A stretch of 64,000 nucleotides of DNA from Glycomyces harbinensis (lineage in GTDB: Bacteria > Actinomycetota > Actinomycetes > Mycobacteriales > Micromonosporaceae), in NCBI RefSeq assembly GCF_900101745.1, contig NZ_FNAD01000008.1:124001-188000 (forward strand), read 5' to 3'. The notes under the pieces were generated by a model. That model was given only the letters and a program-made list of their open reading frames with translations. It made no database searches and was not told where the DNA came from. Below are positions 1 through 64,000 of the stretch, piece by piece (within the stretch, counting starts at the first letter, position 1; each line of letters opens with the position of its first letter). The translations under genes and the position numbers were made by a program.

Positions 1-949
1 GCGACGCGACGCAGTCGTCCTGCACCCCGATCTGGAACGTGAAGGTCTCCTCGGTCAGGTTGCCTTCGATGACCGCTTCAACCTCGAACAACGCGACCGC
101 ATCATCGCCGGACTCGATGGGGTCAATGGCATTGAGGTAACCACTGGGGTTCTCATCGGGTGCGGCCCAGTCGATCATGGCCTGATCCAACGCCTGGGCG
201 GTGATGCCGGAGTACGAATCGCACTGCATTGCCGTGGCGGCCATCGGATTCCGCTCGAGCACGACACTGCGGAGGAAGTCCGTGGCCAGAACCTCAGGAT
301 CAACACCCGGCTCAGCGCTCTCGTCGATCGAAGGCTGTTCACTTTCGTCATCGGGCTGGGTCGCGTTCGAAACGCAGAAGGACCCGTCCCGCTCTTGAAC
401 GGTGACGGTGAACTCCTCGTCACGCTTGTTGGATTGCGAGATGAACGAGACCGTACCGACGACGCTGATTCCATCAGCCGTGGCGGTCGGGTCACCGGTC
501 TCTACATCGACATCGCTGATACCGCCCAATTCATCGGCGTAGCCCTGGCGAATGGCGTCGAGATCGGCTGGGGTCAGTTCAGGCGAGGCGTCACCGCAGA
601 GAGCGGCTTCAGCCAGATCCGTGTCGCCGTTCGAGCCGTATCGCAAGTAGCTCCACGTGGCGCCCTTTGCGTCGGTCGCGGGCTCGTCGCGAGGGTCGTC
701 GTTCTCCTCGCTGCCGCTTGCGGCGAAGCCCGGGGCCACTGAGGCTCCCAGGGCCAGGACTATCGCCCAGGCGCCCGCCATGGCGCCCACCCGGGGCCAC
801 TTGCGGGGCGGGTCGGCGAATTCGGCGGCCTCCGCTTCGTCCACCGGCACGACGCGGTACCGCTTTCCGGACGCGTCGTGGACCGTCGACCTGCTCGCAG
901 CCGGCCTTCTGGGGCGCACACCCCGAGCAACACGCCGAAACAAACCCAT
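1..949 (-). CDS. Membrane-anchored exported protein, partial (C-terminus off the left edge)
   Basis: The reading frame starts at ATG 949 on the minus strand and is still open at base 2, giving about 316 residues. Residues 1-45 are basic and cytoplasmic, a hydrophobic segment lies at about 48-72 (GAMAGAWAIVLALGASVAPG), and the rest is acidic and extracytoplasmic. The outer part holds two similar 100-residue units, each with a Cys (ALCGDASPEL; MQCDSYSG), resembling the DUF4878/Rv0361-type small alpha+beta domain. Family placement is inferred from this layout. The protein at 10354 has the same plan. Function unknown. Confidence 0.75.
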   Translation of the reverse strand, partial: MGLFRRVARGVRPRRPAASRSTVHDASGKRYRVVPVDEAEAAEFADPPRKWPRVGAMAGAWAIVLALGASVAPGFAASGSEENDDPRDEPATDAKGATWSYLRYGSNGDTDLAEAALCGDASPELTPADLDAIRQGYADELGGISDVDVETGDPTATADGISVVGTVSFISQSNKRDEEFTVTVQERDGSFCVSNATQPDDESEQPSIDESAEPGVDPEVLATDFLRSVVLERNPMAATAMQCDSYSGITAQALDQAMIDWAAPDENPSGYLNAIDPIESGDDAVALFEVEAVIEGNLTEETFTFQIGVQDDCVAS

Positions 950-1040
950 GGCCCTCACCCTATTGGACCGGGACCCTCCGGCTCAAGCAGCAGCCGTTCG
1001 CGGGCCCCGGCGTGAGGCCCGCCCGCCGTATTCTGTTGCT

Positions 1041-3338
1041 ATGAGCGACCCCCCGTATCGCCTGCCGGACGACGATCTGCTCGACGGGCCCCTGGAGGCC
1101 CGCAGCGACGAGGTCCACCTGCGCATCGAGTCGCATCTGCGGGACCGCTGCGGCGTCGACACCCGCGCGGTCAGGGACTGCTTCGTGTGGAACGGGCTCC
1201 AGTCCGAGATCGAGGTGGACGGGTTCTTCGATGTCGGGGACGCGTTCCTGGAGCGGGCCGGCGCCGAGTTCGAGCGCCAGGCCGCCCGGGCGCCGCTCGG
1301 GCCGGACCGGGCCATGCTGTGCCTGTGGGTCCACCACAGCACCGTGCGCGCCTGGAACCACACCTACCGGGTCGACCTGCTGACCCGCTGCATGATCCAG
1401 TTCCGCGACACGGTGCGCAAGTGCTGGAGCCTGGACGAGGAGCCCGATCCGGCGGTCGAGCTGGCGCTGCGGCTGTGCGATCTGGTGCGCGAGGAGGTGC
1501 TGCTGGAGGACCGGTTGAAGACCGGCTCGCGCCTGCGCTACTGCGAGGCGCTGGACGCGGTCATCGACTCCTGCTCGGCGGTCCTGGAGGAGGCGCAGGC
1601 CTCGGCGAGCGCGATCGCCGCCTACGTCAGGGACGAGGTGACGGTGCGCCTCCAGTACCACCTGCAGCTGCGGGAGGCGAACCAGGCGCTCATCGCCAAG
1701 TCCGCCGGCCAGCGCCGGCGCTACGAGCTCCGCAAGGACCTGCGGCGCCTGGTGAACTCGTGGCCGTTCTCCTCGGTCGAGCTGTCGAAGCTCAACGCGC
1801 ACCGCCAGGCCCTCGAGCGTCTCCAGGAGGCGCAGGAGGAGCGCCAGGCGTGGATGCGCGTGGACGAGGGCCGCATCGTCTACCTGTTCCCGTTCGGCGT
1901 CACAGGGATCGACTACGAGACGATCACGTCCCGGATCAGGGGCGCCGGTGAGCGCCCGGAGGGCGTGGTCCGCCCGACCGCGGTCATCGACCATTTCACC
2001 TACCACGCGGACATCTGGGAGCCGCGTCTCGAGCGGGAGAAGCGGTTCGACGGCCTCGAGGTGCTCCTGCCGAAGGTCCGCCTGCACGTGGACGAGGAGA
2101 CCGTCGAGGAGCTCAGTGCGGCGATCCGGTTCTCGCCCATGGGCGTCCACTGCCTGCGCCTGGAGCGGACGGTGGAGGACCTGTACCCGAGCGAGCTGCA
2201 CGCGGCGATGTTCCGGGCGGCGCGCGAGCACGGGACGATCGAGGTCGCCTGCGACGGCGCCGACCGGACCTGGGACCGCCTGTCGCGCTTCGCCCGCGAC
2301 CTCGTCCAGAAGCAGCTGCACGCCCAACTCGCCGGGGGCGACGGCGAGGACGACGACCCTGTGACGATCCAGAGGGGACGGTCGCATGTGCTCGTGCGGG
2401 TGCTGCGAGCGTCCGAGCGGCGCCGCGAGTTCGAGCCGCACCTCGCCGGCTCGGACCCCCCGATGGTCCAGGACGGGCGCCGACTCCTGACGCTCGTGGG
2501 CGCCTCCGTGCTCCTCCACGCGGCGCCGGACGCGAAGGAGTCGCTGTGGGACTGGGTGCGGTTGTCCGACGACCACAGCAGGCAGATCTGGAACCAGCGC
2601 AACCAGGGCGACCTGCTCATCTCGACCGAGAACACCACGGTGATCGCGGCCCTGGACGCCCCGAACTTCATCTCCGGGGACCTGGAGGCGGTCGCCGAGT
2701 TCACCGCGTGCCTCAGCGGCACCCTCGCGTCCTGGAACCACCAGCTCGACCGCTACCGGGCCAGCGTCATCGGGTTCATCGCCGCCTACAACCTGCCGGG
2801 CGCCGACCGGTCGGCGCAGCTGGAGGCGATGAAGGCCGCCCGCACGCGCATGCTCGGCTTCGAGAGCGAGACCCGGCAGGTGATCTCGCTGCTGCACTCC
2901 CCGAACCTGCTGCGGTCGCCCTCGAACGCGGCCGCGCTGCGGCGCCTGCTGGCCGTCAGCGGCGTCGACGAGCAGCTCGAGACGTTCGAATCGCGCCTGG
3001 GCGAGGTCATGGCCGACCAGTCCGAGGCGACCCTCCAGCGATGGGAGGGCGACCGCCAGCAGCGCGTCCGCGACTCGGCCACGGCCGCCGTGTCGGCCCT
3101 GAGCATCTGCGCGGCCATCAGCATCTGGCAGGCGGCGAAGGTGTGGACGCCGCTGGGATGGAGCGTGACGACGGCGGTCGTGGCCCTGTGGGCGGTCGCC
3201 TACGTGTCGCACCGGTGGGTGACCTACAACGGCCTCGTGTCGACGCTGAAGTACGCGGTCAGGGTGCCGCTGACCCTCGTGCGCTGGGTGTGGACGGGCG
3301 CCGCGGCGCGGCGGATGCGCCCGATCGCCCGGCCCTGA
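1041..3338 (+). CDS. Large orphan protein with C-terminal membrane segments
   Basis: A 765-residue protein starting at ATG 1041. An upstream extension of the frame (from 657) has poor composition and is rejected. The body is rich in Arg, Glu and Leu with predicted long helices at about 215-290 and 590-680. Two hydrophobic segments lie near residues 690-735 (STAAVSALSICAAISIWQAA; WSVTTAVVALWAVAYVSHRW), so a large cytoplasmic part is anchored at the C-terminus. No catalytic motif or named domain was recognised. Its own transcription unit is likely: the upstream neighbour diverges and the next gene follows after about 50 bases. Confidence 0.8.
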   Translation: MSDPPYRLPDDDLLDGPLEARSDEVHLRIESHLRDRCGVDTRAVRDCFVWNGLQSEIEVDGFFDVGDAFLERAGAEFERQAARAPLGPDRAMLCLWVHHSTVRAWNHTYRVDLLTRCMIQFRDTVRKCWSLDEEPDPAVELALRLCDLVREEVLLEDRLKTGSRLRYCEALDAVIDSCSAVLEEAQASASAIAAYVRDEVTVRLQYHLQLREANQALIAKSAGQRRRYELRKDLRRLVNSWPFSSVELSKLNAHRQALERLQEAQEERQAWMRVDEGRIVYLFPFGVTGIDYETITSRIRGAGERPEGVVRPTAVIDHFTYHADIWEPRLEREKRFDGLEVLLPKVRLHVDEETVEELSAAIRFSPMGVHCLRLERTVEDLYPSELHAAMFRAAREHGTIEVACDGADRTWDRLSRFARDLVQKQLHAQLAGGDGEDDDPVTIQRGRSHVLVRVLRASERRREFEPHLAGSDPPMVQDGRRLLTLVGASVLLHAAPDAKESLWDWVRLSDDHSRQIWNQRNQGDLLISTENTTVIAALDAPNFISGDLEAVAEFTACLSGTLASWNHQLDRYRASVIGFIAAYNLPGADRSAQLEAMKAARTRMLGFESETRQVISLLHSPNLLRSPSNAAALRRLLAVSGVDEQLETFESRLGEVMADQSEATLQRWEGDRQQRVRDSATAAVSALSICAAISIWQAAKVWTPLGWSVTTAVVALWAVAYVSHRWVTYNGLVSTLKYAVRVPLTLVRWVWTGAAARRMRPIARP

Positions 3339-3387
3339 GCCGCGCGATTCGCCGCCCGGCCGCGCCCCGGTTGCCATACTCGGCCGC

Positions 3388-4782
3388 ATGGAGTTCACGA
3401 CGGTGGAGCTGACGCGCCCGGGCGGGCTGCTCGGCGAGGTCTACGCGCGCCTGCTGGTCCCGGCGTTCCCCGCGGACGAGCTGGTCGGCGAGGGTGATCT
3501 GGAGGCGGCGCTGGCCGAGGGCGCCGGGAGCCTCCTGGCCGTGCTCGACCCGGAGGGGACGCCGGTCGCGGCCGCGTTCGGCCGCTGGTCGGCCGGTTCG
3601 AGGGTGGTGCTCCTGTGGTACCTGGCGGTGGATCCGGCGGTCCGCGGGCACGGGCTGGGCGGGCGCGTCCTGGCCGAGGCGGTCGGCGCGTGGCGGGACC
3701 GCTTCGCGCCGTGCCTGGTGCTGGCCGAGATCGAGGACCCGAACGGCCCGGTCCACGAGATGCACGGCGATCCGCGCCGCCGGCTCGCGTTCTACGAGCG
3801 GGCCGGCGCGAAGGTCCTGGACCTGCCCTATTTTCAGCCGGGGATCGGCGGTCCGGCCCGGCGCGTCCACGGGATGCTCCTGCTCGCCCTGCACGTCGCG
3901 CCCGAGTATGTGACGGTCGGGGGTTCGGTGGCGGGGGCGCCGATCGGGGTGTTCCTGCGCGAGAACCTGGAGGCCTCGGAAGGGCGCCGGCCCGTCGACG
4001 CCGCGGCCGGGGCGCTGTTCGCGGCGGCCGACCGCCCCGGCGGCGTCCCGTTGGGGCGGCGCGTCTTAGCGCTGCTTGTCCTCCAGGTAGCGCATGAGGT
4101 TCGCGGCGGACTGCTCGAGTTTCGCGTCGCCGTCGATGACGTCGCGCAGGTCGCCGGGGGCGCAGGGTCGGCGGTCGGCGAGGCGCGCGATGTCGAGGAA
4201 GTGCGGGCGGATGCCGGTGCGGCGGTAGGCGGCGAGCTTGTGGTGGCCGTCGAGGAGGAACGCGGCGCAGTCCTCCTCGTCGCCGGGCGGCTCGGACCTG
4301 AGGGTCACGGCGAGTGGGCGCTCTCCGCGCTCGATCGATGCGGTGTAGGCGTCCAGGGTGTCCGCGTCGTGCGGCGGCCACAGGTCGGTGGGGATGATCG
4401 CGGTGCCTTCGGTGCCGATCGGCTCGTCGGGGTACCACCAGGCCGACCCGTTCTCCCCGAACGGTTCGATGTGGACGTTCGCGTCGGGCCAGACGCGGAC
4501 CCCGTAGTGGCCCGGCTGGAGCAGGCCCAGGATGGGGCGGGCCAGTTCGACGGGGTCGGCGTTCTCCACGGGCTTGCGCAGCAGTGCGCGCAGTGTGCGC
4601 AGCGCGCCGCGCAGGCCGGCGTCGCGGGTGCGGATCGCGAACCGGTCGATCGACCCCGACCCGGTGTAGCCCTCGACGATGAGCGGCCGCCAGCCGACGC
4701 TCAGCGAGCTGGCCCCGTCGTGGCCGCCGATCGCGAGCGTGCCGTCGCCGTCTTCGACTTCCAGCACCCGGTAGCCGAGTGA
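3388..4782 (+). CDS. GNAT acetyltransferase ORF running through its expected stop into an antisense gene
   Basis: Residues 1-226 form a GNAT acyl-CoA N-acyltransferase: strand VVLLWYLAVDPAVRGHGLGGRVL carries the acetyl-CoA-binding R-G-x-G-x-G/A type loop (RGHGLGG), and LAFYERAGAKV is the usual C-terminal strand-helix. Such proteins normally end near 220-235 residues, close to base 4065 here. No in-frame stop occurs there, and the frame stays open to 4782 across the whole convergent gene at 4066-4803. The extra 238 residues look like antisense-encoded sequence. A TAG sits one frame away at 4067, so a single-base indel near 4050 would explain the lost stop. Confidence 0.6.
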   Translation: MEFTTVELTRPGGLLGEVYARLLVPAFPADELVGEGDLEAALAEGAGSLLAVLDPEGTPVAAAFGRWSAGSRVVLLWYLAVDPAVRGHGLGGRVLAEAVGAWRDRFAPCLVLAEIEDPNGPVHEMHGDPRRRLAFYERAGAKVLDLPYFQPGIGGPARRVHGMLLLALHVAPEYVTVGGSVAGAPIGVFLRENLEASEGRRPVDAAAGALFAAADRPGGVPLGRRVLALLVLQVAHEVRGGLLEFRVAVDDVAQVAGGAGSAVGEARDVEEVRADAGAAVGGELVVAVEEERGAVLLVAGRLGPEGHGEWALSALDRCGVGVQGVRVVRRPQVGGDDRGAFGADRLVGVPPGRPVLPERFDVDVRVGPDADPVVARLEQAQDGAGQFDGVGVLHGLAQQCAQCAQRAAQAGVAGADREPVDRPRPGVALDDERPPADAQRAGPVVAADRERAVAVFDFQHPVAE

Positions 4783-4803
4783 CTCGGCCAGTCTCGTGAT
4801 CAT
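4066..4803 (-). CDS. Hypothetical protein, 245 residues
   Basis: ATG 4803 is preceded by GGAGGG at a good distance, so it is preferred over the ATG at 4959, whose extension looks non-coding. The protein opens MITRLAESLGYRVLEVEDGD. It has a conserved-looking core containing HYGVRVWPDANVHIEPFGEN and LLDGHHKLAAYRR; the latter resembles the nucleotide- or substrate-handling DGHHR motif of ParB/Srx-like folds, a resemblance only. No signal peptide or membrane segment. Its 3' end meets the acetyltransferase ORF tail-to-tail. Function not assigned. Confidence 0.8.
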   Translation of the reverse strand: MITRLAESLGYRVLEVEDGDGTLAIGGHDGASSLSVGWRPLIVEGYTGSGSIDRFAIRTRDAGLRGALRTLRALLRKPVENADPVELARPILGLLQPGHYGVRVWPDANVHIEPFGENGSAWWYPDEPIGTEGTAIIPTDLWPPHDADTLDAYTASIERGERPLAVTLRSEPPGDEEDCAAFLLDGHHKLAAYRRTGIRPHFLDIARLADRRPCAPGDLRDVIDGDAKLEQSAANLMRYLEDKQR

Positions 4804-5125
4804 CAGGCCCTCCGTCCTGCCACCGGTCCCCTGGCGGTGGTCGTTCGCGTCAGCGCTGCCGGCGTCGCGGACGCTCCCGCGCCTGGTGTGCAGCGCTTCG
4901 TCCCGTTGCTGCGGTCCGGTCCGTTGAGGCGTCCGGTACCGCGCTCGGCCTGCAGTCATCCATCTTAAGACCCGTTGTCACGTTCGTCCCTCCGCGGTGC
5001 GGCGGGCCTGTGGAGCGACACCTTCCCCTGCCCCGCCCGTCTACCCGCATCGGCGGCTTCGAAACACCCCTCGTTCACCTCGGCGCCACCGGGGCCGGGC
5101 CGCGACGGGCGGCGCGCCTGCCGCG

Positions 5126-5155
5126 TTGCGGGCGGTGGCGCGCGGTCTCTATGGT
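5126..5155 (+). promoter_or_regulatory. Predicted promoter of the DUF7873 gene
   Basis: TTGCGG at 5126-5131 and TATGGT at 5150-5155 are separated by 18 bases and lie 25 bases before the GTG start at 5180. The 376-base gap 4804-5179 separates two divergent genes and shows nothing else. Confidence 0.5.
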
Positions 5156-5179
5156 GGAGCCCGAAAGCGAGGGCAGCCC

Positions 5180-5914
5180 GTGACCAAGTTGAACCAGATC
5201 ATCGCCATCGAGAAGAGCGTCAAGGCGAAGGCCGCCCGCGCGCTCGGCGACGCCGGACGCGAGCTGGCCAAGGCGCCGCTCCTGTCGGGCATCTCCCGGA
5301 CCTACCAGCCCAAGGACGAGGAGGGCGAGCAGCTGCCGCCCGAGTCGACGAAGGTGCAGCGGCGGGTCGAGGACCAGTTGCGCGAGGTCTCGGCGGCGAT
5401 GACGCGCCTGTTCGACGTCACGGCCACCAAGGACCGCACGAACGCGCTCGCGACGGCCGACATCGTCGTCGACGGCGAGGTGCTGGTCGCGGACATGCCC
5501 GTCACCTACCTGCTGTTCCTCGAGAAGCAGCTGGGCGAGCTGCAGGCCCTCGTGAAGTCGCTGCCGGTCCTGGACGCGGGCGAGTCGTGGACGTTCAACG
5601 AGGCCGCCGACAGCTTCGCGACCGACCCGGTGAAGACCGTGCGCACCAAGAAGGTCCCGCGCAACCACGTCAAGGCCGAGGCGACCGAGAAGCACCCCGC
5701 GCAGGTCGAGGTGTACTACGAGGACATCCCGGTGGGCTACTGGACCACCGTGAAGTTCTCGGGCGCGGCCCCGGCCAAGCGCGTCGCGACGCTCGCCGAC
5801 CGCCTGGACCGGCTCCAGACCGCCGTCAAGTTCGCCCGGGAGGAGGCCAACGCGACCGAGGTCGTCGATGAGAAGATCGGCGACAAGGTCTTCGGCTACC
5901 TGCTGGGCGACTGA
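5180..5914 (+). CDS. DUF7873 family protein
   Basis: A 244-residue soluble protein starting at GTG 5180 (MTKLNQIIAIEKSVKAKA). It matches from memory a widely conserved actinobacterial family of the same length; recognisable parts are LLSGISRTYQPKDEEGEQLPP (split here: YQPKDEEGEQ), the TRLFDVTATKD segment and KVPRNHVKAEATEKHPAQVE. The protein is highly charged with no membrane segment. It is monocistronic: promoter before it, hairpin terminator right after. Biochemical role is unknown. Confidence 0.88.
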   Translation: MTKLNQIIAIEKSVKAKAARALGDAGRELAKAPLLSGISRTYQPKDEEGEQLPPESTKVQRRVEDQLREVSAAMTRLFDVTATKDRTNALATADIVVDGEVLVADMPVTYLLFLEKQLGELQALVKSLPVLDAGESWTFNEAADSFATDPVKTVRTKKVPRNHVKAEATEKHPAQVEVYYEDIPVGYWTTVKFSGAAPAKRVATLADRLDRLQTAVKFAREEANATEVVDEKIGDKVFGYLLGD

Positions 5915-5926
5915 AACCCATGAACC

Positions 5927-5948
5927 CCCCTGTTTTGAGCGACAGGGG
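5927..5948 (+). terminator. Hairpin terminator after the DUF7873 gene
   Basis: CCCCTGT (5927-5933) pairs perfectly with ACAGGGG (5942-5948) across an 8-base loop, 12 bases after the stop codon. It separates this gene from the downstream RNA locus. There is no strong U tract, as is usual in actinomycetes. Confidence 0.55.
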
Positions 5949-5999
5949 TGGCGCGCAAGCGCCGACGACGCTGAAACTGAGATTCAAGTCGTAGCAGAA

Positions 6000-6081
6000 C
6001 GCGGTGGTGTTGGGGGTTCGAGTCCCCCTTCTCCGGCTAGACCGGCCGGTCGAATGGCCCAATCGGTAGAGGCGCACCGCG
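6000..6081 (+). pseudogene. Degenerate circularly permuted tRNA-like gene (copy A)
   Basis: The tRNA parts occur in reversed order. First the 3' half: anticodon-stem strand CGGTG (6002-6006), 5-base variable loop, T-stem GGGGG / loop TTCGAGT / CCCCC (6012-6028), acceptor strand from 6029. Then the 5' half: acceptor strand ending GAA (6052-6054), TG, D-arm GCCC..AGGC with GGTAG loop (6057-6073), and CACCG (6075-6079), which pairs exactly with CGGTG; the pairing extends to 7 bp. Defects: acceptor pairing is interrupted at 6032/6050-6051, the end reads G-CTA rather than NCCA, and no U33 can be placed, so a functional tRNA is unlikely. A GCAA-capped hairpin lies just upstream (5950-5963). Confidence 0.6.
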
Positions 6082-6144
6082 AAAACTCAGACTCTCGCTC
6101 CAGCTTCAGCATTCGCCACGCCGCGCGGTACCGCGAGTAGTTCC

Positions 6145-6224
6145 CTTTTGACATCGGGGCTGGAGGTTCGAGTCCTCCCCGCCGCACCACATGCGGCGGT
6201 AGCTCAATGGCAGAGCACGATGCT
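6145..6224 (+). tRNA. Circularly permuted tRNA gene, probable tRNA-Lys(UUU) (copy B)
   Basis: 3' half: anticodon-stem strand CATCG (6152-6156), variable loop GGGCT, T-stem GGAGG / TTCGAGT / CCTCC (6162-6178), acceptor CCGCCGC (6179-6185), A73 and encoded CCA (6187-6189). After only CAT (6190-6192) comes the 5' half: acceptor GCGGCGG (6193-6199, 7/7 pairs), TA, D-stem GCTC/GAGC (4/4), D-loop with GG, A26, and CGATG (6218-6222, 5/5 pairs with CATCG). Every canonical feature is present but the order is permuted at the anticodon loop. Joining G6222 to C6145, C6223 to T6146 or T6224 to T6147 all give loop CUUUUGA, anticodon UUU; A73 and G1-C72 fit lysine. G37 is atypical. Flanks pair outside the stem (6126-6134 with 6238-6247). 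Expression and processing are unproven. Confidence 0.7.
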
Positions 6225-6280
6225 AGCAGCAGATTCAGTGGCTACCGTCAAGGTCCGCAGCGGTCACTATGTGGCACATG

Positions 6281-6314
6281 GCGGCCCGGTGTCGAGGTCA
6301 ACGACCCGGGCCGC
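6281..6314 (+). terminator. Hairpin closing the tRNA-like locus
   Basis: GCGGCCCGG (6281-6289) pairs 9/9 with CCGGGCCGC (6306-6314) over a 16-base loop, 57 bases after the second tRNA half. It is the likely 3' boundary of the transcript. Confidence 0.5.
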
Positions 6315-6351
6315 ACCTCCGTCTCCGGCGCACGCGCCGCGGACAAGGGTG

Positions 6352-6380
6352 TTGCACCCGCTTCGCCTCGGCCCCATAAT
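6352..6380 (+). promoter_or_regulatory. Strong consensus-like promoter
   Basis: TTGCAC (6352-6357), a 17-base spacer and CATAAT (6375-6380) make one of the best sigma-70-type promoters in the window. It points at the gene starting at 6410. Confidence 0.6.
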
Positions 6381-6409
6381 GGTCGGCATGGACGACTACA
6401 GAAAGGGCG

Positions 6410-6826
6410 ATGCCGCGTAGGCCGCCCGCGCGGGTACGCGCACAGCAGCCCCGCCGCCTCTCCCCCTGGCGGGCGACGTTCCTCCCCCGCATCCCCGGCG
6501 CCTCGGGCGCCCTCCAGGCCGCCGTCGTGCGGCTCGAACACGCCGACGCCCGCCTCACTCCCGGCGACATCGCCCAGGCGTTCACGCAGTGGCGGCGGTG
6601 GGTCCACCGACCCGTACGGCAGCTGAGCACGGGGGCGGGTTCGTGCCCCTGCCCCTCATGCGGCACGTGGTCGCGCGAGGTCCTCGAACGGACGGCGCAC
6701 CGCCTCCCACCGCGCCAGGCCCGCGAGCTGCGACGCCTCCTCGAACCGCTCGACGAGCGCTTCCTGTCGCGCACGGTCCCGGTCCCGGCCCGGTTCGAGC
6801 ACCGGTGGTGGGCGTACCGTGCCTGA
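6410..6826 (+). CDS. Small Cys-motif protein, 138 residues
   Basis: Starts at ATG 6410, 30 bases downstream of a strong promoter. It is very Arg-rich (MPRRPPARVRAQQPRR...) and carries a CPCPSCG motif near residue 85 that could bind zinc, followed by a conserved-looking segment with REVLERTAHRLPPRQARELR and LDERFLSRTVPVPA. It matches from memory a family of short uncharacterised actinobacterial proteins. No signal peptide. Function unknown. Confidence 0.7.
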   Translation: MPRRPPARVRAQQPRRLSPWRATFLPRIPGASGALQAAVVRLEHADARLTPGDIAQAFTQWRRWVHRPVRQLSTGAGSCPCPSCGTWSREVLERTAHRLPPRQARELRRLLEPLDERFLSRTVPVPARFEHRWWAYRA

Positions 6827-6991
6827 CGACCGGACCGCGGCGCCCGGCGGGAGCGCACCGCGGGCACCGCCGAACCCCGAGTGCGGGGCGCGCCGCAGGA
6901 GGACCCGACAATGCCGGTAGGGCCCGCCCTACCATCGAAATGCCTGCTCACCGGCTCGAAGAACCGCCCCGGGCGGACGAGTATTGAGCAC

Positions 6992-7696
6992 ATGAACAAG
7001 ATCTTCAAGCAGCTCGGCGCCGACTCCGGCTACCTGCTCTCCGCGTTCCCGATCGCCCTCCCCGCCTTCGTCATCACCGTCACCGGCTTCGCCGCCGGCA
7101 TCGGCACCGCGGTCGTGTGGGTCGGCGTGCCGATCCTCGCCGCGACGCTGTTCGCCATGCGCGGCCTCGCCGCCGCCGGCCGCAGTCAGCTCTCGGCCGT
7201 CCTCAACCGCCCGATCACCGCACCCCGCTACAAGCGGGCCCCCGAGAACGCCTCGGCCCTGCGCCGGTACCTGACGCCGCTGGGCGACGGCCAGTCGTGG
7301 ATGAACCTCCTGTGGGGCCTGGTGAACTTCCCGCTCGCGATCCTCGGCTTCGTCGTGGCCCTGTCGTGGTGGGCCGCGACCATCGCCTCGCTGACCTACC
7401 CCCTGTACGCCTGGGTCATCCGCCGCGCCACCGGCGAAGGCGACGGCCTGGAGCACGCGACCCGCTGGCTCGGCTGGGGCGACTCCTACGCCGCACTGTC
7501 GGCACTGGCTCTCCTGGGCGGCCTGGTCATGGCCCTGCTCCTCCCGCTGGTGCTGCGGGGCCTGGCCCTGACGCAGGCCGGGCTCGGCCGGGGCCTGCTC
7601 GCCTCCCTCTCGGAGCCGGACGCGCCCTACGGCCCGATCCGCGCCGCCGAGATCGACACCGAGGTCACCCGCGTCCAGGAGCGCCTGTCCGCCTAG
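6992..7696 (+). CDS. Stand-alone sensor-domain membrane protein (PF13796-like)
   Basis: A 234-residue integral membrane protein from ATG 6992. About four hydrophobic segments are visible: residues 20-60 (two), 103-135 and 165-195. The layout matches the 'putative sensor' domain usually found N-terminal to actinobacterial histidine kinases, but here no kinase domain follows, so it is a free-standing copy. A strong terminator lies 40 bases after the stop. The signal, if any, is unknown. Confidence 0.75.
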   Translation: MNKIFKQLGADSGYLLSAFPIALPAFVITVTGFAAGIGTAVVWVGVPILAATLFAMRGLAAAGRSQLSAVLNRPITAPRYKRAPENASALRRYLTPLGDGQSWMNLLWGLVNFPLAILGFVVALSWWAATIASLTYPLYAWVIRRATGEGDGLEHATRWLGWGDSYAALSALALLGGLVMALLLPLVLRGLALTQAGLGRGLLASLSEPDAPYGPIRAAEIDTEVTRVQERLSA

Positions 7697-7737
7697 ACGG
7701 CGGCCCGCGAACGACCCTGCGCGACTTGAAGAACCAC

Positions 7738-7766
7738 GACGGCCCCGCCACCGCGGCGGGGCCGTC
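7738..7766 (+). terminator. Strong hairpin terminator
   Basis: GACGGCCCCGCC (7738-7749) pairs 12/12 with GGCGGGGCCGTC (7755-7766) over a 5-base loop, downstream of the sensor-domain gene. Confidence 0.7.
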
Positions 7767-7801
7767 GCCGTCCCCGCCGCACCCGACTCTTCCACCGGGA
7801 A

Positions 7802-7814
7802 CGGTTCTCAACCG
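7802..7814. promoter_or_regulatory. Inverted repeat, candidate operator of the methyltransferase gene
   Basis: CGGTT-CTC-AACCG lies 17 bases before ATG 7832. It overlaps the region where a promoter would sit (GATAGGT follows immediately), so a repressor bound here would block transcription. The regulator is unknown. Confidence 0.4.
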
Positions 7815-7831
7815 GTGATAGGTTGAGCCGC

Positions 7832-8728
7832 ATGGCAGCACCGCACCAGCCCGGCGACCACCAGGGATCACACGGCGGACACGCGCATTCGGCGGCCTTC
7901 GACTTCGCCGAGGCCGCACCCCGGCTCCGCGCACGCGCCGACGCCGAGACCGACCGGTACCGCCGCCGCGCCGCCCGCCTCGCCCCGCCAGGCACCCGCA
8001 CCGCCGCCGACATCGGCTGCGGGGCCGCCTCCATGGCCTTCGCACTCGCCGAAACCCTCCCGGACGCGCAGGTGACCGCCGTCGACGCCGAACCGGCGAT
8101 GATCGACCTCGTCCGCGAACGCGCCGCCGAACGCGGCACCCCCGTGCGCACCGCCCTCGCCTCCGTCGACGACCCCGCCGCACTCACCGCCGCCGTCGAG
8201 ACCCCCGCCGACTTCATCTGGGCCGGACACGTCCTCCACCACGCCACCGACCCCCAAGCGGCCCTGGACCACCTGGCCGCCCTCCTCGCCCCCGGCGGAA
8301 CGATCGCCATCGGCGAAGGCGGCACCGCCGTCCAATACCTCCCCTGGCACCTGGGCACCGGCCGGCCCGGCCTGGAACTGCGCCTCATCGAAGCCGGCTC
8401 CCGCCGCCTCGAAGACGGCGGCGACGAGCACGGCACCGTGCCGCTCCCCTACGGCTGGAACCTCGCCCTCGAACAAGCCGGACTCACCGCAGCCCGCGGC
8501 CTCCACGAACTCGACGCGATCCCCGCCCCGCTCACCGGCACCGACCTCGAACACGCCCTCGAAGCCCTGGCCGCCAAGGTCGGCTGGTTCGAGCACTACC
8601 TCAGCGCCGAAGACCGCACCGCCTGGGCGCGGCTGCTCGACCCCGACCGCCCCGAGTGGCTCGGCCACCGCCGCGACCTCCACCGGCTGGGCGTCGACAC
8701 GGTCTACACCGCCGTCAGACCCCGGTAA
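7832..8728 (+). CDS. Class I SAM-dependent methyltransferase
   Basis: 298 residues from ATG 7832. The N-terminus is His-rich (HQPGDHQGSHGGHAH). The SAM motif I is ADIGCGAASMAFALAE (about 66-80), motif II VTAVDAEPAMIDLVRE, and the motif IV/post region FIWAGHVLHHATDPQAALDHLA with APGGTIAIGEGG. The fold is a Rossmann methyltransferase; the substrate cannot be told. It is probably transcribed from a leaderless or short-leader promoter next to the inverted repeat at 7802. It ends 10 bases before the convergent gene at 8739. Confidence 0.85.
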   Translation: MAAPHQPGDHQGSHGGHAHSAAFDFAEAAPRLRARADAETDRYRRRAARLAPPGTRTAADIGCGAASMAFALAETLPDAQVTAVDAEPAMIDLVRERAAERGTPVRTALASVDDPAALTAAVETPADFIWAGHVLHHATDPQAALDHLAALLAPGGTIAIGEGGTAVQYLPWHLGTGRPGLELRLIEAGSRRLEDGGDEHGTVPLPYGWNLALEQAGLTAARGLHELDAIPAPLTGTDLEHALEALAAKVGWFEHYLSAEDRTAWARLLDPDRPEWLGHRRDLHRLGVDTVYTAVRPR

Positions 8729-8738
8729 CCGTCCCGGC

Positions 8739-9887
8739 TCAGTCGTCGGCCTCGAGCGTGCCCGACTCGATCTCCAACTGGAACAACCGGTCCAGCGCGG
8801 CCAGCCCGTACGCGTCCTCCAGGCTCTCCGAGCACGCGAAGTCACTGAGCAGGTCGAACCCGTCCCGCATCCCGAGCCGCCCGAGCCGGTACGCCGCCTC
8901 GATCCGCCCCGACCAGTGGAAGCACCCGTCGACCGCCAGCACCGAGTACGCCTCGACCCCCACGTCGGGGCTGATCCCGTACATCGCCTCGGCCGCATCG
9001 ATGCCCAGATGGTGGTCCATGACCGCCTCGACGCCCTTGATGAGCCGCCACAGCGCGTCCTCGGCGTCGGCCACGCAGTCGTCGGCGAGCTGCTCGGCGC
9101 AGATGATCCGCAGCCGCGACGTCACCATCGGCGCGTTCGCCAGGTGCCGCAGCGCCAGCGCCGCCGCCGAACGGTTGACGCGCCGCAGCGCGTTCGCGGC
9201 GCTGTGGCGCACGTACTCGCTCACGGAGTCGTCGGTGACCAGCTGCATGAGCGCGACCCCGGCCGGGCGGGCGGCGCAGTCGACGAGGGCGCTGGCCGCG
9301 TCGAGGCGGTGCCTGTCGGGGACGGCGGCGTCGGCGGCGATCAGCTCGAGGGCGCGGGCGGCCGCGTCGCGCTGGTAGCGGCTCATGTGCTCGGCGGCTT
9401 CGAGGCGCACTTCGACATCGACTTCGGCGTCGGTGGCGACGGGTGAGAGGCGCACGGCCATGTCCTCGCCGCCGAGGTCGACGAGGTCTTGGATGAGCTG
9501 GATGCGCAGGTCGGTGTCGATGTTCTCGTTCTTGACGGAGGCGACGAGGCTGCCCATGGCGCGGTCGCGGCGCTCGGCGGGGGTGCCGGGGTCGGCGGCG
9601 GCGTCGACGGAGGCGGAGACGGCCGCGCCGAAGGTGGGCTCGCCTTCGGCCTGGCCCCAGAAGGCGGTGCGGGCGGCGGGCGCCTTCGGCGGCGGGGGGT
9701 CGTCGCGGAGCCGGGCGAGCTGGCGGCGGCGCTGCCAGCGGCAGGTGGCCCAGGTCGCGGCTATCGCGGGGCCGAGGAGGCCGTAGCCCCAGAGGCGGTT
9801 GACGCCGATGAGCTCGACGACCGGGACGGGTGCGAGCACGGCGGAGAAACGGAGGGTCCACAGCTGCATTGCGTCGGCGTTCGCCAT
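8739..9887 (-). CDS. HEAT-repeat-like protein with an N-terminal membrane anchor
   Basis: 382 residues from ATG 9887 (MANADAMQLWTLRFSAVLAP). Two hydrophobic stretches at about 10-50 anchor it. The rest is a run of short Ala/Leu-rich helical pairs containing ALVDCAARPAGVALMQLV, VRHSAANALRRVNRSAAALALRH and RLRIICAEQLADDCVADAEDAL, as in HEAT/Armadillo solenoids. These usually act as protein scaffolds. No catalytic motif. The frame extends upstream to 10049, but that part lacks coding character. Confidence 0.7.
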   Translation of the reverse strand: MANADAMQLWTLRFSAVLAPVPVVELIGVNRLWGYGLLGPAIAATWATCRWQRRRQLARLRDDPPPPKAPAARTAFWGQAEGEPTFGAAVSASVDAAADPGTPAERRDRAMGSLVASVKNENIDTDLRIQLIQDLVDLGGEDMAVRLSPVATDAEVDVEVRLEAAEHMSRYQRDAAARALELIAADAAVPDRHRLDAASALVDCAARPAGVALMQLVTDDSVSEYVRHSAANALRRVNRSAAALALRHLANAPMVTSRLRIICAEQLADDCVADAEDALWRLIKGVEAVMDHHLGIDAAEAMYGISPDVGVEAYSVLAVDGCFHWSGRIEAAYRLGRLGMRDGFDLLSDFACSESLEDAYGLAALDRLFQLEIESGTLEADD

Positions 9888-10353
9888 ACGTTGAACCTCG
9901 GGTAGGAGCGTGTCTCTGTTGCTGCCAGAACTTCTCGTACGGCTCCGCCGCGGGTCGCGGCGGGAGGCCCGTCGCGGCGTCGTGCGCGGCCCCGGCGTCG
10001 GGATGGCGGGGCCGCGTGCGGAGTGCCGGGGCATAAAGCGTAGTCCCACAGGGGGAATCGTCGTCGCACAGGGTGTGCGACGGGTCCGTGGCCGGGAGTG
10101 AGGCCTCTCGGGCGGCGAGCGGTTCGTGCCGGAATGCGACCGTTGCGGTCGTTCGGGGCCTGGACCTGGTCTTTCGCGGGTGCCACATTGTCGCCAGGGG
10201 CCTGTACGATCGGAATCGACCCCCGGTGAGACCCGTTCACCAGCCCGACCAGCGTGGGAGTGCTCTTGAAGCTCAGTGTGCGACCCGTTGCGGGGCCCTG
10301 TGCCGTGGGCCTTCAGGAAGATCCCATCCGAGCAGACGAGGCGTGAGAGAGCG
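9888..10353. other. 466-base intergenic region between divergent genes
   Basis: Contains the promoters of the HEAT-like gene (minus) and the gene at 10354 (plus). Several short GC hairpins are present (for example around 9950-10020). No conserved coding frame, RNA gene or repeat was recognised. Confidence 0.4.
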
Positions 10354-11205
10354 ATGACGTATCCGCCCCCTGGCGGCGAGAACCCGCAGTACCAGCTGCA
10401 ACCCGAGCCGCAGCAGCCCAGCGACCCCTACATGCAGCAGGGGTACGGCAGCACGCCTCCGCCCGGGAACTACTACCAGCAGCAGCCGCCGCAGTACTCG
10501 CAGCAGCCCGGCCAGCCGGGCTATCCGCCGCAGGTCGGCGTGCAGCCGGGCTACCCGACGGCGCCCGGTTCGGTGCTGCCCCCGCCGATCCCGCAGCCGA
10601 ACTCGGGGAACAACCTCGGGATCATCCTCGGCGTGATCGTCGCGATCGTGGTGGTCCTCGGCGTCGCCGCAGTCCTGATCATCCCCGGTCTGACGGACGA
10701 CGAGGGCGACCCGGACGCGGGCGGCGGCACCGACCCGGCGACGAGCGCGGAGGCCTCCGAGGACGAGCCGTCCCAGGAGCCGACGCCCGAGGCCAGCGAG
10801 GAGCCTTCGGCCGATTCGACCGGGACCCTTGAAGGCTGGGGCACGGCGGTGAGCTCTGAGGACTACGACGTCAACACGCCTGAGGGCGCCGCGATCGCGT
10901 ACCGGCTCTCCTCGGACAACGACGACAACGAGCTGCTGCAGTCGGTCGTGTGCGCGAACCCGACGTCCGCGATGCAGAGCGACGTCGACTGGGAGGTGGA
11001 GAACGAGGGCCTCGGCTTCAACTTCATCCACTGGGGCATCGCCCGCGAGAACGCGGACGGCACGGTCCAGGCGTGGGCCGGCTGGACGTACGACGACCTC
11101 GCGCCGGACTCGGTCGACGACCTGTCGACCGGCTACACCTTCACGGCGGTCGAGGAAGACGGCGCCTGGAAGCTCTGCGACGTGGTCTTCGGAGCTCCCG
11201 AGTAA
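10354..11205 (+). CDS. Pro/Gln-rich membrane protein with exported DUF4878-like domain
   Basis: 283 residues from ATG 10354. Residues 1-85 are Pro/Gln/Tyr-rich with repeated QQP, PGYP and YPPQ units (cytoplasmic). A single membrane helix lies at about 88-112 (IILGVIVAIVVVLGVAAVLI). An acidic Ser/Glu linker follows, then a 110-residue outer domain (TPEGAAIAYRL...VVCANP...AWKLCDVVFGAPE) with two Cys that could form a disulfide. The layout matches the partial gene at the left edge and other actinobacterial surface proteins. Role unknown. Confidence 0.78.
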   Translation: MTYPPPGGENPQYQLQPEPQQPSDPYMQQGYGSTPPPGNYYQQQPPQYSQQPGQPGYPPQVGVQPGYPTAPGSVLPPPIPQPNSGNNLGIILGVIVAIVVVLGVAAVLIIPGLTDDEGDPDAGGGTDPATSAEASEDEPSQEPTPEASEEPSADSTGTLEGWGTAVSSEDYDVNTPEGAAIAYRLSSDNDDNELLQSVVCANPTSAMQSDVDWEVENEGLGFNFIHWGIARENADGTVQAWAGWTYDDLAPDSVDDLSTGYTFTAVEEDGAWKLCDVVFGAPE

Positions 11206-11241
11206 CGACGCGGCGGCCCGCGGACGCGGGCCGACCTCTCG

Positions 11242-11286
11242 AAGCGGTGCGGGGCGCCTCCTTTCAGGAGGCGCCCCGCACCGCTT
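11242..11286. terminator. Very long perfect terminator hairpin
   Basis: AAGCGGTGCGGGGCGCCTCC (11242-11261) pairs 20/20 with 11267-11286 over loop TTTCA, ending in TT. It terminates the gene that ends at 11205. Confidence 0.8.
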
Positions 11287-11456
11287 TCGCATGCGCCGGA
11301 CGGGTCGCGCCCGCTCGGGGACGCGACCGGGGCCGGTCGCGCCCGCTTGCTTCGCCCACAGCGGTTGAACTGCGATTTCTTGCTCCCGACGGGAAGTTAT
11401 CCACAGGCCGAAAAGAAGTTGTTGACGGTATGTAGCCGAGTCGGCACAGTTGACAT

Positions 11457-12302
11457 ATGACGCAACTACCGATGTACCGCAGCAGCACCGCGACGATGAG
11501 CCGGCCGGCCGGCGACGAGGACGGCTCCCGCGCCGGGGAGGATCTGCTCCTGCGCTTCGAGGCCGCCTTCGAGGCCGATTTCAGCCAGGTGGCGACCGGT
11601 CGCACGGCCGCCTGGATCCACGGTTTCGATGTCCTGCCACCGGGTGCCGACCAGCGCGACTGGCCGGTCGAGAGTTCGCCCGATCCGCCGCTGGCCGAGA
11701 TCACGGTGGTCGACGGGCTTCCGGTGACCACGCTCGCCCGGACCCTGGTCGACTGCGCGGCGGACCTGCCGCGCCTGGAGGCGGTGGCCGCGGCCGACCA
11801 GCTCCTGCGGGCGGGTGTCGACGGGGGCGCCCTGGCGGCCGCGCTCGAACCGGTGCACGGCGACCGGCTGCGCCGGGCGAACGCGACGCTCCTGGCGGCC
11901 GATCCGCGGTCGGAGTCGCCGATGGAGTCCTGGACGCGCTGCCTGATCAGCGACGCCGGTCTGCCCACGCCGGTCCCGCAGTTGCGGGTGCGCACTCCGA
12001 ACGGCCGGTCGAAGTTCCTCGACTTCGGCTGGGAGCGTTGGCGGGTCGGTGCGGAGTACGACCGCATGGGCACCCATCTGGGCCTGGAGGCCGAGACGGG
12101 CGACCGCCGGCGGCATCAGGTGCTGCGCAACCTGGGCTGGGAGGTCGTGGTCCTGACGGCCTCTGACGTGATGGAGCATCCGGGGCCGTGGCTGCTCCGG
12201 CTCAGGGACCTGCTCCTCGAACGGGGCTGGGATCCGGACGCCAACCAGCTCAAGGACATCAACGCCCGCATCGAGGCGGTGAGCATGGCACTGATGCCGT
12301 AG
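11457..12302 (+). CDS. AbiEi-like / DUF559-type endonuclease-fold protein
   Basis: 281 residues from ATG 11457. The middle (LAEITVVDGLPVTTLARTLVDCAADLP) is the hallmark of actinobacterial AbiEi-like antitoxin-domain proteins. The C-terminus (LRVRTPNGRSKFLDFGWERWRVGAEYDRMGTHLG ... LRNLGWEVVVLTASDV) has the restriction-endonuclease-like D-x(n)-E-Y-D pattern of the DUF559/VSR-like fold. The N-terminal wing-helix is shortened. Such proteins are common stand-alone genes; an actual nuclease or antitoxin role is unproven. No partner toxin is adjacent. Confidence 0.75.
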   Translation: MTQLPMYRSSTATMSRPAGDEDGSRAGEDLLLRFEAAFEADFSQVATGRTAAWIHGFDVLPPGADQRDWPVESSPDPPLAEITVVDGLPVTTLARTLVDCAADLPRLEAVAAADQLLRAGVDGGALAAALEPVHGDRLRRANATLLAADPRSESPMESWTRCLISDAGLPTPVPQLRVRTPNGRSKFLDFGWERWRVGAEYDRMGTHLGLEAETGDRRRHQVLRNLGWEVVVLTASDVMEHPGPWLLRLRDLLLERGWDPDANQLKDINARIEAVSMALMP

Positions 12303-12469
12303 CGGCAGTGACTGCGCGGTGGGGCGGGCGGCGCCGCCCGCCCCACCGCGACCCGAGACGCGCGAAACGCGGGTCCGCGAAGCCGCAGGCCCGATCGCGC
12401 ATCGGGCACTCCGCCGGACGGGGCGCGGAGCGGCTCGGGTTGGGCTGCGGCGGGTGGGCGATCACGAGA

Positions 12470-12498
12470 GGGGTGGGGTGGGGGGCGGGGGGGGAGGG
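12470..12498 (+). other. G-rich tract with G-quadruplex potential
   Basis: Runs GGGG, GGGG, GGGGGG, GGGGGGGGG and GGG occur within 29 bases on the plus strand, inside the 306-base gap 12303-12608. The rest of the gap holds a weak promoter (TAGGAT near 12570) for the next gene and no other feature. Confidence 0.5.
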
Positions 12499-12608
12499 CC
12501 CCGGGAGCGGTAGGCGCGAGGAGGTCCAGGAGGTGAAATCGCGGACCGGGAATCGGGCGCGGCCGGGCTAGGATCGGTGCGAGCATTGTTCGAGTCCGGG
12601 GAGCGCAC

Positions 12609-13046
12609 GTGGCGGAGGGGTCCTTCACCGGTTTCGCGCGCCCTGCCGTGCCCACCCCGCAGGAGATCCGCGACTGGGCGCTCGACCCGTACTCGGTCGC
12701 CCCCGAGGGCCGCCAGTGGGACCTCACCCTCGCCACCGACGAGCTCGTCGACACCTGGCTCGACCTCGCGGCCGACGCGACCTGCCCGAAGCGCTCCTTC
12801 GCCCTCCACGTGCTCTACATCTACGCGGGCGACGCCGTGCGGACCAAGTTCCGGGTCCACTCGCGCAAGCGCGTCGACCGGCTCCTCGAAAAGGCGGGCG
12901 AGTCGCGCGACCAGTATGTTGGACTGTGGGCCGCCAACACCGAAGCGCTCATCCGCCAGCCGGACCTGTTCGACTACCACGAATGGTGCAACGGCGGGCT
13001 CGTGCGCCGGCCGCGGCGTCTCAACCCCGGTCCGACGAGAAGGTAA
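12609..13046 (+). CDS. Hypothetical protein, 145 residues
   Basis: Starts at GTG 12609 with GGGGAG upstream. It contains VPTPQEIRDWALDPYS and a helical middle with LALHVLYIYAGDAV-like hydrophobic residues, and ends with DLFDYHEWCNGGLVRRP. It resembles short uncharacterised actinobacterial proteins found beside DUF1707 genes. It lies 6 bases before the next gene, so the two are probably co-transcribed. Confidence 0.75.
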   Translation: MAEGSFTGFARPAVPTPQEIRDWALDPYSVAPEGRQWDLTLATDELVDTWLDLAADATCPKRSFALHVLYIYAGDAVRTKFRVHSRKRVDRLLEKAGESRDQYVGLWAANTEALIRQPDLFDYHEWCNGGLVRRPRRLNPGPTRR

Positions 13047-13052
13047 AACGAC

Positions 13053-13649
13053 ATGGCCACGCCCGACCCGAACATGCGCGTCTCCAACGCCGAGCGCGAA
13101 GCCATCATCGCGAAGCTCCACGCCGCCACCGAAGAGGGCCGCCTCGACCTCGACGAGTTCGCCGACCGCACCCGCCAGGCCTACGAGGCCCGGACCTACG
13201 GCGAGGTCGAGCGCCTCCTGGTCGACCTGCCCGAGACCGCCGGCGCGCTCGCCGTCCCCGCCCCCGCGAGCGCCGCGCCCGCCGGCGCGCCCACCGAGCT
13301 CCGCCTCGCCCCCAAGGCCTCCTCCGTGGAGCGCAAGGGCGACTGGCTGGTCCCGCAGAAGATCATCGTCGACGCCAAGGCCAGCTCCGTCAAGCTCGAC
13401 CTCCGCCACGCCACGATCACCTCCGGCCGGGTCGACATCGACCTGAACCTCTGGGCCTCGTCACTGGAGGTCGTGCTCCCCGCCGGTTCCTACGCGGCCG
13501 ACGACGACACCGAAGTGATCGCCAGTTCAATGAACAATAAGGCCTCCTACAAGGGAGCCTCGGGAATTCGATTCGCCGTCTCCGGACGCGCCAAGGCCAG
13601 TTCGGTCACGATCCGCTACGAGCACCGTTTCCTCTGGTGGCGCTGGTGA
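13053..13649 (+). CDS. DUF1707 domain protein with LiaF-like C-terminus
   Basis: 198 residues from ATG 13053. The N-terminal 55 residues are a clear DUF1707 (MRVSNAEREAIIAKLHAATEEGRLDLDEFADR...). Residues 85-198 are a beta-rich segment (KIIVDAKASSVKLDLRHATI..GRVDIDLNLWASSLEVVLP) like the LiaF/YvqF 'cell-wall-active antibiotic response' fold. There is no membrane helix. The last 30 codons contain unusually AT-rich stretches for this genome. Such proteins are linked to envelope stress, but that role is inferred. Confidence 0.85.
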   Translation: MATPDPNMRVSNAEREAIIAKLHAATEEGRLDLDEFADRTRQAYEARTYGEVERLLVDLPETAGALAVPAPASAAPAGAPTELRLAPKASSVERKGDWLVPQKIIVDAKASSVKLDLRHATITSGRVDIDLNLWASSLEVVLPAGSYAADDDTEVIASSMNNKASYKGASGIRFAVSGRAKASSVTIRYEHRFLWWRW

Positions 13650-13726
13650 ACGGCCGAGCCGGGGCACCCGCCATTCACTGAATATCCATATCGCGGAACG
13701 TCCAATGTAACGGCCGCATAACAGTC

Positions 13727-13758
13727 ATGCCTGATACCGGCATTCTCCTCATATGAGG
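13727..13758. promoter_or_regulatory. Two adjacent palindromes upstream of the subtilisin gene
   Basis: ATGCC-TGATACC-GGCAT (13727-13743) is followed 3 bases later by the perfect 12-base palindrome CCTCATATGAGG (13747-13758). The surrounding 230 bases are much more AT-rich than the rest of the window, as expected of a promoter region. No regulator is identified. Confidence 0.4.
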
Positions 13759-13881
13759 GTTTACACCGAACCTTGCTCGCAATAGGCTCTTTTCCGTGCG
13801 CCGCAGTCACGGCTAGCTCGCGACCCGTGACCCGAACTCCACCCACGGCGGCGCTCTTCCCCCTTGAGAGGAGCTCATCGT

Positions 13882-16800
13882 ATGGGATCTCCGTCCCCCC
13901 GTCTCCTGAGACGGCGCACGACCAAGCGCGCCAGATCAGGCACCCGAGCCGTCCTGGCGGCCGCGTCCGTCCCCCTGGTGGTCGCCGCGCTCACCACCGC
14001 CGCCGGCCCGGCCGCCGCAGAGCCCCCCGCGCTGCCCGAGATCACCCCGCAGTACTTCAAGGAAGCGTCCGCACCCGTCGAGTACGAGGACGGCTACTAC
14101 GTCGTCCAACTCGCCGCCGACCCCATCGCGACCTACGAGGGCGGCCAGTCCGGCCTCGACGCCACCGCCCCCGCCGAGGGCGACACCATCGACTTCAGCG
14201 CCGGCGCGGTCGAGGAGTACAGCGACTTCCTCGCCGAGGAGCGCTCCGACGTCATCGCCGAGCACGACGTCGACGCGCTCGCCGAGTACGACACGGTCCT
14301 GAACGGCTTCGCCGCGCACCTCACCGCCGACGAGGCCGAGGAACTGGCCGCCAGCGACGACGTCCTCGCGGTCATCCCGGACGTCATCTACCAGACGACC
14401 GAAGCGGTCGACACCACCAGCTTCCTCGACGTCTCGGGCAACAACGGCGCCTGGGAAGAGGAGTTCGGCTCCGCCAAGCGCGCCGGCGAAGGCGTGATCG
14501 TCGGCGTCCTGGACACCGGCATCTGGCCGGAGAACCCGTCGCTGGCACCGCTCTCCGAGCCGCGCCCCGACCAGGCCACCATCGACGCCAAGTGGAACGG
14601 CGAGTGCGTCACCGGTGAGGACGAGGACCCGGCCGGCAACATCGAGTGCAACAACAAGCTGATCGGCGCCCGCTGGTTCGACGCCCGCGGCGTCTCCGTG
14701 AACGGCTACGCGTCCCCGCGCGACTCCGACGGCCACGGCACCCACACCGCCACCACGGCCGCGGGCAACTACAAGACCAAGGTCGAGGTCGACGGCGAGA
14801 AGGTCGGGACGTTCTCCGGCCTGGCCCCCGCCGCGCGCGTCGCCGCCTACAAGGTCTGCTGGGGCGGCTGCTCCGGTCTCGACCTCGTGGCGGGCATCGA
14901 GGCGGCCGTCGCCGACGGCGTCGACGTCATCAACTTCTCGATCGGTTCGACGGGCACGCCCGAATTCGTCGACTCCGTGTCGATCGCGTTCTTCAACGCC
15001 GCCGCCGCGGGGGTCTTCGTGGCCGCCAGCGCCGGCAACGACGGCCCCACCTCGACGGTGGACCACCAGGAGCCGTGGGTGACCACGGTGGCCGCTTCCA
15101 CGCACGACCAGACCTTCCGCACCGAGCTCGAGTTCGGCCGCGACGAGGTCGACGCCGCAGGGCTGGTCGGCGAGGCGACCTGGTACGTCAAGAACGCGGT
15201 GGACGCCGCCTATGACGGGACCGATCCCGAGGCCGCGGCGCGCTGCGACGCGGGCACGCTGGACCCGGAGAAGACCGAGGACTTCGCGATCGTCTGCGTT
15301 CGCGGGAACCTGTTCTCCGACAACGCGGACCAGGTGGCCGCCGCGGGCGGTGTCGCCTTGATCGTGGTCGACCAGTTCGAGCGGGGGCCGGCGACCACGG
15401 TCACCTCGCAGGCGGTCCCGGTGCTGTCGCTGTCCTACACGGACGGGCAGGAGTTCCAGGAGTGGGTCGACTCGAAGGGCAACCCGAAGGTCTCGGTGGA
15501 GACGTCGGAGCTCGAGGACCAGAACGCGCCGAGCATGGCGGCGTTCTCGTCGAACGGCCCGGCGCTGGCGGCGGGTCAGAACCTGCTGAAGCCGGACATC
15601 ACCGCTCCCGGTGTCGAGATCGTGGCGGGCGTGACCCCGGACAACCACGCGGGCAACGACTTCGCGACGAACCAGGGCACGTCGATGGCGAGCCCGCACG
15701 TCGCGGGTCTGGCGGCGCTGCTGGCGTCGGCGCACCCGGACTGGTCGCCGACGGCGATCAAGTCGGCGATCATGACGACCGCGTACCAGGAGGACCAGAA
15801 CGGCGATCCGATCCAGCGCGGCGCGGAGGACGCGACGCCGTTCGACTTCGGCGCCGGCCACGCGGACGGCTTGGAGATGCTGGACCCGGGTCTGGTGTAC
15901 GAGTCGACGCCGGTGGAGTGGATCCAGTACATCTGCGGCACGCCGGAGGCGTACAAGATCCAGTCGAACTGCGACGCGCTCGGTTCGATGGAGCCGTCGC
16001 AGCTGAACTACCCGTCGATCACGGTGGCGGAGCTGACGGGCACGTACGAAGTGACCCGGACGGTGACGAACGCGTCGGACAAGAAGTCGACGTACAAGGC
16101 CGACATCACGGCGCCCGCGGGCTTCGAGGTGTCGGTGGACACGGAGAAGTTCACGTTGAAGCCGGGCGAGTCGGCGACGTACACGTTGACGATCACGCGC
16201 ACTGACGCGGCGTTCGACGAGTGGGCGTTCGGCGATGTCACCTGGGTGGAGAAGAAGGGCACCAGGACGGTCCACGAGGTGCGTTCGCCGATCGTGGTGA
16301 AGCCGACGCAGCTCGCGGCGGCCGATGAGGTGTCGTACACGGGCGCTTCGGGTTCGGCCCAGATCGACGGCGTGGCGGGCTTCGACGGCTCGCTGAGCGC
16401 CTCGGCGACGGGCCTGGTGGCCTCGGACGTGCAGACGGCGACGCTGACGGATCCGGACTCGGGGACGTTCCCCGCGGACGACCCGCAGGAGAACTCGCAC
16501 GTGGTCTCGTACGAGTTCACGACGCCGGCCGACGCGGCGCTGGTGCGCTTCGCGACGTTCGACGAGGAGCACCCGACCGGGACCGACCTGGACCTGTTCG
16601 TGTACGTCAAGGAGGCGGACGGTTCGCTGACGCTGGTGGCGAACTCGGCTTCGGGCGGTTCGAACGAGACGGTGACGCTGCCGGGCGGCTACACGTTCGT
16701 GGTGTTCGTCGACGAGTGGGCGGGTCCCTCGCCGCTGGAGGCGACGCTGCACGCGTGGGTGGTGCCGGGTTCGGACGAGGGGAACCTCACGGTCGCCCCG

Positions 16801-16947
16801 GCCGAGCAGGACGTGACCTTGGCGGGCGACTTCTCGCTGGATCTGGCGTGGTCGGGTCTGACGGAGGGTTCGCGCTACCTGGGGACGGTCGAGTACGCCG
16901 CCGACGGCGAGTCGATCGGGTCCACGGTCGTGGGCGTGAGCACCTGA
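13882..16947 (+). CDS. Secreted S8 subtilisin-like protease, 1021 residues
   Basis: ATG 13882 has AGAGGAG upstream. Order: twin-Arg-rich N-terminus and signal peptide (to about 46), I9-type propeptide (70-170, ending in the TADEAEELAASDDVLAVIPD segment), then the catalytic domain with Asp211 (VLDTGIW), His285 (GHGTHTA), oxyanion Asn386 (SAGNDGP) and Ser601 (GTSMASPHVAG). A PA (protease-associated) insert lies at about 425-520, between His and Ser, as in plant-type subtilases. An Fn3-like domain (about 675-790) and a C-terminal beta domain similar to pre-peptidase domains follow. All catalytic residues are intact. It is predicted to be an extracellular, broad-specificity protease. Confidence 0.93.
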   Translation: MGSPSPRLLRRRTTKRARSGTRAVLAAASVPLVVAALTTAAGPAAAEPPALPEITPQYFKEASAPVEYEDGYYVVQLAADPIATYEGGQSGLDATAPAEGDTIDFSAGAVEEYSDFLAEERSDVIAEHDVDALAEYDTVLNGFAAHLTADEAEELAASDDVLAVIPDVIYQTTEAVDTTSFLDVSGNNGAWEEEFGSAKRAGEGVIVGVLDTGIWPENPSLAPLSEPRPDQATIDAKWNGECVTGEDEDPAGNIECNNKLIGARWFDARGVSVNGYASPRDSDGHGTHTATTAAGNYKTKVEVDGEKVGTFSGLAPAARVAAYKVCWGGCSGLDLVAGIEAAVADGVDVINFSIGSTGTPEFVDSVSIAFFNAAAAGVFVAASAGNDGPTSTVDHQEPWVTTVAASTHDQTFRTELEFGRDEVDAAGLVGEATWYVKNAVDAAYDGTDPEAAARCDAGTLDPEKTEDFAIVCVRGNLFSDNADQVAAAGGVALIVVDQFERGPATTVTSQAVPVLSLSYTDGQEFQEWVDSKGNPKVSVETSELEDQNAPSMAAFSSNGPALAAGQNLLKPDITAPGVEIVAGVTPDNHAGNDFATNQGTSMASPHVAGLAALLASAHPDWSPTAIKSAIMTTAYQEDQNGDPIQRGAEDATPFDFGAGHADGLEMLDPGLVYESTPVEWIQYICGTPEAYKIQSNCDALGSMEPSQLNYPSITVAELTGTYEVTRTVTNASDKKSTYKADITAPAGFEVSVDTEKFTLKPGESATYTLTITRTDAAFDEWAFGDVTWVEKKGTRTVHEVRSPIVVKPTQLAAADEVSYTGASGSAQIDGVAGFDGSLSASATGLVASDVQTATLTDPDSGTFPADDPQENSHVVSYEFTTPADAALVRFATFDEEHPTGTDLDLFVYVKEADGSLTLVANSASGGSNETVTLPGGYTFVVFVDEWAGPSPLEATLHAWVVPGSDEGNLTVAPAEQDVTLAGDFSLDLAWSGLTEGSRYLGTVEYAADGESIGSTVVGVST

Positions 16948-16980
16948 AGGGTTCGGGCCTGAGGGCTTGAGCGAATCGCG

Positions 16981-17034
16981 GCGCCCGCCGCGTCGGTCGG
17001 ACCAGTGATGGTCGGCCGATGCGGCGGGCGCTTT
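16981..17034 (+). terminator. Terminator of the subtilisin gene
   Basis: GCGCCCGCCGC (16981-16991) pairs with GCGGCGGGCGC (17021-17031), the inner part forms further pairs (GGACCA/TGGTC), and TTT follows. It begins 34 bases after the stop codon. Confidence 0.7.
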
Positions 17035-17087
17035 CGCGTGCGGAGCGTGCGGAGCTCACGGGCCGTGCTTTCGCTTGCGGGGCCGCG

Positions 17088-17170
17088 TATACCATCCCTA
17101 ACCCCCACCCACCCGGGGACCGTGGTCTGCGGCGATCCTCTCCGGGGGGTCCGACAGGAATCGCCCCGGA
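17088..17170 (+). ncRNA. Conserved structured non-coding element, copy 1
   Basis: The first 31 bases from ATACCATCCC at 17089 match 29/31 to the element at 45710. A hairpin follows whose loop GGTCCGACAGGAAT (around 17149-17161) is conserved while its stem differs: TCCGGGG/CCCCGGA here, GCGCGG/CCGCGC in the other copy. Such compensatory change suggests a functional RNA. It lies between the subtilisin terminator and the GH43 promoter, so it may be a free-standing small RNA or a leader from a more distal start. It does not match any riboswitch class known to the annotator. Confidence 0.45.
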
Positions 17171-17203
17171 TTGCCAGGGCCGGTGGAGGATTCACCCGAT
17201 CGA

Positions 17204-17232
17204 TTGACCTCCTGTCATGTTTCCGTTAACAT
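17204..17232 (+). promoter_or_regulatory. Promoter of the secreted GH43 gene
   Basis: TTGACC (17204-17209), a 17-base spacer and TAACAT (17227-17232) precede ATG 17276, which has GGAGG 10 bases upstream. The promoter lies downstream of the conserved element at 17088. Confidence 0.65.
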
Positions 17233-17275
17233 CGACCCGTCTCAATCCATCGATTCTTGGACAAGGAGGTCCAGC

Positions 17276-18361
17276 ATGAAACGAAAGCGCACCTCCCTCA
17301 TCGCCGCGCTCGCGGCGGCCGGCATCGCCGCCGCGAGCCTGACGGCGCTTTCGGCGAACGCGTTCGCCGACCCGGGCCGCGGAGGCGGCCACGGGCACGG
17401 ACACGGCCATGGGCACGGCAACGGCCACGCCGAGCAGACCTGCGTCGCCGATGCGCCCGGCACCCTCGGCGGCGACCTCGGCGCCCACGACCCCGGCCTG
17501 TTCGCCCCCTGCGAAGAGGGCGAGCCCTGGTACGTCTTCGCCACCGGCTACGGCCCGCTCGGCGAAGGCAACGTCACCATCCGCACCTCCACCGACGACG
17601 GCGCCACATGGTCGTATGTGGACACCGTCTGGGACGTCAAGCCCGACTGGCTCACCGAGGCCGTCCCGGGCGTCGACAACCTCTGGGCGCCCGAGATCTT
17701 CCACGACGCCGACGAAGGGCGCTACTACCTCTACTACTCGGCCTCGACGTTCGGCAACCAGCGCTCGGTCATCGGCCTCGCCACCAACACGACCCTCGAC
17801 CCGTCCGAGGACGGCTACGAGTGGGTCGACGAGGGCCAGGTCTGGGAGTCGAACGCCGGCGACCCGTACAACGCGATCGACCCCACCGTTCTGGAGGCCG
17901 CCGGGCGCCACTACATGGCCTACGGCTCCTGGTGGCAGGGCATCTACATGCTCGAACTCGACTGGCCCTCGGGCGAAGTGAAGTCGGGCGCGAGCCCGGT
18001 GCACGTCGCCGGCCGCGGCGGCGCGGGCATCGAGGCGCCCTCGCTGGTCGAGCACGGCGGCTACTACTACCTCTTCACCTCGTGGGACGCCTGCTGCGCG
18101 GGCGCCGACTCGACCTACAACATCCGCGTCGGCCGCTCTACCTCCCCGACCGGCCCGTTCACCGACGCCGACGGCGTCGCCCTCACCGACGGCGGCGGCA
18201 CCCTCGTGCTCGGCGCCCACGGCGACTACGTGGCGACCGGCGGCCAGTCGATCGCCAACGGGCTCATGGCCTACCACTCCTACCACGAGGACGGCCACTT
18301 CGACCTCGGCATCGAGGCCGTCGAGTGGCAGTCCGGCTGGCCCGTCCTCGACGGGAGCTGA
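17276..18361 (+). CDS. Secreted GH43 endo-arabinanase-like hydrolase
   Basis: 361 residues. Signal peptide 1-31 (cleavage near NAFA-D). The mature N-terminus is a Gly-His repeat (HGHGHGHGHGNGHAEQ, residues 39-54). The five-bladed propeller has the GH43 triad: general base Asp72 (AHDPGLF), pKa modulator Asp202 (AIDPTV) and acid Glu252 (GIEAPSLV); NLWAPEIF (135-142) is also typical of endo-1,5-alpha-arabinanases. It would cut arabinan outside the cell. The next gene is convergent, with a strong terminator between. Confidence 0.9.
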   Translation: MKRKRTSLIAALAAAGIAAASLTALSANAFADPGRGGGHGHGHGHGHGNGHAEQTCVADAPGTLGGDLGAHDPGLFAPCEEGEPWYVFATGYGPLGEGNVTIRTSTDDGATWSYVDTVWDVKPDWLTEAVPGVDNLWAPEIFHDADEGRYYLYYSASTFGNQRSVIGLATNTTLDPSEDGYEWVDEGQVWESNAGDPYNAIDPTVLEAAGRHYMAYGSWWQGIYMLELDWPSGEVKSGASPVHVAGRGGAGIEAPSLVEHGGYYYLFTSWDACCAGADSTYNIRVGRSTSPTGPFTDADGVALTDGGGTLVLGAHGDYVATGGQSIANGLMAYHSYHEDGHFDLGIEAVEWQSGWPVLDGS

Positions 18362-18458
18362 CACACCGTCCGAGGCACCCCCGGCCGTCCGATGGGGACC
18401 GCATCACGGCCTGACGATTCAGTCCGGCGGGTCCGAAGCGCCTTCGGGCGGCGACGAA

Positions 18459-18494
18459 GCGGGGGCCGCGATCCTTTTGGATCGCGGCCCCCGC
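18459..18494. terminator. Bidirectional terminator between convergent genes
   Basis: GCGGGGGCCGCGATCC (18459-18474) pairs 16/16 with 18479-18494 over a TTTT loop. It serves the GH43 gene and the converging gene at 18518. Confidence 0.75.
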
Positions 18495-18517
18495 CGTTCG
18501 CTTCCGCCGAACGGCAC

Positions 18518-20278
18518 TCAGGCGTACGGGTCCTCGTCGATGTCGCGGATGCCCCAGATCTCCTGATCCTCCTCCAGCCAGTCGGAGTGCTCGCCCTCCG
18601 ACGGCTGGTCGCCGCCCATGCCGCGCCCGCCCCCGGCGCCGCCGCCCATCATGCCGCCCATGCCAGCTGCGGCGCCGCGTCCGCCCGAGCCCGAGCCGGC
18701 GCCCGAGCCGCCGCCCGCGCCCTCTCCGGTGGAGGAGGCCGCGCCGACCGGGAACGAGCCGCCGCCGCCGAGGGTCGAGCCGCTGGCCAGACCGCCGCCG
18801 GCGCCGCCCCCGCCCGGGGGCTCGAGGCCGCCGCCCGCGCCGCTGCCGCCTCCGGGCGGCTCGTCGCCGGCGTTGAACCCGTTCGAGCCCGCGTCGAGCC
18901 CCGAGTAGGAGCCGGCGAGCATGTCGCCGGCCTCGCGGAAGTTCGACGGGTTCGACGGGTGCGCCTCCGGCGTGAAGGTCCCCGCCGACTCCTCGGCGTT
19001 CTCCCACCGGTTGACGACGTCCTCGTTCGCGATCTGGGACCGCGAGTCGTAGTCCTCGACCCCGGCGTTGACGTCGGCGCTGATGTTGTTGTTCGCGTCC
19101 GCCTGCGCCCACAGCGCGGCCTGCTCGGGCGTGGTCGGCGGGTCGAGCTTCTTGCCCTTGTTGAGGTAGTACTCGGTCTGGTTCTCGACGTAGTCCGAGA
19201 CCTCGTCCACATAGTCCTTGTTGAAGCCGCCGAGCTCCAGCAGGGCCCCGATCAGGCCGCCGTCGTTGTCGCACCCGGCCGTGATCTGGCAGTCCCCGTT
19301 GGAGAACGGGGGCCGCACGTGCACGAACGGGTCGGTGTACAGCTGCTCCATGTCGGAGATCCAGTACAGCGGCGCGGGATACGGCAGCTCGCCCGAGTCC
19401 CCGCCCTGGAGCCCGTAGAACTCGTCGGCCTTCTGCTCCAGCAGGCCGACCGCGCCCGAGGACGTGTCGCCGATGTCGTCGCTCACGGTCGCGCAGTTGC
19501 CGATGACGATCTCGACCTGCTCGGCGAACGCGTCGAAGTCGGCGCCCTTCCAGTGCTCCGAGAGCGTCCGCAAGGAGGCCTTGAGGTTCGGGGCGATCCC
19601 GCTCTCGGGGTCGGCGTCGAAGTCCTCCTTGAAGGTCTGCCAGTGCGCGCTGACCTCCCTGAGCGCGTACTTGTCCGGCTCGTCGGGCCGCACCTCGTTC
19701 ACCAGCGTCCGGATGTCGTCCTGGCTCGGCGCCGGCGTGCCCGTGGTGACCACGGTGAGGCTCGCGACCTGCCCGGCGACCGGGATCGCCGAGACGAGCT
19801 TGATCCACGCGTCCTCGGCCGGGTTGTGGGTGTTCTGGCAGTTCGGGTCCGAGCAGGGGCGCCCGGACAGGAACAGCGCTTCGGCGTCGAGGCGCTGGTA
19901 CTCCACGACGGTGGAGTCGTCGGGCGCCGCGCCCTGCTCCCACTCCTCGCGCTCGTAGCGGTCGCGGCCGGCGCGGTCCTCGTCGTCGCGGTTGCGCCCG
20001 GCCTTGTCGTCGTCGTCCTCGTCGTCCGGCTCCTGCGACTCTTCGTCCTCGGACTCGTCGTCCGGGTCATCGTCGGACTCGTCGTCGGGGTCGTCGTCGG
20101 GGTCCTCGGTCTGGCCGTCGTCCTGGTCTTCAGGCTGGTCGTCGTCCTGGCCGTCCGGGTCGCCCTGGTCGGGGCCGTCGTCCTGGTCGTCCTGATCCTC
20201 GTCGGGTGCGTCGGTGCTGTCGACGGCGTCGTCGTCAGTGCGCTCAGGGTCCTGGGTGGGGGTCTGCGTCTCCGGCAT
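18518..20278 (-). CDS. Acidic/glycine-rich WXG-type T7SS substrate-like protein
   Basis: 586 residues from ATG 20278. Residues 1-95 are almost purely Asp/Glu/Gln/Pro with repeated DDESDDDPDDES-type units. The helical middle contains a WxG signature (LSEHWKGADFDAFAEQ, near residue 240). Residues 450-560 are Gly/Pro/Ser-rich (GGGSGAGGGLEPPGGGG). The C-terminus ends in a conserved-looking acidic-aromatic tail (DWLEEDQEIWGIRDIDEDPY). The plan fits PPE/EspA-like ESX substrates of actinomycetes. The small gene immediately upstream is a likely partner. Confidence 0.7.
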   Translation of the reverse strand: MPETQTPTQDPERTDDDAVDSTDAPDEDQDDQDDGPDQGDPDGQDDDQPEDQDDGQTEDPDDDPDDESDDDPDDESEDEESQEPDDEDDDDKAGRNRDDEDRAGRDRYEREEWEQGAAPDDSTVVEYQRLDAEALFLSGRPCSDPNCQNTHNPAEDAWIKLVSAIPVAGQVASLTVVTTGTPAPSQDDIRTLVNEVRPDEPDKYALREVSAHWQTFKEDFDADPESGIAPNLKASLRTLSEHWKGADFDAFAEQVEIVIGNCATVSDDIGDTSSGAVGLLEQKADEFYGLQGGDSGELPYPAPLYWISDMEQLYTDPFVHVRPPFSNGDCQITAGCDNDGGLIGALLELGGFNKDYVDEVSDYVENQTEYYLNKGKKLDPPTTPEQAALWAQADANNNISADVNAGVEDYDSRSQIANEDVVNRWENAEESAGTFTPEAHPSNPSNFREAGDMLAGSYSGLDAGSNGFNAGDEPPGGGSGAGGGLEPPGGGGAGGGLASGSTLGGGGSFPVGAASSTGEGAGGGSGAGSGSGGRGAAAGMGGMMGGGAGGGRGMGGDQPSEGEHSDWLEEDQEIWGIRDIDEDPYA

Positions 20279-20283
20279 GGCGA

Positions 20284-20601
20284 TCAGTCCTTGGTTCGCG
20301 ACAGGTAGGCGGCGGACTCGTCGTCGGTCTCGACGGCGCGCTCGGCGACGCCGTCGACGGTGGCGATGATGCCGGCCAGGTCGGCTCGTAGATCCTGGAG
20401 GTTGGTCCAGGTCAGGCGGTGGAACTCGCGATACGCCTCGCGTGCGGACACGGCGCTGTCGAGCAGGCCGAACCCGGGCTCGACGCCCAGTTCGTTGCCG
20501 TGGCGCAGCCGTTCGATGAGCGTATCGAGATGGTCCAAGCGGCCCTGGGCGACTTCGCGGAACTCGGCGAGGGCTTCGGCGTCGACAGCGCGATCGGACA
20601 C
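20284..20601 (-). CDS. Small helical ESX-associated (EspC/WXG100-like) protein
   Basis: 105 residues from GTG 20601, with GGAG 12 bases upstream. It is all-helical without Cys: AEFREVAQGRLDHLDTLIERLRHG, a Gly-containing turn, then SAREAYREFHRLTWTNLQ. It sits 5 bases before the large WXG-type gene, the usual place for an EspC-like heterodimer partner. Export and partnership are inferred from context. Confidence 0.65.
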   Translation of the reverse strand: MSDRAVDAEALAEFREVAQGRLDHLDTLIERLRHGNELGVEPGFGLLDSAVSAREAYREFHRLTWTNLQDLRADLAGIIATVDGVAERAVETDDESAAYLSRTKD

Positions 20602-20836
20602 GGGGTCACACTCCAAAATGGCGAGAGGATGGGGGTCCAAAGCGAACTCAATTCTATCCACCCTGCGCAACCCCATGGGTACGGAGAGTTGTCACATTTG
20701 TCCGGTTAGGACTGAATATCCGATGGGTATAAGATGGTAAACATTCCTTATCCGATCGGTGTCCGCGACTCGATTCCGGCACAATGATCGACTGCAATCC
20801 CTGTAAGAACACAAGTCGCTCTGTCAACTTTGGAAA

Positions 20837-20867
20837 CAAAAAAGGATGGGCCCTTTCGGACCCATCC
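20837..20867 (-). terminator. Intrinsic terminator of glnR
   Basis: Read on the minus strand, GGATGGG and CCCATCC arms (20844-20867) are followed by TTTTTT (20838-20843), a classical intrinsic terminator. It lies 27 bases past the glnR stop. The rest of the gap 20602-20893 is AT-rich promoter-like sequence for the minus-strand pair. Confidence 0.75.
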
Positions 20868-20893
20868 CTTGCGTCACTCCAATGCGCGAACGA

Positions 20894-21616
20894 CTACGCG
20901 TCGACCCTCTCGGGGACCGGCTCGGTCTCGCGCACGTGGTCCTGCGGCGGCGCCACGAACTTGTAGCCGACCTGGCGCACGGTGCCGATCATCGACTCGT
21001 ACTCGCTGCCGAGCTTGGCCCGCAGCCGCCGCACGTGGACGTCCACGGTGCGGGTCCCGCCGAAGTAGTCGTAGCCCCACACCTCCCGCAGCAGCTGCTC
21101 GCGGGTGAAGACGCGCCCGGGGTGCTGGGCCAGGAACCGCAGCAGCTCGAACTCCTTGTACGTGAGGTCGAGCGGGGTGCCCTTGAGCTTCGCCGCGTAC
21201 GTGTCGGGGTCGACCGTGAGGTCGCCGGCGCGGATCACGGCCGGGCCCGCGGCCGTGGCCGCGTTCGGCTTGCCCGTGGCCAGGCGCAGGCGCGCCTCGA
21301 CCTCGGCCGGGCCCGAGGAGGCGAGCAGGAAGTCGTCGACGCCCCAGTCGGCCTGGAGCGCGGCCAGACCCGCCTCGGTGACGATGGCGAACAGGGGGAC
21401 GGTCAGGCCGGTGGCCTGGAGGACGCGGCAGGTGGCGCGCGCGTCGGCCAGGTCCGAACGGGCGTCGACCATGACCGCGTCAGGACTCGGGCCGCTCAGC
21501 AGGGCCCGCACGTCACGGCCCGCGTAGCGCGAGCGGTGCGGCAGGAGCTCCAGGGACGGCAGGATCGACTCAGGGGACTCCGGAACGGGGTTGGAAGTGA
21601 GGATCAGGATTTCCAC
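20894..21616 (-). CDS. glnR: GlnR-type orphan response regulator of nitrogen metabolism
   Basis: 240 residues from GTG 21616 (GGAGGA upstream). The receiver domain has the GlnR features [13 protein letters not shown] and [23 protein letters not shown], a conserved segment in this family, and lacks a normal phosphorylation pocket. The C-terminal OmpR wing-helix ([22 protein letters not shown] ... [22 protein letters not shown]) is nearly identical to Streptomyces GlnR from memory. GlnR activates glnA and amtB and other nitrogen genes. No kinase is adjacent, as expected. Own terminator downstream. Confidence 0.93.
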
Positions 21617-21998
21617 AGCAGTCCTCCGCTGGTAGGTGAGCACACGCGACTATCGCTCTTCCCGGCTTCGGCGACGGGCGGGCTTACATGCGGTAGGTGG
21701 AGTCCTGGCCAAGTGTAAACGGTCACCACTTAAAAGACCAGCGTCACCGCGGCGAAACCTCACCATGCGAGACGGCCCGATGCAGGATGTGGGACAAGCG
21801 CCGTTCACCGAATCGACACGAAGTGCTCATGTGCGCCGTCTTTTCGCCACGGCCCGAACCGATCGACGGGCGCCGATGCCCTTCCCCGCGCTCAGCGGCG
21901 CCGCGACCGGTGCGGCCGTCCGGGCGGTCCGGCCGACACCCCGCGCACGCCCCATCGAAGGTGAACAGTGCACAGAGGGCTTGCCGTAGGCTGTGCTC

Positions 21999-23024
21999 GT
22001 GTCGTACAGCCGACCCGACGAGACCTGGGGCTACGAACCCGAGGCGCCGGCGCCTTCCGAGGACCCCGCCTGGGGCGCGACCCTCCCCGAGACCGAGCCC
22101 GCCCGCACCGAGCGCCGGCGGGCCGCCGGCGCGCACCCCCGCGCCGGCGCGGACACGGGCTCCTACCGCACCACCGGGCCCGACGGGCGCGAGGACCACA
22201 CCCTCCCGCCGCCCAGTCCTCCGCTGCTGCACCGGCTTCCGGCCCTCGCGGTCACGATCGTCATCAGCGCCGGGCTCGTGCTCGGCGCCCAGATGGAGCG
22301 GCCGGTGTACGCCGCGGGGATCGCGGTGCTCCAGATCGCGACGGTCGCGCTCGTGACGTGGGTGCGGAAGGTCCAGGGCGCCTGGGTGACCCTCGCGGTC
22401 GCCTCGGGCCTGGCGCTCGCCGCGGACGCGGCGGCGGTCATGTGGACGCCGGTGTCGCTGCTGCCGATCACGGTGCTGCTGGCGCTGGCGTTCGTGGCGG
22501 CCGTGGTGGGCCAGCTGCTGCGCCGCGAGCATTCGGGGGCGACCGAGAGCCTCGGGTTCACGATGCTCCTGTGCGTCGCGGTGTGCGGGTACACCTGCTT
22601 CATCGCGCTGTCGCGCCTGGGTTCGGCGCCGCCGGCGATGTACTCGGCGGTGGTCGCGGCCGGGACGGCGATCCTGGCGGCCCGCGCGGTCGACCTGGTC
22701 ATGCCCGATCCGCGCATCAACCGGCAGGTCACGCGGGGCGCGTTCGGGATCGTCATCGGCACGATGTGCGGTACGGCCTCGGCGGCGTACGCCGGGCTGG
22801 TCATCGAGGGCCCGGACCCTTCGCACGCGGCGATCGGGGGCCTGCTGGTGGCGCTCATCGCGGTGCTGTCGGATCTGGCGTGCGGGTACATGTCGGCGTC
22901 GCGGCGCATCGACGGGGCCGGGACGGCGCCGAACCCGGTGGTGAACGCGGCGGGGCCGCTGCTGGCGTTCGCGGTGACGGGGCCGGTCGTGTACCTGTTG
23001 TCCGCGTATTACATGATCGACTGA
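21999..23024 (+). CDS. Polytopic membrane protein of unknown function
   Basis: TAGGCT (21987-21992) places the transcription start at or near GTG 21999, so a leaderless start there is preferred over GTG 21993. The 341-residue protein has an acidic Pro/Arg-rich cytoplasmic N-terminus (about 80 residues) and roughly eight membrane helices. It ends AFAVTGPVVYLLSAYYMID. It lies 46 bases before an LmeA-like gene, a pairing seen in actinomycetes, which suggests an envelope role. No motif for a specific transporter was seen. Confidence 0.8.
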   Translation: MSYSRPDETWGYEPEAPAPSEDPAWGATLPETEPARTERRRAAGAHPRAGADTGSYRTTGPDGREDHTLPPPSPPLLHRLPALAVTIVISAGLVLGAQMERPVYAAGIAVLQIATVALVTWVRKVQGAWVTLAVASGLALAADAAAVMWTPVSLLPITVLLALAFVAAVVGQLLRREHSGATESLGFTMLLCVAVCGYTCFIALSRLGSAPPAMYSAVVAAGTAILAARAVDLVMPDPRINRQVTRGAFGIVIGTMCGTASAAYAGLVIEGPDPSHAAIGGLLVALIAVLSDLACGYMSASRRIDGAGTAPNPVVNAAGPLLAFAVTGPVVYLLSAYYMID

Positions 23025-23070
23025 CACCTCCGCTGACGCCCCGTCCCCCGCTTTCCCTGGAGAACCCCTG

Positions 23071-23793
23071 GTGAAGATCTTCCGCCGCGTGCTCATCGTC
23101 CTGGTCATCGTCGTCGCCCTGGCCGCCTTGGGCGACCGGGTCGCGAACGCGCTCGCGGAGGGGCGCATCGCCGACGAGGTCGCCGCGACGGCCGCGGACA
23201 ACGGCGCCTACTCCGATCAGCGTCCGGAGGTGACCATCCACGGCTGGCCGTTCGCGACGCAGGCGTGGTCGGGCGAGTTCGAACAGATCGACATCGACCT
23301 GCGGGACGTGGGCGCCGAGGGCCTGGTGTTCCCGTCGCTGGCGATGGAGGCGCGCGACGTGGCCGCGGACTGGCGCGAGCTGGCGGACGGCGGCGACGCG
23401 GTCGCCGGGACCCTCGACGTGAGCGGGTCGATCTCGGTGGCGTCGATCGAGGCGCTGATGGCGGAGCAGACCGGTTTCGACCTCGCGATCGACGAGGAGG
23501 GGGTCGCGACGGTGACGAGCACCGAGGAGGTCGGCGGCGTCTCGGTGGACCTCCAGGCCACCGGTGCGATCGAGGTCGGCGAGGGCGAGCTGCGGTTCAC
23601 GCCGGACGCGGTCGAGTCGCTGACCTCGGGCCTGCCCGAGCAGATCCAGCCGCTCATCGACGACTACGCGGCCCAGCTGACCACCTCGGTGACGCTGCCG
23701 GAGCTGCCGTACGGGATCCAGCTGGTCGAGCTCGCGTTCGAGGGCGACGAGGTCGTCATCTCCGGTTCGGCCGAGGACGTCGTCCTGACCTGA
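23071..23793 (+). CDS. LmeA-family (DUF2993) phospholipid-binding protein
   Basis: 240 residues from GTG 23071. One N-terminal membrane helix or signal (ILVIVVALAALGDRVAN) is followed by a beta-rich lipid-binding domain with the DUF2993 features PEVTIHGWPFATQAWSGEF and LPYGIQLVELAFEGDEVVISG. In mycobacteria LmeA binds phosphatidylinositol in the periplasm and supports lipomannan elongation; the same role here is inferred. It is probably cotranscribed with the preceding membrane protein. Confidence 0.85.
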   Translation: MKIFRRVLIVLVIVVALAALGDRVANALAEGRIADEVAATAADNGAYSDQRPEVTIHGWPFATQAWSGEFEQIDIDLRDVGAEGLVFPSLAMEARDVAADWRELADGGDAVAGTLDVSGSISVASIEALMAEQTGFDLAIDEEGVATVTSTEEVGGVSVDLQATGAIEVGEGELRFTPDAVESLTSGLPEQIQPLIDDYAAQLTTSVTLPELPYGIQLVELAFEGDEVVISGSAEDVVLT

Positions 23794-23875
23794 CGGTCAC
23801 GCACGGTCCCCAGGAGTGTCCGCATCGCGAGAACGGGTGTGGATTCGGGCCGGGAAGTCTGCTAGCGTTCTGCCC

Positions 23876-23953
23876 ATGCGCAAGCCGATGCTCACCAAGC
23901 GGCGCGCGATCGACTACTGCATGATCGCGACCACGCTCTGTCGAATGCCCTAG
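23876..23953 (+). CDS. Cys-rich leader peptide (Ms5788A-type), 25 residues
   Basis: ATG 23876 to TAG 23951-23953 encodes a short peptide with KRRAIDYCMIATTLCRMP. The KRRAxDxC..AT..CR pattern is that of the actinobacterial Cys leader peptides upstream of sulfurtransferase genes. TAGCGT (about 23862-23867) makes the leader mRNA nearly leaderless. Cys codons 15 and 22 lie near the end, so ribosome stalling at low cysteine could control the sulfurtransferase operon that starts 272 bases downstream. Confidence 0.75.
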   Translation: MRKPMLTKRRAIDYCMIATTLCRMP

Positions 23954-24225
23954 GCGACTCGCCCGGCCCACACGGCCCGGAGACAGTCGCCGCATTGCGG
24001 CCCAGCGTGCGCGAACTCAAGAGCAAGACCTCCCGGATTCATCGATCCTCATCGCCTTCTGACGCGATGCGAACCGGGACGTCGTATCGGCTGACAAGTT
24101 CGGGACCTTCCTCCCTGAACGAATCCTGCTCAGCTGCGACATCGCAGCGACCGCACCGCTCCACCCTGGGCACGCTCCGGAACAGAACCCAAGTCATTCC
24201 TTTTAACGTTCAGGAGAGAACTGCC

Positions 24226-25077
24226 ATGGCTCGCGAAGACGTGCTGGTCACCGCCGATTGGGCGGAAGAGAACCTCGACACCCCCGGGGTGGTGTTCGTC
24301 GAAGTCGACGAGGACACCTCCGCCTACGACAGCGGCCACATCAAGGGCGCCGTCAAGATCGACTGGAAGGACGACCTCCAGGACCCGGTCCGCCGCGACT
24401 TCGTGAACCAGGAGCAGTTCTCGCAGCTCCTGTCCGAGCGCGGCATCGGCAACGACGACACGGTCGTCCTCTACGGCGGGAACAACAACTGGTTCGCGGC
24501 CTACGCGTACTGGTACTTCAAGCTGTACGGCCACTCGAGCGTGAAGCTCCTCGACGGCGGCCGCAAGAAGTGGGAGCTCGACGCCCGCGAGGTCGTCACC
24601 GAGGTCCCGAACCGCCCGGCCACGAGCTATGTCGCCGGCCCGCTCGACTGGAGCCTGCGCGCCAAGCGCGACGAGGCCGAGGCCGCGATCGGCGTCAAGA
24701 ACCTCATCGACGTGCGCTCCCCCGACGAGTACGCCGGCCGCCTCCTGGCCCCGGCGCACCTGCCGCAGGAGCAGTCCCAGCGCGCCGGCCACATCCCGAC
24801 CGCGCTGAGCGTGCCGTGGAGCAAGGCCGCGAACGAGGACGGCACGTTCAAGTCCGAGGCCGAGCTGCGCGAGCTCTACGTCGACGAGGCGGGCCTGGAC
24901 GAGTCCAAGCCGACGATCGCCTACTGCCGCATCGGCGAGCGCTCCAGCCACACCTGGTTCGCGCTCCGCGAGCTCCTCGGCTACGAGGACGTCAAGAACT
25001 ACGACGGCTCCTGGACCGAGTACGGCTCGCTGGTCGGCGTGCCGATCGCGCTCGGCGACGAGCCCGGCACCAAGTAG
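24226..25077 (+). CDS. cysA: Thiosulfate sulfurtransferase (two-domain rhodanese)
   Basis: 283 residues from ATG 24226, with AGGAGAG upstream. Two rhodanese domains: an inactive N-terminal one (about 1-125) and a catalytic C-terminal one with active-site Cys234 in YCRIGERSSHTWF. It transfers sulfane sulfur from thiosulfate to cyanide or thiols. Mycobacterial CysA/SseA homologues have the same length and the same downstream DUF1416 gene. Expression is probably controlled by the Cys leader peptide at 23876. Confidence 0.92.
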   Translation: MAREDVLVTADWAEENLDTPGVVFVEVDEDTSAYDSGHIKGAVKIDWKDDLQDPVRRDFVNQEQFSQLLSERGIGNDDTVVLYGGNNNWFAAYAYWYFKLYGHSSVKLLDGGRKKWELDAREVVTEVPNRPATSYVAGPLDWSLRAKRDEAEAAIGVKNLIDVRSPDEYAGRLLAPAHLPQEQSQRAGHIPTALSVPWSKAANEDGTFKSEAELRELYVDEAGLDESKPTIAYCRIGERSSHTWFALRELLGYEDVKNYDGSWTEYGSLVGVPIALGDEPGTK

Positions 25078-25107
25078 CACCGGCGACGGTACGGAAAGGA
25101 ACACCTC

Positions 25108-25419
25108 ATGTCTGACAGCTGCGCTGCACCCGATCAGGACGCGGCCCTGCCGGCGTCGGTCGACCTCGAGAAGGAGACCGTGCTCACCGGCACGGTCGTC
25201 AACGACGAGGGCGAGCTGGTCCAGGGGGCGTACGTGCGCCTCCTCGACGGCACCGGCGAGTTCACCGCCGAGGTCGTGACCGGCGAGGGCGGGCAGTTCC
25301 GCTTCTTCGCCGCACCCGGGAAGTGGACGCTGCGCGCGCTCTCGCGCTACGGCGACGCGACCGGTGAAGTCGAGGCCGCGCGCGGCCTCAACGAGACCAG
25401 CCTGGCCGTCAGCCGTTAA
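25108..25419 (+). CDS. DUF1416 domain protein
   Basis: 103 residues from ATG 25108, 30 bases after the sulfurtransferase gene with AAGGAA upstream. A Cys near the N-terminus (DSCAAP) precedes a transthyretin/carboxypeptidase-regulatory-like beta sandwich (VLTGTVVNDEGELVQGAYVRLLDGTGEF). The family almost always follows this sulfurtransferase in actinomycetes and may accept or carry the sulfur; that role is inferred. Confidence 0.88.
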   Translation: MSDSCAAPDQDAALPASVDLEKETVLTGTVVNDEGELVQGAYVRLLDGTGEFTAEVVTGEGGQFRFFAAPGKWTLRALSRYGDATGEVEAARGLNETSLAVSR

Positions 25420-25487
25420 CGCCTGCCGGTGCCTTCGCACCGGCGCTGAGACCGACCGGGGCGATTCAGCTCGTATCCCAGTCTGAA

Positions 25488-25518
25488 GGGCGGGGCCGCA
25501 GATGCGGCCCCGCCCTTT
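25488..25518 (+). terminator. Terminator of the sulfurtransferase operon
   Basis: GGGCGGGGCCGC pairs 12/12 with GCGGCCCCGCCC over a 4-base loop, followed by TTT. The rest of the gap 25420-25664 shows nothing more. Confidence 0.75.
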
Positions 25519-25664
25519 GCCTTGGCTCCGAACGGGGGAAGGGGCCCCTCCCCCTCCCCGCCCACCCCGGTGCAGGCCGTCGTCGGCGCAGCCGTTCGCG
25601 GCCACTCGCAGCTGCCCGATCGGCGCTCCTCCGCCGGCCGGAGGGGCGATGCCGATGCGGTGCT

Positions 25665-26165
25665 TCAGGCCTTGTCGTGGTTCCTGTAGCGCGCGGCCTT
25701 GGTGGCCGGGTCGTAGAAGCCGGCCGGGTTGCGCAGCGTGACGTTGATGCGGTTCCAGGCGTTGATCTGGGCGCACATCGCGACGAGGGCGGCGATCTGC
25801 TCGTCGTCGAAGTGCTTGCGCACGCCCTCCCAGGTCTCGTCGGTGACGCCGTGCGGGTTGTCGGCGAGGCGGGCGGACTCCTCGGCGAGGGCCAGCGCGG
25901 CCCGCTCCTCGTCGGTGAACGCGGGCGCCTCGCGCCAGACGGTGACCAGGTTGAGCCGCTCGGGGTCCTCGCCGCCGTGCACGGCGTCCTTGTAGTGCAT
26001 GTCGACGCAGTAGCCACAGCCGTTGATCTGGCTGGCGCGCAGTTTGACCAGTTCCATGGTCCGGTGCGCGACCGGGCCTTCGTGGAAGAGCTTCTCGTTG
26101 GCGAGCATGTTCTTGTAGTACTGCTTGGCGAACTCGGTCTCGGTGAACGCGAGTCGGGGTTCCAT
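25665..26165 (-). CDS. Carboxymuconolactone decarboxylase/AhpD-like protein
   Basis: 166 residues from ATG 26165, with AAGGAAAGGAA upstream. The CMD fold has the AhpD-type redox motif Cys50-x-x-Cys53-x3-His57 (NGCGYCVDMHY) preceded by a helix with E38. It would act as a peroxidase or disulfide reductase. It is directly downstream of an ECF41 sigma factor gene, the standard arrangement in which ECF41 controls its CMD partner. No oxidoreductase or epimerase partner is adjacent. Confidence 0.88.
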   Translation of the reverse strand: MEPRLAFTETEFAKQYYKNMLANEKLFHEGPVAHRTMELVKLRASQINGCGYCVDMHYKDAVHGGEDPERLNLVTVWREAPAFTDEERAALALAEESARLADNPHGVTDETWEGVRKHFDDEQIAALVAMCAQINAWNRINVTLRNPAGFYDPATKAARYRNHDKA

Positions 26166-26188
26166 GTCGGTTCCTTTCCTTTGCGGTG

Positions 26189-27184
26189 CTATGTCGCGGC
26201 CCCGGTGGTGTGGAGGCCGTGGAATTTGTGGGGGTTGCGGACGTAGTCGATGCGGGCGACGCGTCCGTTCTCGACGCCCAGGGCGATGACGCCGTCGACC
26301 TGGCCGCGGGTGACGGCCAGGAGTGCGGCGGAGCCGTTGATGAGCGCGAACCTGAAGGTCCGCTCGGGGGTCCTGTCGTGGACGCCGGCGAGGAAGCGGG
26401 CGATCCTGTCTGCTCCGTGGATGGGTTTGCGGGCGGCGCTGACGATGCCGCCGCCGTCGGAGATCATGACGGCCTCGGGATCGAGCAGTCGGAGGAGGCG
26501 GTCGAGGTCGCCGGTGCCGGCCGCGGCCGCGAAGGCCTCGACGACGGCGCGGTGGGCCTGCGGGTCGACGTCGAAGCGGGGGCGGCGCTCTTCGACGTGC
26601 TCGCGGGCGCGGCTGGCGAGCTTGCGGCAGGCGGCGGCACTGCGGCCGAGGGCGGCGGCGACTTCGTCGAAGGTGAGGCCGAAGACGTCGTGGAGGACGA
26701 ATGCGGTCCGTTCGGCGGGGCTGAGCGTTTCGAGGACGATGAGCATGGCCCAGGACATGGCGTCGGCGAGGCTGACGGTGTCGGCCGGATCGGGGGCGGT
26801 TTCGACTGGTTCGGGGAGCCAGGGGCCGACGTAGGCCTCCCGGCGGGTGCGGGCGGAGCGCAAAACGTCGAGGGCGAGGCGGGAGGTGGTGGTGACGAGC
26901 CAGCCGGTGAGGTCATCGATCGCTTCGATGTCGCTGCGCTGCAACCGAATCCAGGCGTCCTGGACGACGTCTTCGGCTTCGGCGACGGAGCCGAGGAGGC
27001 CGTAGGCGACGCCGACCAGGCGGGGCCGGAGCGCGGCGAACTCGGCAAGGGCGTGTTCCTCGGCGGTTCCCGCTCCGGGAACCCGGTCTCCGCCGCGCGC
27101 CCCGCGCCGCGGCCCGGTCGCTGCGTTTCCCGCTTCGGTGGTTCGGTGCGCTTCGGGCTCGTTCATGTCGGGTGGACGGGGCAT
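26189..27184 (-). CDS. ECF41-family RNA polymerase sigma factor with SnoaL-like tail
   Basis: 331 residues from ATG 27184. Sigma region 2 is AFAALRPRLVGVAYGLLGSVAEAEDVVQDAW (from about residue 46) and region 4 ERTAFVLHDVFGLTFDEVAAALGRSAAACR. A C-terminal SnoaL-like domain (about 210-331; ISDGGG, NGSAALLAV, IDYVRNPHKF) replaces an anti-sigma factor: in ECF41 proteins this tail both activates and inhibits the factor. An unusually long (about 40 residues) Arg/Gly-rich N-terminal extension is predicted if this start is right. Operon with the CMD gene 23 bases downstream. Confidence 0.9.
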   Translation of the reverse strand: MPRPPDMNEPEAHRTTEAGNAATGPRRGARGGDRVPGAGTAEEHALAEFAALRPRLVGVAYGLLGSVAEAEDVVQDAWIRLQRSDIEAIDDLTGWLVTTTSRLALDVLRSARTRREAYVGPWLPEPVETAPDPADTVSLADAMSWAMLIVLETLSPAERTAFVLHDVFGLTFDEVAAALGRSAAACRKLASRAREHVEERRPRFDVDPQAHRAVVEAFAAAAGTGDLDRLLRLLDPEAVMISDGGGIVSAARKPIHGADRIARFLAGVHDRTPERTFRFALINGSAALLAVTRGQVDGVIALGVENGRVARIDYVRNPHKFHGLHTTGAAT

Positions 27185-27257
27185 GGTTCAAGAGTGTGAC
27201 ATCCCGTCAGGGATTGTGACCGGCATCGCGCGAAAGCCGTAGGGCAGACTGTCAGGC

Positions 27258-27905
27258 GTGTTCTCGAACGTCTCGGCGCGGTGGCGCCGCCGTCTGCGGG
27301 CCGCGGTCGCGGTGTGGGCGGTGCTGCTGGTCGCGCTCGCGTTCGCGGGGTCGCGGGCGACGGTGAGCGAGCAGGTGGACGCGGCCGGGGCGCGGGAGGC
27401 GATGGACGCGGTGCTCGGGGCGGCGGCCGGGTCGCTGACGGGCGCGGCGGTGCTGGCGGCGGGGCCGCTGCACGCGGAGTCCTGCGACGTGACGCCGGTG
27501 CGCCCGGGCCTGTCGCTGGAGCGGACGCTCCAGGTCTCGGGGGCGACGGTGGACCAGATCGAGGCGCTGGTCGAGACCTATGCGCTGCGGGTGCTGACGG
27601 AGGGCGCCGAGGAGGCGTCGTGGTCGGGCGACGTCGAGGGCTTCATCGGTCTGCGCGTCAACGCCCCGGGGTCGGACCCGGCGGGCGGGCGCTGGTCCGA
27701 GCCGGTCGCGGTGCAGGCGGTCACGGGCTGCCGGCCGATCGAGGCCCCGGTGGGGTCCTTCACCCCGGACCCGCCGATAGACGCCGCCGAGTCGTGGGAG
27801 TTCGGTGCGGTCGACTGCCCGGGCGGTGAGCGCCTGTCGAGCTGGACCGAGCCGGTCGAGGCGGAGCCGATGCGCGTCCACGAGACGACCGGCGGCTGCG
27901 TGTAG
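27258..27905 (+). CDS. Membrane-anchored exported protein, unknown
   Basis: 215 residues from GTG 27258, apparently leaderless. One membrane helix or signal anchor at about 14-32 (LRAAVAVWAVLLVALAFAG). The exported part has four Cys (SCDVTPV, TGCRPIE, VDCPGG, TGGCV) likely in disulfides. It diverges from the ECF41 gene across a 73-base gap. No family recognised. Confidence 0.72.
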   Translation: MFSNVSARWRRRLRAAVAVWAVLLVALAFAGSRATVSEQVDAAGAREAMDAVLGAAAGSLTGAAVLAAGPLHAESCDVTPVRPGLSLERTLQVSGATVDQIEALVETYALRVLTEGAEEASWSGDVEGFIGLRVNAPGSDPAGGRWSEPVAVQAVTGCRPIEAPVGSFTPDPPIDAAESWEFGAVDCPGGERLSSWTEPVEAEPMRVHETTGGCV

Positions 27906-27942
27906 CGGCGGCCGTCCACCGGTGCCCTGCTTCTTCGGCGCC

Positions 27943-29085
27943 TTATTTGTCGATGTCGCCGACGACGAAGAACATGGAGCCGAGGATGGCGATCATGTCG
28001 GGGATGAGGCAGCCGGTCATGAGGGTCGCGAGGGCCTGCACGTTCGCGTAGGACGCGGTGCGGAGCTTGAGGCGCCACGGGGTCTTCTCGCCGCGGCTGA
28101 CGAGGTAGTAGCCGTTGGCTCCCAAGGGGTTCTCGGTCCACACGTACGTCTCGCCCGCGGGCGGCCTGAAGATCTTCGGGAGCTTCGTGTTCACCGGCCC
28201 GGGGGTGGCGGCGGCCCGGCCCAGGCACAGGCGGGCGAGCTCGATCGAGGCGCCGACCTGGTCGAGGAGGCAGATGAAGCGCGCGTGGCAGTCCCCTTCG
28301 GTGCGCACCACCACCGGGACGTCGATCTCGCCGTAGGCGAGGTAGGGCTCGTCGCGGCGCAGGTCGAAGTCCAGGCCCGAGGCGCGCGCGACCGGACCGG
28401 TCACGCCGTACGAGGCGGCGGTCGCGGCGTCGAGCACCCCGACGCCCTTGGTGCGGGCCGCGAAGATCTCGTTGTGGCGCAGGAGCTTGTCGAGGCGGAC
28501 CATGCCGGTCTCGACCTCGTCGAGGGCCCGGCGGGCCCGGTCCTCCCAGCCGTTCGGCACATCAGCCTTGAGGCCGCCGACGCAGTTGTACATGTAGTGG
28601 ATGCGCCCGCCGCTGGCCTCCTCCATGACCGCCTGGAGGCGTTCGCGTTCGGTGAAGGCGTAGAACATCGGCGTGATCGCGCCGATCTCCAGGGGGTAGG
28701 AGCCGAGGAACATGAGGTGGTTGAGGACGCGGTTCATCTCGGCGAGCGCCATGCGCAGCCACACGGCCCGGTCGGGCACCTCGATACCGGCGAGGCGCTC
28801 GGCGGCGAGGGCGACGCCGAGTTCGGAGGAGAACGCCGAGAGCCAGTCGTGGCGGTTGGCCAGCAGCATGATCTGGCGGAAGTCGCGCACTTCGTAGAGC
28901 TTCTCGGCGCCGCGGTGCATGTAGCCGACGACGGGCTCGCATTCGGTGACGCGCTCGCCGTCGACGCGCAGGACCAGGCGCAGCACGCCGTGCGTGGAGG
29001 GGTGCTGCGGGCCGATGTTGAGCACCATGTCCTGGGGCTCGGTCCCGGCTCCGACGCCGACGACGACTTTCTCGCGCTCGCTCAC
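27943..29085 (-). CDS. nuoD: Orphan NADH-quinone oxidoreductase subunit D
   Basis: 380 residues from GTG 29085; the upstream part of the frame to 29166 has no good start context. All NuoD hallmarks are visible: [62 protein letters not shown] and the end [21 protein letters not shown] (split). NuoD forms part of the quinone site of complex I. No other nuo gene is in reach. Some actinomycetes carry a second partial nuo set, so this may be a nuoD2-type paralogue. Confidence 0.9.
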
Positions 29086-29188
29086 CGCCTCATCGTCCCA
29101 GTTTCGCACCGGTTCGGGAAGTGCCTGGCCGCGTGTTGTCGCGTCCTGGCATCCTTGGGGGAGCATCCGACTATGGAGGTGTCGCCGA

Positions 29189-29629
29189 ATGGACCGCGAT
29201 CAGATGCGCGCATCGGAGTCCGACCGGCAGGTCGTCATGGAGCGGCTGCGCCAGGCGGTGGAGGAAGGCCGCCTGGACGTGGCCGAGTACCAGGACCGCG
29301 TCGACGCCGCCATGCAGGCCCGGGTGTACTCGGAGCTGGACGTTCTGATCTCCGACCTCCAGCAGCTGTCCCCGCCGGGGTTCGCCGCCCAGCAGGTCGA
29401 GCCGACCCGGGAGATGCGGCCGCCGCTGTCGAAGGCGAACCAGCAGCTGCGCGAGGGCCAGGACATGGGCGGTCGCAAGTGGAAGATCGCCGGGGTGGCC
29501 GCGGCGGTCGTCGCGGTGATCGCCCTGGCGCTGTTCATCGCCGCGCCTCAGCTGTTCCTGTATTTGGCGATCGGGATCCTGGTGGTCCTGGTCCTGTTCG
29601 TGGTGGCCGCGTTCGCCGGATTGTTCTAG
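29189..29629 (+). CDS. DUF1707 membrane protein
   Basis: 146 residues from ATG 29189, with GGAGGTG upstream. DUF1707 at residues 5-55 ([23 protein letters not shown]..). A linker with [11 protein letters not shown] leads to two closely spaced C-terminal membrane helices (about 96-118 and 122-145). It is related to the DUF1707 gene at 13053, but here the C-terminus is a membrane anchor. Terminator follows. Confidence 0.85.
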
Positions 29630-29637
29630 CACTTCGC

Positions 29638-29671
29638 GAAGGCCCGCGTCCCCGATGGGATGCGGGCCTTC
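29638..29671 (+). terminator. Terminator after the DUF1707 gene
   Basis: GAAGGCCCGCGTCCC pairs with GGGATGCGGGCCTTC over a CGAT loop, 9 bases after the stop codon. Confidence 0.7.
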
Positions 29672-29753
29672 GGCGTTCCGGTGAGCGGGACGTGACTCCC
29701 GGATTCGTGCCGTCTGCCGAGTCCATCCAGCAACTTCAGTCCCGTTGGTGAAC

Positions 29754-29820
29754 AACAGAATTCATCTGTTACTGTTCGGTACCCTATTGTGAGACTTGCT
29801 TTCATATAATCCGGGTTGTA
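29754..29820 (+). promoter_or_regulatory. Promoter region of toxin cassette 1
   Basis: A perfect TATAAT at 29815-29820 lies 54 bases before ATG 29874. Upstream, AACAGA-ATTCA-TCTGTT (29754-29770) is a 6-5-6 inverted repeat suited to a regulator. The region is clearly AT-richer than its surroundings. No good -35 at the optimal distance. Confidence 0.5.
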
Positions 29821-29873
29821 CCCGCCGACCGACCAGCTGGTTTCCGCTGGCCCCCACTCGGAATGGAGCAGCG

Positions 29874-30281
29874 ATGGACAACAGCCCCTTCGCCAACATC
29901 AGCAGTCCCGGTGACGCCCGCGCCGCGCTGGCGGAATGGAAGGAACGCGCCGACCAGCGCGCGGCCGAGGCCATCGCTGCGTCGGAGGCGGTGCAAGAGC
30001 TCACCGTGACGGCCATGGACGCGAACGGTGTCGTCGCCGTCAAGCTCAACTCCAGCGGCGCGGTGATCGGGGTGCAGTTCCACCCGGACCTCCAGCGAAT
30101 GCAGTTGCGCCACGCCGAACGGCAGTTCATGGAGGCGTACGACAACGCGGGCAAGGCCCTCATGCGCGCGGCCGAGGCCGCCGTGAGCGAACGCCTGCCC
30201 GAAGGTTCACCGACGGCCCGCGCGCTCGTGGACAGCGTCAAGATGCGCTTCCCCGAGCGTGAAGAAGAGGAAGAGTTCTGA
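29874..30281 (+). CDS. YbaB/EbfC-like protein of toxin cassette 1
   Basis: 135 residues from ATG 29874. The core ELTVTAMDANGVVAVKLNSSGAVIGVQFHP matches the YbaB fold, flanked by helices (AEAIAASEAVQE; MQLRHAERQFMEAYDNAGKAL). YbaB-like genes often open WXG/ESX effector operons in actinomycetes. The acidic tail EREEEEEF overlaps the next gene by one base (TGATG). Likely a chaperone or assembly factor; inferred from position. Confidence 0.78.
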   Translation: MDNSPFANISSPGDARAALAEWKERADQRAAEAIAASEAVQELTVTAMDANGVVAVKLNSSGAVIGVQFHPDLQRMQLRHAERQFMEAYDNAGKALMRAAEAAVSERLPEGSPTARALVDSVKMRFPEREEEEEF

Positions 30282-30595
30282 TGGCCGGGAGCATCGAGGT
30301 CATCACCGACGACCTGCGCGCGCACGCCGCCAACATCGAATCGGTCCGCGAACGCTTCGCCGCCGTGCTGAGCGCCATCGACTCCGTCTCGCAGGACAAC
30401 GAGGCCTACGGCATCATCTGCCAGTTCCTCCCCCCGATCCTCGCCGGCCGCCAGGAAGACCAGAAGGAACTGACGACCATGGCCCAGGAGAACCTCGAAC
30501 TCCTCGCCCAGGCGCTGCGGGCCACTGCCGACGACTACGAATCCGCGGATGAGACAGCCGCCCAGGAACATCGCGGCATCGAAGACCAGCTCTAA
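30281..30595 (+). CDS. EspC-like (DUF2580-type) T7SS protein of cassette 1
   Basis: 104 residues from ATG 30281. Two long helices with a turn (VSQDNEAYG). The C-terminus carries a T7SS export signal of the Y-x3-D/E type (DDYESADE, near residue 88). No Cys, no signal peptide. It is the probable partner of the WXG-type protein encoded next. Confidence 0.78.
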   Translation: MAGSIEVITDDLRAHAANIESVRERFAAVLSAIDSVSQDNEAYGIICQFLPPILAGRQEDQKELTTMAQENLELLAQALRATADDYESADETAAQEHRGIEDQL

Positions 30596-30613
30596 ATACG
30601 CGAAGGTGACCCC

Positions 30614-31324
30614 TTGAACGACCTCGTGGCAACAGAAGCCGACCTCAGCCAGGAAGGCAAAGGCATTGCCGGCGCCGGCATCATCGAGTCCTACGGCGGT
30701 CTGGCCCAGGCCATCGACTCCGGCTCGTGGATCGACGCGTCGGTCGCCGGTCTCGGCGTCGCGCTGGAGACCGTCGGTGCCGTGCTCGATCCGATCGGCA
30801 CGCTCGCGTCCGCGGGCGTCGGCTGGCTCATCGAGCACGTGGAACCGCTGCAAGATGCGCTCGACATGCTCGCCGGCAGTCCGGATCTGGTTTCGACACA
30901 TGCGATGACATGGGAGAACGTCGCGAACGAGTGTTTCGCGATGTCCGAACAACTGGCCGCGTTCGTCGACGCCGACGTGGAGTCCTGGGATGGTGAGGCT
31001 TCGGACGCGTACCGCGACAAGGGCGACGCGAACGCCGACGTGCTCGGCTGCCTGGGAGGCACCGCGCTGTCGCTCGCCACAGCGACCCGCGGCGCGGGCG
31101 ACCTGGTGTCGATGGTCCGAGAGTTCGTGCGCGAATTCGTCGCCGAATGCATCGGCTCGCTGATCGCCTGGGCGGCGGAGGTCGCGTTCACCGTCGGTAT
31201 CGGCGCGGCCTGGGTGATTCCCAAGGCGGTCATCAAGATCACCGAGTGGGTCGGCAAGATCTTCGGCTGGATCACCGGCCTCATCGACTCCATCTCCGCC
31301 CTCCGCGACCTCCTGTTCGGATGA
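30614..31324 (+). CDS. WXG-type carrier protein of cassette 1
   Basis: 236 residues from TTG 30614 (AAGGTGA upstream). It contains the W-D-G signature (VESWDGEASDAYRDKGDAN, near residue 120) of ESX/LXG-like carriers, with hydrophobic segments at about 45-75 and 180-205. No nuclease motif is present. The toxin is encoded by the next, separate gene. It presumably presents the toxin to the T7SS; inferred. Confidence 0.72.
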   Translation: MNDLVATEADLSQEGKGIAGAGIIESYGGLAQAIDSGSWIDASVAGLGVALETVGAVLDPIGTLASAGVGWLIEHVEPLQDALDMLAGSPDLVSTHAMTWENVANECFAMSEQLAAFVDADVESWDGEASDAYRDKGDANADVLGCLGGTALSLATATRGAGDLVSMVREFVREFVAECIGSLIAWAAEVAFTVGIGAAWVIPKAVIKITEWVGKIFGWITGLIDSISALRDLLFG

Positions 31325-31335
31325 GAGGCAACAAC

Positions 31336-32130
31336 ATGCGCAATAAGCTCATGAGAGCTGCCTTCATACCCCTCCTCATCGGCCTGATCGGCCTGCACGC
31401 CCGCAGGCGACGGGGAACCAACAGCCCCCTCCCCTCCAGCGGGCAGACCAGCTCGCAGGGAGAGACCCGAAGCAGGATCAACACCGCACGAGTCAGGTCC
31501 GCGAGTTCCACCACGAGCACCACTTCACCCTCCACGACCACTCCGTCGTCGACGACACCGCCGCCGCGCAACTACACCCCTACCTACACCAGGGACAGCC
31601 AGGGCCGAGTCACACGCATGACCGTGACGCTCAGGGACGGCGAAACCGTCCCCGTCTCGACCAACACCAGAGACATGGCCAAATGGGGATTCAACGGGAT
31701 TCCTCCGGGCAAGCAGGTCGGCGACCAGAGAAACCGCGGCCATATCCTCGGCGCCCAGCTCGGCGGTACCAACCACGAGGATCTTCAAGCGCAGGACAAC
31801 CAGACCCTCAAGGACGGCGGAACCCTGCCGGCCGACCGATGGAAAGACTACGAGAACTTCGTCGCACTCGAACGCAATGCCAATGCGCCCATGATGAAGC
31901 AGGTCGAGGACGAGGTCGCCAACGGCGTGTTCAACGAAGGCCGCGAGGTCCAGTACACCGTCGACCTGACTTACGACGACAGCAGCGAGGTCCCCTCGAA
32001 CGTCAACATCAACGCCCAGACCATCGACGGAGATCCCCCCGTCTCCATCAATGAGAGCATTCCGAACGTCCCGAGGCCGGATGAATCCGGATACACTCTG
32101 TTCGACCGCAGCAGTGTCAATTGGAGTTAG
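31336..32130 (+). CDS. DNA/RNA non-specific endonuclease toxin of cassette 1
   Basis: 264 residues from ATG 31336 (GAGAGG upstream; ATG 31321 overlapping the preceding stop is an alternative). Residues 5-20 are hydrophobic (MRAAFIPLLIGLIGLHA), followed by a 60-residue Ser/Thr-rich linker. The C-terminal domain has the His-Me finger nuclease motif RGHILGAQLGGTN (His136) and the following DNQT segment, as in NS-type toxin domains. Codons are AT-richer than in neighbours, suggesting horizontal transfer. The SUKH gene 3 bases downstream is the likely immunity gene. Confidence 0.8.
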   Translation: MRNKLMRAAFIPLLIGLIGLHARRRRGTNSPLPSSGQTSSQGETRSRINTARVRSASSTTSTTSPSTTTPSSTTPPPRNYTPTYTRDSQGRVTRMTVTLRDGETVPVSTNTRDMAKWGFNGIPPGKQVGDQRNRGHILGAQLGGTNHEDLQAQDNQTLKDGGTLPADRWKDYENFVALERNANAPMMKQVEDEVANGVFNEGREVQYTVDLTYDDSSEVPSNVNINAQTIDGDPPVSINESIPNVPRPDESGYTLFDRSSVNWS

Positions 32131-32133
32131 ACC

Positions 32134-32670
32134 ATGGTGAGCAACCAATTGGAGCAGCTGGCTCAGCTGACTCGTATGCAGGAGGCCCCCAGTCGACCCG
32201 ACTGGGCCGCGGTGCAGGCCGCGCTCGGTTTCGGCCCTCCGGAGGATTACCGGGAGTTGATCGAGAACTACGGCGCAGGTCTGTTCAACTACTACGTGCA
32301 GATCTTCGGTCCGGAAGAGCGCTTGGAGTCGTTCAACCTCAAGGAGAGCGGCCTGTACTGGGACCGGATGCTCCACCAGGACTGGGGGCAGCGCCCCGAT
32401 GCCGTTCCGGCCCGCCTGCGCGACAGGAACGTGACCCTGATCAATTGGGGCAGCACGGAAGACGCGCTCCAATTCTTCTGGGTCGCCGAGCCGGGCATCG
32501 CACCGCGACAATGGGAGATCGCCTTCCACACCGTGGAGCGAAACTCCTGGGAGTTCTTCAAGGAGTCGACCGTCGAGGTTCTTCTGTCCTTTGTCAGAGG
32601 AGAGCTCCCCAGCTCGCTGCTCGAGCCCTACGACTCGGCAGAGCCGATCACCTACACGCCGTACCCGTAA
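32134..32670 (+). CDS. SMI1/KNR4 (SUKH) family immunity protein 1
   Basis: 178 residues from ATG 32134, 3 bases after the nuclease gene. SUKH core: FGPPEDYRELIENYGAGLF, then WDRMLHQDW, INWGSTEDALQFFWVAEPG and WEIAFHTVERNSWEFFKEST. SUKH proteins typically neutralise nuclease toxins by direct binding. It is the first of three SUKH genes in the operon, and is a clear paralogue of 33216. Confidence 0.85.
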   Translation: MVSNQLEQLAQLTRMQEAPSRPDWAAVQAALGFGPPEDYRELIENYGAGLFNYYVQIFGPEERLESFNLKESGLYWDRMLHQDWGQRPDAVPARLRDRNVTLINWGSTEDALQFFWVAEPGIAPRQWEIAFHTVERNSWEFFKESTVEVLLSFVRGELPSSLLEPYDSAEPITYTPYP

Positions 32671-32671
32671 C

Positions 32672-33160
32672 GTGCAGGAAGCCTGGGATGACCTGAACCA
32701 GGTCGAGGCAGCCTTCGGCAAGATGCCGGGGCCACATCGGTTGGCGATGGCGGCGGAGCTGCTGGAATGGACCGTGGCGAACTTCCGGACGCCCATTGCC
32801 GATCCGGTCGTCAGCGATCTTGTCGCCCGGGCGACGGCCACGATCCGCGAAGCGGTCGGCCGCGGGGCGTCCACGGCGACGGGACAGGACGGCTTCACCA
32901 CAGCGTTGTTCGAGGCCTCGGAAGAGACCGAGGAAGTCGGCGCCTATGAACTCCTCGTCAGTCTCTATCTGTGCTTCGACGACCTGGACCCTGAGATCAG
33001 GCCCGACAGGCTCACGACGGTGTTCGACCAGTGCTACCAAGCCGACCTGCGGCGCTACTCGCAACCCGCGATCGCCGTCGGCGACGCCCGTGAGATCACG
33101 CCGAGGGAGCAGGCGATCCTCGACTTCCAGCGTGCACTCATCAACCGGTACACGGGTTAG
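32672..33160 (+). CDS. Immunity-associated helical protein, copy 1
   Basis: 162 residues from GTG 32672, one base after the SUKH stop. Predominantly helical: GPHRLAMAAELLEWTVANFRTPIADPVVSDLVARA and LYLCFDDLDPEIRPDRLTTVFDQCYQ. It ends RALINRYTG with TAG. A close paralogue lies at 33783, also directly after a SUKH gene, so the two-gene unit has been duplicated. Function unknown; a role in immunity is inferred. Confidence 0.78.
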   Translation: MQEAWDDLNQVEAAFGKMPGPHRLAMAAELLEWTVANFRTPIADPVVSDLVARATATIREAVGRGASTATGQDGFTTALFEASEETEEVGAYELLVSLYLCFDDLDPEIRPDRLTTVFDQCYQADLRRYSQPAIAVGDAREITPREQAILDFQRALINRYTG

Positions 33161-33196
33161 CGGCTCCTCGAAGTCCGGCAGTCACGACCCCGCTCG
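33101..33196 (+). repeat. Direct repeat, copy 1 (immunity-unit duplication)
   Basis: This stretch, the 3' end of the helical gene plus spacer, recurs at 34209-34303 with few changes, including CAACCGGTACACGGG and CACGACCCCGCTCG. It shows recent tandem duplication of the SUKH plus helical unit. Confidence 0.75.
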
Positions 33197-33215
33197 GCGG
33201 AACTTGAGGCGCATC

Positions 33216-33758
33216 ATGGTCAGTGACCGACTTCAGCGGCTCGCACAGCTGACGGCCATGAGCCAGGGCGCGGCAGTCCGACCCGACTGGAACGCCGTCA
33301 GGTCCACTCTCGGCCACGATGTGCCGGCCGATTACAGGGAACTGATCGACAACTTCGGCGCAGGTGCGTACGACAACTACATCGAGCTTCTCGGACCCGG
33401 TGAGCCCATTCAGCTGTTCAACCTCCTTCAGCGGGGGCTGTACTGGGACGAGTACCTCCGCGAAGACTGGGAGGATGTTCCCGAGGACATGCCTTCCGAG
33501 CTGCAGGGCCGGACCTTCACGATCATCAGCTGGGCGACCACCGAAGACGGCGTTCAGATGTTCTGGATCGCCGAGTCAGGTGTTCCCGCGGAGCAGTGGC
33601 AGATCGCGTTCTTCCAGCTCGCAGGGGAGAACTGGGAGTTCTTCCAGCAGTCGACCACCCAGGTGCTCACGAGGCTGGTCACCGGAGAGCTGCCGACCTC
33701 ACTGGTCCCGCGCTTCCCTGCCGATACCCCGGTGACCTTCAGTCGGTACAACTCCTGA
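33216..33758 (+). CDS. SMI1/KNR4 (SUKH) family immunity protein 2
   Basis: 180 residues from ATG 33216 (TTGAGGCG upstream). Same layout as the SUKH at 32134 and about half identical by eye: VPADYRELIDNFGAGAYDNY, GLYWDEYLREDWEDVPEDM, ISWATTEDGVQMFWIAESG, WQIAFFQLAGENWEFFQQST. Divergence of the copies suggests protection against variant toxins. Confidence 0.85.
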   Translation: MVSDRLQRLAQLTAMSQGAAVRPDWNAVRSTLGHDVPADYRELIDNFGAGAYDNYIELLGPGEPIQLFNLLQRGLYWDEYLREDWEDVPEDMPSELQGRTFTIISWATTEDGVQMFWIAESGVPAEQWQIAFFQLAGENWEFFQQSTTQVLTRLVTGELPTSLVPRFPADTPVTFSRYNS

Positions 33759-33782
33759 TACATCGCAAAGGGCTATAGGGGC

Positions 33783-34313
33783 ATGACCGTTTCACCGAAT
33801 GGCATCGCCCGGCTCGAAGCGATCTTCGCCGGCATGTCGCCGCCGCAACGGCTCGCCATTGCGGCAGAGCAGCTGCAATGGACGGTGGCGAACTTCGCGA
33901 CCCCCATCGCCGACAGCACCGTCCTCGACCTCGTCACCCGCGCTGCTGCCGCAGTTCAAACAGCGGTTCGCAACTCGCTGCCGATCGCCCCGACTGATTC
34001 CGCACTCCTAGAGGCCTTCGACGAACCCATCCAGGACTCGGAGGAGCCCGGAGCCTCCGACCTGCTCATGAGTTACTACCTCTGCTTCGATGAAGTCGGA
34101 CCCGAGCTCACTCCGCAGCGGGTCGTCGTGATCTTCGACCACTGCTATCAGGCCGACTACACTCGCTATTCCGAGCCCGGACTCGCTGTCGGCGACACAG
34201 ACCCGACACCGAGGGAGCAGGCGATCCTCGACTTCCAGCGTGCACTCGTCAACCGGTACACGGGTAGCGGCTCCTCGGAGTCCGGCAATCACGACCCCGC
34301 TCGCCCGCGATGA
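33783..34313 (+). CDS. Immunity-associated helical protein, copy 2, with read-through tail
   Basis: 176 residues from ATG 33783. Paralogue of 32672 (LAIAAEQLQWTVANFATPIAD; YYLCFDEVGPEL; FDHCYQADYTRYSEPGLAVGD). At the point where copy 1 stops (ACACGGGTTAGCGG), copy 2 has lost one T (ACACGGGTAGCGG), so the stop disappears and translation runs 14 residues further (SGSSESGNHDPARPR). The new stop overlaps the next gene by 4 bases. Confidence 0.78.
   Translation: MTVSPNGIARLEAIFAGMSPPQRLAIAAEQLQWTVANFATPIADSTVLDLVTRAAAAVQTAVRNSLPIAPTDSALLEAFDEPIQDSEEPGASDLLMSYYLCFDEVGPELTPQRVVVIFDHCYQADYTRYSEPGLAVGDTDPTPREQAILDFQRALVNRYTGSGSSESGNHDPARPR
34209..34303 (+). repeat. Direct repeat, copy 2 (immunity-unit duplication)
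   Basis: Second copy of the 33101-33196 segment, one base shorter because of the missing T at the former stop codon. Confidence 0.75.
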
Positions 34314-34855
34314 ACGCCTCCGAATCCTGGCTGGCACTGCTCGGAGCGGCAATCGGCACCAATGCCCGGCTGCTCGAGCTGGAGCCGAACATCCACTCGT
34401 CCACGCTGCCCCGGGTCGAGAACACCGAAGAGGGGCTTCGCGCATTTGAGGCTGAGTTCGACGAGCGGCTTCCTCCGGGGTACCGCGATTTCCTGCTGTT
34501 CGCCGACGGCTGGGAGGCGTTCTACTTCGGGATGGGCATTTTCGGCATCCCCGAGCTGCGCGGCGGCGGCAACTGGAGTCCGGCGCAGGAGCTGTTGCGG
34601 ACATATGACGATGAAGAGGTGCTGGAGACCATCGGCATCGATCCGAGAGATGTCATACCGATCGCGGCGGGTCAGCGACTCAACCTCATCGTCGTTTATC
34701 GGTCCGGCACCGCCACTCCGGGCCGTGTCGTATGGATCGACTCCGGCGAGGAGCTCGCTCGATTCGACGACTTCCAAGAATGCTTCAGACGCATCGTGTC
34801 CATGAAGCAACGGCACCTGGACCGCGTCGACCCGGCCGACTTCGCTGCGCAGTGA
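34310..34855 (+). CDS. SMI1/KNR4 (SUKH) family immunity protein 3
   Basis: 181 residues from ATG 34310, overlapping the previous gene by ATGA. SUKH signature FEAEFDERLPPGYRDFLLFADGWEAFYFGMGIFG and VIPIAAGQRLNLIVVYR. It belongs to a different SUKH branch from the two preceding copies, closer to classical SMI1. It closes the immunity array of cassette 1. Confidence 0.85.
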   Translation: MNASESWLALLGAAIGTNARLLELEPNIHSSTLPRVENTEEGLRAFEAEFDERLPPGYRDFLLFADGWEAFYFGMGIFGIPELRGGGNWSPAQELLRTYDDEEVLETIGIDPRDVIPIAAGQRLNLIVVYRSGTATPGRVVWIDSGEELARFDDFQECFRRIVSMKQRHLDRVDPADFAAQ

Positions 34856-34909
34856 CCTGAGCGCAGATTGTGGGACCCTCCGGCTCGGGGATGCTGGTAG
34901 AACTGGTGG

Positions 34910-36265
34910 ATGCCCACCCCTTCTGAGGCAGCCGATGGTGCTTCGCCTTCACTTGATGACGAGCAGCCTCCGCTCGTAGCGGCCGTGCATCCGCTGAAAT
35001 CGCGGCTGGGCGCCGCCCGGCAGCGGGTCGCACCGAAGCTGCGGTTCATTGCGAGCGGCGACGACGGGCGCTGGCTGCCGTTGCGGTTGTGGTTTCACAT
35101 CGCGCTGTTCTTCGGGCTCGCTGTCGCATCGATGTTCGTTCTGCTGGCGATCTTCCAGGGGGTCTTCTCGCCCTCGCTGAAGGACGAGCTGAAGGTCGAG
35201 GTCATCCGGCTGAGCCTGTTCATCATCGCGGGGATCGGCGGCGTGTTCGCCCTGGTGATCTCCTATCGGCGCCAAGGCCTCAACGAGGCCGCCGAGGTCC
35301 GCGTCGAGCAGGCCGAGGCACGCGAGGACGGCAAGGTCTTCAACGAGCGCTTCAAGAGCGCGGCCGAGCAGTTGTCGTCGGAGCAGGCCGCGAACCGGCT
35401 CGCCGGCGTCTACGCGATGGCGGGTCTGGCCGACGATTGGGACAAGGGCCGCCAGACCTGCATCAGCGTCCTCTGCGCCTACCTGCGGATGCCCTACGAA
35501 CCGCCCGACGAATCGGCGACGGCGGACACCGCCGAGGCCACCCCGGTCGAGCCGGAAGTGCAGAAGGCGCGCCGCCAGGAGCGGCAGGTGCGACACACCA
35601 TCATCAACGTCATCCGGGAGCGGCTTCGATCGGAACCGGTGCGGGGCAAGACCTGGCACGGTCACGACTTCGACTTCACCGAAGCGCATTTCGACGGCGG
35701 CGACCTGTCGGGGATCATGGTCACGGGCGGCGTCATGCGGTTTCGCAACGCAGTGTTCACGGCCGCCGGATTCGCCTTCGCCAATGCGAGGTTCTCACGA
35801 GGCACCGTGGACTTTTACGGAGCGAGGTTCTCCAACGCCTGGCTCGACTTCTCCGAGGCGCAGTTCGTGGGAAGCAGGGTCTTGTTCATGGACGCGACGT
35901 TCGCGGTGGACTGGCTGCGCTTCGAGAACACCACGTTCACCGCCGGCGAAGTCGACTTCACCGGAGCTCGGTTCGAACAAGGCCTGCTCGACTTCAACTG
36001 GGCCGTCTTCTCCGGTGGAGGGATCAACTTCATGTGGGCGACGTTCTCAGGCACCAGAGTCCTCTTCACCGGAGCGGCATTCACCGGCGGCGCGGTCGAC
36101 TTCACCGCAGCGAACGGCTGGGAAACCCTCGCCGGGTTCGTCCCACCGCAAGGGCCGGTAGCATCAGACGGGTTGCATCTCCCCCGTTCCGAGACCGCGC
36201 CGGAACATCCCTCTGCACCGAGAACTGAGTCGAATGGCGAAGAAGAAGCAGAAGAGGAAACCTGA
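34910..36265 (+). CDS. Pentapeptide-repeat membrane protein
   Basis: 451 residues from ATG 34910. Two membrane helices at about 62-82 and 96-118, a cytoplasmic coiled-coil segment (AAEVRVEQAEAREDGKVFNERFKSAAEQLSSEQAANRL) with the conserved LAGVYAMAGLADDW, then pentapeptide-like repeats at about 260-400: DFDFTEAHFDGGDLSG, VDFYGARFSNAWLDFSEAQF, VDFTGARFEQGLLDFNWAVF. This arrangement is common in uncharacterised actinomycete proteins. Start codon lies 54 bases after the immunity array. Confidence 0.82.
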   Translation: MPTPSEAADGASPSLDDEQPPLVAAVHPLKSRLGAARQRVAPKLRFIASGDDGRWLPLRLWFHIALFFGLAVASMFVLLAIFQGVFSPSLKDELKVEVIRLSLFIIAGIGGVFALVISYRRQGLNEAAEVRVEQAEAREDGKVFNERFKSAAEQLSSEQAANRLAGVYAMAGLADDWDKGRQTCISVLCAYLRMPYEPPDESATADTAEATPVEPEVQKARRQERQVRHTIINVIRERLRSEPVRGKTWHGHDFDFTEAHFDGGDLSGIMVTGGVMRFRNAVFTAAGFAFANARFSRGTVDFYGARFSNAWLDFSEAQFVGSRVLFMDATFAVDWLRFENTTFTAGEVDFTGARFEQGLLDFNWAVFSGGGINFMWATFSGTRVLFTGAAFTGGAVDFTAANGWETLAGFVPPQGPVASDGLHLPRSETAPEHPSAPRTESNGEEEAEEET

Positions 36266-36596
36266 TCCCCCGCGTTTCCTCCTGCTCGCGCAGACCGCTT
36301 CCGGCAGTTGGCCCCACCCCGTCGAGGTGAGCCTGCATCCGGCCGGCGCGGACTCCATCGTCGGATTCTCGATCGGCCCACACGCCGCGAACGTAGGCGG
36401 ACGGGTCCCACTCTCCAGCGTGCTCGACGGGACCGGGACCGGGCTGAACCCGAACTTCGCAGAGGAATTCGACGCGGCCGAGCTTCACTGGCTGGTTCCG
36501 TTCCTCGTGCGTCTCCACGCCGGAGAAGACGTGGAAGCCGACATCGAGTCGGCATACCGGGAACGGCACGGCACATGGCCCGCCTCGAGGCCCTAG
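36234..36596 (+). CDS. Small basic-to-acidic hypothetical protein
   Basis: 120 residues from ATG 36234, overlapping the preceding gene by 32 bases in another frame. It starts with a Lys/Arg block (MAKKKQKRKPDPPR) and continues with a compact domain (PVEVSLHPAGADSIVGFSIG; VPFLVRLHAGEDVEADIESAYRERHGTWP). No family recognised. The overlap suggests translational coupling. Confidence 0.68.
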   Translation: MAKKKQKRKPDPPRFLLLAQTASGSWPHPVEVSLHPAGADSIVGFSIGPHAANVGGRVPLSSVLDGTGTGLNPNFAEEFDAAELHWLVPFLVRLHAGEDVEADIESAYRERHGTWPASRP

Positions 36597-36665
36597 GCCC
36601 GAACCGGGTCATTCAGGGCGCCGAAACACTCGAAGACGCCGAACACCGGTCGGGTTCAACCGGGT

Positions 36666-36995
36666 TCACTGGTCGTCCGGGTTGGCGATGAGGGCGAGGG
36701 CCTGGTCGATGATCCAGTCGCACCACTCGTCGCCGTTCCAGTTCCGGTTCCACATCGGCTCGGGCGCAGGATCGTTCGTGAAACGGCAGCACTCACGGGC
36801 GCCAGCGCCGTCGTCCACGTCGATCAGGTATTCCGGCGGACCCGGCGTGTACCGGTGCGGCACCGGTGAGACCTGGTAGAGCGAGAACACCGCCGGACCC
36901 CGGCGAAAATGACCGAGGTGGCCGTCTATGCCGGGTTCGCCGTCCGAACGCAGGTGGTACGGCCCCTCATCGGCAGGGTTCGCGGTCCTAGCCAT
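36666..36995 (-). CDS. Hypothetical protein, 109 residues
   Basis: From ATG 36995. Tyr/Pro/Asp-rich with FSLYQVSPVPHRYTPGPPEYLIDVDD, two adjacent Cys (ARECCRF) and a Trp-rich end (MWNRNWNGDEWCDWIIDQAL). Its first 8 bases overlap the end of the upstream gene at 36988, so both are translated from one mRNA. Small size, overlap and position near an immunity array suggest a toxin-immunity or antitoxin pair, but nothing proves it. Confidence 0.65.
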   Translation of the reverse strand: MARTANPADEGPYHLRSDGEPGIDGHLGHFRRGPAVFSLYQVSPVPHRYTPGPPEYLIDVDDGAGARECCRFTNDPAPEPMWNRNWNGDEWCDWIIDQALALIANPDDQ

Positions 36996-37353
36996 CGCAG
37001 AACCGCCACGACACCGAAGCCGACTCGAGCTGCGTCTGCCCCATGGCGTTCGGACCGGCCGGACCCGGGACGCGGTTGCTGCCGTTGTAGAAGACCCGGA
37101 ACGCCGACTCCTCGACCCAGATCTTCCAGTTCGGCTTGTGCGACCGCCAGAACGGCCCCCAGGTGGCTTTCAGGTCCCCGGAGTTCAGACCGGAGATGAT
37201 CAGCACGATATCCTCGCGCTCGCCGGTGATGACTTGAAACGAGTCGGGCGCATCGGGACTTGAGGCGCGGACCTTGTACTGGCGCAAGTCATCACGGAAG
37301 ACTCCGCGAATCAGGCCCGTATCGGGCTTACCGGGTTGTGTCGCTTCGGGCAT
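36988..37353 (-). CDS. Hypothetical protein, 121 residues
   Basis: ATG 37353 has GGAG upstream; the longer frame to 37611 crosses two hairpins and is rejected. It contains LRQYKVRASSPDAPDSFQVITGEREDIVLIISGLN and WGPFWRSHKPNWKIWVEESAFRVFYN. Alternating beta-rich pattern with many Trp. No family recognised. Overlaps the downstream gene by 8 bases. Confidence 0.65.
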   Translation of the reverse strand: MPEATQPGKPDTGLIRGVFRDDLRQYKVRASSPDAPDSFQVITGEREDIVLIISGLNSGDLKATWGPFWRSHKPNWKIWVEESAFRVFYNGSNRVPGPAGPNAMGQTQLESASVSWRFCDG

Positions 37354-37452
37354 TGCCACCACTCCACTTCGGATTATCGGATTTCCGACAGTGAGAACGC
37401 CAGGAGGTCGAGATTTGTCGTCGGGAGGCCTCGGCCCCCTGGCTGTCCCACC

Positions 37453-37577
37453 GAGTCGAGACCGGTTCGGCCGGTCTCGACATCCTGAATGTAGATACGG
37501 TGCAAGCCTTTGACCAGTAGGTTCGCTCGCCGTGTTGACCATGACGGCCGAACCGTGCCGGTAAAACCGGCACGGTT
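37453..37577. other. Two perfect hairpins in a divergent intergenic region
   Basis: GTCGAGACCGG-TTCGG-CCGGTCTCGAC (37453-37479) and AACCGTGCCGGT-AAA-ACCGGCACGGTT (37551-37577) lie in the 333-base gap 37354-37686 between divergent genes, where ordinary terminators are not expected. They could be attenuators, operators or remnants of an insertion. Confidence 0.55.
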
Positions 37578-37686
37578 CAAGCGTCATTGATTGGCCGTGA
37601 CGGAAAAGCATTGGTGTTTGCTTCGTCGCAACGCAATGTCATCATGGGAGGCCGAATAGTCACTACTCCCACTTTGGAGGCCTTCG

Positions 37687-38526
37687 ATGGCGCAATCCCA
37701 GCTCGCCAAGTGGTTCTCAGGTCGCACCGCCTGGATCGGTCGCCAGCGCATCAAGTACACCCAGACCGAGGCGGGCCGGTTCCTCGGCAAGCAGTACGAG
37801 GCTTACTCCAATCTGGAGAAAGGCAAAGTCTTTCCCTCCGTGGGCGACTGCTATGCGCTCGCCGACCTCTACTCACTCAGCGAGGAGGTGAAGAAGTACC
37901 TCGTCGACATCGCGCGCAGCGGAGCCGAGCAGAACTTCCCGACCGACCGGCGCTTCAACGCCCTCTGCCTCCAGATGGCCGAACGATTCTACGGCGCGAT
38001 CTTCAAGTGGGACCCGCTGTTCATTCCGGGCATCGCGCAGACCCGCGCCTACCACTTCAACATCCTGCGCGAGGCTGAAGGCTCCACCGACGAACAGCTC
38101 AATCGCGGCTGGTCGTTCAAGATCGAGCGCATCCGGGCCCTGCTCGCCCGCACCGACAATCCGAGGGTGGTCCTCCTCATCAGCGAGACCGCGCTCCTGA
38201 ATCTGCGGTTCCTCAGCCCGGCCGACCGCCAGGAGCAGATCGACCGCTTGCACGAACTCGAAGCCCTACCCAATTGGGAGATCAGGATCGTTTCAGCACT
38301 CCATCCCGAGGCTGGTGGCGCTTTCGAAATCTACAGCGCGGGCAAGGCTCAGTTCGGCGGGCCCACCTTCGCTTACACGGAGGTCTGGGACAACAGCTGG
38401 TGCATCGAGGACCCCACACGAATCGAACGTTACGATGAGCTCTGGCAGATCCTGCTGACTAAATCGATCATGCTGAAGGAGTACCTCGATGACCGACGTG
38501 ACGGCTTGGCGCAAGAGCACTCGTAG
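37687..38526 (+). CDS. DUF5753 (Scr1-type) helix-turn-helix regulator
   Basis: 279 residues from ATG 37687 with TTGGAGG upstream. An atypical XRE-like helix-turn-helix occupies residues 10-65 (TQTEAGRFLGKQYEAYSNLEKGKVFPSVGDCYALADLY). The DUF5753 domain follows (FKWDPLFIPGIAQTRAYHFNILREAEGSTDEQ ... PNWEIRIVSALHPEAGGAFEIYSA). It pairs with a DUF397 protein encoded 38 bases inside its 3' end, forming the usual actinomycete regulator/partner module with toxin-antitoxin-like behaviour. Confidence 0.88.
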   Translation: MAQSQLAKWFSGRTAWIGRQRIKYTQTEAGRFLGKQYEAYSNLEKGKVFPSVGDCYALADLYSLSEEVKKYLVDIARSGAEQNFPTDRRFNALCLQMAERFYGAIFKWDPLFIPGIAQTRAYHFNILREAEGSTDEQLNRGWSFKIERIRALLARTDNPRVVLLISETALLNLRFLSPADRQEQIDRLHELEALPNWEIRIVSALHPEAGGAFEIYSAGKAQFGGPTFAYTEVWDNSWCIEDPTRIERYDELWQILLTKSIMLKEYLDDRRDGLAQEHS

Positions 38527-38740
38527 CGGCAGCGACAACAACTCCAGCTGCGTGGAACTTCGTCGGGCTTGGCGCAAGAGCACTCGCAGCGGCGGGGACA
38601 ACAACTCCAACTGCGTCGAGCTTTCCTCCTGCGACCAGTCGGCCGGATTCCATGTCCGGGACTCGAAACTGGGCGACGCTTCGCCCGTGTTCGACCTTGC
38701 CGCAGGTGATCTCACCAGCCTGCTCCGCGCCGCCGGCTAA
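38489..38740 (+). CDS. DUF397 protein with internally duplicated N-terminus
   Basis: 83 residues from ATG 38489, overlapping the DUF5753 gene. The typical DUF397 start AWRKSTRSGSDNNSSCVEL occurs twice, at residues 6-24 and 27-45, with almost identical DNA, then the normal end FHVRDSKLGDASPVFDLAAGDLTSLLRAA. Family members are about 60 residues, so an in-frame duplication added about 20. The partner of the DUF5753 protein. Confidence 0.85.
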   Translation: MTDVTAWRKSTRSGSDNNSSCVELRRAWRKSTRSGGDNNSNCVELSSCDQSAGFHVRDSKLGDASPVFDLAAGDLTSLLRAAG

Positions 38741-38886
38741 GGACCCGTTCTCGGACCTTCCCGTTGGAAGCGCTTTGTGCCTCCCCGCTGCGGGTCAGCC
38801 ACCGCACCAAATCAGGAAACCTCTGCCCCTCCAATCCTTCTGGTACCGCCGCTCTTCGGGCAAGCGAGCCATGCCAGGATGGGCCG

Positions 38887-39630
38887 ATGTCTCCTGACCA
38901 CGAGAACTCCTCCGCGCTTGCCGACCAGACACCGACCGGCGACTACGACGGGTTCGCCGAGGCGTACGCCGCCGAGACCGAATCCAGTCTCCTCAACGGC
39001 TACTACGCACGGCCCGCGATTGTCGATCTGGCCGGAGACGTCGCCGGGCGACGGATCCTCGACGTCGGCTGCGGTGCCGGACCCCTCTTCGAGTCGCTCC
39101 GCGAACGGGGCGCCATCGTCACCGGCGTCGACCCCAGCATCAAGATGCTCGAGCTGGCCAGGCGGCGACTCGGCGAGGACGCGGCGCTACAGCAGGCGGA
39201 CCTCAACGATCCCCTGCCGTTCCCCGACGACACGTTCGACGACGCCGTCGCGTGCCTGGTCCTGCACTACCTGGAGGACTGGACGGCGCCGCTCGCCGAG
39301 CTGCGGCGCGTGCTGGTGCCGGGCGGTCGGCTCATCGTGGCCGTCAACCACCCCTGGGTCTACAAGTACACCAACCCGGACAGCGGCAGCTACTTCTCGA
39401 CCCACGAATACGGCTTGGAGTGCAATTTCAGCGGCCAGAACGTCCTGCTGTCGCAATGGCACCGGCCACTGCAAGCAGTCACCGGCGCGTTCATCGAAGC
39501 CGGGTTCCGGATCTCGGTCATCAGCGAGCCGCCTCCGGCACCCGAGGCCCACAAGCTGTTCCCCGAGGATGTCAAGACACCCGACTCGGCGTTCCTGTGC
39601 TTCCTGTTCCTCGTCCTGGAAGCCGCCTGA
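38887..39630 (+). CDS. Class I SAM-dependent methyltransferase
   Basis: 247 residues from ATG 38887. Motif I is RILDVGCGAGPLFESLRERGA, motif II VTGVDPSIKMLELARRRLG, motif III LQQADLNDPLPFPDDTFDDAVACLVLHYLEDW and post-motif VPGGRLIVAVNHPW. Typical of small-molecule methyltransferases (UbiE/ArsM/SmtA-like group); substrate unknown. Own transcription unit. Confidence 0.87.
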   Translation: MSPDHENSSALADQTPTGDYDGFAEAYAAETESSLLNGYYARPAIVDLAGDVAGRRILDVGCGAGPLFESLRERGAIVTGVDPSIKMLELARRRLGEDAALQQADLNDPLPFPDDTFDDAVACLVLHYLEDWTAPLAELRRVLVPGGRLIVAVNHPWVYKYTNPDSGSYFSTHEYGLECNFSGQNVLLSQWHRPLQAVTGAFIEAGFRISVISEPPPAPEAHKLFPEDVKTPDSAFLCFLFLVLEAA

Positions 39631-40940
39631 GTGTCGTTCAGCCGGGTTGAACCCCGCAAATAGCCATGCCAGAACTCGCGCACGAGTAAGCCACCGAACA
39701 GCGGTGAGCCCCAAGGCGGTTCGGCTGAACGGCGCAGTCAGGTTCCTGTCGGTCGTGGTCGTCATGGTGTGTATTCACCTCCTTTCGAGAGTCGGGCGCT
39801 GCACTGGCCGCGCCCCGCTGGGCGCGCTGTGGTTGCCGCACTCGAGCTGTCGCGTGCGGAAGATGGCGATCGGGTCGATTGCCGGTGGGGCATTGTCGTG
39901 GTGTCAGCGCCCGGTGCCCGTGTTCGGGCGTGCGGGTACTGCACCCCAGTGCTGGTAATGCTGGTGGTGCTGGGTGTTGGTCGGGACTGTCGGGGTGCGC
40001 GTGGATCGGGCGCAGATGCCGACCGGTCGTGATCATCGCAGGTGGCGCTTCAGAGGGCCTTTGCCTGCGGTATGTGCCTCGTTGACAGCACCAGCCTGCC
40101 GGCGGTCGGGGTGATCCCGGCCGACAGGGCACCCCCACCCGATCCGGCCACTCTGGGCCGTACTGCTGCGGGGTCCCGATAGCACTCCGAGGGCGACCAC
40201 ACACCAACCCCCAGTTCAATGGAGTAGCAGTGTCGGGGCTCCATACAGAGGAACGACTCTCGGCCAGAGGCTTGGCGTAGTCTGCTTACACCGGCCGCCG
40301 CCTGTATGAATCCCTTACCCTTGTGCGTACCCCAATTCTCTCTCGCACAGACACCACCCGCAACACCCACACGGGTACACACCACTCACATTTCGTAGTC
40401 ACTCCCCTTGTGCCGCAAGCGAACCCGGTCCCACCGGGACCGCTGGCGCGGACGCCGCGCCCCGGCCGCCCCCGGCCCGCCCCGGACACCGGCCCACACC
40501 CCACCCCTTCGTCGCCGCCCGCCCGAACACCAACCCAGACGGTGCCCGAATCAGCGACGCACCCCAACCCACCACCCACCACACCGTCGCCGCCGCCCTT
40601 TAAAAGCCGGGCCCTCCACCGACAACGCCCTGCCAACACCCAGCCAACACCCCGCCAACGCACTCCGCGGCAGCGCAACACGTCCCAGCCTCAGTCCGAC
40701 TTTTTCGAGTCGAGCCCTTGGCGGGCAACGCCACACGCGCCCCGCCAGACCTCCTCGACACGCCCCCGAGCAGGTCGTCTCACTTGCGGCGAACGCGCCG
40801 AAGCGGTACGTAGTGCGCCGATTTGGAGATTTGTTTCGCTGGAGGACTTCCCGGCGAAAGATTTCTTCGATATGGTTCCGTGACGTCAGCTGTAACGCCG
40901 ATCACCCCTCGGTGCGTCACCTTCGAAGGGACACAAGGAC
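39631..40940. other. 1.3-kb gene-poor region with a repeated motif
   Basis: No frame in this stretch has both coding composition and a recognisable product. The part 40430-40640 is C-rich and encodes only Pro/Thr-rich low complexity. CCTTTCGAGAGTCGGGCGCT (from 39781) resembles CCTTTAAAAGCCGGGCCCT (from 40600), about 820 bases apart, in the same orientation. The region could be a decayed mobile segment or an unrecognised non-coding RNA locus. Confidence 0.4.
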
Positions 40941-41876
40941 ATGACCCATCTCTCGTCCGAATCACCCGACACGCATTCCACCGAGTTCAGCCACTCCACC
41001 CACGCCGACGACACCATCCGTTCGACCCATTCCAGGCGCGCGGTCCTGCGCCGCGCCGCCCTCATCACCGGGGCCGTCGGCGCCGCAACGGTTCCGGCGG
41101 TCTTCGCCGTCCAGCAGGCCAGCGCCGCGACCTCGGTCGACATGGAGCTGACCGTAGTCGCCGCGATGGTCGACCCGCCGCGTACGGGCACCGGCATCAC
41201 GCTCACGGCGGGCCCCTCCGTCACCGCCGTCGAAGGCGCGCTCCGGGACAAGGGCTTCCTGGGTGGCTCGCTGGTCGACGGCCACTACGGCACCTCCACC
41301 ATCACCGCGTACTCCGCGTGGCAGAAGTCGTTGGGCTACACCGGGCTCGACGCCAACGGCCTCCCGGGGCCGACCTCGCTCACCAAGCTCGGCGAGGCCG
41401 AGGGCTTCACGGTGACGCGCAAGGTGAGCGTGGGGGCCAACAACGCCAGCTACGGCGGCAAGCGCGTCAACGCCCGCACCCGGGCCATGCTCGTGGCCGC
41501 CGACGCGAAGCTGTCGTGGAGCCTCACCCTCACGCAGGGCTCCTACACGCCCGGCAACCCCGACTCGGCCGGGACGCACGACGGCGGCGGCGTGGTCGAC
41601 ATCGCCGTCGGGTCCATGTCCGCCACGCAGCGCTGGCAGACGGTCAAGGCGCTGCGCGACGTCGGGTTCGCGGCCTGGCTGCGCACCCCCGAGCAGGGGT
41701 TCTCGTACCACATCCACGCGAACGCGGTGGCCGACACCGACATGGCGGGCGTGGCGCAGGCCCAGGTGCACGACTGCTTCTTCGGCAAGAACGGCCTCGC
41801 CAGCCACGCGGCCGACAACACCCCGAGCGCCTACAGGGGCTCCTTCACCTGGTGGGAGAAGTACAACCGCGGTTAG
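40941..41876 (+). CDS. Tat-exported peptidoglycan-binding / M15-like peptidase protein
   Basis: 311 residues from ATG 40941. A twin-arginine signal (SRRAVLRRAALITGAVGAA, residues 31-50) leads to cleavage near QQASA-A. A PG_binding_1 domain follows (TAVEGALRDKGFLGGSLVDGHYGTSTITAYSAWQKSLGY, about 92-150). The C-terminus (SLTLTQGSY..GTHDGGGVVDIAV ... GFSYHIHAN) has the Ser/His/Asp pattern of M15-like D-Ala-D-Ala peptidases: H214 in GTHDGGG and H265 in YHIHA. It probably remodels the cell wall outside the membrane. Confidence 0.83.
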   Translation: MTHLSSESPDTHSTEFSHSTHADDTIRSTHSRRAVLRRAALITGAVGAATVPAVFAVQQASAATSVDMELTVVAAMVDPPRTGTGITLTAGPSVTAVEGALRDKGFLGGSLVDGHYGTSTITAYSAWQKSLGYTGLDANGLPGPTSLTKLGEAEGFTVTRKVSVGANNASYGGKRVNARTRAMLVAADAKLSWSLTLTQGSYTPGNPDSAGTHDGGGVVDIAVGSMSATQRWQTVKALRDVGFAAWLRTPEQGFSYHIHANAVADTDMAGVAQAQVHDCFFGKNGLASHAADNTPSAYRGSFTWWEKYNRG

Positions 41877-41948
41877 CCGCGCGTGACTGCCGCCGACGAT
41901 CTCGGCGGGGACCGCGCCGGCGCGACTACCCGCGCCGGCGAACACGAA

Positions 41949-41976
41949 GGGCGGGCGGGGTGATCCCCGCCCGCCC
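41949..41976. terminator. Bidirectional terminator
   Basis: GGGCGGGCGGGG pairs 12/12 with CCCCGCCCGCCC over a TGAT loop, between the convergent genes that end at 41876 and 41991. Confidence 0.7.
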
Positions 41977-41990
41977 CCGTTCCACCCGTG

Positions 41991-42413
41991 CTAGACGGGT
42001 TCGATGTCGCAGTGGTTGAGGGCCCCGCGGCGCAGGACCTCAAGGGCGCGTTCGGAGGCGATGAGGCTGCCGTTGTCCGAGGCGCCGAAGTCGTCGACCT
42101 GCGGCTTGCCGGTGAGCTGGAGCCAGCGGAAGTCCGGCAGCTCGACCGGGCCCTCGTCCAGTTCCTCGGCCTGCTCGTCGAGGATCGTGTCGACCTCGGC
42201 GAAGCGGTAGCCGGTCAGGCCGGCCTCCTCGATGAGGCCGGCGAGGTGCTCGGTCACGATGAACGCGGGCGTCGATTCCAGGATCTCGTCGCCGAGCCAA
42301 CCCAGGAACCGGTACTGGAGGCGGGTCACCGCGGGCGGCTGCACCGAGTAGTCCATTTCCGTGTCGTCACCGAAGTCGCCCGCGACTTCCGGTTCCAGAA
42401 GGTAGTAGTTCAT
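41991..42413 (-). CDS. Probable immunity protein of toxin cassette 2
   Basis: 140 residues from ATG 42413, starting 14 bases after the nuclease gene. Acidic: MNYYLLEPEVAGDFGDDTEMDYS, LDEQAEELDEGPVELPDFRWLQLTGKPQ. The end ALEVLRRGALNHCDIEPV resembles the C-terminus of Imm-type proteins with a conserved DxEP end. Position and charge make it the antidote to the basic nuclease; binding is unproven. Confidence 0.72.
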   Translation of the reverse strand: MNYYLLEPEVAGDFGDDTEMDYSVQPPAVTRLQYRFLGWLGDEILESTPAFIVTEHLAGLIEEAGLTGYRFAEVDTILDEQAEELDEGPVELPDFRWLQLTGKPQVDDFGASDNGSLIASERALEVLRRGALNHCDIEPV

Positions 42414-42427
42414 GGGCGCATCCTAAC

Positions 42428-42934
42428 TCAGGGGACCTTGGGATTGAAGTTCGTGCCGAACCGCAGGTCGACTTCCGTCGCGTGGTCCAGGATCTGCTGT
42501 GAGGTCGCATTCGGATTGGCCTTGTAGAACTTGTTCCAGTCCTTGCGGATCTCGCTCAAGTGGACGGCGCCGTTGACCTTTCCCTTTGGAATGCCGCGGA
42601 GGTTCTCGATGGAATGCATCTGGCTGGGAGTGAACCGGCCCTTGAACTTCTTGAGGACGTTCTGCTCGACGGCGTGGTGGACGACCACTTTGCCCTTGAG
42701 GTGCGGGTTCTTCTTGAAGAAGGTGGCGCGGTAGTCCTTCGACGTGGAGGTGCCCATCCGGGCGCGATGCGCTTTGCGCAGGTTCTTCGTCGCCTTGTCG
42801 GTGATCTTGACGTCCTTCCACTTTCCGCCTCCTTTGCCGGTGCGGAAGAACTTCGTGTTGCTGATCAGTCCGGAGATGATCTTGGCGCCCTTGGCGGTGG
42901 CCTTGCGGGCGGCCCGCGTGCGAACCCTAGCCAT
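42428..42934 (-). CDS. HNH/His-Me-type nuclease toxin of cassette 2
   Basis: 168 residues from ATG 42934; its start overlaps the preceding stop. The N-terminus is very basic (RVRTRAARKATAKGAK). The catalytic segment is KVVVHHAVEQ (His86/87), IENLRGIP (Asn111) and HLSEIRKDWNKFYKAN (His125), the H..N..H arrangement of HNH/GHH nuclease toxins. It lacks its own secretion domain and depends on the WXG-type partner encoded upstream. Confidence 0.78.
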   Translation of the reverse strand: MARVRTRAARKATAKGAKIISGLISNTKFFRTGKGGGKWKDVKITDKATKNLRKAHRARMGTSTSKDYRATFFKKNPHLKGKVVVHHAVEQNVLKKFKGRFTPSQMHSIENLRGIPKGKVNGAVHLSEIRKDWNKFYKANPNATSQQILDHATEVDLRFGTNFNPKVP

Positions 42935-43421
42935 TGAGCACCGCCTCGATCGCCATGTTGATGATCTGCTCGACGAGCATCGAGGTGATCATCTTGAAGA
43001 TGGGGATCTCCAGGAGCGAGGCGCCGAAGGTCACCACGGCCGTCGCGATCGCCTGGGCGATCTGGATGGCGAGGGTGACCAGCTGGACGATCATCTGGAG
43101 CTTGAGCGCCAGGACGACGCCGGCCGCGATCATCAGGCCGATGCTGATGATGTTGGAGGGCTCGCCGATGTCCTGGATGTTGCGGACGGCGGACTCGCCG
43201 TCCTCCCATTCGGACTTGAACGCGTCGATGTCGGCGCCGACGTTGTTGTCGATGACGGTCCTCGCGGCCGATTCGAGCTTGTCGATCGAACCGGTGATCT
43301 GGTCGGCCAGGTCGGTCCAGGTGGTGCCGAGGTCGAGCAGCTTCTCCTCGTCGGACTCGGGCCAGTCGTATCCGATCATGCTGAGGAAGCTCCGCAGCTC
43401 GGATGGCAGTTGCATACCCAC
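42927..43421 (-). CDS. WXG-type carrier protein of cassette 2
   Basis: 164 residues from GTG 43421, which has GGAG at 7 bases; the internal ATG 43415 is too far from it. The helical N-terminus (EEKLLDLGTTWTDLADQITGSIDKLESAARTV) and a W-x-D-G signature (KSEWEDGESAVRN) precede two hydrophobic segments (GLMIAAGVVLALKL; LVTLAIQIAQAIATAVVTFGA). Ends 8 bases inside the nuclease gene (AATGGCTAG), a coupling signal. Parallel of the 30614 gene in cassette 1. Confidence 0.72.
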   Translation of the reverse strand: MGMQLPSELRSFLSMIGYDWPESDEEKLLDLGTTWTDLADQITGSIDKLESAARTVIDNNVGADIDAFKSEWEDGESAVRNIQDIGEPSNIISIGLMIAAGVVLALKLQMIVQLVTLAIQIAQAIATAVVTFGASLLEIPIFKMITSMLVEQIINMAIEAVLNG

Positions 43422-43569
43422 GTTGGGGCTCCTTCGTGGAGGGGCGCGAGGCGTTCGAAGCGACGCTGAGCGCCTTGGGGGACACATAGCGTTATGCGGG
43501 AGTTGATGCGGGCCGGTGCCGGCGGCCGTTGTGTGCGAAGGGATCAGGGGAAGCGGGGATCGAGCGGGG

Positions 43570-43893
43570 TTAGACGCCCAGCTCGGTGAGGAACCGCCGG
43601 AAGATCTCGGCGAGCTCGCTGTCGTTGTTGTCGTGGTTCTCCGCCATCTCGCGCAGCGTGTCGGCGTAGTCCTGGAGGTCTTCGATGTTGGTGCTGAAGC
43701 ACTCGCTGATGGCCTCCATGACGGCCTGGTGCGCGAGGTCCAGCAGCGAGCCGATCATGTCGGAGCCGAAGGAGTCGGCCAGTCCCTCCACTGAGGACTT
43801 GAACTGGTCGATCAGGCCCTGGACGGTCTCGGTGGCGGCGTCGAGTTCGGCCGCGCCCCGGCGGATCGTGTCGGTGTCGATCTGCACGACCAT
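43570..43893 (-). CDS. EspC-like T7SS protein of cassette 2
   Basis: 107 residues from ATG 43893. Opens MVVQIDTDTIRRGAAELDAATETVQGL, typical of EspC/DUF2580 proteins, and ends with DLQDYADTLREMAENHDNNDSELAE, including a Y-x3-L/E region where the export motif sits. One base after the YbaB-like gene, so co-translated. Same order as in cassette 1. Confidence 0.76.
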   Translation of the reverse strand: MVVQIDTDTIRRGAAELDAATETVQGLIDQFKSSVEGLADSFGSDMIGSLLDLAHQAVMEAISECFSTNIEDLQDYADTLREMAENHDNNDSELAEIFRRFLTELGV

Positions 43894-43894
43894 G

Positions 43895-44299
43895 TCATTC
43901 TCCGCTCTGGAGTTTCTTCATGACCGTGCTGATCTGCGCGGACATGTCCCGCATCCGTTGCAGGCCCTGGTCCTGGATCCTGGCGATCGACTCGCCGAGG
44001 GCGTCGAGGTCGGGCGCCGGCACGTCCGCGGTCAGGGACTCGGCGCGGGCGTCGAGGGCCTCGTTCACGATCTTGCGCAGCGCCTCTTCGAGGAATTCGG
44101 TGCCCTCCTTGAGGACCCGCTCTTCCACGAACTTGAAGTTGTCGACGCGTCCGTCGGCGCCGAGGGTGACCTTGATGCGCCCGTCATCCGATTCCGCGGT
44201 GACGGGCGGGACCTGGTGGTCCTGCTGTTGCTGTCTGACGTCATTGAGGGCAGAGCGGGCATCGGCCAGCTGCTGGGCGATCTGGTCCTCACCGAACAT
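43895..44299 (-). CDS. YbaB/EbfC-like protein of cassette 2
   Basis: 134 residues from ATG 44299 with GGAGG upstream. YbaB core DDGRIKVTLGADGRVDNFKFVEERVL, with a helical N-terminus (DQIAQQLADARSALNDVRQQQQDHQ) and a long C-terminal helix. It opens cassette 2 exactly as its counterpart at 29874 opens cassette 1. Confidence 0.78.
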   Translation of the reverse strand: MFGEDQIAQQLADARSALNDVRQQQQDHQVPPVTAESDDGRIKVTLGADGRVDNFKFVEERVLKEGTEFLEEALRKIVNEALDARAESLTADVPAPDLDALGESIARIQDQGLQRMRDMSAQISTVMKKLQSGE

Positions 44300-44339
44300 G
44301 CCGCCTCCGGGGTTCTCAGTGGACTCGGTTCGTGACTCA

Positions 44340-44379
44340 GCATAGACCGGCCCCGCCACATTCGGGTCCCCCGAATGTG
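44340..44379 (-). promoter_or_regulatory. Promoter and operator-like inverted repeat of cassette 2
   Basis: On the minus strand TATGCT (44345-44340) lies 41 bases before ATG 44299. Eleven bases upstream of it is the perfect inverted repeat CACATTCGGG-TCC-CCCGAATGTG (44357-44379), in the position of the -35 element. A repressor or activator site is likely. Confidence 0.55.
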
Positions 44380-44499
44380 CCGCTCTACCAGCGCATTCGG
44401 CAACCTTGTTCACAGAGGGTCAGCGTCCCGATTCGCCCCTTGTCGGACCGGTTTGCGTTCAGCGCACCGTGCACTTGCGACACTCTGGGCCCGTTCGTG

Positions 44500-45570
44500 T
44501 CAGGCGGCGCCGCCGCGGAGGGGTTCGACGAGGGCCGGGTCGGGCCGGTAGTCGAAGTGCTCGTCGCGCTCGCAGCGCAGCCAGCCCTCGCGCACGTGGA
44601 GCCGCGCGACCTGGACGGTGGAGCGGCGCCCGCCGCCGGGGTGGGTGAAGTAGTAGAGGAAGGCCTCGTCGGGGCCCTGGGTGAGGGCCATGGCGTGGTG
44701 GCCGAGGGCCTCGTCGTAGGCGCGGCGGCCGGGCCCGGCCAGGAGCGGGACGGGCTGGCGGTGCCAGTGCTCCAGGTCGGTGGAGCGGTGGACGAGCAGT
44801 CCGGACCAGCCGTCGGTGACCATCCAGTAGACGCCGCCGAGGGCGAAGACCGTGGGGCCCTCCTGGGCCTGGTCGGTGACGGCGGGGCCGGCCGGGGTCC
44901 AGGTGTAGAGGTCCTCGGAGTCGGCGGCGTGGATGCGGCTCTCGCGGCGCTCGTCCTTGAACCACATGCGCCACTTGCCGTTCGGGAGGCGGTGGACGGC
45001 GGCGTCGATGGCGCGCTCGGAGTCGGTGTCGACCGTGGAGCGGTAGGTCCAGGACTCGAGGTCGCCGGAGGTGTAGTGGCGGATCTCGGCGGGGCCGGAC
45101 CAGTCCTCGCGGACGCCTTCGAGGTAGGTGACGTACATGTGCCAGCGGTCGCCGTGGCGGAGGATCTCGGGGGCCCACCAGGTGTTGCCGGGGACGCGGT
45201 CGAGGCCGGCCAGGGTGCCGGTGTAGGTCCACACACGGCCGTCGGGGCTGGTGGCGCGGCCGATGTCGGTGCCGTGGACCCAGGCGACGCCGCCGTCGGG
45301 CTGGTTGGCGCGGCGCTGGGTGTAGTAGAGGCGCCACAGGCCGGTGGCGGGGTCGTGGACGACGGTGGGGTCGGTGGGGCCGTCGAAGACCGGGTCGGTG
45401 AAGAGGGGCGCGGGGGCGGCGGTCTGGAGGACCGGGGCGGGGGTCGCGGCTTGGAGGTCCGGGACGGCGGCAGCGGCGGCCCCGGTGGTGTCGGCGTCGG
45501 CGTCGGCGGCGATGGCCTCGGCCGCCTCGGTGGCGAAGTCTTCGGGGCTCGGGGCAGGACCGGTCGTCAT
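44500..45570 (-). CDS. GH43-like five-bladed beta-propeller glycosidase
   Basis: 356 residues from ATG 45570. No signal peptide; a 50-residue Ala/Pro/Thr-rich N-terminus leads to the propeller. GH43-like Asp residues are at DPVFDGPTDPTVVHD (base) and AIDAAVHRL, with TWWAPEIL between them and QEGPTVF supplying the acid Glu. It thus has the three-carboxylate pattern but weak similarity to the secreted enzyme at 17276. Probably intracellular processing of arabino- or xylo-oligosaccharides. Upstream lies the second copy of the conserved non-coding element. Confidence 0.8.
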   Translation of the reverse strand: MTTGPAPSPEDFATEAAEAIAADADADTTGAAAAAVPDLQAATPAPVLQTAAPAPLFTDPVFDGPTDPTVVHDPATGLWRLYYTQRRANQPDGGVAWVHGTDIGRATSPDGRVWTYTGTLAGLDRVPGNTWWAPEILRHGDRWHMYVTYLEGVREDWSGPAEIRHYTSGDLESWTYRSTVDTDSERAIDAAVHRLPNGKWRMWFKDERRESRIHAADSEDLYTWTPAGPAVTDQAQEGPTVFALGGVYWMVTDGWSGLLVHRSTDLEHWHRQPVPLLAGPGRRAYDEALGHHAMALTQGPDEAFLYYFTHPGGGRRSTVQVARLHVREGWLRCERDEHFDYRPDPALVEPLRGGAA

Positions 45571-45709
45571 GGTTCCTCCAAGGGGAGTCGGCGGCCGGTT
45601 GGCCGGGCCCGGTGGGGTGCTTGAAAGGTAGCGGTTGGATAGCGTTTGCCGGAAGAGGGCTCAAGCGTACCGAGCGAACCCGGCGGCGTCGAGTGGAAAC
45701 GGGGAGTGA

Positions 45710-45790
45710 ATACCATCCCAAACCCCCACCCTCCCGGGGAAAGGTAGGCCCATCCTTCCGCGCGGGTACGACAGGAACCGCGCCCGCGGG
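45710..45790 (+). ncRNA. Conserved structured non-coding element, copy 2
   Basis: ATACCATCCC followed by AACCCCCACCC and CCCGGGGA matches copy 1 (17089) at 29 of 31 positions. The hairpin GCGCGG/CCGCGC around loop GTACGACAGGAA (45770-45777 GACAGGAA) keeps the loop while the stem changes. It lies in the 313-base gap 45571-45883, in sense with pxpA and antisense to the GH43-like gene. Confidence 0.45.
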
Positions 45791-45883
45791 CGGCGGTGTC
45801 ACCCGAACGTGTTCGTCGGGGGCGTGATTTCACCCCGTGTTCCCGAAGCGCCCGAATATCTCGCGTTCCGGTACCGTGAACAC

Positions 45884-46627
45884 ATGGACCTCAACGCGGA
45901 CCTTGGGGAGGGTTTCGGCCGCTGGGAGCTCACCGACGACGCCGCACTGCTGCGGATCGTCACGAGCGCCAATGTCGCGTGCGGTTTCCACGCCGGCGAC
46001 CCGGCCACGCTCCGCCGCGTGTGCGCGCTCGCCGCCGAGTCGGGGGTGCGGATCGGCGCCCAGGTGTCCTACAGGGACCTGGCCGGTTTCGGGCGGCGCG
46101 AGATCGACGTGCCCCCTGCGGAACTGGCCGCGGAGGTCGCCTATCAGATCGGGGCGCTGCGGGTCTTCGCCGAGGCCGTCGGCCAACGCGTCGAGTACGT
46201 GAAACCCCATGGGGCGCTGTACCATCGGGCCGGACGCGACCCGGTCCAGGCCGAGGCCGTGATCGAGGGGGCGCAGCTCGCGGGGGTGGGCACCGTCCTG
46301 ACCCAGCGCGGGTCGGCGCTCGACCGGGCCGCCGCGCGGGCGGGGCTGCGGGTCGTGGGCGAGTCGTTCGCCGACCGGGCCTACCTGGGGGACGGGCACC
46401 TGGTCGCGCGGGGAACGCCGGGGGCGCTGCTCGACCCGGAGTCGGCCGTCGCGCAGGCGATCGGGCTGGCGTCGGAAGGCATGGTCACCGCGATCGACGG
46501 GGCGCGCACCCCGGTTGCGGCCGAATCGATCTGCGTGCACGGGGACGGGCCCGAGGCGGTCGCGGTGGCCGCGGCGATCCGGGCCGCATTGGACGAACGA
46601 GGCATCGACGTGGAGGCATTCTCGTGA
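45884..46627 (+). CDS. pxpA: 5-oxoprolinase subunit PxpA (LamB/YcsF family)
   Basis: 247 residues from ATG 45884. LamB/YcsF hallmarks: MDLNADLGEGFGRWELTDDAAL, SANVACGFHAGDP, VSYRDLAGFGRREID, YVKPHGALYH and ICVHGDGPEAV. With PxpB and PxpC it hydrolyses 5-oxoproline (pyroglutamate) to glutamate with ATP. TACCGT (45871) just upstream suggests a near-leaderless start. First gene of an overlapping three-gene operon. Confidence 0.95.
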   Translation: MDLNADLGEGFGRWELTDDAALLRIVTSANVACGFHAGDPATLRRVCALAAESGVRIGAQVSYRDLAGFGRREIDVPPAELAAEVAYQIGALRVFAEAVGQRVEYVKPHGALYHRAGRDPVQAEAVIEGAQLAGVGTVLTQRGSALDRAAARAGLRVVGESFADRAYLGDGHLVARGTPGALLDPESAVAQAIGLASEGMVTAIDGARTPVAAESICVHGDGPEAVAVAAAIRAALDERGIDVEAFS

Positions 46628-47274
46628 CCACCGGAAGAACCACCGCCCACCGGCTCAGGCCGCTCCCGGCCGGACCGCGGAGCATCCTGATCGACTGCGG
46701 CACACCGGCGGCCGCGAGGTCCTGCTACCGGTCGCTCCAGGCGCGGCGCATGTCCGGGCTGCTGGAGGCCGCGGACCTGGTGCCGGGCGCGACCACCGTC
46801 CTGGTCGACGGGATCGACGAACCGGAGCTGCTGGCCGCGGAACTCCCTGGCTGGCCCCTGATCGAGGAGGCCGAGGCCGCGGGCGAGACCGTCGAGATCC
46901 CGGTCTGCTACGACGGACCGGACCTCGAGGCGGTCGCGAAGATGTGGGGTGTGGCGCCCGACGACGTGGCCGACATTCATTCTAATGTGGAGTACGAGGC
47001 GGCGTTCTGCGGATTCACGCCCGGGTTCGCCTATCTCGAGGGGCTTCCGGAGCGGTTCCACGTGCCGCGCAAGGAGACGCCGAGGACGACCGTCCCGGCC
47101 GGCTCGGTCGCGGTGGCCGGGCCCTACACCGGGGTGTACCCGCGTTCGAGCCCTGGAGGATGGCAGTTGATCGCGACCATGACGAATCCGGGGCGGCTGT
47201 GGAACGAGCACCGCGAACCGGCGGCGCTCCTGGTTCCCGGCACGCGCGTGCGGTTCGCGGCGGTGCGGGTATGA
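46624..47274 (+). CDS. pxpB: 5-oxoprolinase subunit PxpB
   Basis: 216 residues from GTG 46624, overlapping pxpA by GTGA. KipI/AHS1 fold: VLVDGID, VEIPVCYDGPDLEAVAKMWGVAPDDVADIHSNVEYEAAFCGFTPGFAYLEGLP and VPAGSVAVAGPYTGVYPRSSPGGWQLI. Length and motifs fit PxpB, the partner that forms the active-site half with PxpC. Confidence 0.94.
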   Translation: MTTGRTTAHRLRPLPAGPRSILIDCGTPAAARSCYRSLQARRMSGLLEAADLVPGATTVLVDGIDEPELLAAELPGWPLIEEAEAAGETVEIPVCYDGPDLEAVAKMWGVAPDDVADIHSNVEYEAAFCGFTPGFAYLEGLPERFHVPRKETPRTTVPAGSVAVAGPYTGVYPRSSPGGWQLIATMTNPGRLWNEHREPAALLVPGTRVRFAAVRV

Positions 47275-48161
47275 GCCACATCGAGATCCTGCGCGCGGGC
47301 GCGCTGACGACCTGCCAGGACACCGGGCGGCCCGGCTGGGGCCACCTCGCGGTGCCGCCCTCGGGCGCGGCCGATCGTCCCTCGTGGAGGCTGGCGAACC
47401 AGTTGGCGGGCAACCCGACCGGGGCGTGCGCACTGGAGACGACGTTGAACGGCGCCACGGTGCGGGCGCATCGGAACGTGACCGTGGTGGTCGGGGGCGC
47501 GCCGTGCCCGGTGACCGTGGACGGGCGGCCCGAGGCGTGGGGGCAGCCGGTGAAGCTCAGAGCGGGGTCGGTGCTGGACGCCGGGCCCGCGGAGGTCGGG
47601 GTGCGTTCGTACTTGGCGTTCTCCGGTGGGCTGCATCCGAAGCCGAGCCTGGGCTCGCACTCGACGTGCCTGCTGTCGGGCCTGGGTCCGGCCCCGTTGA
47701 AGGACGGGGACACGATCCCGCTGGGCCCGAGCCCGGCGCACCCGCCGCTGCCGACGCAGTGGCCGGCGCCGTGGGCGGGGATCAGCGCCGAGATCGTCAT
47801 GAAACTCCATTTGGGACCGAGGCTGGAGTGGTTCAGGCCGGAGGCGGTGGCGGAGCTGGCGCGCGGGCTGTGGATCGTGTCGGAGCATTCGAACCGGATC
47901 GGGCTGCGGCTGGAGGGGCCGGCGCTGCGGCGCGTCGACGCGGAGCGGGAGCTGCCGAGCGAGGGCATCGTGGCGGGGGCGCTGCAGGTGCCGCCGAGCG
48001 GGCAGCCGATCCTGTTCGGCGCGGACCATCCGACGACGGGCGGGTACCCGGTGATCGGTGTCGTGGGCCCGGAGTCGCTCGCGGCGGCGGCGCAGGCGAG
48101 GCCGGGGACGGGGATCAGGTTCGCGCCGATCCCGATGCCGTACTGGAGCAAGCGGGGCTGA
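47271..48161 (+). CDS. pxpC: 5-oxoprolinase subunit PxpC
   Basis: 296 residues from ATG 47271, overlapping pxpB by ATGA. AHS2/biotin-dependent carboxyltransferase-like: LTTCQDTGRPGWGHLAVPPSGAADRPSWRLANQLAGN, SYLAFSGGLHPKPSLGSHST and PILFGADHPTTGGYPVIGVV. It completes the pxpABC set. The following 267 bases contain long GC-rich inverted repeats that probably end the operon. Confidence 0.94.
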   Translation: MSHIEILRAGALTTCQDTGRPGWGHLAVPPSGAADRPSWRLANQLAGNPTGACALETTLNGATVRAHRNVTVVVGGAPCPVTVDGRPEAWGQPVKLRAGSVLDAGPAEVGVRSYLAFSGGLHPKPSLGSHSTCLLSGLGPAPLKDGDTIPLGPSPAHPPLPTQWPAPWAGISAEIVMKLHLGPRLEWFRPEAVAELARGLWIVSEHSNRIGLRLEGPALRRVDAERELPSEGIVAGALQVPPSGQPILFGADHPTTGGYPVIGVVGPESLAAAAQARPGTGIRFAPIPMPYWSKRG

Positions 48162-48428
48162 AGCGCGCGCCGGCGCTTGTCGAATGCGCTGCGCCGGTGC
48201 GCGCGCGGCCGCGCCCCGGCGCGCGTGCGCGGGGCCCGGCGTCGAGAGACGGCGGTTCCTGCGCGTTTGCGCGGAGCCCTCGGCTTCGCGCACGCTTTCG
48301 GGTGAACCGCAGGCGGATGCGGCGCCGGGGCGGCATTTCCTGTCGGACCCGGCTGCCAGGATCGCGGCAGACTGCCTTTCCCCTCTCGGGAGGGTGGGGG
48401 TTTGTGGACGGCCGACCGCGGCGGGAAT

Positions 48429-49211
48429 TCAGCGCCGCAGGAGCACCGTGCCCCGGTCGTGCTGGAGCCGTTCGGCGTCGAACTCGGGGAACTCCGCGGC
48501 CCAGCGGGCGGTGATCGCCCGCTCGTCGGGGCGGTCCGCGTCGTCCAGGACCACCAGAGCGCCCTTCGCCAGGCGCGGCGCGAGCACCGGCAGCGCCGGG
48601 TACCGCGCCTGCGGCCCGGTCTTCTGGGGCGGCCCGTCCACCAGCAGCAGGTCGACCTCGCCGTCCGCCAGATCGGCCGTGTCGTACCAGCGCCAGGCCT
48701 CGCCGTTGAGGTGCACGTCCGTCAGCGGCGCGTCCACGACCGTCGCCCACTCGCCGAGCCCGCGGTCGGCGATATCGGCGCGCGTCTGCGCGGCGTAATG
48801 CGGCTCGTGCTCCAGGGCCGTCACATGCCCGGCACCGAGCGAGCGCATCGCGTGCGCCAGCACCACCGTCGTCGTCCCCGAACCGCATTCGAGCACCTGG
48901 GCGCCCCCGCGCGCGACGACCTCGTCGAACAGGAACCGCACGATCTCGGGCCCGGCCGCGAAGTCGCGCATGCGCGGCAGCGGCCCGTCCGCCCCGACCG
49001 ACCGGTACAGCGCCAGCAGATCCTCGACCTGCGCGTACGAGGTGCGGGCGATGGCGTTGGCGGCCTTGCGGTTCGACTCGACGCCCGCTTCGATCGATTC
49101 GAGCCGCCGCTCGATGCCGCGCTGCGTCTCGCGCAGGTCCGCGACGGCCGCGGTCAGGCCGTTGAGCTGCTCGGTCAGAGCGATCAGCAGCATCCTGTCG
49201 GACGTTGCCAT
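48429..49211 (-). CDS. O-methyltransferase-like SAM protein with coiled-coil N-terminus
   Basis: 260 residues from ATG 49211 (AAAGGGG upstream). Residues 1-60 are a coiled coil (LTEQLNGLTAAVADLRETQRGIERRLESIEAG). The C-terminal Rossmann domain has VLECGSGTTTVVLAHAMRSLGAGHVTALEHEPHYA, WYDTADLADGEVDLLLVDGPPQ and APRLAKGALVVLDDADR, as in class I methyltransferases. The substrate is unknown. Confidence 0.78.
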   Translation of the reverse strand: MATSDRMLLIALTEQLNGLTAAVADLRETQRGIERRLESIEAGVESNRKAANAIARTSYAQVEDLLALYRSVGADGPLPRMRDFAAGPEIVRFLFDEVVARGGAQVLECGSGTTTVVLAHAMRSLGAGHVTALEHEPHYAAQTRADIADRGLGEWATVVDAPLTDVHLNGEAWRWYDTADLADGEVDLLLVDGPPQKTGPQARYPALPVLAPRLAKGALVVLDDADRPDERAITARWAAEFPEFDAERLQHDRGTVLLRR

Positions 49212-49288
49212 GGCGGTGCCCCTTTCGTCGGCGGACGACTGCCCCGCCACCACAGTATTGAAACCGGGAGCGCCGGCGCCACCGCCCC

Positions 49289-51367
49289 CTAGCGGCGTTC
49301 TTGGTCGAGGCTCGCGAGATAGGCGTTGTAGACCTCGTGCGGGTCGTCCTCCGGGTGGCCGGAGGCGGTGGCGCGCTCGGCCATCCGGTCGAGGCGCCGG
49401 CCCTCGCGGTCCTCCGAGTTCGCCCACTGCGCGATGAGCACGCAGATGATGATGAGGCTCGGGATCTCGCCGAACGCCCAGGCGATGCCGCCGCCCGCGC
49501 GCTGGTCGGCGAGCAGGTCGGTGACCCATGGCATCGCGATCTGCGTGTACCAGTCCTCGGCGATGAGGGTCGTGCCCATCATCAGCGTCAGGCCGAAGAT
49601 CGCATGGAAGACGATCGACACGAAGTACAGCAGGACCTTCGCCGGGTAGGAGAGCGGCCGCGGTTTCGGGTCGGGTCCGATGATGACCCAGAAGTAGAGG
49701 CACCCGGCGGCGAGGAAGTGCGCGGTCATGAACAGGTGCCCGAAGTGCCCGCGCATCGCCCACTCGAACATGCCCGTGAAGTACATGAGGTACAGGCTCG
49801 TCAGGTAGACGAGGAGCGCGATGAGCGGCTGCGACACGAACCGCGACCAGCCGCTGTGGATGAGCGCGAGCAGCCACTCGCGCGGCCCGCCCGCCCGGTC
49901 GGGCTTGAGCGCCCGGAGCGCGAGCGTCACTGGAGCGGCCAGGACGAGCAGGATCGGCGCGAGCATGTTCAGCGCCATGTGCTGGATCATGTGGGCGCTG
50001 AACAGGACCATCCCGTACTTGCCGAGCCCGGTCGAGGTGGTGAGGACGACGACGCCCCACCCGGCGATCCACAGGGCCGTCCGGTACCAGGGCCAGGAGT
50101 CCCCGCGGCGGCGCAGCCGCACCACGCCCGCGACGTAGAAGCCGACGAGGGTGATCGCGATGGCGCAGAACAGGATCGACGGGTACCAGTCGGTCAGGAC
50201 GGCGGTGAGGCTGACCGGCCCGGGCGTCGGGAAACCCAGCAGGGCCGTGTTCGGGTCCGGGAGCTCCTCGGCGGGCGGCGGCGTCACCGACAGGGACGAG
50301 GCGAGGCCGAACGCGATCGCCATGAGCCCCAGCTCTACCGCGGCGAGCCGCGTGAACGCGCCCCGGTCCCCGGCCTCGACCGCCGGCAGGGTGCGGCGGC
50401 GGTGGGCCCAGCCGAAGACGCCGCCGACGGCGAGCACCGCGAGCTTCGCCAGCGCGATCCGCCCGTACGCCGACTCCCACAGGTCGGTGAGCGCCACGTT
50501 CGCGACGAACACGATCAGGCCCGAGACGGCGATCGCGGGGTAGGCGAGGCCGGCCGCGAACGAGTAGCGGCGGGCGGCCGTAGCCGGGTCCTTGCGGGCG
50601 ATGAACAGGGCCAGCAGGCCCCCGGCCCAGAACGCGGCGGCCACCACGTGGATGAGGAGGCCGTCGACGGCGATCTGGTGGTTGCCGTTGGACGCCGAGT
50701 GCCCGGTGAAGATCGGCGGCACCGCGGCGGCGAGCGCGAGGGCGGCGGCGCAGGCCGCGCCCGGGATCGTGAACGAGCGGGCCGCGACGACGGCGGCGGC
50801 CGCGGCGAACAGCGCCGCCAGGCCGAGCGCCTGGCCCTGCTCGTACTGGGCCACATACGACCACACACCCGGGACGGTGACCTCCGAGAGGGGCCGCGCG
50901 AACGTGTTCGCGAAGTCGACCGGGAGGCTCACCAGCGCGAGAGCGGCCCACAGGCCGGAGGCGACCGCGCCGATGCGCAGCCACCGCCACGACTGGGCCG
51001 AGAGCCGGCGGCGCGCGCCCGCGCGCCCGGGCAGGAAGCACGCGGCGGCGATGAGGCAGCCGACCGCGGCGAGCATCGCGAGGTCGTAGCCGTACTTGAG
51101 CAGGCCCGCCGCCCACGTGACCATCGGGTCGGCGGCGGCCAGGCCCGGGAGTGCGGCGACGTCCACCGCCCCGCCCAGGTCCAGGGCGATCACGGCCGCC
51201 AGCAGGCCCGCGAGAGCGGCCGCGCACAGGGCCGGTACCCGCATGCCGCGACGCGGGGGCCGGCCCGCGCGCGCACGCGGCCCCCCTCGGTGCCCGCCGC
51301 CGCCGCCAGGTATGGTGGCGGCGGTGTTTTGGCTGGTCTCGGTCGATGCGGTCACGCATCCCAGCAT
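49289..51367 (-). CDS. CopD-CtaG fusion: copper handling and cytochrome oxidase assembly
   Basis: 692 residues from ATG 51367 (an alternative start is ATG 51244). About 15 membrane helices. The N-terminal half (60-350) is CopD-like with SNGNHQIAVDGLLIHVVAAAFWAGG. The C-terminal half (390-640) is a caa3-type CtaG with MIQHMALNMLAPILLVLAAP and HFGHLFMTAHFLAAGCLYFW. His-rich loops would bind copper for transfer to cytochrome c oxidase. Such fusions are standard in actinomycetes. Confidence 0.9.
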   Translation of the reverse strand: MLGCVTASTETSQNTAATIPGGGGGHRGGPRARAGRPPRRGMRVPALCAAALAGLLAAVIALDLGGAVDVAALPGLAAADPMVTWAAGLLKYGYDLAMLAAVGCLIAAACFLPGRAGARRRLSAQSWRWLRIGAVASGLWAALALVSLPVDFANTFARPLSEVTVPGVWSYVAQYEQGQALGLAALFAAAAAVVAARSFTIPGAACAAALALAAAVPPIFTGHSASNGNHQIAVDGLLIHVVAAAFWAGGLLALFIARKDPATAARRYSFAAGLAYPAIAVSGLIVFVANVALTDLWESAYGRIALAKLAVLAVGGVFGWAHRRRTLPAVEAGDRGAFTRLAAVELGLMAIAFGLASSLSVTPPPAEELPDPNTALLGFPTPGPVSLTAVLTDWYPSILFCAIAITLVGFYVAGVVRLRRRGDSWPWYRTALWIAGWGVVVLTTSTGLGKYGMVLFSAHMIQHMALNMLAPILLVLAAPVTLALRALKPDRAGGPREWLLALIHSGWSRFVSQPLIALLVYLTSLYLMYFTGMFEWAMRGHFGHLFMTAHFLAAGCLYFWVIIGPDPKPRPLSYPAKVLLYFVSIVFHAIFGLTLMMGTTLIAEDWYTQIAMPWVTDLLADQRAGGGIAWAFGEIPSLIIICVLIAQWANSEDREGRRLDRMAERATASGHPEDDPHEVYNAYLASLDQERR

Positions 51368-51601
51368 GGCTGATTAATCCAGCTCACGCCCCACCGGGTG
51401 GGGTCAGTTATCGCCGGCGACTCCCAGGCGCGCCCGAGGGCGTCCTCCAGTCTTGTCGGAGTCATAAGGCACGATCACGGTGCGCCGTTCGCAGAGCCGT
51501 ACATTGGCAGAGTCGTGCATCGGCAGTCACGGCGAGGCGAGCGGCGCCGTAGTTTTCTATGGTGGATCGCGATGGGAATCATCGAAAGACGCGGTGAGAT
51601 C

Positions 51602-52717
51602 ATGAACCTGCTCCAGGGAGGCGGCGGCGTGCTCGGCAACATGCACTTCACGCTCGACGGCTCGGACGACCCGTCCAACGTGCTGAACCTCATGGCCTTG
51701 GACGCCTATGTGACCGGCGCGCAGCCGCACGCGGTGGTCCGGGCCCTCGACATGGTCGCGGACGACGTCGACCTGATTCCCGAGGGCGGTTCACTCATCC
51801 GGTCGATTTCCGGGATCTCCTTCCTCCAACTGGTGACGGGCGAGGGCTGGACGCTGCGGACGCAGCGCTGGCGCGACGGCACCGGCCAGGCGGTCGTGAC
51901 CGCCGAGACGCGCGAGCGCGCCGAGGAGGTCGCCGCGTACGTCACCGAGCGCACCGGCACGGCCGAGGAGCCCGGCGAGGACAAGGTCGACATGGGGTTC
52001 TGGTACCGGTCGGCGCGGGGACCGTTCCGCTCCACCCGGTCGATCAGCGCGCCCCGCTGGCCCGAGATCGAGCGCAACTACTCCTCGAGCGCCGGTTCGG
52101 CGCTCGGCAAGCTCATGGCGACCAGGTCGTCCGACGTGACGGGGCGGCTGGTGCTGCTCCACGGCCCGCCCGGTACGGGCAAGACCACGGCGCTGCGGGC
52201 CCTCGCGAGGGAGTGGGCGCCGTGGTGCCAGGTGGACACGGTGCTGGACCCGGAGGCGTTCTTCTCCGACCCGTCCTACCTGATGGAGGTCATCATCGGG
52301 TCCGAGATGGACATGGTGCTGGACGACGGGGAGACGCGGCGCGAGCACTGGCGGCTGATGGTCCTGGAGGACTGCGACGAACTGATCCGCGGTGAGGCGA
52401 AGGAGGCGTCGGGGCAGTCGCTCGCGCGCCTGCTGAACCTGACGGACGGGCTGCTCGGGCAGGGCCGGGAGATCATGGTGGCCATCACGACGAACGAGCG
52501 GCTGGACCGGCTGCACCCGGCGGTGGTGCGTCCGGGACGGTGCCTGGCGCAGATCGAGGTCGGGGAGCTGTCGCCGCTGGAGTCGACGGACTGGATGGGC
52601 GGGGAGGCCGTGCGCGAGCCGATGACCCTGGCCGAGCTGTACGCGAAGCGCGGCGGCACCGACCCGACCCGGACCGAGTCCGCGATCCCGCAGCAGCACG
52701 TGGGGCAGTACCTCTAG
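51602..52717 (+). CDS. DUF5925 AAA-family ATPase
   Basis: 371 residues from ATG 51602; ATG 51572 is an in-frame alternative. The N-terminal DUF5925 region (TLDGSDDPSNVLNLMALDAYVTGAQP ... SLIRSISGISF) precedes an AAA module: Walker A LLHGPPGTGKTTALRALAREW, Walker B LMVLEDCDELI, sensor-like ITTNERLDRLHPAVVRPGRCLAQIEVG. It closely matches from memory a conserved Streptomyces family. The task of the ATPase is unknown. Confidence 0.9.
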   Translation: MNLLQGGGGVLGNMHFTLDGSDDPSNVLNLMALDAYVTGAQPHAVVRALDMVADDVDLIPEGGSLIRSISGISFLQLVTGEGWTLRTQRWRDGTGQAVVTAETRERAEEVAAYVTERTGTAEEPGEDKVDMGFWYRSARGPFRSTRSISAPRWPEIERNYSSSAGSALGKLMATRSSDVTGRLVLLHGPPGTGKTTALRALAREWAPWCQVDTVLDPEAFFSDPSYLMEVIIGSEMDMVLDDGETRREHWRLMVLEDCDELIRGEAKEASGQSLARLLNLTDGLLGQGREIMVAITTNERLDRLHPAVVRPGRCLAQIEVGELSPLESTDWMGGEAVREPMTLAELYAKRGGTDPTRTESAIPQQHVGQYL

Positions 52718-52772
52718 AGCGGCGCTGAGCCGCGGATGCGGCCCCGGTCTTCGCAACTGGACTTCGACTGGA

Positions 52773-52895
52773 CCCAAGGGTGCACCCGGGGTCCGACAAT
52801 GCGCAGGGCCACCGGCGGGATCCGGGAGTGTCCCCGCAATTCGGACATCCGTTGCGCCCCCGAACTCAAGGGTGCTTCGGGGGTCCGACAATGCG
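52773..52895 (-). repeat. Two intergenic repeats of the GCACCCTTG family
   Basis: Read on the minus strand, both units (52804-52773 and 52895-52864) have TTGTCGGACCCC followed by GCACCCTTG. They match the tandem arrays at 59005 and 63531 in the common core. Confidence 0.6.
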
Positions 52896-52912
52896 CTGTC
52901 ATGACGTTGAGC

Positions 52913-52940
52913 GGGGGCGGTGCCGTGCGGCACCGCCCCC
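52913..52940. terminator. Bidirectional terminator
   Basis: GGGGGCGGTGCC pairs 12/12 with GGCACCGCCCCC over a GTGC loop, between the convergent DUF5925 and CMD genes. Confidence 0.75.
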
Positions 52941-52979
52941 GGTTCGTGCGCGAGGTCCTGGCCCGAGACCTCGTGCGGC

Positions 52980-53369
52980 TCATGCCTTCGCGTCGATTTC
53001 GGCGAAGACCGCCTCGGCGTGCTTGAGGGCGTTGATCGCGGCCGGGAACCCGGCGTAGGCGGCGATCTGGATGAGCGCCTCGACCACCTCGGCCCTCGTG
53101 CAGCCGGCGTTGAGCGCGCCGTTGATGTGGAAGCGCAGCTGCGGGGCGGCGTTGCCCAGTGCCGCGAGTGCGCCGAGGGTGACGAGCTGGCGGTCGCGCG
53201 GTTCCAGGCCCGGCCGCGTGTAGAGGTCGCCGTAGCCGAACTCGGCGATGTAGCGGCCGAGGTCGGGGGCGATGCCGGCGAGGGAGGTCAGGACCGACGG
53301 CTCCGTGTCGCCCGATATGTGCTGCAGGGCTTTGAGCCCGCGTTCGTACCGTTCTCCGTGCTGCTCCAT
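52980..53369 (-). CDS. Carboxymuconolactone decarboxylase family protein
   Basis: 129 residues from ATG 53369. CMD fold in the gamma-carboxymuconolactone decarboxylase style: LYTRPGLEPRDRQLVTLGALAALG, QLRFHINGALNAGCTRAEVVEALIQIAAYAGFPAAINAL. It has one Cys (GCTR) rather than a CxxC, so a decarboxylase/isomerase rather than AhpD role is likely. It is 13 bases after the MFS gene, in one operon under the TetR operator. Confidence 0.88.
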   Translation of the reverse strand: MEQHGERYERGLKALQHISGDTEPSVLTSLAGIAPDLGRYIAEFGYGDLYTRPGLEPRDRQLVTLGALAALGNAAPQLRFHINGALNAGCTRAEVVEALIQIAAYAGFPAAINALKHAEAVFAEIDAKA

Positions 53370-53381
53370 TTGCGATGCCCC

Positions 53382-54608
53382 TTAAGCGTCGGTTGGCTGG
53401 ATGTGCTTGCCCCACAGGGCCAATCCTGCTGCAACCGACAGCATCGCCGCAAGGGTCCAGGCGAGCGCGGGGAAGCCGTGGGCGGCTGCGGCCTGCGCGA
53501 CGAGCGGGCCGACCGTGGCGCCGACGTAGAAGCTGAACATCGCCACCGAGGACGCCGCGGCGCGGTGCTCGCCGCCGAGTTCGCCCGCGGTCTGGGTGGT
53601 CGCGGGCGCGACGATGCCGAGGCCGCCGATGAGGACGGCCAGGAGCACCGCGAGCACGACCAGGTTCCCGCCCGCGAACGCGGCGGCGAGCATCGAGGCG
53701 GCGGCGACGATCGTGCCGAGCACCACCTGGGAGGGCCGGGCGATGCGCGCGAGCGGGATCGCCAGGAACGGCAGGGCGATCATCACCGGGAGGGCGCTGG
53801 CGCGCAGGGCGAGCAGGCCGCCCGAGCCGGTGACGATGCCGGTGAGTTCGATGCCGGTGTAGACGGCGACCATGGCGGCCATGGCGAGGGACCCGGCGCC
53901 GAGCATCGGCAGGAGCCGGCGGAGGCGCAGGACCCGCGGGATCGCCGCGTAGCTGCGGGCCAGGCTCGCGTCGCCCGAGAGGCGGTCGGGCAGCATGATG
54001 CGGTGCGCGGCGATCGCGACCAGTCCGAAGAGGACGGCCGAGCCGATGAAGACCCAGCGCCAGTCGACGAACCGGATCGCGGTCTGGGAGGCGAGCTGGC
54101 CGATGACGGTGGCGGCGAGGAACGAGGTGACGATGGTGGCGACGGCGACCGCGCGCCGGCCCGGGGCGATCCGGGAGGTCGCGTAGGCGGTCATCGCCGG
54201 CGGGATCGTGCCGACCGCGAGGCCTTGGAGGACCCGCAGGGGCAGGGCGGTGGCGAACGTCGGCGCCAGACCGGTCAATAGTGTGACCACTCCGGCGGCG
54301 ATCAGGCCCATGACCAGGACGCGTTTCTGGCCGAAGCGGTCGGCCATGGGGCCGAAGAGGAGGAACCCGCCCGCGTAGCCGAACGCGAAGGCGCTGATGA
54401 CCCAGGTCATCGCTCCCAGGCCGACGTTCCAGGAGGCCTCCATGGCGCTGAACATGGGGATCGGCGTGTACATCTGGCCGGTGGCGAGCAGGGCGGCGAG
54501 CGCGAAGACGGGGACGGCGCGGCGGGCCGGGGTGTGGACCGGGCCGATGCGGACGGGCATCTGCGCCGGGACGTAGCGGGTGGATGACGCGGTGGTGGTT
54601 GCTGTCAT
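53382..54608 (-). CDS. MFS transporter (YnfM-like)
   Basis: 408 residues from ATG 54608. Twelve membrane helices; MFS signature GPMADRFGQKRVLVMGLI between helices 2 and 3 and PLRVLQGLAVGTIPPAMTAY. The YnfM/arabinose-efflux-like group exports drugs or sugars. It is divergent from a TetR gene with the operator between, so the pair probably forms an inducible efflux locus. Confidence 0.9.
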   Translation of the reverse strand: MTATTTASSTRYVPAQMPVRIGPVHTPARRAVPVFALAALLATGQMYTPIPMFSAMEASWNVGLGAMTWVISAFAFGYAGGFLLFGPMADRFGQKRVLVMGLIAAGVVTLLTGLAPTFATALPLRVLQGLAVGTIPPAMTAYATSRIAPGRRAVAVATIVTSFLAATVIGQLASQTAIRFVDWRWVFIGSAVLFGLVAIAAHRIMLPDRLSGDASLARSYAAIPRVLRLRRLLPMLGAGSLAMAAMVAVYTGIELTGIVTGSGGLLALRASALPVMIALPFLAIPLARIARPSQVVLGTIVAAASMLAAAFAGGNLVVLAVLLAVLIGGLGIVAPATTQTAGELGGEHRAAASSVAMFSFYVGATVGPLVAQAAAAHGFPALAWTLAAMLSVAAGLALWGKHIQPTDA

Positions 54609-54643
54609 GGCGGCAAATTTAGGCCCGGCCCGACCCCCTTGTC

Positions 54644-54659
54644 AACCAAATAGTTGGTT
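54644..54659. promoter_or_regulatory. TetR operator between efflux gene and regulator
   Basis: AACCAA-ATAG-TTGGTT is a perfect 6-4-6 inverted repeat in the 74-base gap between the divergent MFS and TetR genes. The motif AACCAANTAGTTGGTT resembles classical TetR-family sites, so it should repress both directions. Confidence 0.75.
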
Positions 54660-54682
54660 TACATGGTGGTAATCTGGGCCTC

Positions 54683-55606
54683 ATGCCATTGCACGAGGGG
54701 AAACGCTCCGACGCCACCCGCAGGGCGCTGCTGCGCGCGGCCCGCGAGGAGTTCGCCGAGCACGGCCTGGCCGGCGGGCGCGTCGACAGCATCGCCGACG
54801 CCGCCGGGGTCAACAAGGAGCGGATCTACGGGATCTTCGGCAGCAAGGACAAGCTGTTCGACGCGGTCCTCATCGACGTCATGCAGGAGTTCACCGAGCT
54901 GGTCGACCCCCTGTGGGGCACCGGCGACGTGGGCGCGTTCGTCGGCAGCCTCTACGACTACCAGCGCACCCGCCCCCAGCTGCTGCGGCTCCTGGCCTGG
55001 GAGGCCCTGCACCGCGGCGGCGGCGACGTGCACGACGTCGGCGGCTGGCGGCGCGAGCACTACCGCCTGAAGCTGGAGGGCGCGCTGCGCCACTTCGGCA
55101 CCGACGACCCGTTCCGGGCCGGGCTGATGACCCTCGTCATCTGCGGTATCCCCAACTGGCTCAACCTGGTCCCGCAGCTGCGCCGGCTCCTGCTCGGCGA
55201 CCGGTGGGACGACGCGGACGCGATCAAGGCGTTCCTGGTCTCCTTCGCCGAGGGCGCGGCGCGGGCCTCGGGCGCCTTCCCGCGACCGGTCAACGAGTTG
55301 ACCGGCGAGGGCGGCGAGGACCGGGTGACCGGGCCGTACGACCCCGAAGGCGTCGGCGCGGAAGACGAGACCGTGCTGGCGGTCGGCGCGGCGGGCGGGA
55401 CCCTGCCCGAGTCGGCGGCAGATGACCCCGTCGCCGCGGCGGCCGCGCGGCTGCGTCGGGCGCAGGCCGAGGCCGACGAGGCGAAGGCGGCGCTCGGGGA
55501 GGCCCTGCGGGCCGCGAACGCCCGGGGCACCAGCGCGAACCGGCTCGCCAAGGAGGTCGCGGGCACTGTCTCCCGCCCGGTGGTCCTCAAGCTCTTGGCG
55601 GAGTGA
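54683..55606 (+). CDS. TetR-family repressor with long C-terminal extension
   Basis: 307 residues from ATG 54683. TetR helix-turn-helix at about 10-55 (TRRALLRAAREEFAEHGLAGGRVDSIADAAGVNKERIYGIFGSKDKLFDAVL). Ligand domain to about 205. The remaining 100 residues, past a Gly/Asp linker, form a coiled coil (AAARLRRAQAEADEAKAALGEALRAANARGTSANRLAKEVAG), about 90 residues longer than usual; the end resembles a second helix-turn-helix-like segment (GTSANRLAKEVAGTVSRPVVLKLL). Confidence 0.87.
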   Translation: MPLHEGKRSDATRRALLRAAREEFAEHGLAGGRVDSIADAAGVNKERIYGIFGSKDKLFDAVLIDVMQEFTELVDPLWGTGDVGAFVGSLYDYQRTRPQLLRLLAWEALHRGGGDVHDVGGWRREHYRLKLEGALRHFGTDDPFRAGLMTLVICGIPNWLNLVPQLRRLLLGDRWDDADAIKAFLVSFAEGAARASGAFPRPVNELTGEGGEDRVTGPYDPEGVGAEDETVLAVGAAGGTLPESAADDPVAAAAARLRRAQAEADEAKAALGEALRAANARGTSANRLAKEVAGTVSRPVVLKLLAE

Positions 55607-55875
55607 ACGGCGCGACTGGGCGGCGCGAGCGCCGGTGGGCGCCTCCGTCGCCCGAGCGCGCCGGTCCGTCGGACACGCCCGGCCGGGCGCATCGCAGTGA
55701 GCGGTCGCGCCGACGACCGCGGCCGGGCCGCGGGAGCGGCGACGAGTTCGACGGCCGTTCCCCGGGACGTCGCGAACCGCAGTGTTTCGTTCACCCCTTC
55801 GAGGGACGGGCGCCGATAGGCTCATGGGCGGTTCCCCCGACCGCCGCCGACCATCGACATCCTGGGGGACTCACC

Positions 55876-57207
55876 TTGCAGACCACACCGACCCGCCGCC
55901 GTTCGCGAACCGTCGCACTCGCCGCGGCCGCCGCCGGCACCGCCGTGGCCGTCACCGCGGTCGCCGCCACGATCCACGCCGAGGCCGCCGTCGTGAACCT
56001 GAACCCGCTGGAAAAGGCGCTCGGGTTCAACGCCTTCGTGGAGAACCGGACGATCCTCGCCTCGACCGAGGCCGAAGGACCGATCGCCACGGGCGGGGAC
56101 CTCCGCATCGAGGGGTCCTACAACGTCATGATCCACGACACCGGCTCGTTCACCGCGCCCGGCGACGCCGCGCCCAGCGCCCTCGTGGTCGGCGGCCGCG
56201 TCGACTACACCGTCGACCTGGCGACCTCCGTCGTCCAGGTCCTCAACGGCGGCTATGTCAAGATCGGCGACCTGAGCGGCACCAGCGTCCTCAACACCGA
56301 CGGCAACGGCGCCTCCGTCAACACCCACCTCGTGGCCGCGGGCGAGGACTACAACAGCACGCCGCGCATCGAACTGACCGCGCAGCAGCCGATCGACTCG
56401 GTCGGCCCGACCTCCCCGATCGACTTCGCCGACGCGTTCGCGACCTTCCGGTCCGAGGCCGCCGAGCTGTACGCGTGCGAGGCCGCCGCGGTCGAGATGA
56501 CCGACAGCTCGGGAGCGGTCGTCCCCAAGGGCCAGGTCGGCACCAACCAGCAGATCCGCATCACCCTGGAGCAGGGCAGGACCAACGTCATCAACCTCAC
56601 CGGCGAAGATCTCAACAACATGTCCGACCTGACGTTCCTGAACCCCCCGAGCGCCGACACGCCCCTGCTCGTCAACGTCGACACCTCCGGCACCGGCGGT
56701 GAACTCGACTGGCGGGTCGCCACGCAGGCCGGCATCAGCGGCCCCCAGGCGCCGTACATGCTGTGGAACTTCGACGACACCACCAGGCTCCGCATCGCCG
56801 CCGGCGACACCGTCGAAGGCAGCATCCTCGCGCCCGACGCCGATTACTCCGACATCAGCCCCGCCAACGTCGAGGGCCAGATCATCGCCAAGAACGCCAA
56901 CCTGGGTGAGATCGGCGAGAACGGCGGCGAGATCCACCACTTCCCGTTCGCGGCCGAACTCACCTGCGAGAGCGACGAGCCGAGCATGTCGGCCGACGGC
57001 TCCACCGGCGCCACCGACGGGCCCACGAGCGGCGACGGCACGACCGGCGCCGACGGTACCGACGGGCCGGGCGGATCGGGCGGCGACTCACTCGCGACCA
57101 CCGGCGACTCGATGCGCCCCCTGATCATCGCCGCGGGCGCACTCGCGGCGCTCGGCACCGCGGCGGTCGTCGCCACGGCCGTGCGGCGAAAGGGCGCCCG
57201 GAGCTGA
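55876..57207 (+). CDS. Choice-of-anchor A surface protein with LAXTG sorting signal
   Basis: 443 residues from TTG 55876 (GGGGGA upstream). Signal peptide to about 37. The body is a choice-of-anchor A beta domain (LEKALGFNAFVENRTILASTEAEGPIATGGDLRIEGSYNVM ... GSILAPDADYSDISPANVEGQIIAKN). A Ser/Thr/Gly/Asp linker leads to LATTG (near residue 408), a hydrophobic helix and RRKGARS: a class E sortase signal (LAXTG). It should be covalently attached to the cell wall. No sortase gene lies in the window. Confidence 0.85.
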   Translation: MQTTPTRRRSRTVALAAAAAGTAVAVTAVAATIHAEAAVVNLNPLEKALGFNAFVENRTILASTEAEGPIATGGDLRIEGSYNVMIHDTGSFTAPGDAAPSALVVGGRVDYTVDLATSVVQVLNGGYVKIGDLSGTSVLNTDGNGASVNTHLVAAGEDYNSTPRIELTAQQPIDSVGPTSPIDFADAFATFRSEAAELYACEAAAVEMTDSSGAVVPKGQVGTNQQIRITLEQGRTNVINLTGEDLNNMSDLTFLNPPSADTPLLVNVDTSGTGGELDWRVATQAGISGPQAPYMLWNFDDTTRLRIAAGDTVEGSILAPDADYSDISPANVEGQIIAKNANLGEIGENGGEIHHFPFAAELTCESDEPSMSADGSTGATDGPTSGDGTTGADGTDGPGGSGGDSLATTGDSMRPLIIAAGALAALGTAAVVATAVRRKGARS

Positions 57208-57211
57208 TGAC

Positions 57212-57892
57212 ATGAAGCGGCCCCTCGCCTCGCTCGACCGCGCCGAAGCGCACGCCTGGACCGCACTGGTCCTCACGGCGCTCGCCGGGGCGGTCGACGG
57301 GGCCGGGTTCCTCGGCCTCGGCCAGCAGTTCGTCGCGAACCAGACCGGGAACGCGGTCCTGCTGGCCGTCGCGGTGTCCGGGGACCTCACCGGCCGCGAG
57401 GACGGGCTCTCCCCCATCGGCCCGCTGTGGTCGCTCGCCGGGTTCGCACTCGGCACGGTGCTCGCTTCCCTGGCGACGCGACGGCACGTGCTCACCAGCT
57501 TCGGGGTGCCGTTCCTCCTCGTGGCCGAGGTCGTGGCGCTCGCGGCGGCGGGACTGGCGGGGCCGACCGAGCTCGCGATCGCGCTGGCGGCGTTCGCGAT
57601 GGGCGTGCAGTCGATCCACGCGGCCCGGATCGGACTGTCGGGGGTGACCACGACGGTGCTCACCGGGACGCTCATCGCGATGTCGGTGAACCTGTCCGGA
57701 GGGCGCGAGGACCTGCGCACGGCGCGGCTCCAGGCCGGGGTGTGGGCGGTGTACCTGGTCGCGGCGGGGCTCGGGTCGATCCTGGCGAACGCGGTGTCGT
57801 TCAGCGCGGTCTGCTGGGTCGCCGCGGCGGTCGCGGCGGCCATGGCGGCCGCCGCGTTCGCCGAGGCCCGCCACCGGGGCTCCGAGGGCTGA
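57212..57892 (+). CDS. YoaK (DUF1275) family membrane protein
   Basis: 226 residues from ATG 57212, 4 bases after the surface protein gene. Six membrane helices; family features GAVDGAGFLGLGQQFVANQTGNAVLL and MGVQSIHAARIGLSGVTTTVLTGTLIAM. Function of the family is unknown; transport is likely. Confidence 0.88.
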   Translation: MKRPLASLDRAEAHAWTALVLTALAGAVDGAGFLGLGQQFVANQTGNAVLLAVAVSGDLTGREDGLSPIGPLWSLAGFALGTVLASLATRRHVLTSFGVPFLLVAEVVALAAAGLAGPTELAIALAAFAMGVQSIHAARIGLSGVTTTVLTGTLIAMSVNLSGGREDLRTARLQAGVWAVYLVAAGLGSILANAVSFSAVCWVAAAVAAAMAAAAFAEARHRGSEG

Positions 57893-57902
57893 CCGGCCCG
57901 GC

Positions 57903-58892
57903 TCAGGCGGCGCGGACGTGGATGCCCGGGGTGCGCACCAGCGGCCACTTGCGGTCCTCGGCGACCCTTCGCGCGAGGTCGTCGGCGGCCGATTCCCAAG
58001 CGGGGTAGAGGAAGGCGAACCCCGCCCCTTCCAGGCGGCCGGGGATGACGCGGCGGCTCTTGAGCAGGAGCTCGGTGTCGCTGCGCATCGCGAACGCGCC
58101 GATCTCGGCCATCCAGCGCGTCGCGGGGAGGCCGACGTGGCCGCCCCAGGCGCGCCGCAGGACGCGCATGAAGTCCTTCTGCCGCAGGGGGTGCGGCGAG
58201 GCCAGGTTGACCGGGCCGGTCAGGTCGGTGTGGCCGATGAGGAAGCGGACGGCGCGGACGAAGTCCTCCTCGTGGATCCACGACACGTACTGGCGCCCGC
58301 CGCCGATCGGGCCGCCGAGGGCGAGCAGGACCATGCGGGAGAGGACGTCGAAGACCGAGCCGCGGTCGGGGCTCATGGTCATCGCCGAGCGCATGGCGAT
58401 CTTGCGGGTGTGCGGGGTGTCGGCTTCGTCGAGGGCGCGTTCCCAGGCCTGTGCGATGCGGATGCTCTTGGCCCAGTAGGCGGGTGCGTCGGGTTCGGTG
58501 CCGCCGATGACGCCGGTGGCCTCGTCGTTGGCGCGGCCGAAGGTGTGGGCGTAGATGGTGGCGGTGCTCGCCTGGAGCCAGACGGCCGGGGGTTTGCGGG
58601 CGGCGGCGATGGCCTGGCCGACGACGCGGGTGCTGTCGACTCGCGAGTCCATCATGGCCTTGAGGTTCTCGGGGGTGTAGCGGCAGCTGACGCTGCGGCC
58701 GGCGAGGTTGACGACGGCGTCGGCGCCGTCGATCGCCTCGACCCAGTGGCCGAGGGTGCGCCCGTCCCAGTGCATGTGGTGGGGGCGCGAAGGGGTGCGG
58801 GTGAGGACGATGACGCGGTGCCCGGCGGCGAGCAGGCCGCGCTCGAGGACGGCGCCGACGTTGCCGGTACCACCGGGAATGACGATCTTCAT
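57903..58892 (-). CDS. TIGR01777-type NAD-dependent epimerase
   Basis: 329 residues from ATG 58892 with GGAGGAAG upstream. Rossmann motif KIVIPGGTGNVGAVLERGLLAAGHRV, the family motif VVNLAGRSVSCRYTPENLKAMMDSRVDSTRVVG, and C-terminal DUF1731-like LRRAWGGHVGLPATRWMAEIGAFAMRSDTELLLKSRRVIPGRL. In relatives (YfcH, SulA-like) an oxidoreductase role is assumed. A palindromic operator sits just upstream. Confidence 0.9.
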   Translation of the reverse strand: MKIVIPGGTGNVGAVLERGLLAAGHRVIVLTRTPSRPHHMHWDGRTLGHWVEAIDGADAVVNLAGRSVSCRYTPENLKAMMDSRVDSTRVVGQAIAAARKPPAVWLQASTATIYAHTFGRANDEATGVIGGTEPDAPAYWAKSIRIAQAWERALDEADTPHTRKIAMRSAMTMSPDRGSVFDVLSRMVLLALGGPIGGGRQYVSWIHEEDFVRAVRFLIGHTDLTGPVNLASPHPLRQKDFMRVLRRAWGGHVGLPATRWMAEIGAFAMRSDTELLLKSRRVIPGRLEGAGFAFLYPAWESAADDLARRVAEDRKWPLVRTPGIHVRAA

Positions 58893-58928
58893 GGGGCTTC
58901 CTCCTTTGCGCCAACGATACGCCAGAAC

Positions 58929-58942
58929 TTGAACACGTTCAA
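58929..58942. promoter_or_regulatory. Perfect palindrome, TetR-type operator of the epimerase gene
   Basis: TTGAAC-AC-GTTCAA is a 6-2-6 inverted repeat 37 bases upstream of ATG 58892 on the minus strand. It has the form of TetR-family sites controlling short-chain dehydrogenases. The cognate regulator is not in the window. Confidence 0.6.
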
Positions 58943-59004
58943 ATATGATCTTGGCATCACTCGCGGGATCACTCCGGAAAAAACCGGGGACGAAAGCACC
59001 GAAC

Positions 59005-59340
59005 TGTCACACCCCGCAGGCACCCTTAGATCGGGGGCGCTGCAGACCGCGGCAATCAGAATTGCCCCTGCCCGAAAATCGCAAGCTCGACAGGCGCCGG
59101 AGTGTCACACCCGCCGGGCACCCTTTGAACCGGGGGCGCTCGCGAACCGCCGCATTATGGATTTCCCCTGCCCTGAAGACCTCACAGGCGCGGCCGGGTC
59201 GACCTCGCTCCGCCGGAGTGTCACACCCGCCGGGCACCCTTGAATCGGGGGCGATTCCGAACCGCTTCCGGTTGGATCTCCCCTGCGCCGAAACCGGACG
59301 GCGCCGAAGGTGCGCGGGCCGGAATGTCGGTGGGGTGCCG
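59005..59340 (+). repeat. Three-unit tandem array of the GCACCCTT repeat family
   Basis: Units start with TGTCACACC at 59005, 59103 and 59219 (periods 98 and 116). Each has TGTCACACC, then GGCACCCTT, then CGGGGGCG, and about 50 bases later CCCCTGC and a GAA. Together they fill most of the 483-base gap 58893-59375. No coding sense in any frame. Confidence 0.7.
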
Positions 59341-59375
59341 TAGCCTGCCGGGGTCTAGACGACCGAGGAGGCCCG

Positions 59376-60038
59376 GTGAAGTTCAGGAAGATCGATGAGC
59401 GGCGCTCGATGCGCAGACCGCTGTGGGAAGCCGAGCGGCTGCAACCGCTCGAAGAGCCGCCCGATCCGGACTTCGAGCTGAGCGAACGGCTGCTCGACGG
59501 ACTCCAGTGGACCTCCGCGCAGGCCGACGGCAGCCTGGACCAGTCACTGGTCCGCAGCACCGACCTCTCGGGAACGGTCTTGACGCCCTTCGAGATCGTC
59601 GACACCACCATCGAGCGGTCGGTGCTGTCGAACAGCCGCTGGGAGCGGGCGACCGCGCGCCGGCTCGAGATCACCGACAGCAACCTGGTGGGCTGGCAGA
59701 CCCAGTTCTCGCTGGCGCAGGACGTCTACATCGCCGACTGCCGGGCCGATTTCGCCGGGATCTCGATCGGAAGCGCGAAGGGACCGGTGGTCTTCGAGCG
59801 GTGCCGCTTCATGAACGCGACGTTCCTGGGCGACTTCTCGAAGACGGTGTTCATCGAATGCACCTTCCCGGGCGCCGACTTCTCCCGTGTGGCGAACGCC
59901 AAGGGCTGCGACTTCCGCCAGGCCGAGCTGGGCGGCATCACCGGCCTGATGAGCCTGCGCGGGTCGCTGATCACGGCCGACCAGGCGGTCGAGATCGCCG
60001 GAGAGCTGGCAAAGGCCGCGGGGTTCAAACTGGCATAG
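59376..60038 (+). CDS. Pentapeptide-repeat-like protein
   Basis: 220 residues from GTG 59376 with GAGGAGG upstream. Right-handed beta-helix-like residues: DLSGTVLTPFEIVDTTIERSVLSNSRWERATARRLEITDSNLVGW and FERCRFMNATFLGDFSKTVFIECTFPGADFSRVANAKGCDFRQAELGG. Single copy per turn of A(D/N)LxF-type units. Role unknown. The gene ends just before an 8-base tandem repeat. Confidence 0.8.
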   Translation: MKFRKIDERRSMRRPLWEAERLQPLEEPPDPDFELSERLLDGLQWTSAQADGSLDQSLVRSTDLSGTVLTPFEIVDTTIERSVLSNSRWERATARRLEITDSNLVGWQTQFSLAQDVYIADCRADFAGISIGSAKGPVVFERCRFMNATFLGDFSKTVFIECTFPGADFSRVANAKGCDFRQAELGGITGLMSLRGSLITADQAVEIAGELAKAAGFKLA

Positions 60039-60042
60039 CCCG

Positions 60043-60090
60043 GTTGCGGCGTTGCGGCGTTGCGGCGTTGCGGCGTTGCGGCGTTGCGGC
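60043..60090 (+). repeat. Tandem repeat: GTTGCGGC x 6
   Basis: Six perfect copies of the octamer directly after the stop codon of the preceding gene (60038). Such arrays change copy number easily. They lie in the 139-base gap before the convergent gene. Confidence 0.9.
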
Positions 60091-60177
60091 GGCCGATCTT
60101 GACCATCACCGTTTCACTCGGCCAGTTGCAACGCCGCTCCCGCTTCATCGCTTCGACCGAATTCGTTCACTGCTCGG

Positions 60178-60504
60178 CTAGATCACCTCCTGGAAGGTCC
60201 CGTCGTGGACCTCGCCGGTCCGTCCGCCGTCCTCGTCGAGCGAGAAGAAGGCGGTGATCCGCTTGGTGTTGAAGTCCATGACCTGTGTGACGGCCGTGCC
60301 CGACTCCTCGTTCCAGCCCACCAGGTACACCCCCTCGGCGACCTCTCCCACATACAGGTCGACCGTGCCCGAGCCGCCCTCGGTGGCGCCGTCGATCATC
60401 TCGTAGCGGAGCTTGTCGCCCCCGGGTCCGTAGGTGTTGCGGAAGACCACCCCGTTGTCGAGACGGATCTCGAAGACCTTCCCCGCGAACGCGAAATCAC
60501 TCAT
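60178..60504 (-). CDS. MoaF-like small beta-barrel protein
   Basis: 108 residues from ATG 60504 with GGGAGCCGG upstream. Compact beta protein with GKVFEIRLDNGVVFRNTYGPGGDKLRYEMIDG and VYLVGWNEESGTAVTQVMDFNTKRITAFFSLDE, resembling the MoaF domain found in lipocalin-like proteins. Monocistronic. Ligand unknown. Confidence 0.8.
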   Translation of the reverse strand: MSDFAFAGKVFEIRLDNGVVFRNTYGPGGDKLRYEMIDGATEGGSGTVDLYVGEVAEGVYLVGWNEESGTAVTQVMDFNTKRITAFFSLDEDGGRTGEVHDGTFQEVI

Positions 60505-60673
60505 GCCCGGCTCCCTTCGTAACCTTCGCCGATGCCCTGAATCAGACCGATTGAATGCGGCCGCCCTCCAACCTACGAGTTGAGCGGCGCGCAATCCGGC
60601 GATTCGCCGACTCCGAATGCTCAAGAACGGTCATCACCGCCAACCTGTATCACTCCTTCTGCATCGTTGCCCG

Positions 60674-61789
60674 TCACTCGCCCCCTTTCTCAACGCCCGT
60701 CGCCCGATCGGTGGGACCTGCGTTCGCTGAACCGCCGCAGGCCTCGATGGCTTGCGTCGCGATTTCGAGGCGGACTCGGAAGTCCGCGTCTTCGGATGCC
60801 GCCAGCGCAGCCAAGGTGGTCTGTCTGCGCCGCAGCGACCTTTCCAGCCATGCCCGCCAGTCGGCTGTCTTCTCGGCCGCCGCCACGGTCTCCGGTCGCC
60901 AGACCGGCATCGGTGCGCCGGTGGCCGCGAATCGCGGGTTCGGTTTCAGACCCTCGGGTTCGGGAAGGAAGTCGCGGATCGCGGCTCCGGTCCAGCCTCG
61001 CGAGCGAAGGAATGCGTTGGTGATCCAGACCGTCGGATCGCCTCGCTGCACGAACTGCGGTCGCGGACTGGTCGACTGGCCGCCGGATGCGGCCGGCGTC
61101 TCGGGTGCCGTCAATGGCCCACGGAGGTGCGTCGGTGCGGGTGGAGGAGCGGCCTGTCGCGGTTTGGTTCTCGGTGCGCTCGGGGGTTTTCGCCGACGCT
61201 TTGCTACGGAGCCTTCCGGAGGGTTCACCGGTTCGGCGGTGCGTTCGGCTGCGGCCTTCGTGGTTGCTGTCGGCCCGCTCGGTTCCCGCGTCTGCCGCGG
61301 CTCGGGGCCCGGCTTGGTCTCAGGCGCGGCTCGCGCCGGTTCGGCTTGCTGCGCTTTCGCTTCGGCGAGACCCAGTTTCCAGGCGGTCTGGGTCAGCGAG
61401 CGGACCAGCCACTTGGTGAAGTGCTCGCGCAGCGGTTCTGACGGGACCGTCGCGAACGGCAGTGCCTGCGCGACCATCTCCGGTCCCCGCAATGGGTCGC
61501 TCCGGTCCGAGGGCGGTCTCGGATCCGGTCTCGTCGCGCCGAGCCCGCGTCCGATGCCGCCTGCATCCGGCGGGGCGACGCCCGCCAATTCCTCGGCGAC
61601 GCCGCCCGGGACGGGCGGGATCGCGCCGAGCAGGTGATCGGGGAAGAGGGTCGGGCCGCTTGCAGTGGTTTCAGGCTCCGCGTCGGTCAAGACGCTCGCG
61701 CTCGGCGGGGCGATGCCCCCGAGGTGGTCGGCGAGGGCCTTCGGCCCGGCCTGCTTCCGTGAACTGCCTGATGGTCTCGTTGTCGCCAT
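60674..61789 (-). CDS. Proline/alanine-rich hypothetical protein
   Basis: 371 residues from ATG 61789. The N-terminal third has three variants of a short motif: DHLGGIAPP, DHLLGAIPP and EELAGVAPP. The middle is Ala/Pro/Lys/Thr-rich and disordered. The C-terminal part (WITNAFLRSRGWTGAAIRDFLPEPEGLKPNPRF ... MPVWRPETVAAAE) is well composed and likely folded, followed by a helix with ASEDADFRVRLEIATQAIEAC. The repeated motif could bind a partner. No family recognised. Confidence 0.68.
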   Translation of the reverse strand: MATTRPSGSSRKQAGPKALADHLGGIAPPSASVLTDAEPETTASGPTLFPDHLLGAIPPVPGGVAEELAGVAPPDAGGIGRGLGATRPDPRPPSDRSDPLRGPEMVAQALPFATVPSEPLREHFTKWLVRSLTQTAWKLGLAEAKAQQAEPARAAPETKPGPEPRQTREPSGPTATTKAAAERTAEPVNPPEGSVAKRRRKPPSAPRTKPRQAAPPPAPTHLRGPLTAPETPAASGGQSTSPRPQFVQRGDPTVWITNAFLRSRGWTGAAIRDFLPEPEGLKPNPRFAATGAPMPVWRPETVAAAEKTADWRAWLERSLRRRQTTLAALAASEDADFRVRLEIATQAIEACGGSANAGPTDRATGVEKGGE

Positions 61790-61857
61790 CGCACCGTCCG
61801 ATCGGTGATCGCGCTTCGCCCGAAGGCGCCGCGCTCGCTATTCAGTTGCCTCGGCGA

Positions 61858-61885
61858 CCGTACCCAAGGGGTCCGACAATTTCCG
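61858..61885 (-). repeat. Degenerate copy of the GCACCCTT repeat family
   Basis: ACCCAAGGGGTCCGACAAT resembles the units at 52773 with about 8 internal bases deleted. It lies in the 269-base gap 61790-62058, which otherwise holds only the upstream region of the hydrolase gene. Confidence 0.45.
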
Positions 61886-62058
61886 TTCCAGCGCCTCTCA
61901 GCTGGGAAGACGCGGGTCGCGCGGTTCCTGTCAGCGACTCGTCAGCGCGATGTCAGCGCGTGCGGCGATCGTTCACTTCGACAGCAAGGACGGCCCGGGC
62001 CCACCGCCTCGGCCGCTCAGAAGCACCCGCGAGCCGGGTCCACCGAAGGGACGCCATC

Positions 62059-63438
62059 ATGACCGTCGAAGAACTCAACGAGACCGTCGCCCAGTACGCC
62101 GAGGCCTACGCCGTTCCCGGCGTCTCGGTCGGCATCTGGCACCAGGGCCGCGAAATCTACGCCGCCCACGGCGTCACCAGCGTCGAGAATCCGCTCCCGG
62201 TCGACCGGGACACGATCTTCACCCTCGGCTCGATCAGCAAGAGCTTCACCGCGACCGCCCTGGTGATCCTCGCCGAGCAGGGCAAGGTCGACTTCGACGC
62301 CCCCGTGCGCCGCTACCTGCCCGGCCTCGAACTCGCCGACGAGGAGACCGCCGCGTCGATCACCGTCGCCCACCTGCTCAACCACACCGCCGGGCTCGAC
62401 ACCTGGATGCTCCTGGACACCGGCGACGGCGACGACGCGCTCAAGACCTATGTGGACAATCTGGAGGAGTTGACCGTCATCGGGAAGCCGGGCGAGCGCG
62501 CCTCCTACAGCCAGGCCGGCTTCAACCTCCTCGGCCGGGTCATCGAGGCCGTCACCGGCACGACCTACGAGAAGGCCGTCTCCCGGCTCCTGCTCGAACC
62601 GCTGGGCCTGGAACGCTCCACCTTCTTCGCGGCCGAGGCGATGACGCACAGGTTCTCCCTGGGCCACAACGTCGACGACGAGGGCACGACCGTCTCGCGG
62701 CCCTGGAAGCTCCACCGCGCCCAGAACCCCGGCGGCGGCCTCGCCTCCACCGCGAGCGACCTCGTCCGCTGGGCCCGGTTCCACCTCGGCGACGGCACCG
62801 CCCCGAGCGGTGAGCGGCTGGTCTCCGCCGAGGCGCTGCGCGCCATGCGGAACCCCACGGTCGAACTCCGCGGCAGCTCCACCGGCGACGCGTTCGGCAT
62901 CTGCTGGTTCCTGCGCGAGATCGACGGCGCGGCCTCTTTCGGGCACGGCGGGTCGGCGTACGGCCAGTTCGCGGACCTGATCGTCGTGCCGGAGCACGAT
63001 TTCGCGATCGCGGTCGCCACCAATGCCGCGCCGGGCGGCACGCCCTGCAACCTGGCGGTCATCCGCTGGGCGCTGGAGCACTACCTGGGCCTGATCGACC
63101 GCGACCCCGAGCCGGTCGCCTACGAGGCGGTTCGCGCCGCCGAGGTCGTCGGCGACTTCGACGTGGACATGATGACGGTGACGGTCACCGACGAAGGCGG
63201 GCGCCTGACGCTCGCCGCGCGGATCAAGCCGGAGCTGCGCGAAGCGTCGGAAGACGAGCTGCCCGCGGACTGCGAGCCCGCGCACATGGGGTTCCTCGCC
63301 GAGGACGGCGACGACTACATCATCACCGAGGGGCCGCTGGAGGGCCAGCGCGGCTACTTCGATCGCGGTGAGGACGGGGCGATCACCGGCATCGACCTCG
63401 GCGGACGCGAGTTCCGCCGGGTCGTCAGGGCGGATTGA
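62059..63438 (+). CDS. Serine hydrolase of the beta-lactamase/DD-peptidase (class C) family
   Basis: 459 residues from ATG 62059 (GAAGGGA upstream). No signal peptide, so probably cytoplasmic. Active-site motif Ser58-x-x-Lys61 (LGSISKSF), Tyr150 (SYSQAGFNLLGRVIE; the usual YxN has Gln in place of Asn) and GHGGSAYGQF as the third motif. Residues 370-459 form a C-terminal lipocalin-like domain (VTVTDEGGRLTLAARIK). More likely an esterase or amidase than a beta-lactamase. Confidence 0.87.
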   Translation: MTVEELNETVAQYAEAYAVPGVSVGIWHQGREIYAAHGVTSVENPLPVDRDTIFTLGSISKSFTATALVILAEQGKVDFDAPVRRYLPGLELADEETAASITVAHLLNHTAGLDTWMLLDTGDGDDALKTYVDNLEELTVIGKPGERASYSQAGFNLLGRVIEAVTGTTYEKAVSRLLLEPLGLERSTFFAAEAMTHRFSLGHNVDDEGTTVSRPWKLHRAQNPGGGLASTASDLVRWARFHLGDGTAPSGERLVSAEALRAMRNPTVELRGSSTGDAFGICWFLREIDGAASFGHGGSAYGQFADLIVVPEHDFAIAVATNAAPGGTPCNLAVIRWALEHYLGLIDRDPEPVAYEAVRAAEVVGDFDVDMMTVTVTDEGGRLTLAARIKPELREASEDELPADCEPAHMGFLAEDGDDYIITEGPLEGQRGYFDRGEDGAITGIDLGGREFRRVVRAD

Positions 63439-63487
63439 GCCGGCGCGACCAGCGGGAACGGCGCCCTGGGACGAAGCCGGGCGAGAA

Positions 63488-63531
63488 CGGTGCGGGCCGG
63501 TCGGAGCAACCCGACCGGCCCGCACCGTTTT
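63488..63531 (+). terminator. Strong terminator of the serine hydrolase gene
   Basis: CGGTGCGGGCCGGTCGG (63488-63504) pairs 17/17 with 63511-63527 and is followed by TTTT. Confidence 0.8.
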
Positions 63532-63842
63532 GTCGCACCCGCGATGCACCCTTGTGTCAGGGGCCCATGCGCCGGCCATCGCCTTCGGCGTGGGCTGAAA
63601 CGCGCAGGCCGCGGGTGCGGTGACTCCGCACACCCGCGACCCCGAAGAGGCACTGTTCTGTCGCACCCCTGGGCCACCCTTGTGTTCAGGGGCCCAAGCG
63701 GCGCCACTCGCCTTCGGCGTGGGCCGGAACAGCGACGGCGACAAGGCCGGTGATTCGGGACACTCGCATCGATTGGATCTCGAGGTTGTGTCGTACCCTC
63801 GCGCCACCCTTGTGTCTGGGGGCCCACACTCCGATCATCGCC
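63531..63842 (+). repeat. Three-unit array of the GCACCCTTG repeat family with conserved extension
   Basis: Units start at 63531, 63659 and 63789 (periods 128 and 130). Each has TGTCGCACCC or a close variant, then CCACCCTTGTG or GCACCCTTGTG, GGGGCCCA, and about 20 bases later TCGCCTTCGGCG. The last element is itself a hairpin. They fill most of the 476-base gap 63439-63914. Confidence 0.7.
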
Positions 63843-63914
63843 TTCGGCGTGCCTCCCGGGATTGCTCTCCCGCCTCTCCCCGGCTCGTCGCCACCTCAGG
63901 GCACACTTGCCCGT

Positions 63915-64000
63915 ATGCGCGTACTCCTGCTCGGGTCCTTCGCCATCCGCGACGACGCGGACCGGCCCGTCGAGCTCGGTGGGGCGCGGCTTCGCGCGCT
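63915..64000 (+). CDS. SARP/AfsR-like regulator, N-terminal fragment
   Basis: The frame from ATG 63915 stays open to the edge (28 codons): MRVLLLGSFAIRDDADRPVELGGARLRA. This opening (LLG-F-x-PVELGGxRLRAL) is that of the OmpR-type DNA-binding domain of SARP/BTAD regulators. The promoter lies in the repeat-containing gap. Partial. Confidence 0.7.
   Translation, partial: MRVLLLGSFAIRDDADRPVELGGARLRA

What the first reader, a model, noticed from the sequence alone, without database searches (positions are those of the whole stretch)
6126..6247. Canonical circularly permuted tRNA gene in a bacterium
The 3' half with encoded CCA (6152-6189) precedes the 5' half (6193-6222) by 3 bases, and together they form a perfect cloverleaf: acceptor 7/7, D-stem 4/4, anticodon stem 5/5, T-stem 5/5, TTCGAGT loop, U8, A73. 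In normal order no cloverleaf exists. Any of three junctions gives loop CUUUUGA, anticodon UUU. Outside the tRNA, 6126-6134 pairs with 6238-6247 (9 bp, one bulge), extending the anticodon arm as a precursor stem would. Permuted tRNA genes are known from algae and an archaeon; the annotator knows of none in bacteria. Making it would need cutting and ligation in the anticodon loop (for example an endonuclease plus RtcB), or self-processing.
Basis: partly seen in the sequence, partly recalled or inferred. Interest (0 to 1): 0.95.

Follow-up and report, generated by a model that had tools for sequence, protein, structure and literature searches.

The report
Twin tRNA-mimic RNA beside DUF7873
The apparent "reversed tRNA gene" is one of two tRNA look-alike domains in a roughly 390-base non-coding RNA that travels with one uncharacterised protein gene through soil bacteria and phages; it is built like bacterial Y RNAs and is probably a scaffold, not a working tRNA.

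Summary
The permuted cloverleaf at 6152-6222 is real; its stems are kept in 13 Glycomyces relatives (293 of 294 cells pair).

It is one of two permuted tRNA-like domains, A (6000-6081) and B (6152-6222), in a structured RNA of about 390 nt just downstream of a DUF7873 gene (5180-5914). Arm II with domain B shows compensatory change in 30 of 35 pairs. In 246 genomes of the class, matches of 64.7 bits or more occur in 20, all directly downstream of DUF7873; the 21st DUF7873 genome holds only fragments. Of 83 phage or viral loci, 65 carry the RNA after DUF7873.

Both domains resemble YrlA, the bacterial Y RNA, itself a circularly permuted tRNA fold (PMC11472068), but score below Rfam's threshold. 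This genome has no Ro60 match. Best reading: a Y-RNA-like scaffold whose partner is DUF7873. Expression, binding and function are untested.

The parts
5180..5914 (+). DUF7873 (PF25283) protein gene, 244 aa; the open frame extends up to 4997 but homology starts at 5180
   Evidence: Pfam 370.7 bits, cut-off 27; relatives start here
5927..5948 (+). 5' hairpin H1 (CCCCTGT/ACAGGGG), start of the RNA region
   Evidence: sequence; a hairpin at this place in the consensus fold of 51 actinobacterial sequences
5950..5963 (+). small hairpin H2 (GGCGC/GCGCC)
   Evidence: sequence; consensus fold
5970..6110 (+). arm I: GCTGAAACTGA... pairing with ...GACTCTCGCTCCAGCTTCAGC, carrying domain A; includes the conserved core 6088-6110
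   Evidence: consensus folds; not recovered by the separate alignment A4
6000..6081 (+). permuted tRNA-like domain A (T-stem 6012-6016/6024-6028; acceptor TTC+CCGGC/GCCGG+GAA with a small internal loop; D-stem 6057-6059/6071-6073; anticodon-type stem 6000-6006/6075-6081)
   Evidence: sequence; YrlA 22.9 bits, R1 26.3 bits, alignment A4
6137..6245 (+). arm II: enclosing helix 6137-6140/6242-6245 below domain B
   Evidence: pairs in 14 of 14 Glycomyces; arm II matches model R1 at 64.7 bits, 6115-6265
6281..6314 (+). strong 3' hairpin, terminator-like but without a run of T
   Evidence: sequence; consensus fold

Best explanation
The locus encodes a structured non-coding RNA of about 390 nt made of two helical arms, each capped by a circularly permuted tRNA-like domain (T-arm, closed acceptor stem, D-arm, joined to the arm through the anticodon stem). 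It forms a two-gene module with DUF7873. Shown by sequence comparison: the conserved structure and its link to DUF7873. Inferred: that it is transcribed; that DUF7873 binds the conserved arms or core; that the tRNA-like caps dock a protein that recognises the tRNA elbow (by analogy with YrlA, which tethers PNPase to Ro60, but possibly another tRNA enzyme), so that the RNA works as a tether or gate. In phages the module often lies among tRNA genes, so it may act on tRNA or RNA processing, repair or decay during infection; Glycomyces keeps it at one chromosomal place. I hold the structural identity at about 0.9 and the tethering mechanism at about 0.4.
For: Covariation: in A3 (23 sequences) 96.1% of cells pair, 30 of 35 pairs change on both sides, 0 of 500 shuffles reach this, slid versions reach 37-44%. 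Folds of 60 actinobacterial and 20 viral or phage sequences, computed apart on one joint alignment, have 94 and 71 pairs with 53 in common. Both window units match Rfam YrlA over the whole model: 34.0 bits, E 1.1e-5, and 22.9 bits, E 0.017; 5 of 9 phage loci have a YrlA match right after DUF7873, 31-38 bits. In 246 genomes R1 hits of 64.7 bits or more fall in 20, each within 430 nt downstream of DUF7873, none in a genome without it. 65 of 83 phage or viral loci have an R1 hit of 46.5 bits or more within 770 nt downstream of DUF7873 (six loci used to build R1 left out). Search by an RNA core pattern: 24 viral stretches, 16 with DUF7873 143-409 nt upstream on the same strand, 9 of these 16 on contigs not fetched before (the pattern was composed from DUF7873-linked members). 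Weaker R1 hits lie within 3 kb of TROVE (Ro60) matches in 19 of 29 TROVE genomes; the three such loci examined score 44-56 bits to YrlA, so the tRNA-like domain is of Y-RNA type. ARAGORN tRNAs within 2.5 kb: 45 of 80 viral, 7 of 9 phage, 10 of 80 actinobacterial loci, of which 15, 2 and 5 loci have a call inside the RNA region itself.
Confidence: 0.62

Rival explanations
1. Processed version: RNase P and 3' enzymes cut the acceptor loops, giving nicked tRNA-like heads with free CCA ends held together by base pairing, as in two-piece tmRNA (recalled); the ends might even be aminoacylated.
For: CCA sits exactly at positions 74-76 in 86 of 226 loops, shuffled mean 8.7, highest of 2,000 shuffles 20 (related sequences inflate this; 50 of 169 distinct loops have it). 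First loop base mostly A in domain A (73 of 95) and T in domain B (83 of 135). T-loop and D-loop elbow letters conserved.
Against: 140 of 226 loops lack CCA there; the acceptor stem of domain B covaries freely in A3, so no fixed identity pairs; some scanned loops are 20-76 nt long; no RNA end data.
Confidence: 0.2
2. tRNA decoy: the heads soak up tRNA-targeting toxins, nucleases or modification enzymes, mainly to protect phage or host tRNAs.
For: tRNA calls near 45 of 80 viral and 7 of 9 phage loci. For YrlA, competitive inhibition of a tRNA nuclease is discussed in PMC7790460 (passages).
Against: No closed, conserved anticodon loop, so anticodon nucleases have no clear target; does not explain the link to DUF7873 and the conserved arms.
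Confidence: 0.15
3. Cis-acting 3' region that regulates or stabilises the DUF7873 mRNA (autoregulation by the protein).
For: Same strand and shortly downstream of DUF7873 in the 20 genomes and 65 loci; in the window the first hairpin starts 12 nt after the stop codon.
Against: Size and two tRNA mimics seem more than autoregulation needs (inference). Not exclusive of the best explanation.
Confidence: 0.12
4. Genuine circularly permuted tRNA-Lys(UUU) gene needing anticodon-loop cutting and ligation.
For: Perfect cloverleaf in permuted order with CCA.
Against: Anticodon in 1 of 14; ordinary tRNA-Lys genes; embedded in a larger conserved RNA.
Confidence: 0.02
5. Remnant of two tandem identical tRNA genes that lost their outer halves.
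For: Tandem tRNA-Asn genes do mimic the pattern: 4 of 4 loci examined, of 19 such hits. May be the evolutionary origin.
Against: No ARAGORN tRNA in the window; compensatory changes across relatives point to selection on the permuted fold.
Confidence: 0.01

Closest known systems
Bacterial Y RNA YrlA (Rfam RF02553; PDB 6CU1)
   Same: Same domain order T-arm, closed acceptor, D-arm, entered through the anticodon-side stem; full-model alignment of both units. 6CU1 superposes on tRNAs as a circular permutation (PMC11472068, passages).
   Different: Usually two heads and about 390 nt instead of 90-150 nt (length from PMC8394870, passages); partner gene DUF7873, no TROVE match in this genome; CCA often encoded; scores below the family's threshold.
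Circularly permuted tRNA genes of algae and the archaeon T. pendens
   Same: 3' half before 5' half, short intervening loop, complete cloverleaf.
   Different: No conserved anticodon, part of a larger RNA, linked protein gene; known cases rely on BHB motifs and the tRNA-splicing endonuclease (PMC3978253, passages).
Permuted (two-piece) tmRNA
   Same: tRNA-like part with permuted order and acceptor loop (recalled).
   Different: A complete D-arm here; no tmRNA family among the 7 Rfam matches of 5880-6400 up to E 10.

Membership tests
Circularly permuted tRNA gene | 3' half precedes 5' half and both form a full cloverleaf | tested here: met
Circularly permuted tRNA gene | defined, conserved anticodon loop | tested here: not met
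   UUU in 1 of 14 Glycomyces; the 7-mers vary
[quoted passage not shown]
Circularly permuted tRNA gene | mature ligated tRNA is made | not testable with these tools
   needs RNA sequencing
Bacterial Y RNA (YrlA, RF02553) | permuted tRNA-like domain with closed acceptor stem | tested here: met
   alignments over model positions 1-114 for both units
Bacterial Y RNA (YrlA, RF02553) | Rfam gathering score of 69 bits | tested here: not met
   34.0 and 22.9 bits; three TROVE-adjacent RNAs also fall short: 56.2, 53.9, 44.4 bits
Bacterial Y RNA (YrlA, RF02553) | encoded with Ro60/Rsr (TROVE) | tested here: not met
   no PF05731 match in the genome; 9 of 21 DUF7873 genomes have no TROVE match
Bacterial Y RNA (YrlA, RF02553) | basal stem binds Ro60, tRNA-like part binds PNPase | not testable with these tools
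   needs binding assays
tmRNA (standard or permuted) | match to a tmRNA model | tested here: not met
   none among 7 matches up to E 10
DUF7873 (PF25283) | Pfam gathering score | tested here: met
   370.7 bits against 27

The most novel reading that the evidence does not exclude
A widespread phage and bacterial ribonucleoprotein, not found in the papers I could search, in which DUF7873 holds an RNA with two permuted tRNA heads whose acceptor loops are cut to expose CCA ends, so that one RNA offers two tRNA-like ends to the tRNA machinery or the ribosome at once.
Probability: 0.13. Interest if true: 0.95.

Novelty: new variant of a known kind. Interest (0 to 1): 0.8.

Why it matters
It replaces a doubtful claim (a permuted tRNA gene in a bacterium) by a conserved two-part system: an RNA with up to two tRNA mimics and its own protein gene, in actinobacteria and in phages of actinobacterial, proteobacterial and cyanobacterial hosts. 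It extends Y-RNA-like tRNA mimicry to a setting without Ro60, gives DUF7873 a first testable role, and offers a clear experiment (co-purify and sequence). If the heads are cut to free CCA ends it would be a new kind of split tRNA-like molecule.

Tried and rejected
Permuted tRNA-Lys: rejected for lack of anticodon conservation and presence of normal tRNA-Lys genes. Tandem identical tRNAs: these do trip model R1 (4 of 4 examined loci are tRNA-Asn pairs, of 19 such hits) but ARAGORN finds none in the window. Known Rfam family: nothing at gathering score in the window; in 18 viral loci only tRNAs. True Ro60 Y RNA: no TROVE match in the genome. Co-occurrence of DUF7873 and TROVE (12 of 21 against 17 of 225 genomes, Fisher p 1e-7) is confounded by shared ancestry, so I do not lean on it. 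DUF7873 in family libraries: its own Pfam entry only; nothing in NCBIfam, PADLOC or PHROGs at E 0.01. DUF7873 fold: no PDB match at E 0.001 or better; the viral library gave one, A0A514TZW7, E 3.8e-4 with TM 0.22 by query length, which I do not trust; absence of a Ro60-like hit is no proof. PDB sequence search: best E 0.11. Literature: (listings) showed no paper on a DUF7873-linked RNA; preprints and most subscription papers are not held. Chen 2014, Wang 2018, Sim and Wolin 2018 and Sim 2020 were not held, so I do not know whether they mention such an RNA.

A strict core motif missed most viral members (61 of 80 viral loci lacked it); looser rules still missed 30 of 80 and picked some wrong places. 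In one search my anticodon-stem coordinates were off by one; one search gives the corrected counts.

Full report
What is there. The window lies in a 6.17 Mb genome (G000) whose nearest DUF7873 relatives are Glycomyces (window DUF7873 is 94% identical to that of L002), so I take it for a Glycomyces-like actinobacterium (inference). ARAGORN, and Rfam at gathering scores, find nothing in the window. Rfam with a loose threshold on 5880-6400 finds two YrlA matches in tandem, 6133-6251 (34.0 bits, E 1.1e-5) and 5995-6099 (22.9 bits, E 0.017), both over the whole model but below its gathering score of 69. The YrlA model has the order T-arm, closed acceptor stem, D-arm, which is a circularly permuted tRNA.

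Relatives. The gene just upstream is DUF7873. DUF7873 also occurs in 73 phage records (Vibrio, Gordonia, Rhizobium, Klebsiella, Serratia, Arthrobacter, Pseudanabaena, Rhodococcus, Microcoleus) and in 340 viral stretches (best 80 kept). In the nine phage records looked at, DUF7873 is annotated as hypothetical protein; in six nothing is annotated for the next 400 nt, while Ziko, Centimanus and K479 have small genes or tRNA calls there. Five of the nine have a YrlA match of 31-38 bits right after the gene. The scanner finds at least one unit in 80 of 80 actinobacterial, 8 of 9 phage and 68 of 77 viral regions, two or more in 51, 5 and 31, against 27 of 1,575 control stretches. The loci were fetched by DUF7873, so its presence in each is by construction; of the 11 other window reading frames compared, none is shared outside Glycomyces except one weak match in 1 of 67 loci, whereas seven of the 11 (893aa_657, GNAT_3388, o6881, MT_7823, m8739, o11457, o13864) occur in 8 to 11 of the 13 Glycomyces loci.

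Structure. RNAalifold of 51 actinobacterial sequences that had two units gives a 5' hairpin, a small hairpin, arm I capped by domain A, arm II capped by domain B, and a terminator-like hairpin (sequences with one unit, the window among them, were left out; the centroid lacks most of the 5' hairpin). Folding 60 actinobacterial and 20 viral or phage sequences separately, on one joint alignment, gives 94 and 71 pairs with 53 in common (70 of 170 loci lacked the strict core motif used for this selection). For arm II with domain B, 23 diverse sequences give 35 pairs, 30 with compensatory changes; 96.1% of cells pair, none of 500 shuffles reaches it, and slid controls reach 37-44%. For arm I, 31 sequences including the window give 16 pairs in the T-, acceptor and D-stems, 11 with compensatory changes; the lower part of arm I and the anticodon-type stem were not recovered in that alignment.

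Specificity. Model R1 matches the window at 6115-6265 with 64.7 bits and domain A with 26.3 bits. In 246 genomes of the class, DUF7873 occurs in 21; R1 scores 64.7 bits or more in 20 of them, each within 430 nt downstream of DUF7873, and the 21st (G197) has only DUF7873 fragments (run with stricter filters that lose weak matches). Forty genomes have some R1 match at E 0.01; many weaker ones fall into two classes. One lies within 3 kb of TROVE matches in 19 of 29 TROVE genomes; the three loci examined score 56.2, 53.9 and 44.4 bits to YrlA and are presumably the actinobacterial Y RNAs. The other has 19 hits of one kind, of which the four examined are pairs of tandem tRNA-Asn genes, a reminder that neighbouring identical tRNAs imitate a permuted tRNA. 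Some weak hits are domain A beside the strong hit, and at least one (G078) stays unexplained. In 83 of the 89 phage and viral loci (six used in the model left out) R1 reaches 46.5 bits or more in 65, within 770 nt downstream of DUF7873. An RNA core pattern found 24 viral stretches; 16 have DUF7873 143-409 nt upstream on the same strand, one has it misplaced, and seven have none on the stretch held. Eight of the 24 are contigs already fetched by DUF7873, seven of them among the 16 and one (L257, the contig of L120) among the seven.

Why not a tRNA. In the window and 13 Glycomyces relatives the stems are kept, but the letters that would be the anticodon are UUU only in the window; the stretch after the 5' strand, CTAGCAGC, is identical in 12 of 14 instead. 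Of 48 tRNA places in the genome, ARAGORN names 47, including Lys(UUU) and Lys(CUU).

The CCA. In 226 non-identical units, CCA stands exactly after the discriminator position in 86, where shuffled loops give 8.7 on average and at most 20 in 2,000 runs. Shared ancestry inflates this, but 50 of 169 distinct loops have it. Either the domains descend from real tRNA genes, perhaps in phage tRNA clusters, or the loop is cut and the end used. I cannot decide between these.

Known systems. YrlA with Rsr (Ro60) and PNPase forms an RNA-decay complex, and YrlA's tRNA-like domain is modified by tRNA enzymes (PMC8394870, passages). Its crystal structure superposes on tRNAs as a circular permutation (PMC11472068, passages). 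Permuted tRNA genes are reviewed, as of 2014, as 34 genes in six algae and one archaeon, with BHB motifs (PMC3978253, passages). A small subset of jumbo phages carry TROVE proteins (PMC7824862, passages). The searches listed no paper on DUF7873 or on such a two-headed RNA; preprints are not held.

Verdict. What is there is a conserved RNA with two Y-RNA-like tRNA mimics paired with DUF7873: a new variant of a known kind by its domain, with a different partner, a larger architecture and a wide phage distribution. Since no Ro60 is found and the YrlA threshold is not met, I do not file it as a Y RNA; I say it probably works like one. Expression, protein binding and function are untested.

Noticed in passing
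L187, L188, L189, L194: Tandem identical tRNA-Asn genes imitate a permuted tRNA and match YrlA at 32 to 44.5 bits; a trap for scans for permuted tRNAs.
   Followed up: yes
L193 1-1000, also L191, L192: YrlA-like RNAs lie upstream of TROVE genes in actinobacteria; L193 seems to hold several similar copies in a row, one called tRNA-Glu by ARAGORN.
   Followed up: partly
L083 1072-1600: Gordonia phage Phendrix has an Rfam tmRNA match (89 bits) that its record does not annotate.
   Followed up: no
L087 3941-4150: Microcoleus phage: a HEARO RNA (129 bits) lies where the DUF7873 RNA would be expected; the scanner found no permuted unit there.
   Followed up: no
L153 4597-5107: Three further R1 matches (34-40 bits) downstream of the main one, possibly more tRNA-like units in one viral contig.
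   Followed up: no
L004, L008, L009; L015, L018, L031, L037 downstream of DUF7873: Domain A is replaced by other hairpins without a clear D-arm in some Glycomyces and Streptomyces.
   Followed up: partly
L190, G078:C2:367252-367343: R1 match of 48 bits that is neither an ARAGORN tRNA nor a YrlA match at E 0.1; unexplained.
   Followed up: no
L143 2501-3226: The DUF7873 stretch of one viral contig holds an in-frame stop codon.
   Followed up: no
Deinobacterium chartae control genome: Has matches to both DUF7873 and TROVE, so the protein reaches beyond actinobacteria and phages.
   Followed up: no
L095 3595-3659, L102 3595-3661: tRNA matches start about 370 nt after the end of the DUF7873 match, near the 3' end of the RNA, in two viral contigs.
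   Followed up: no
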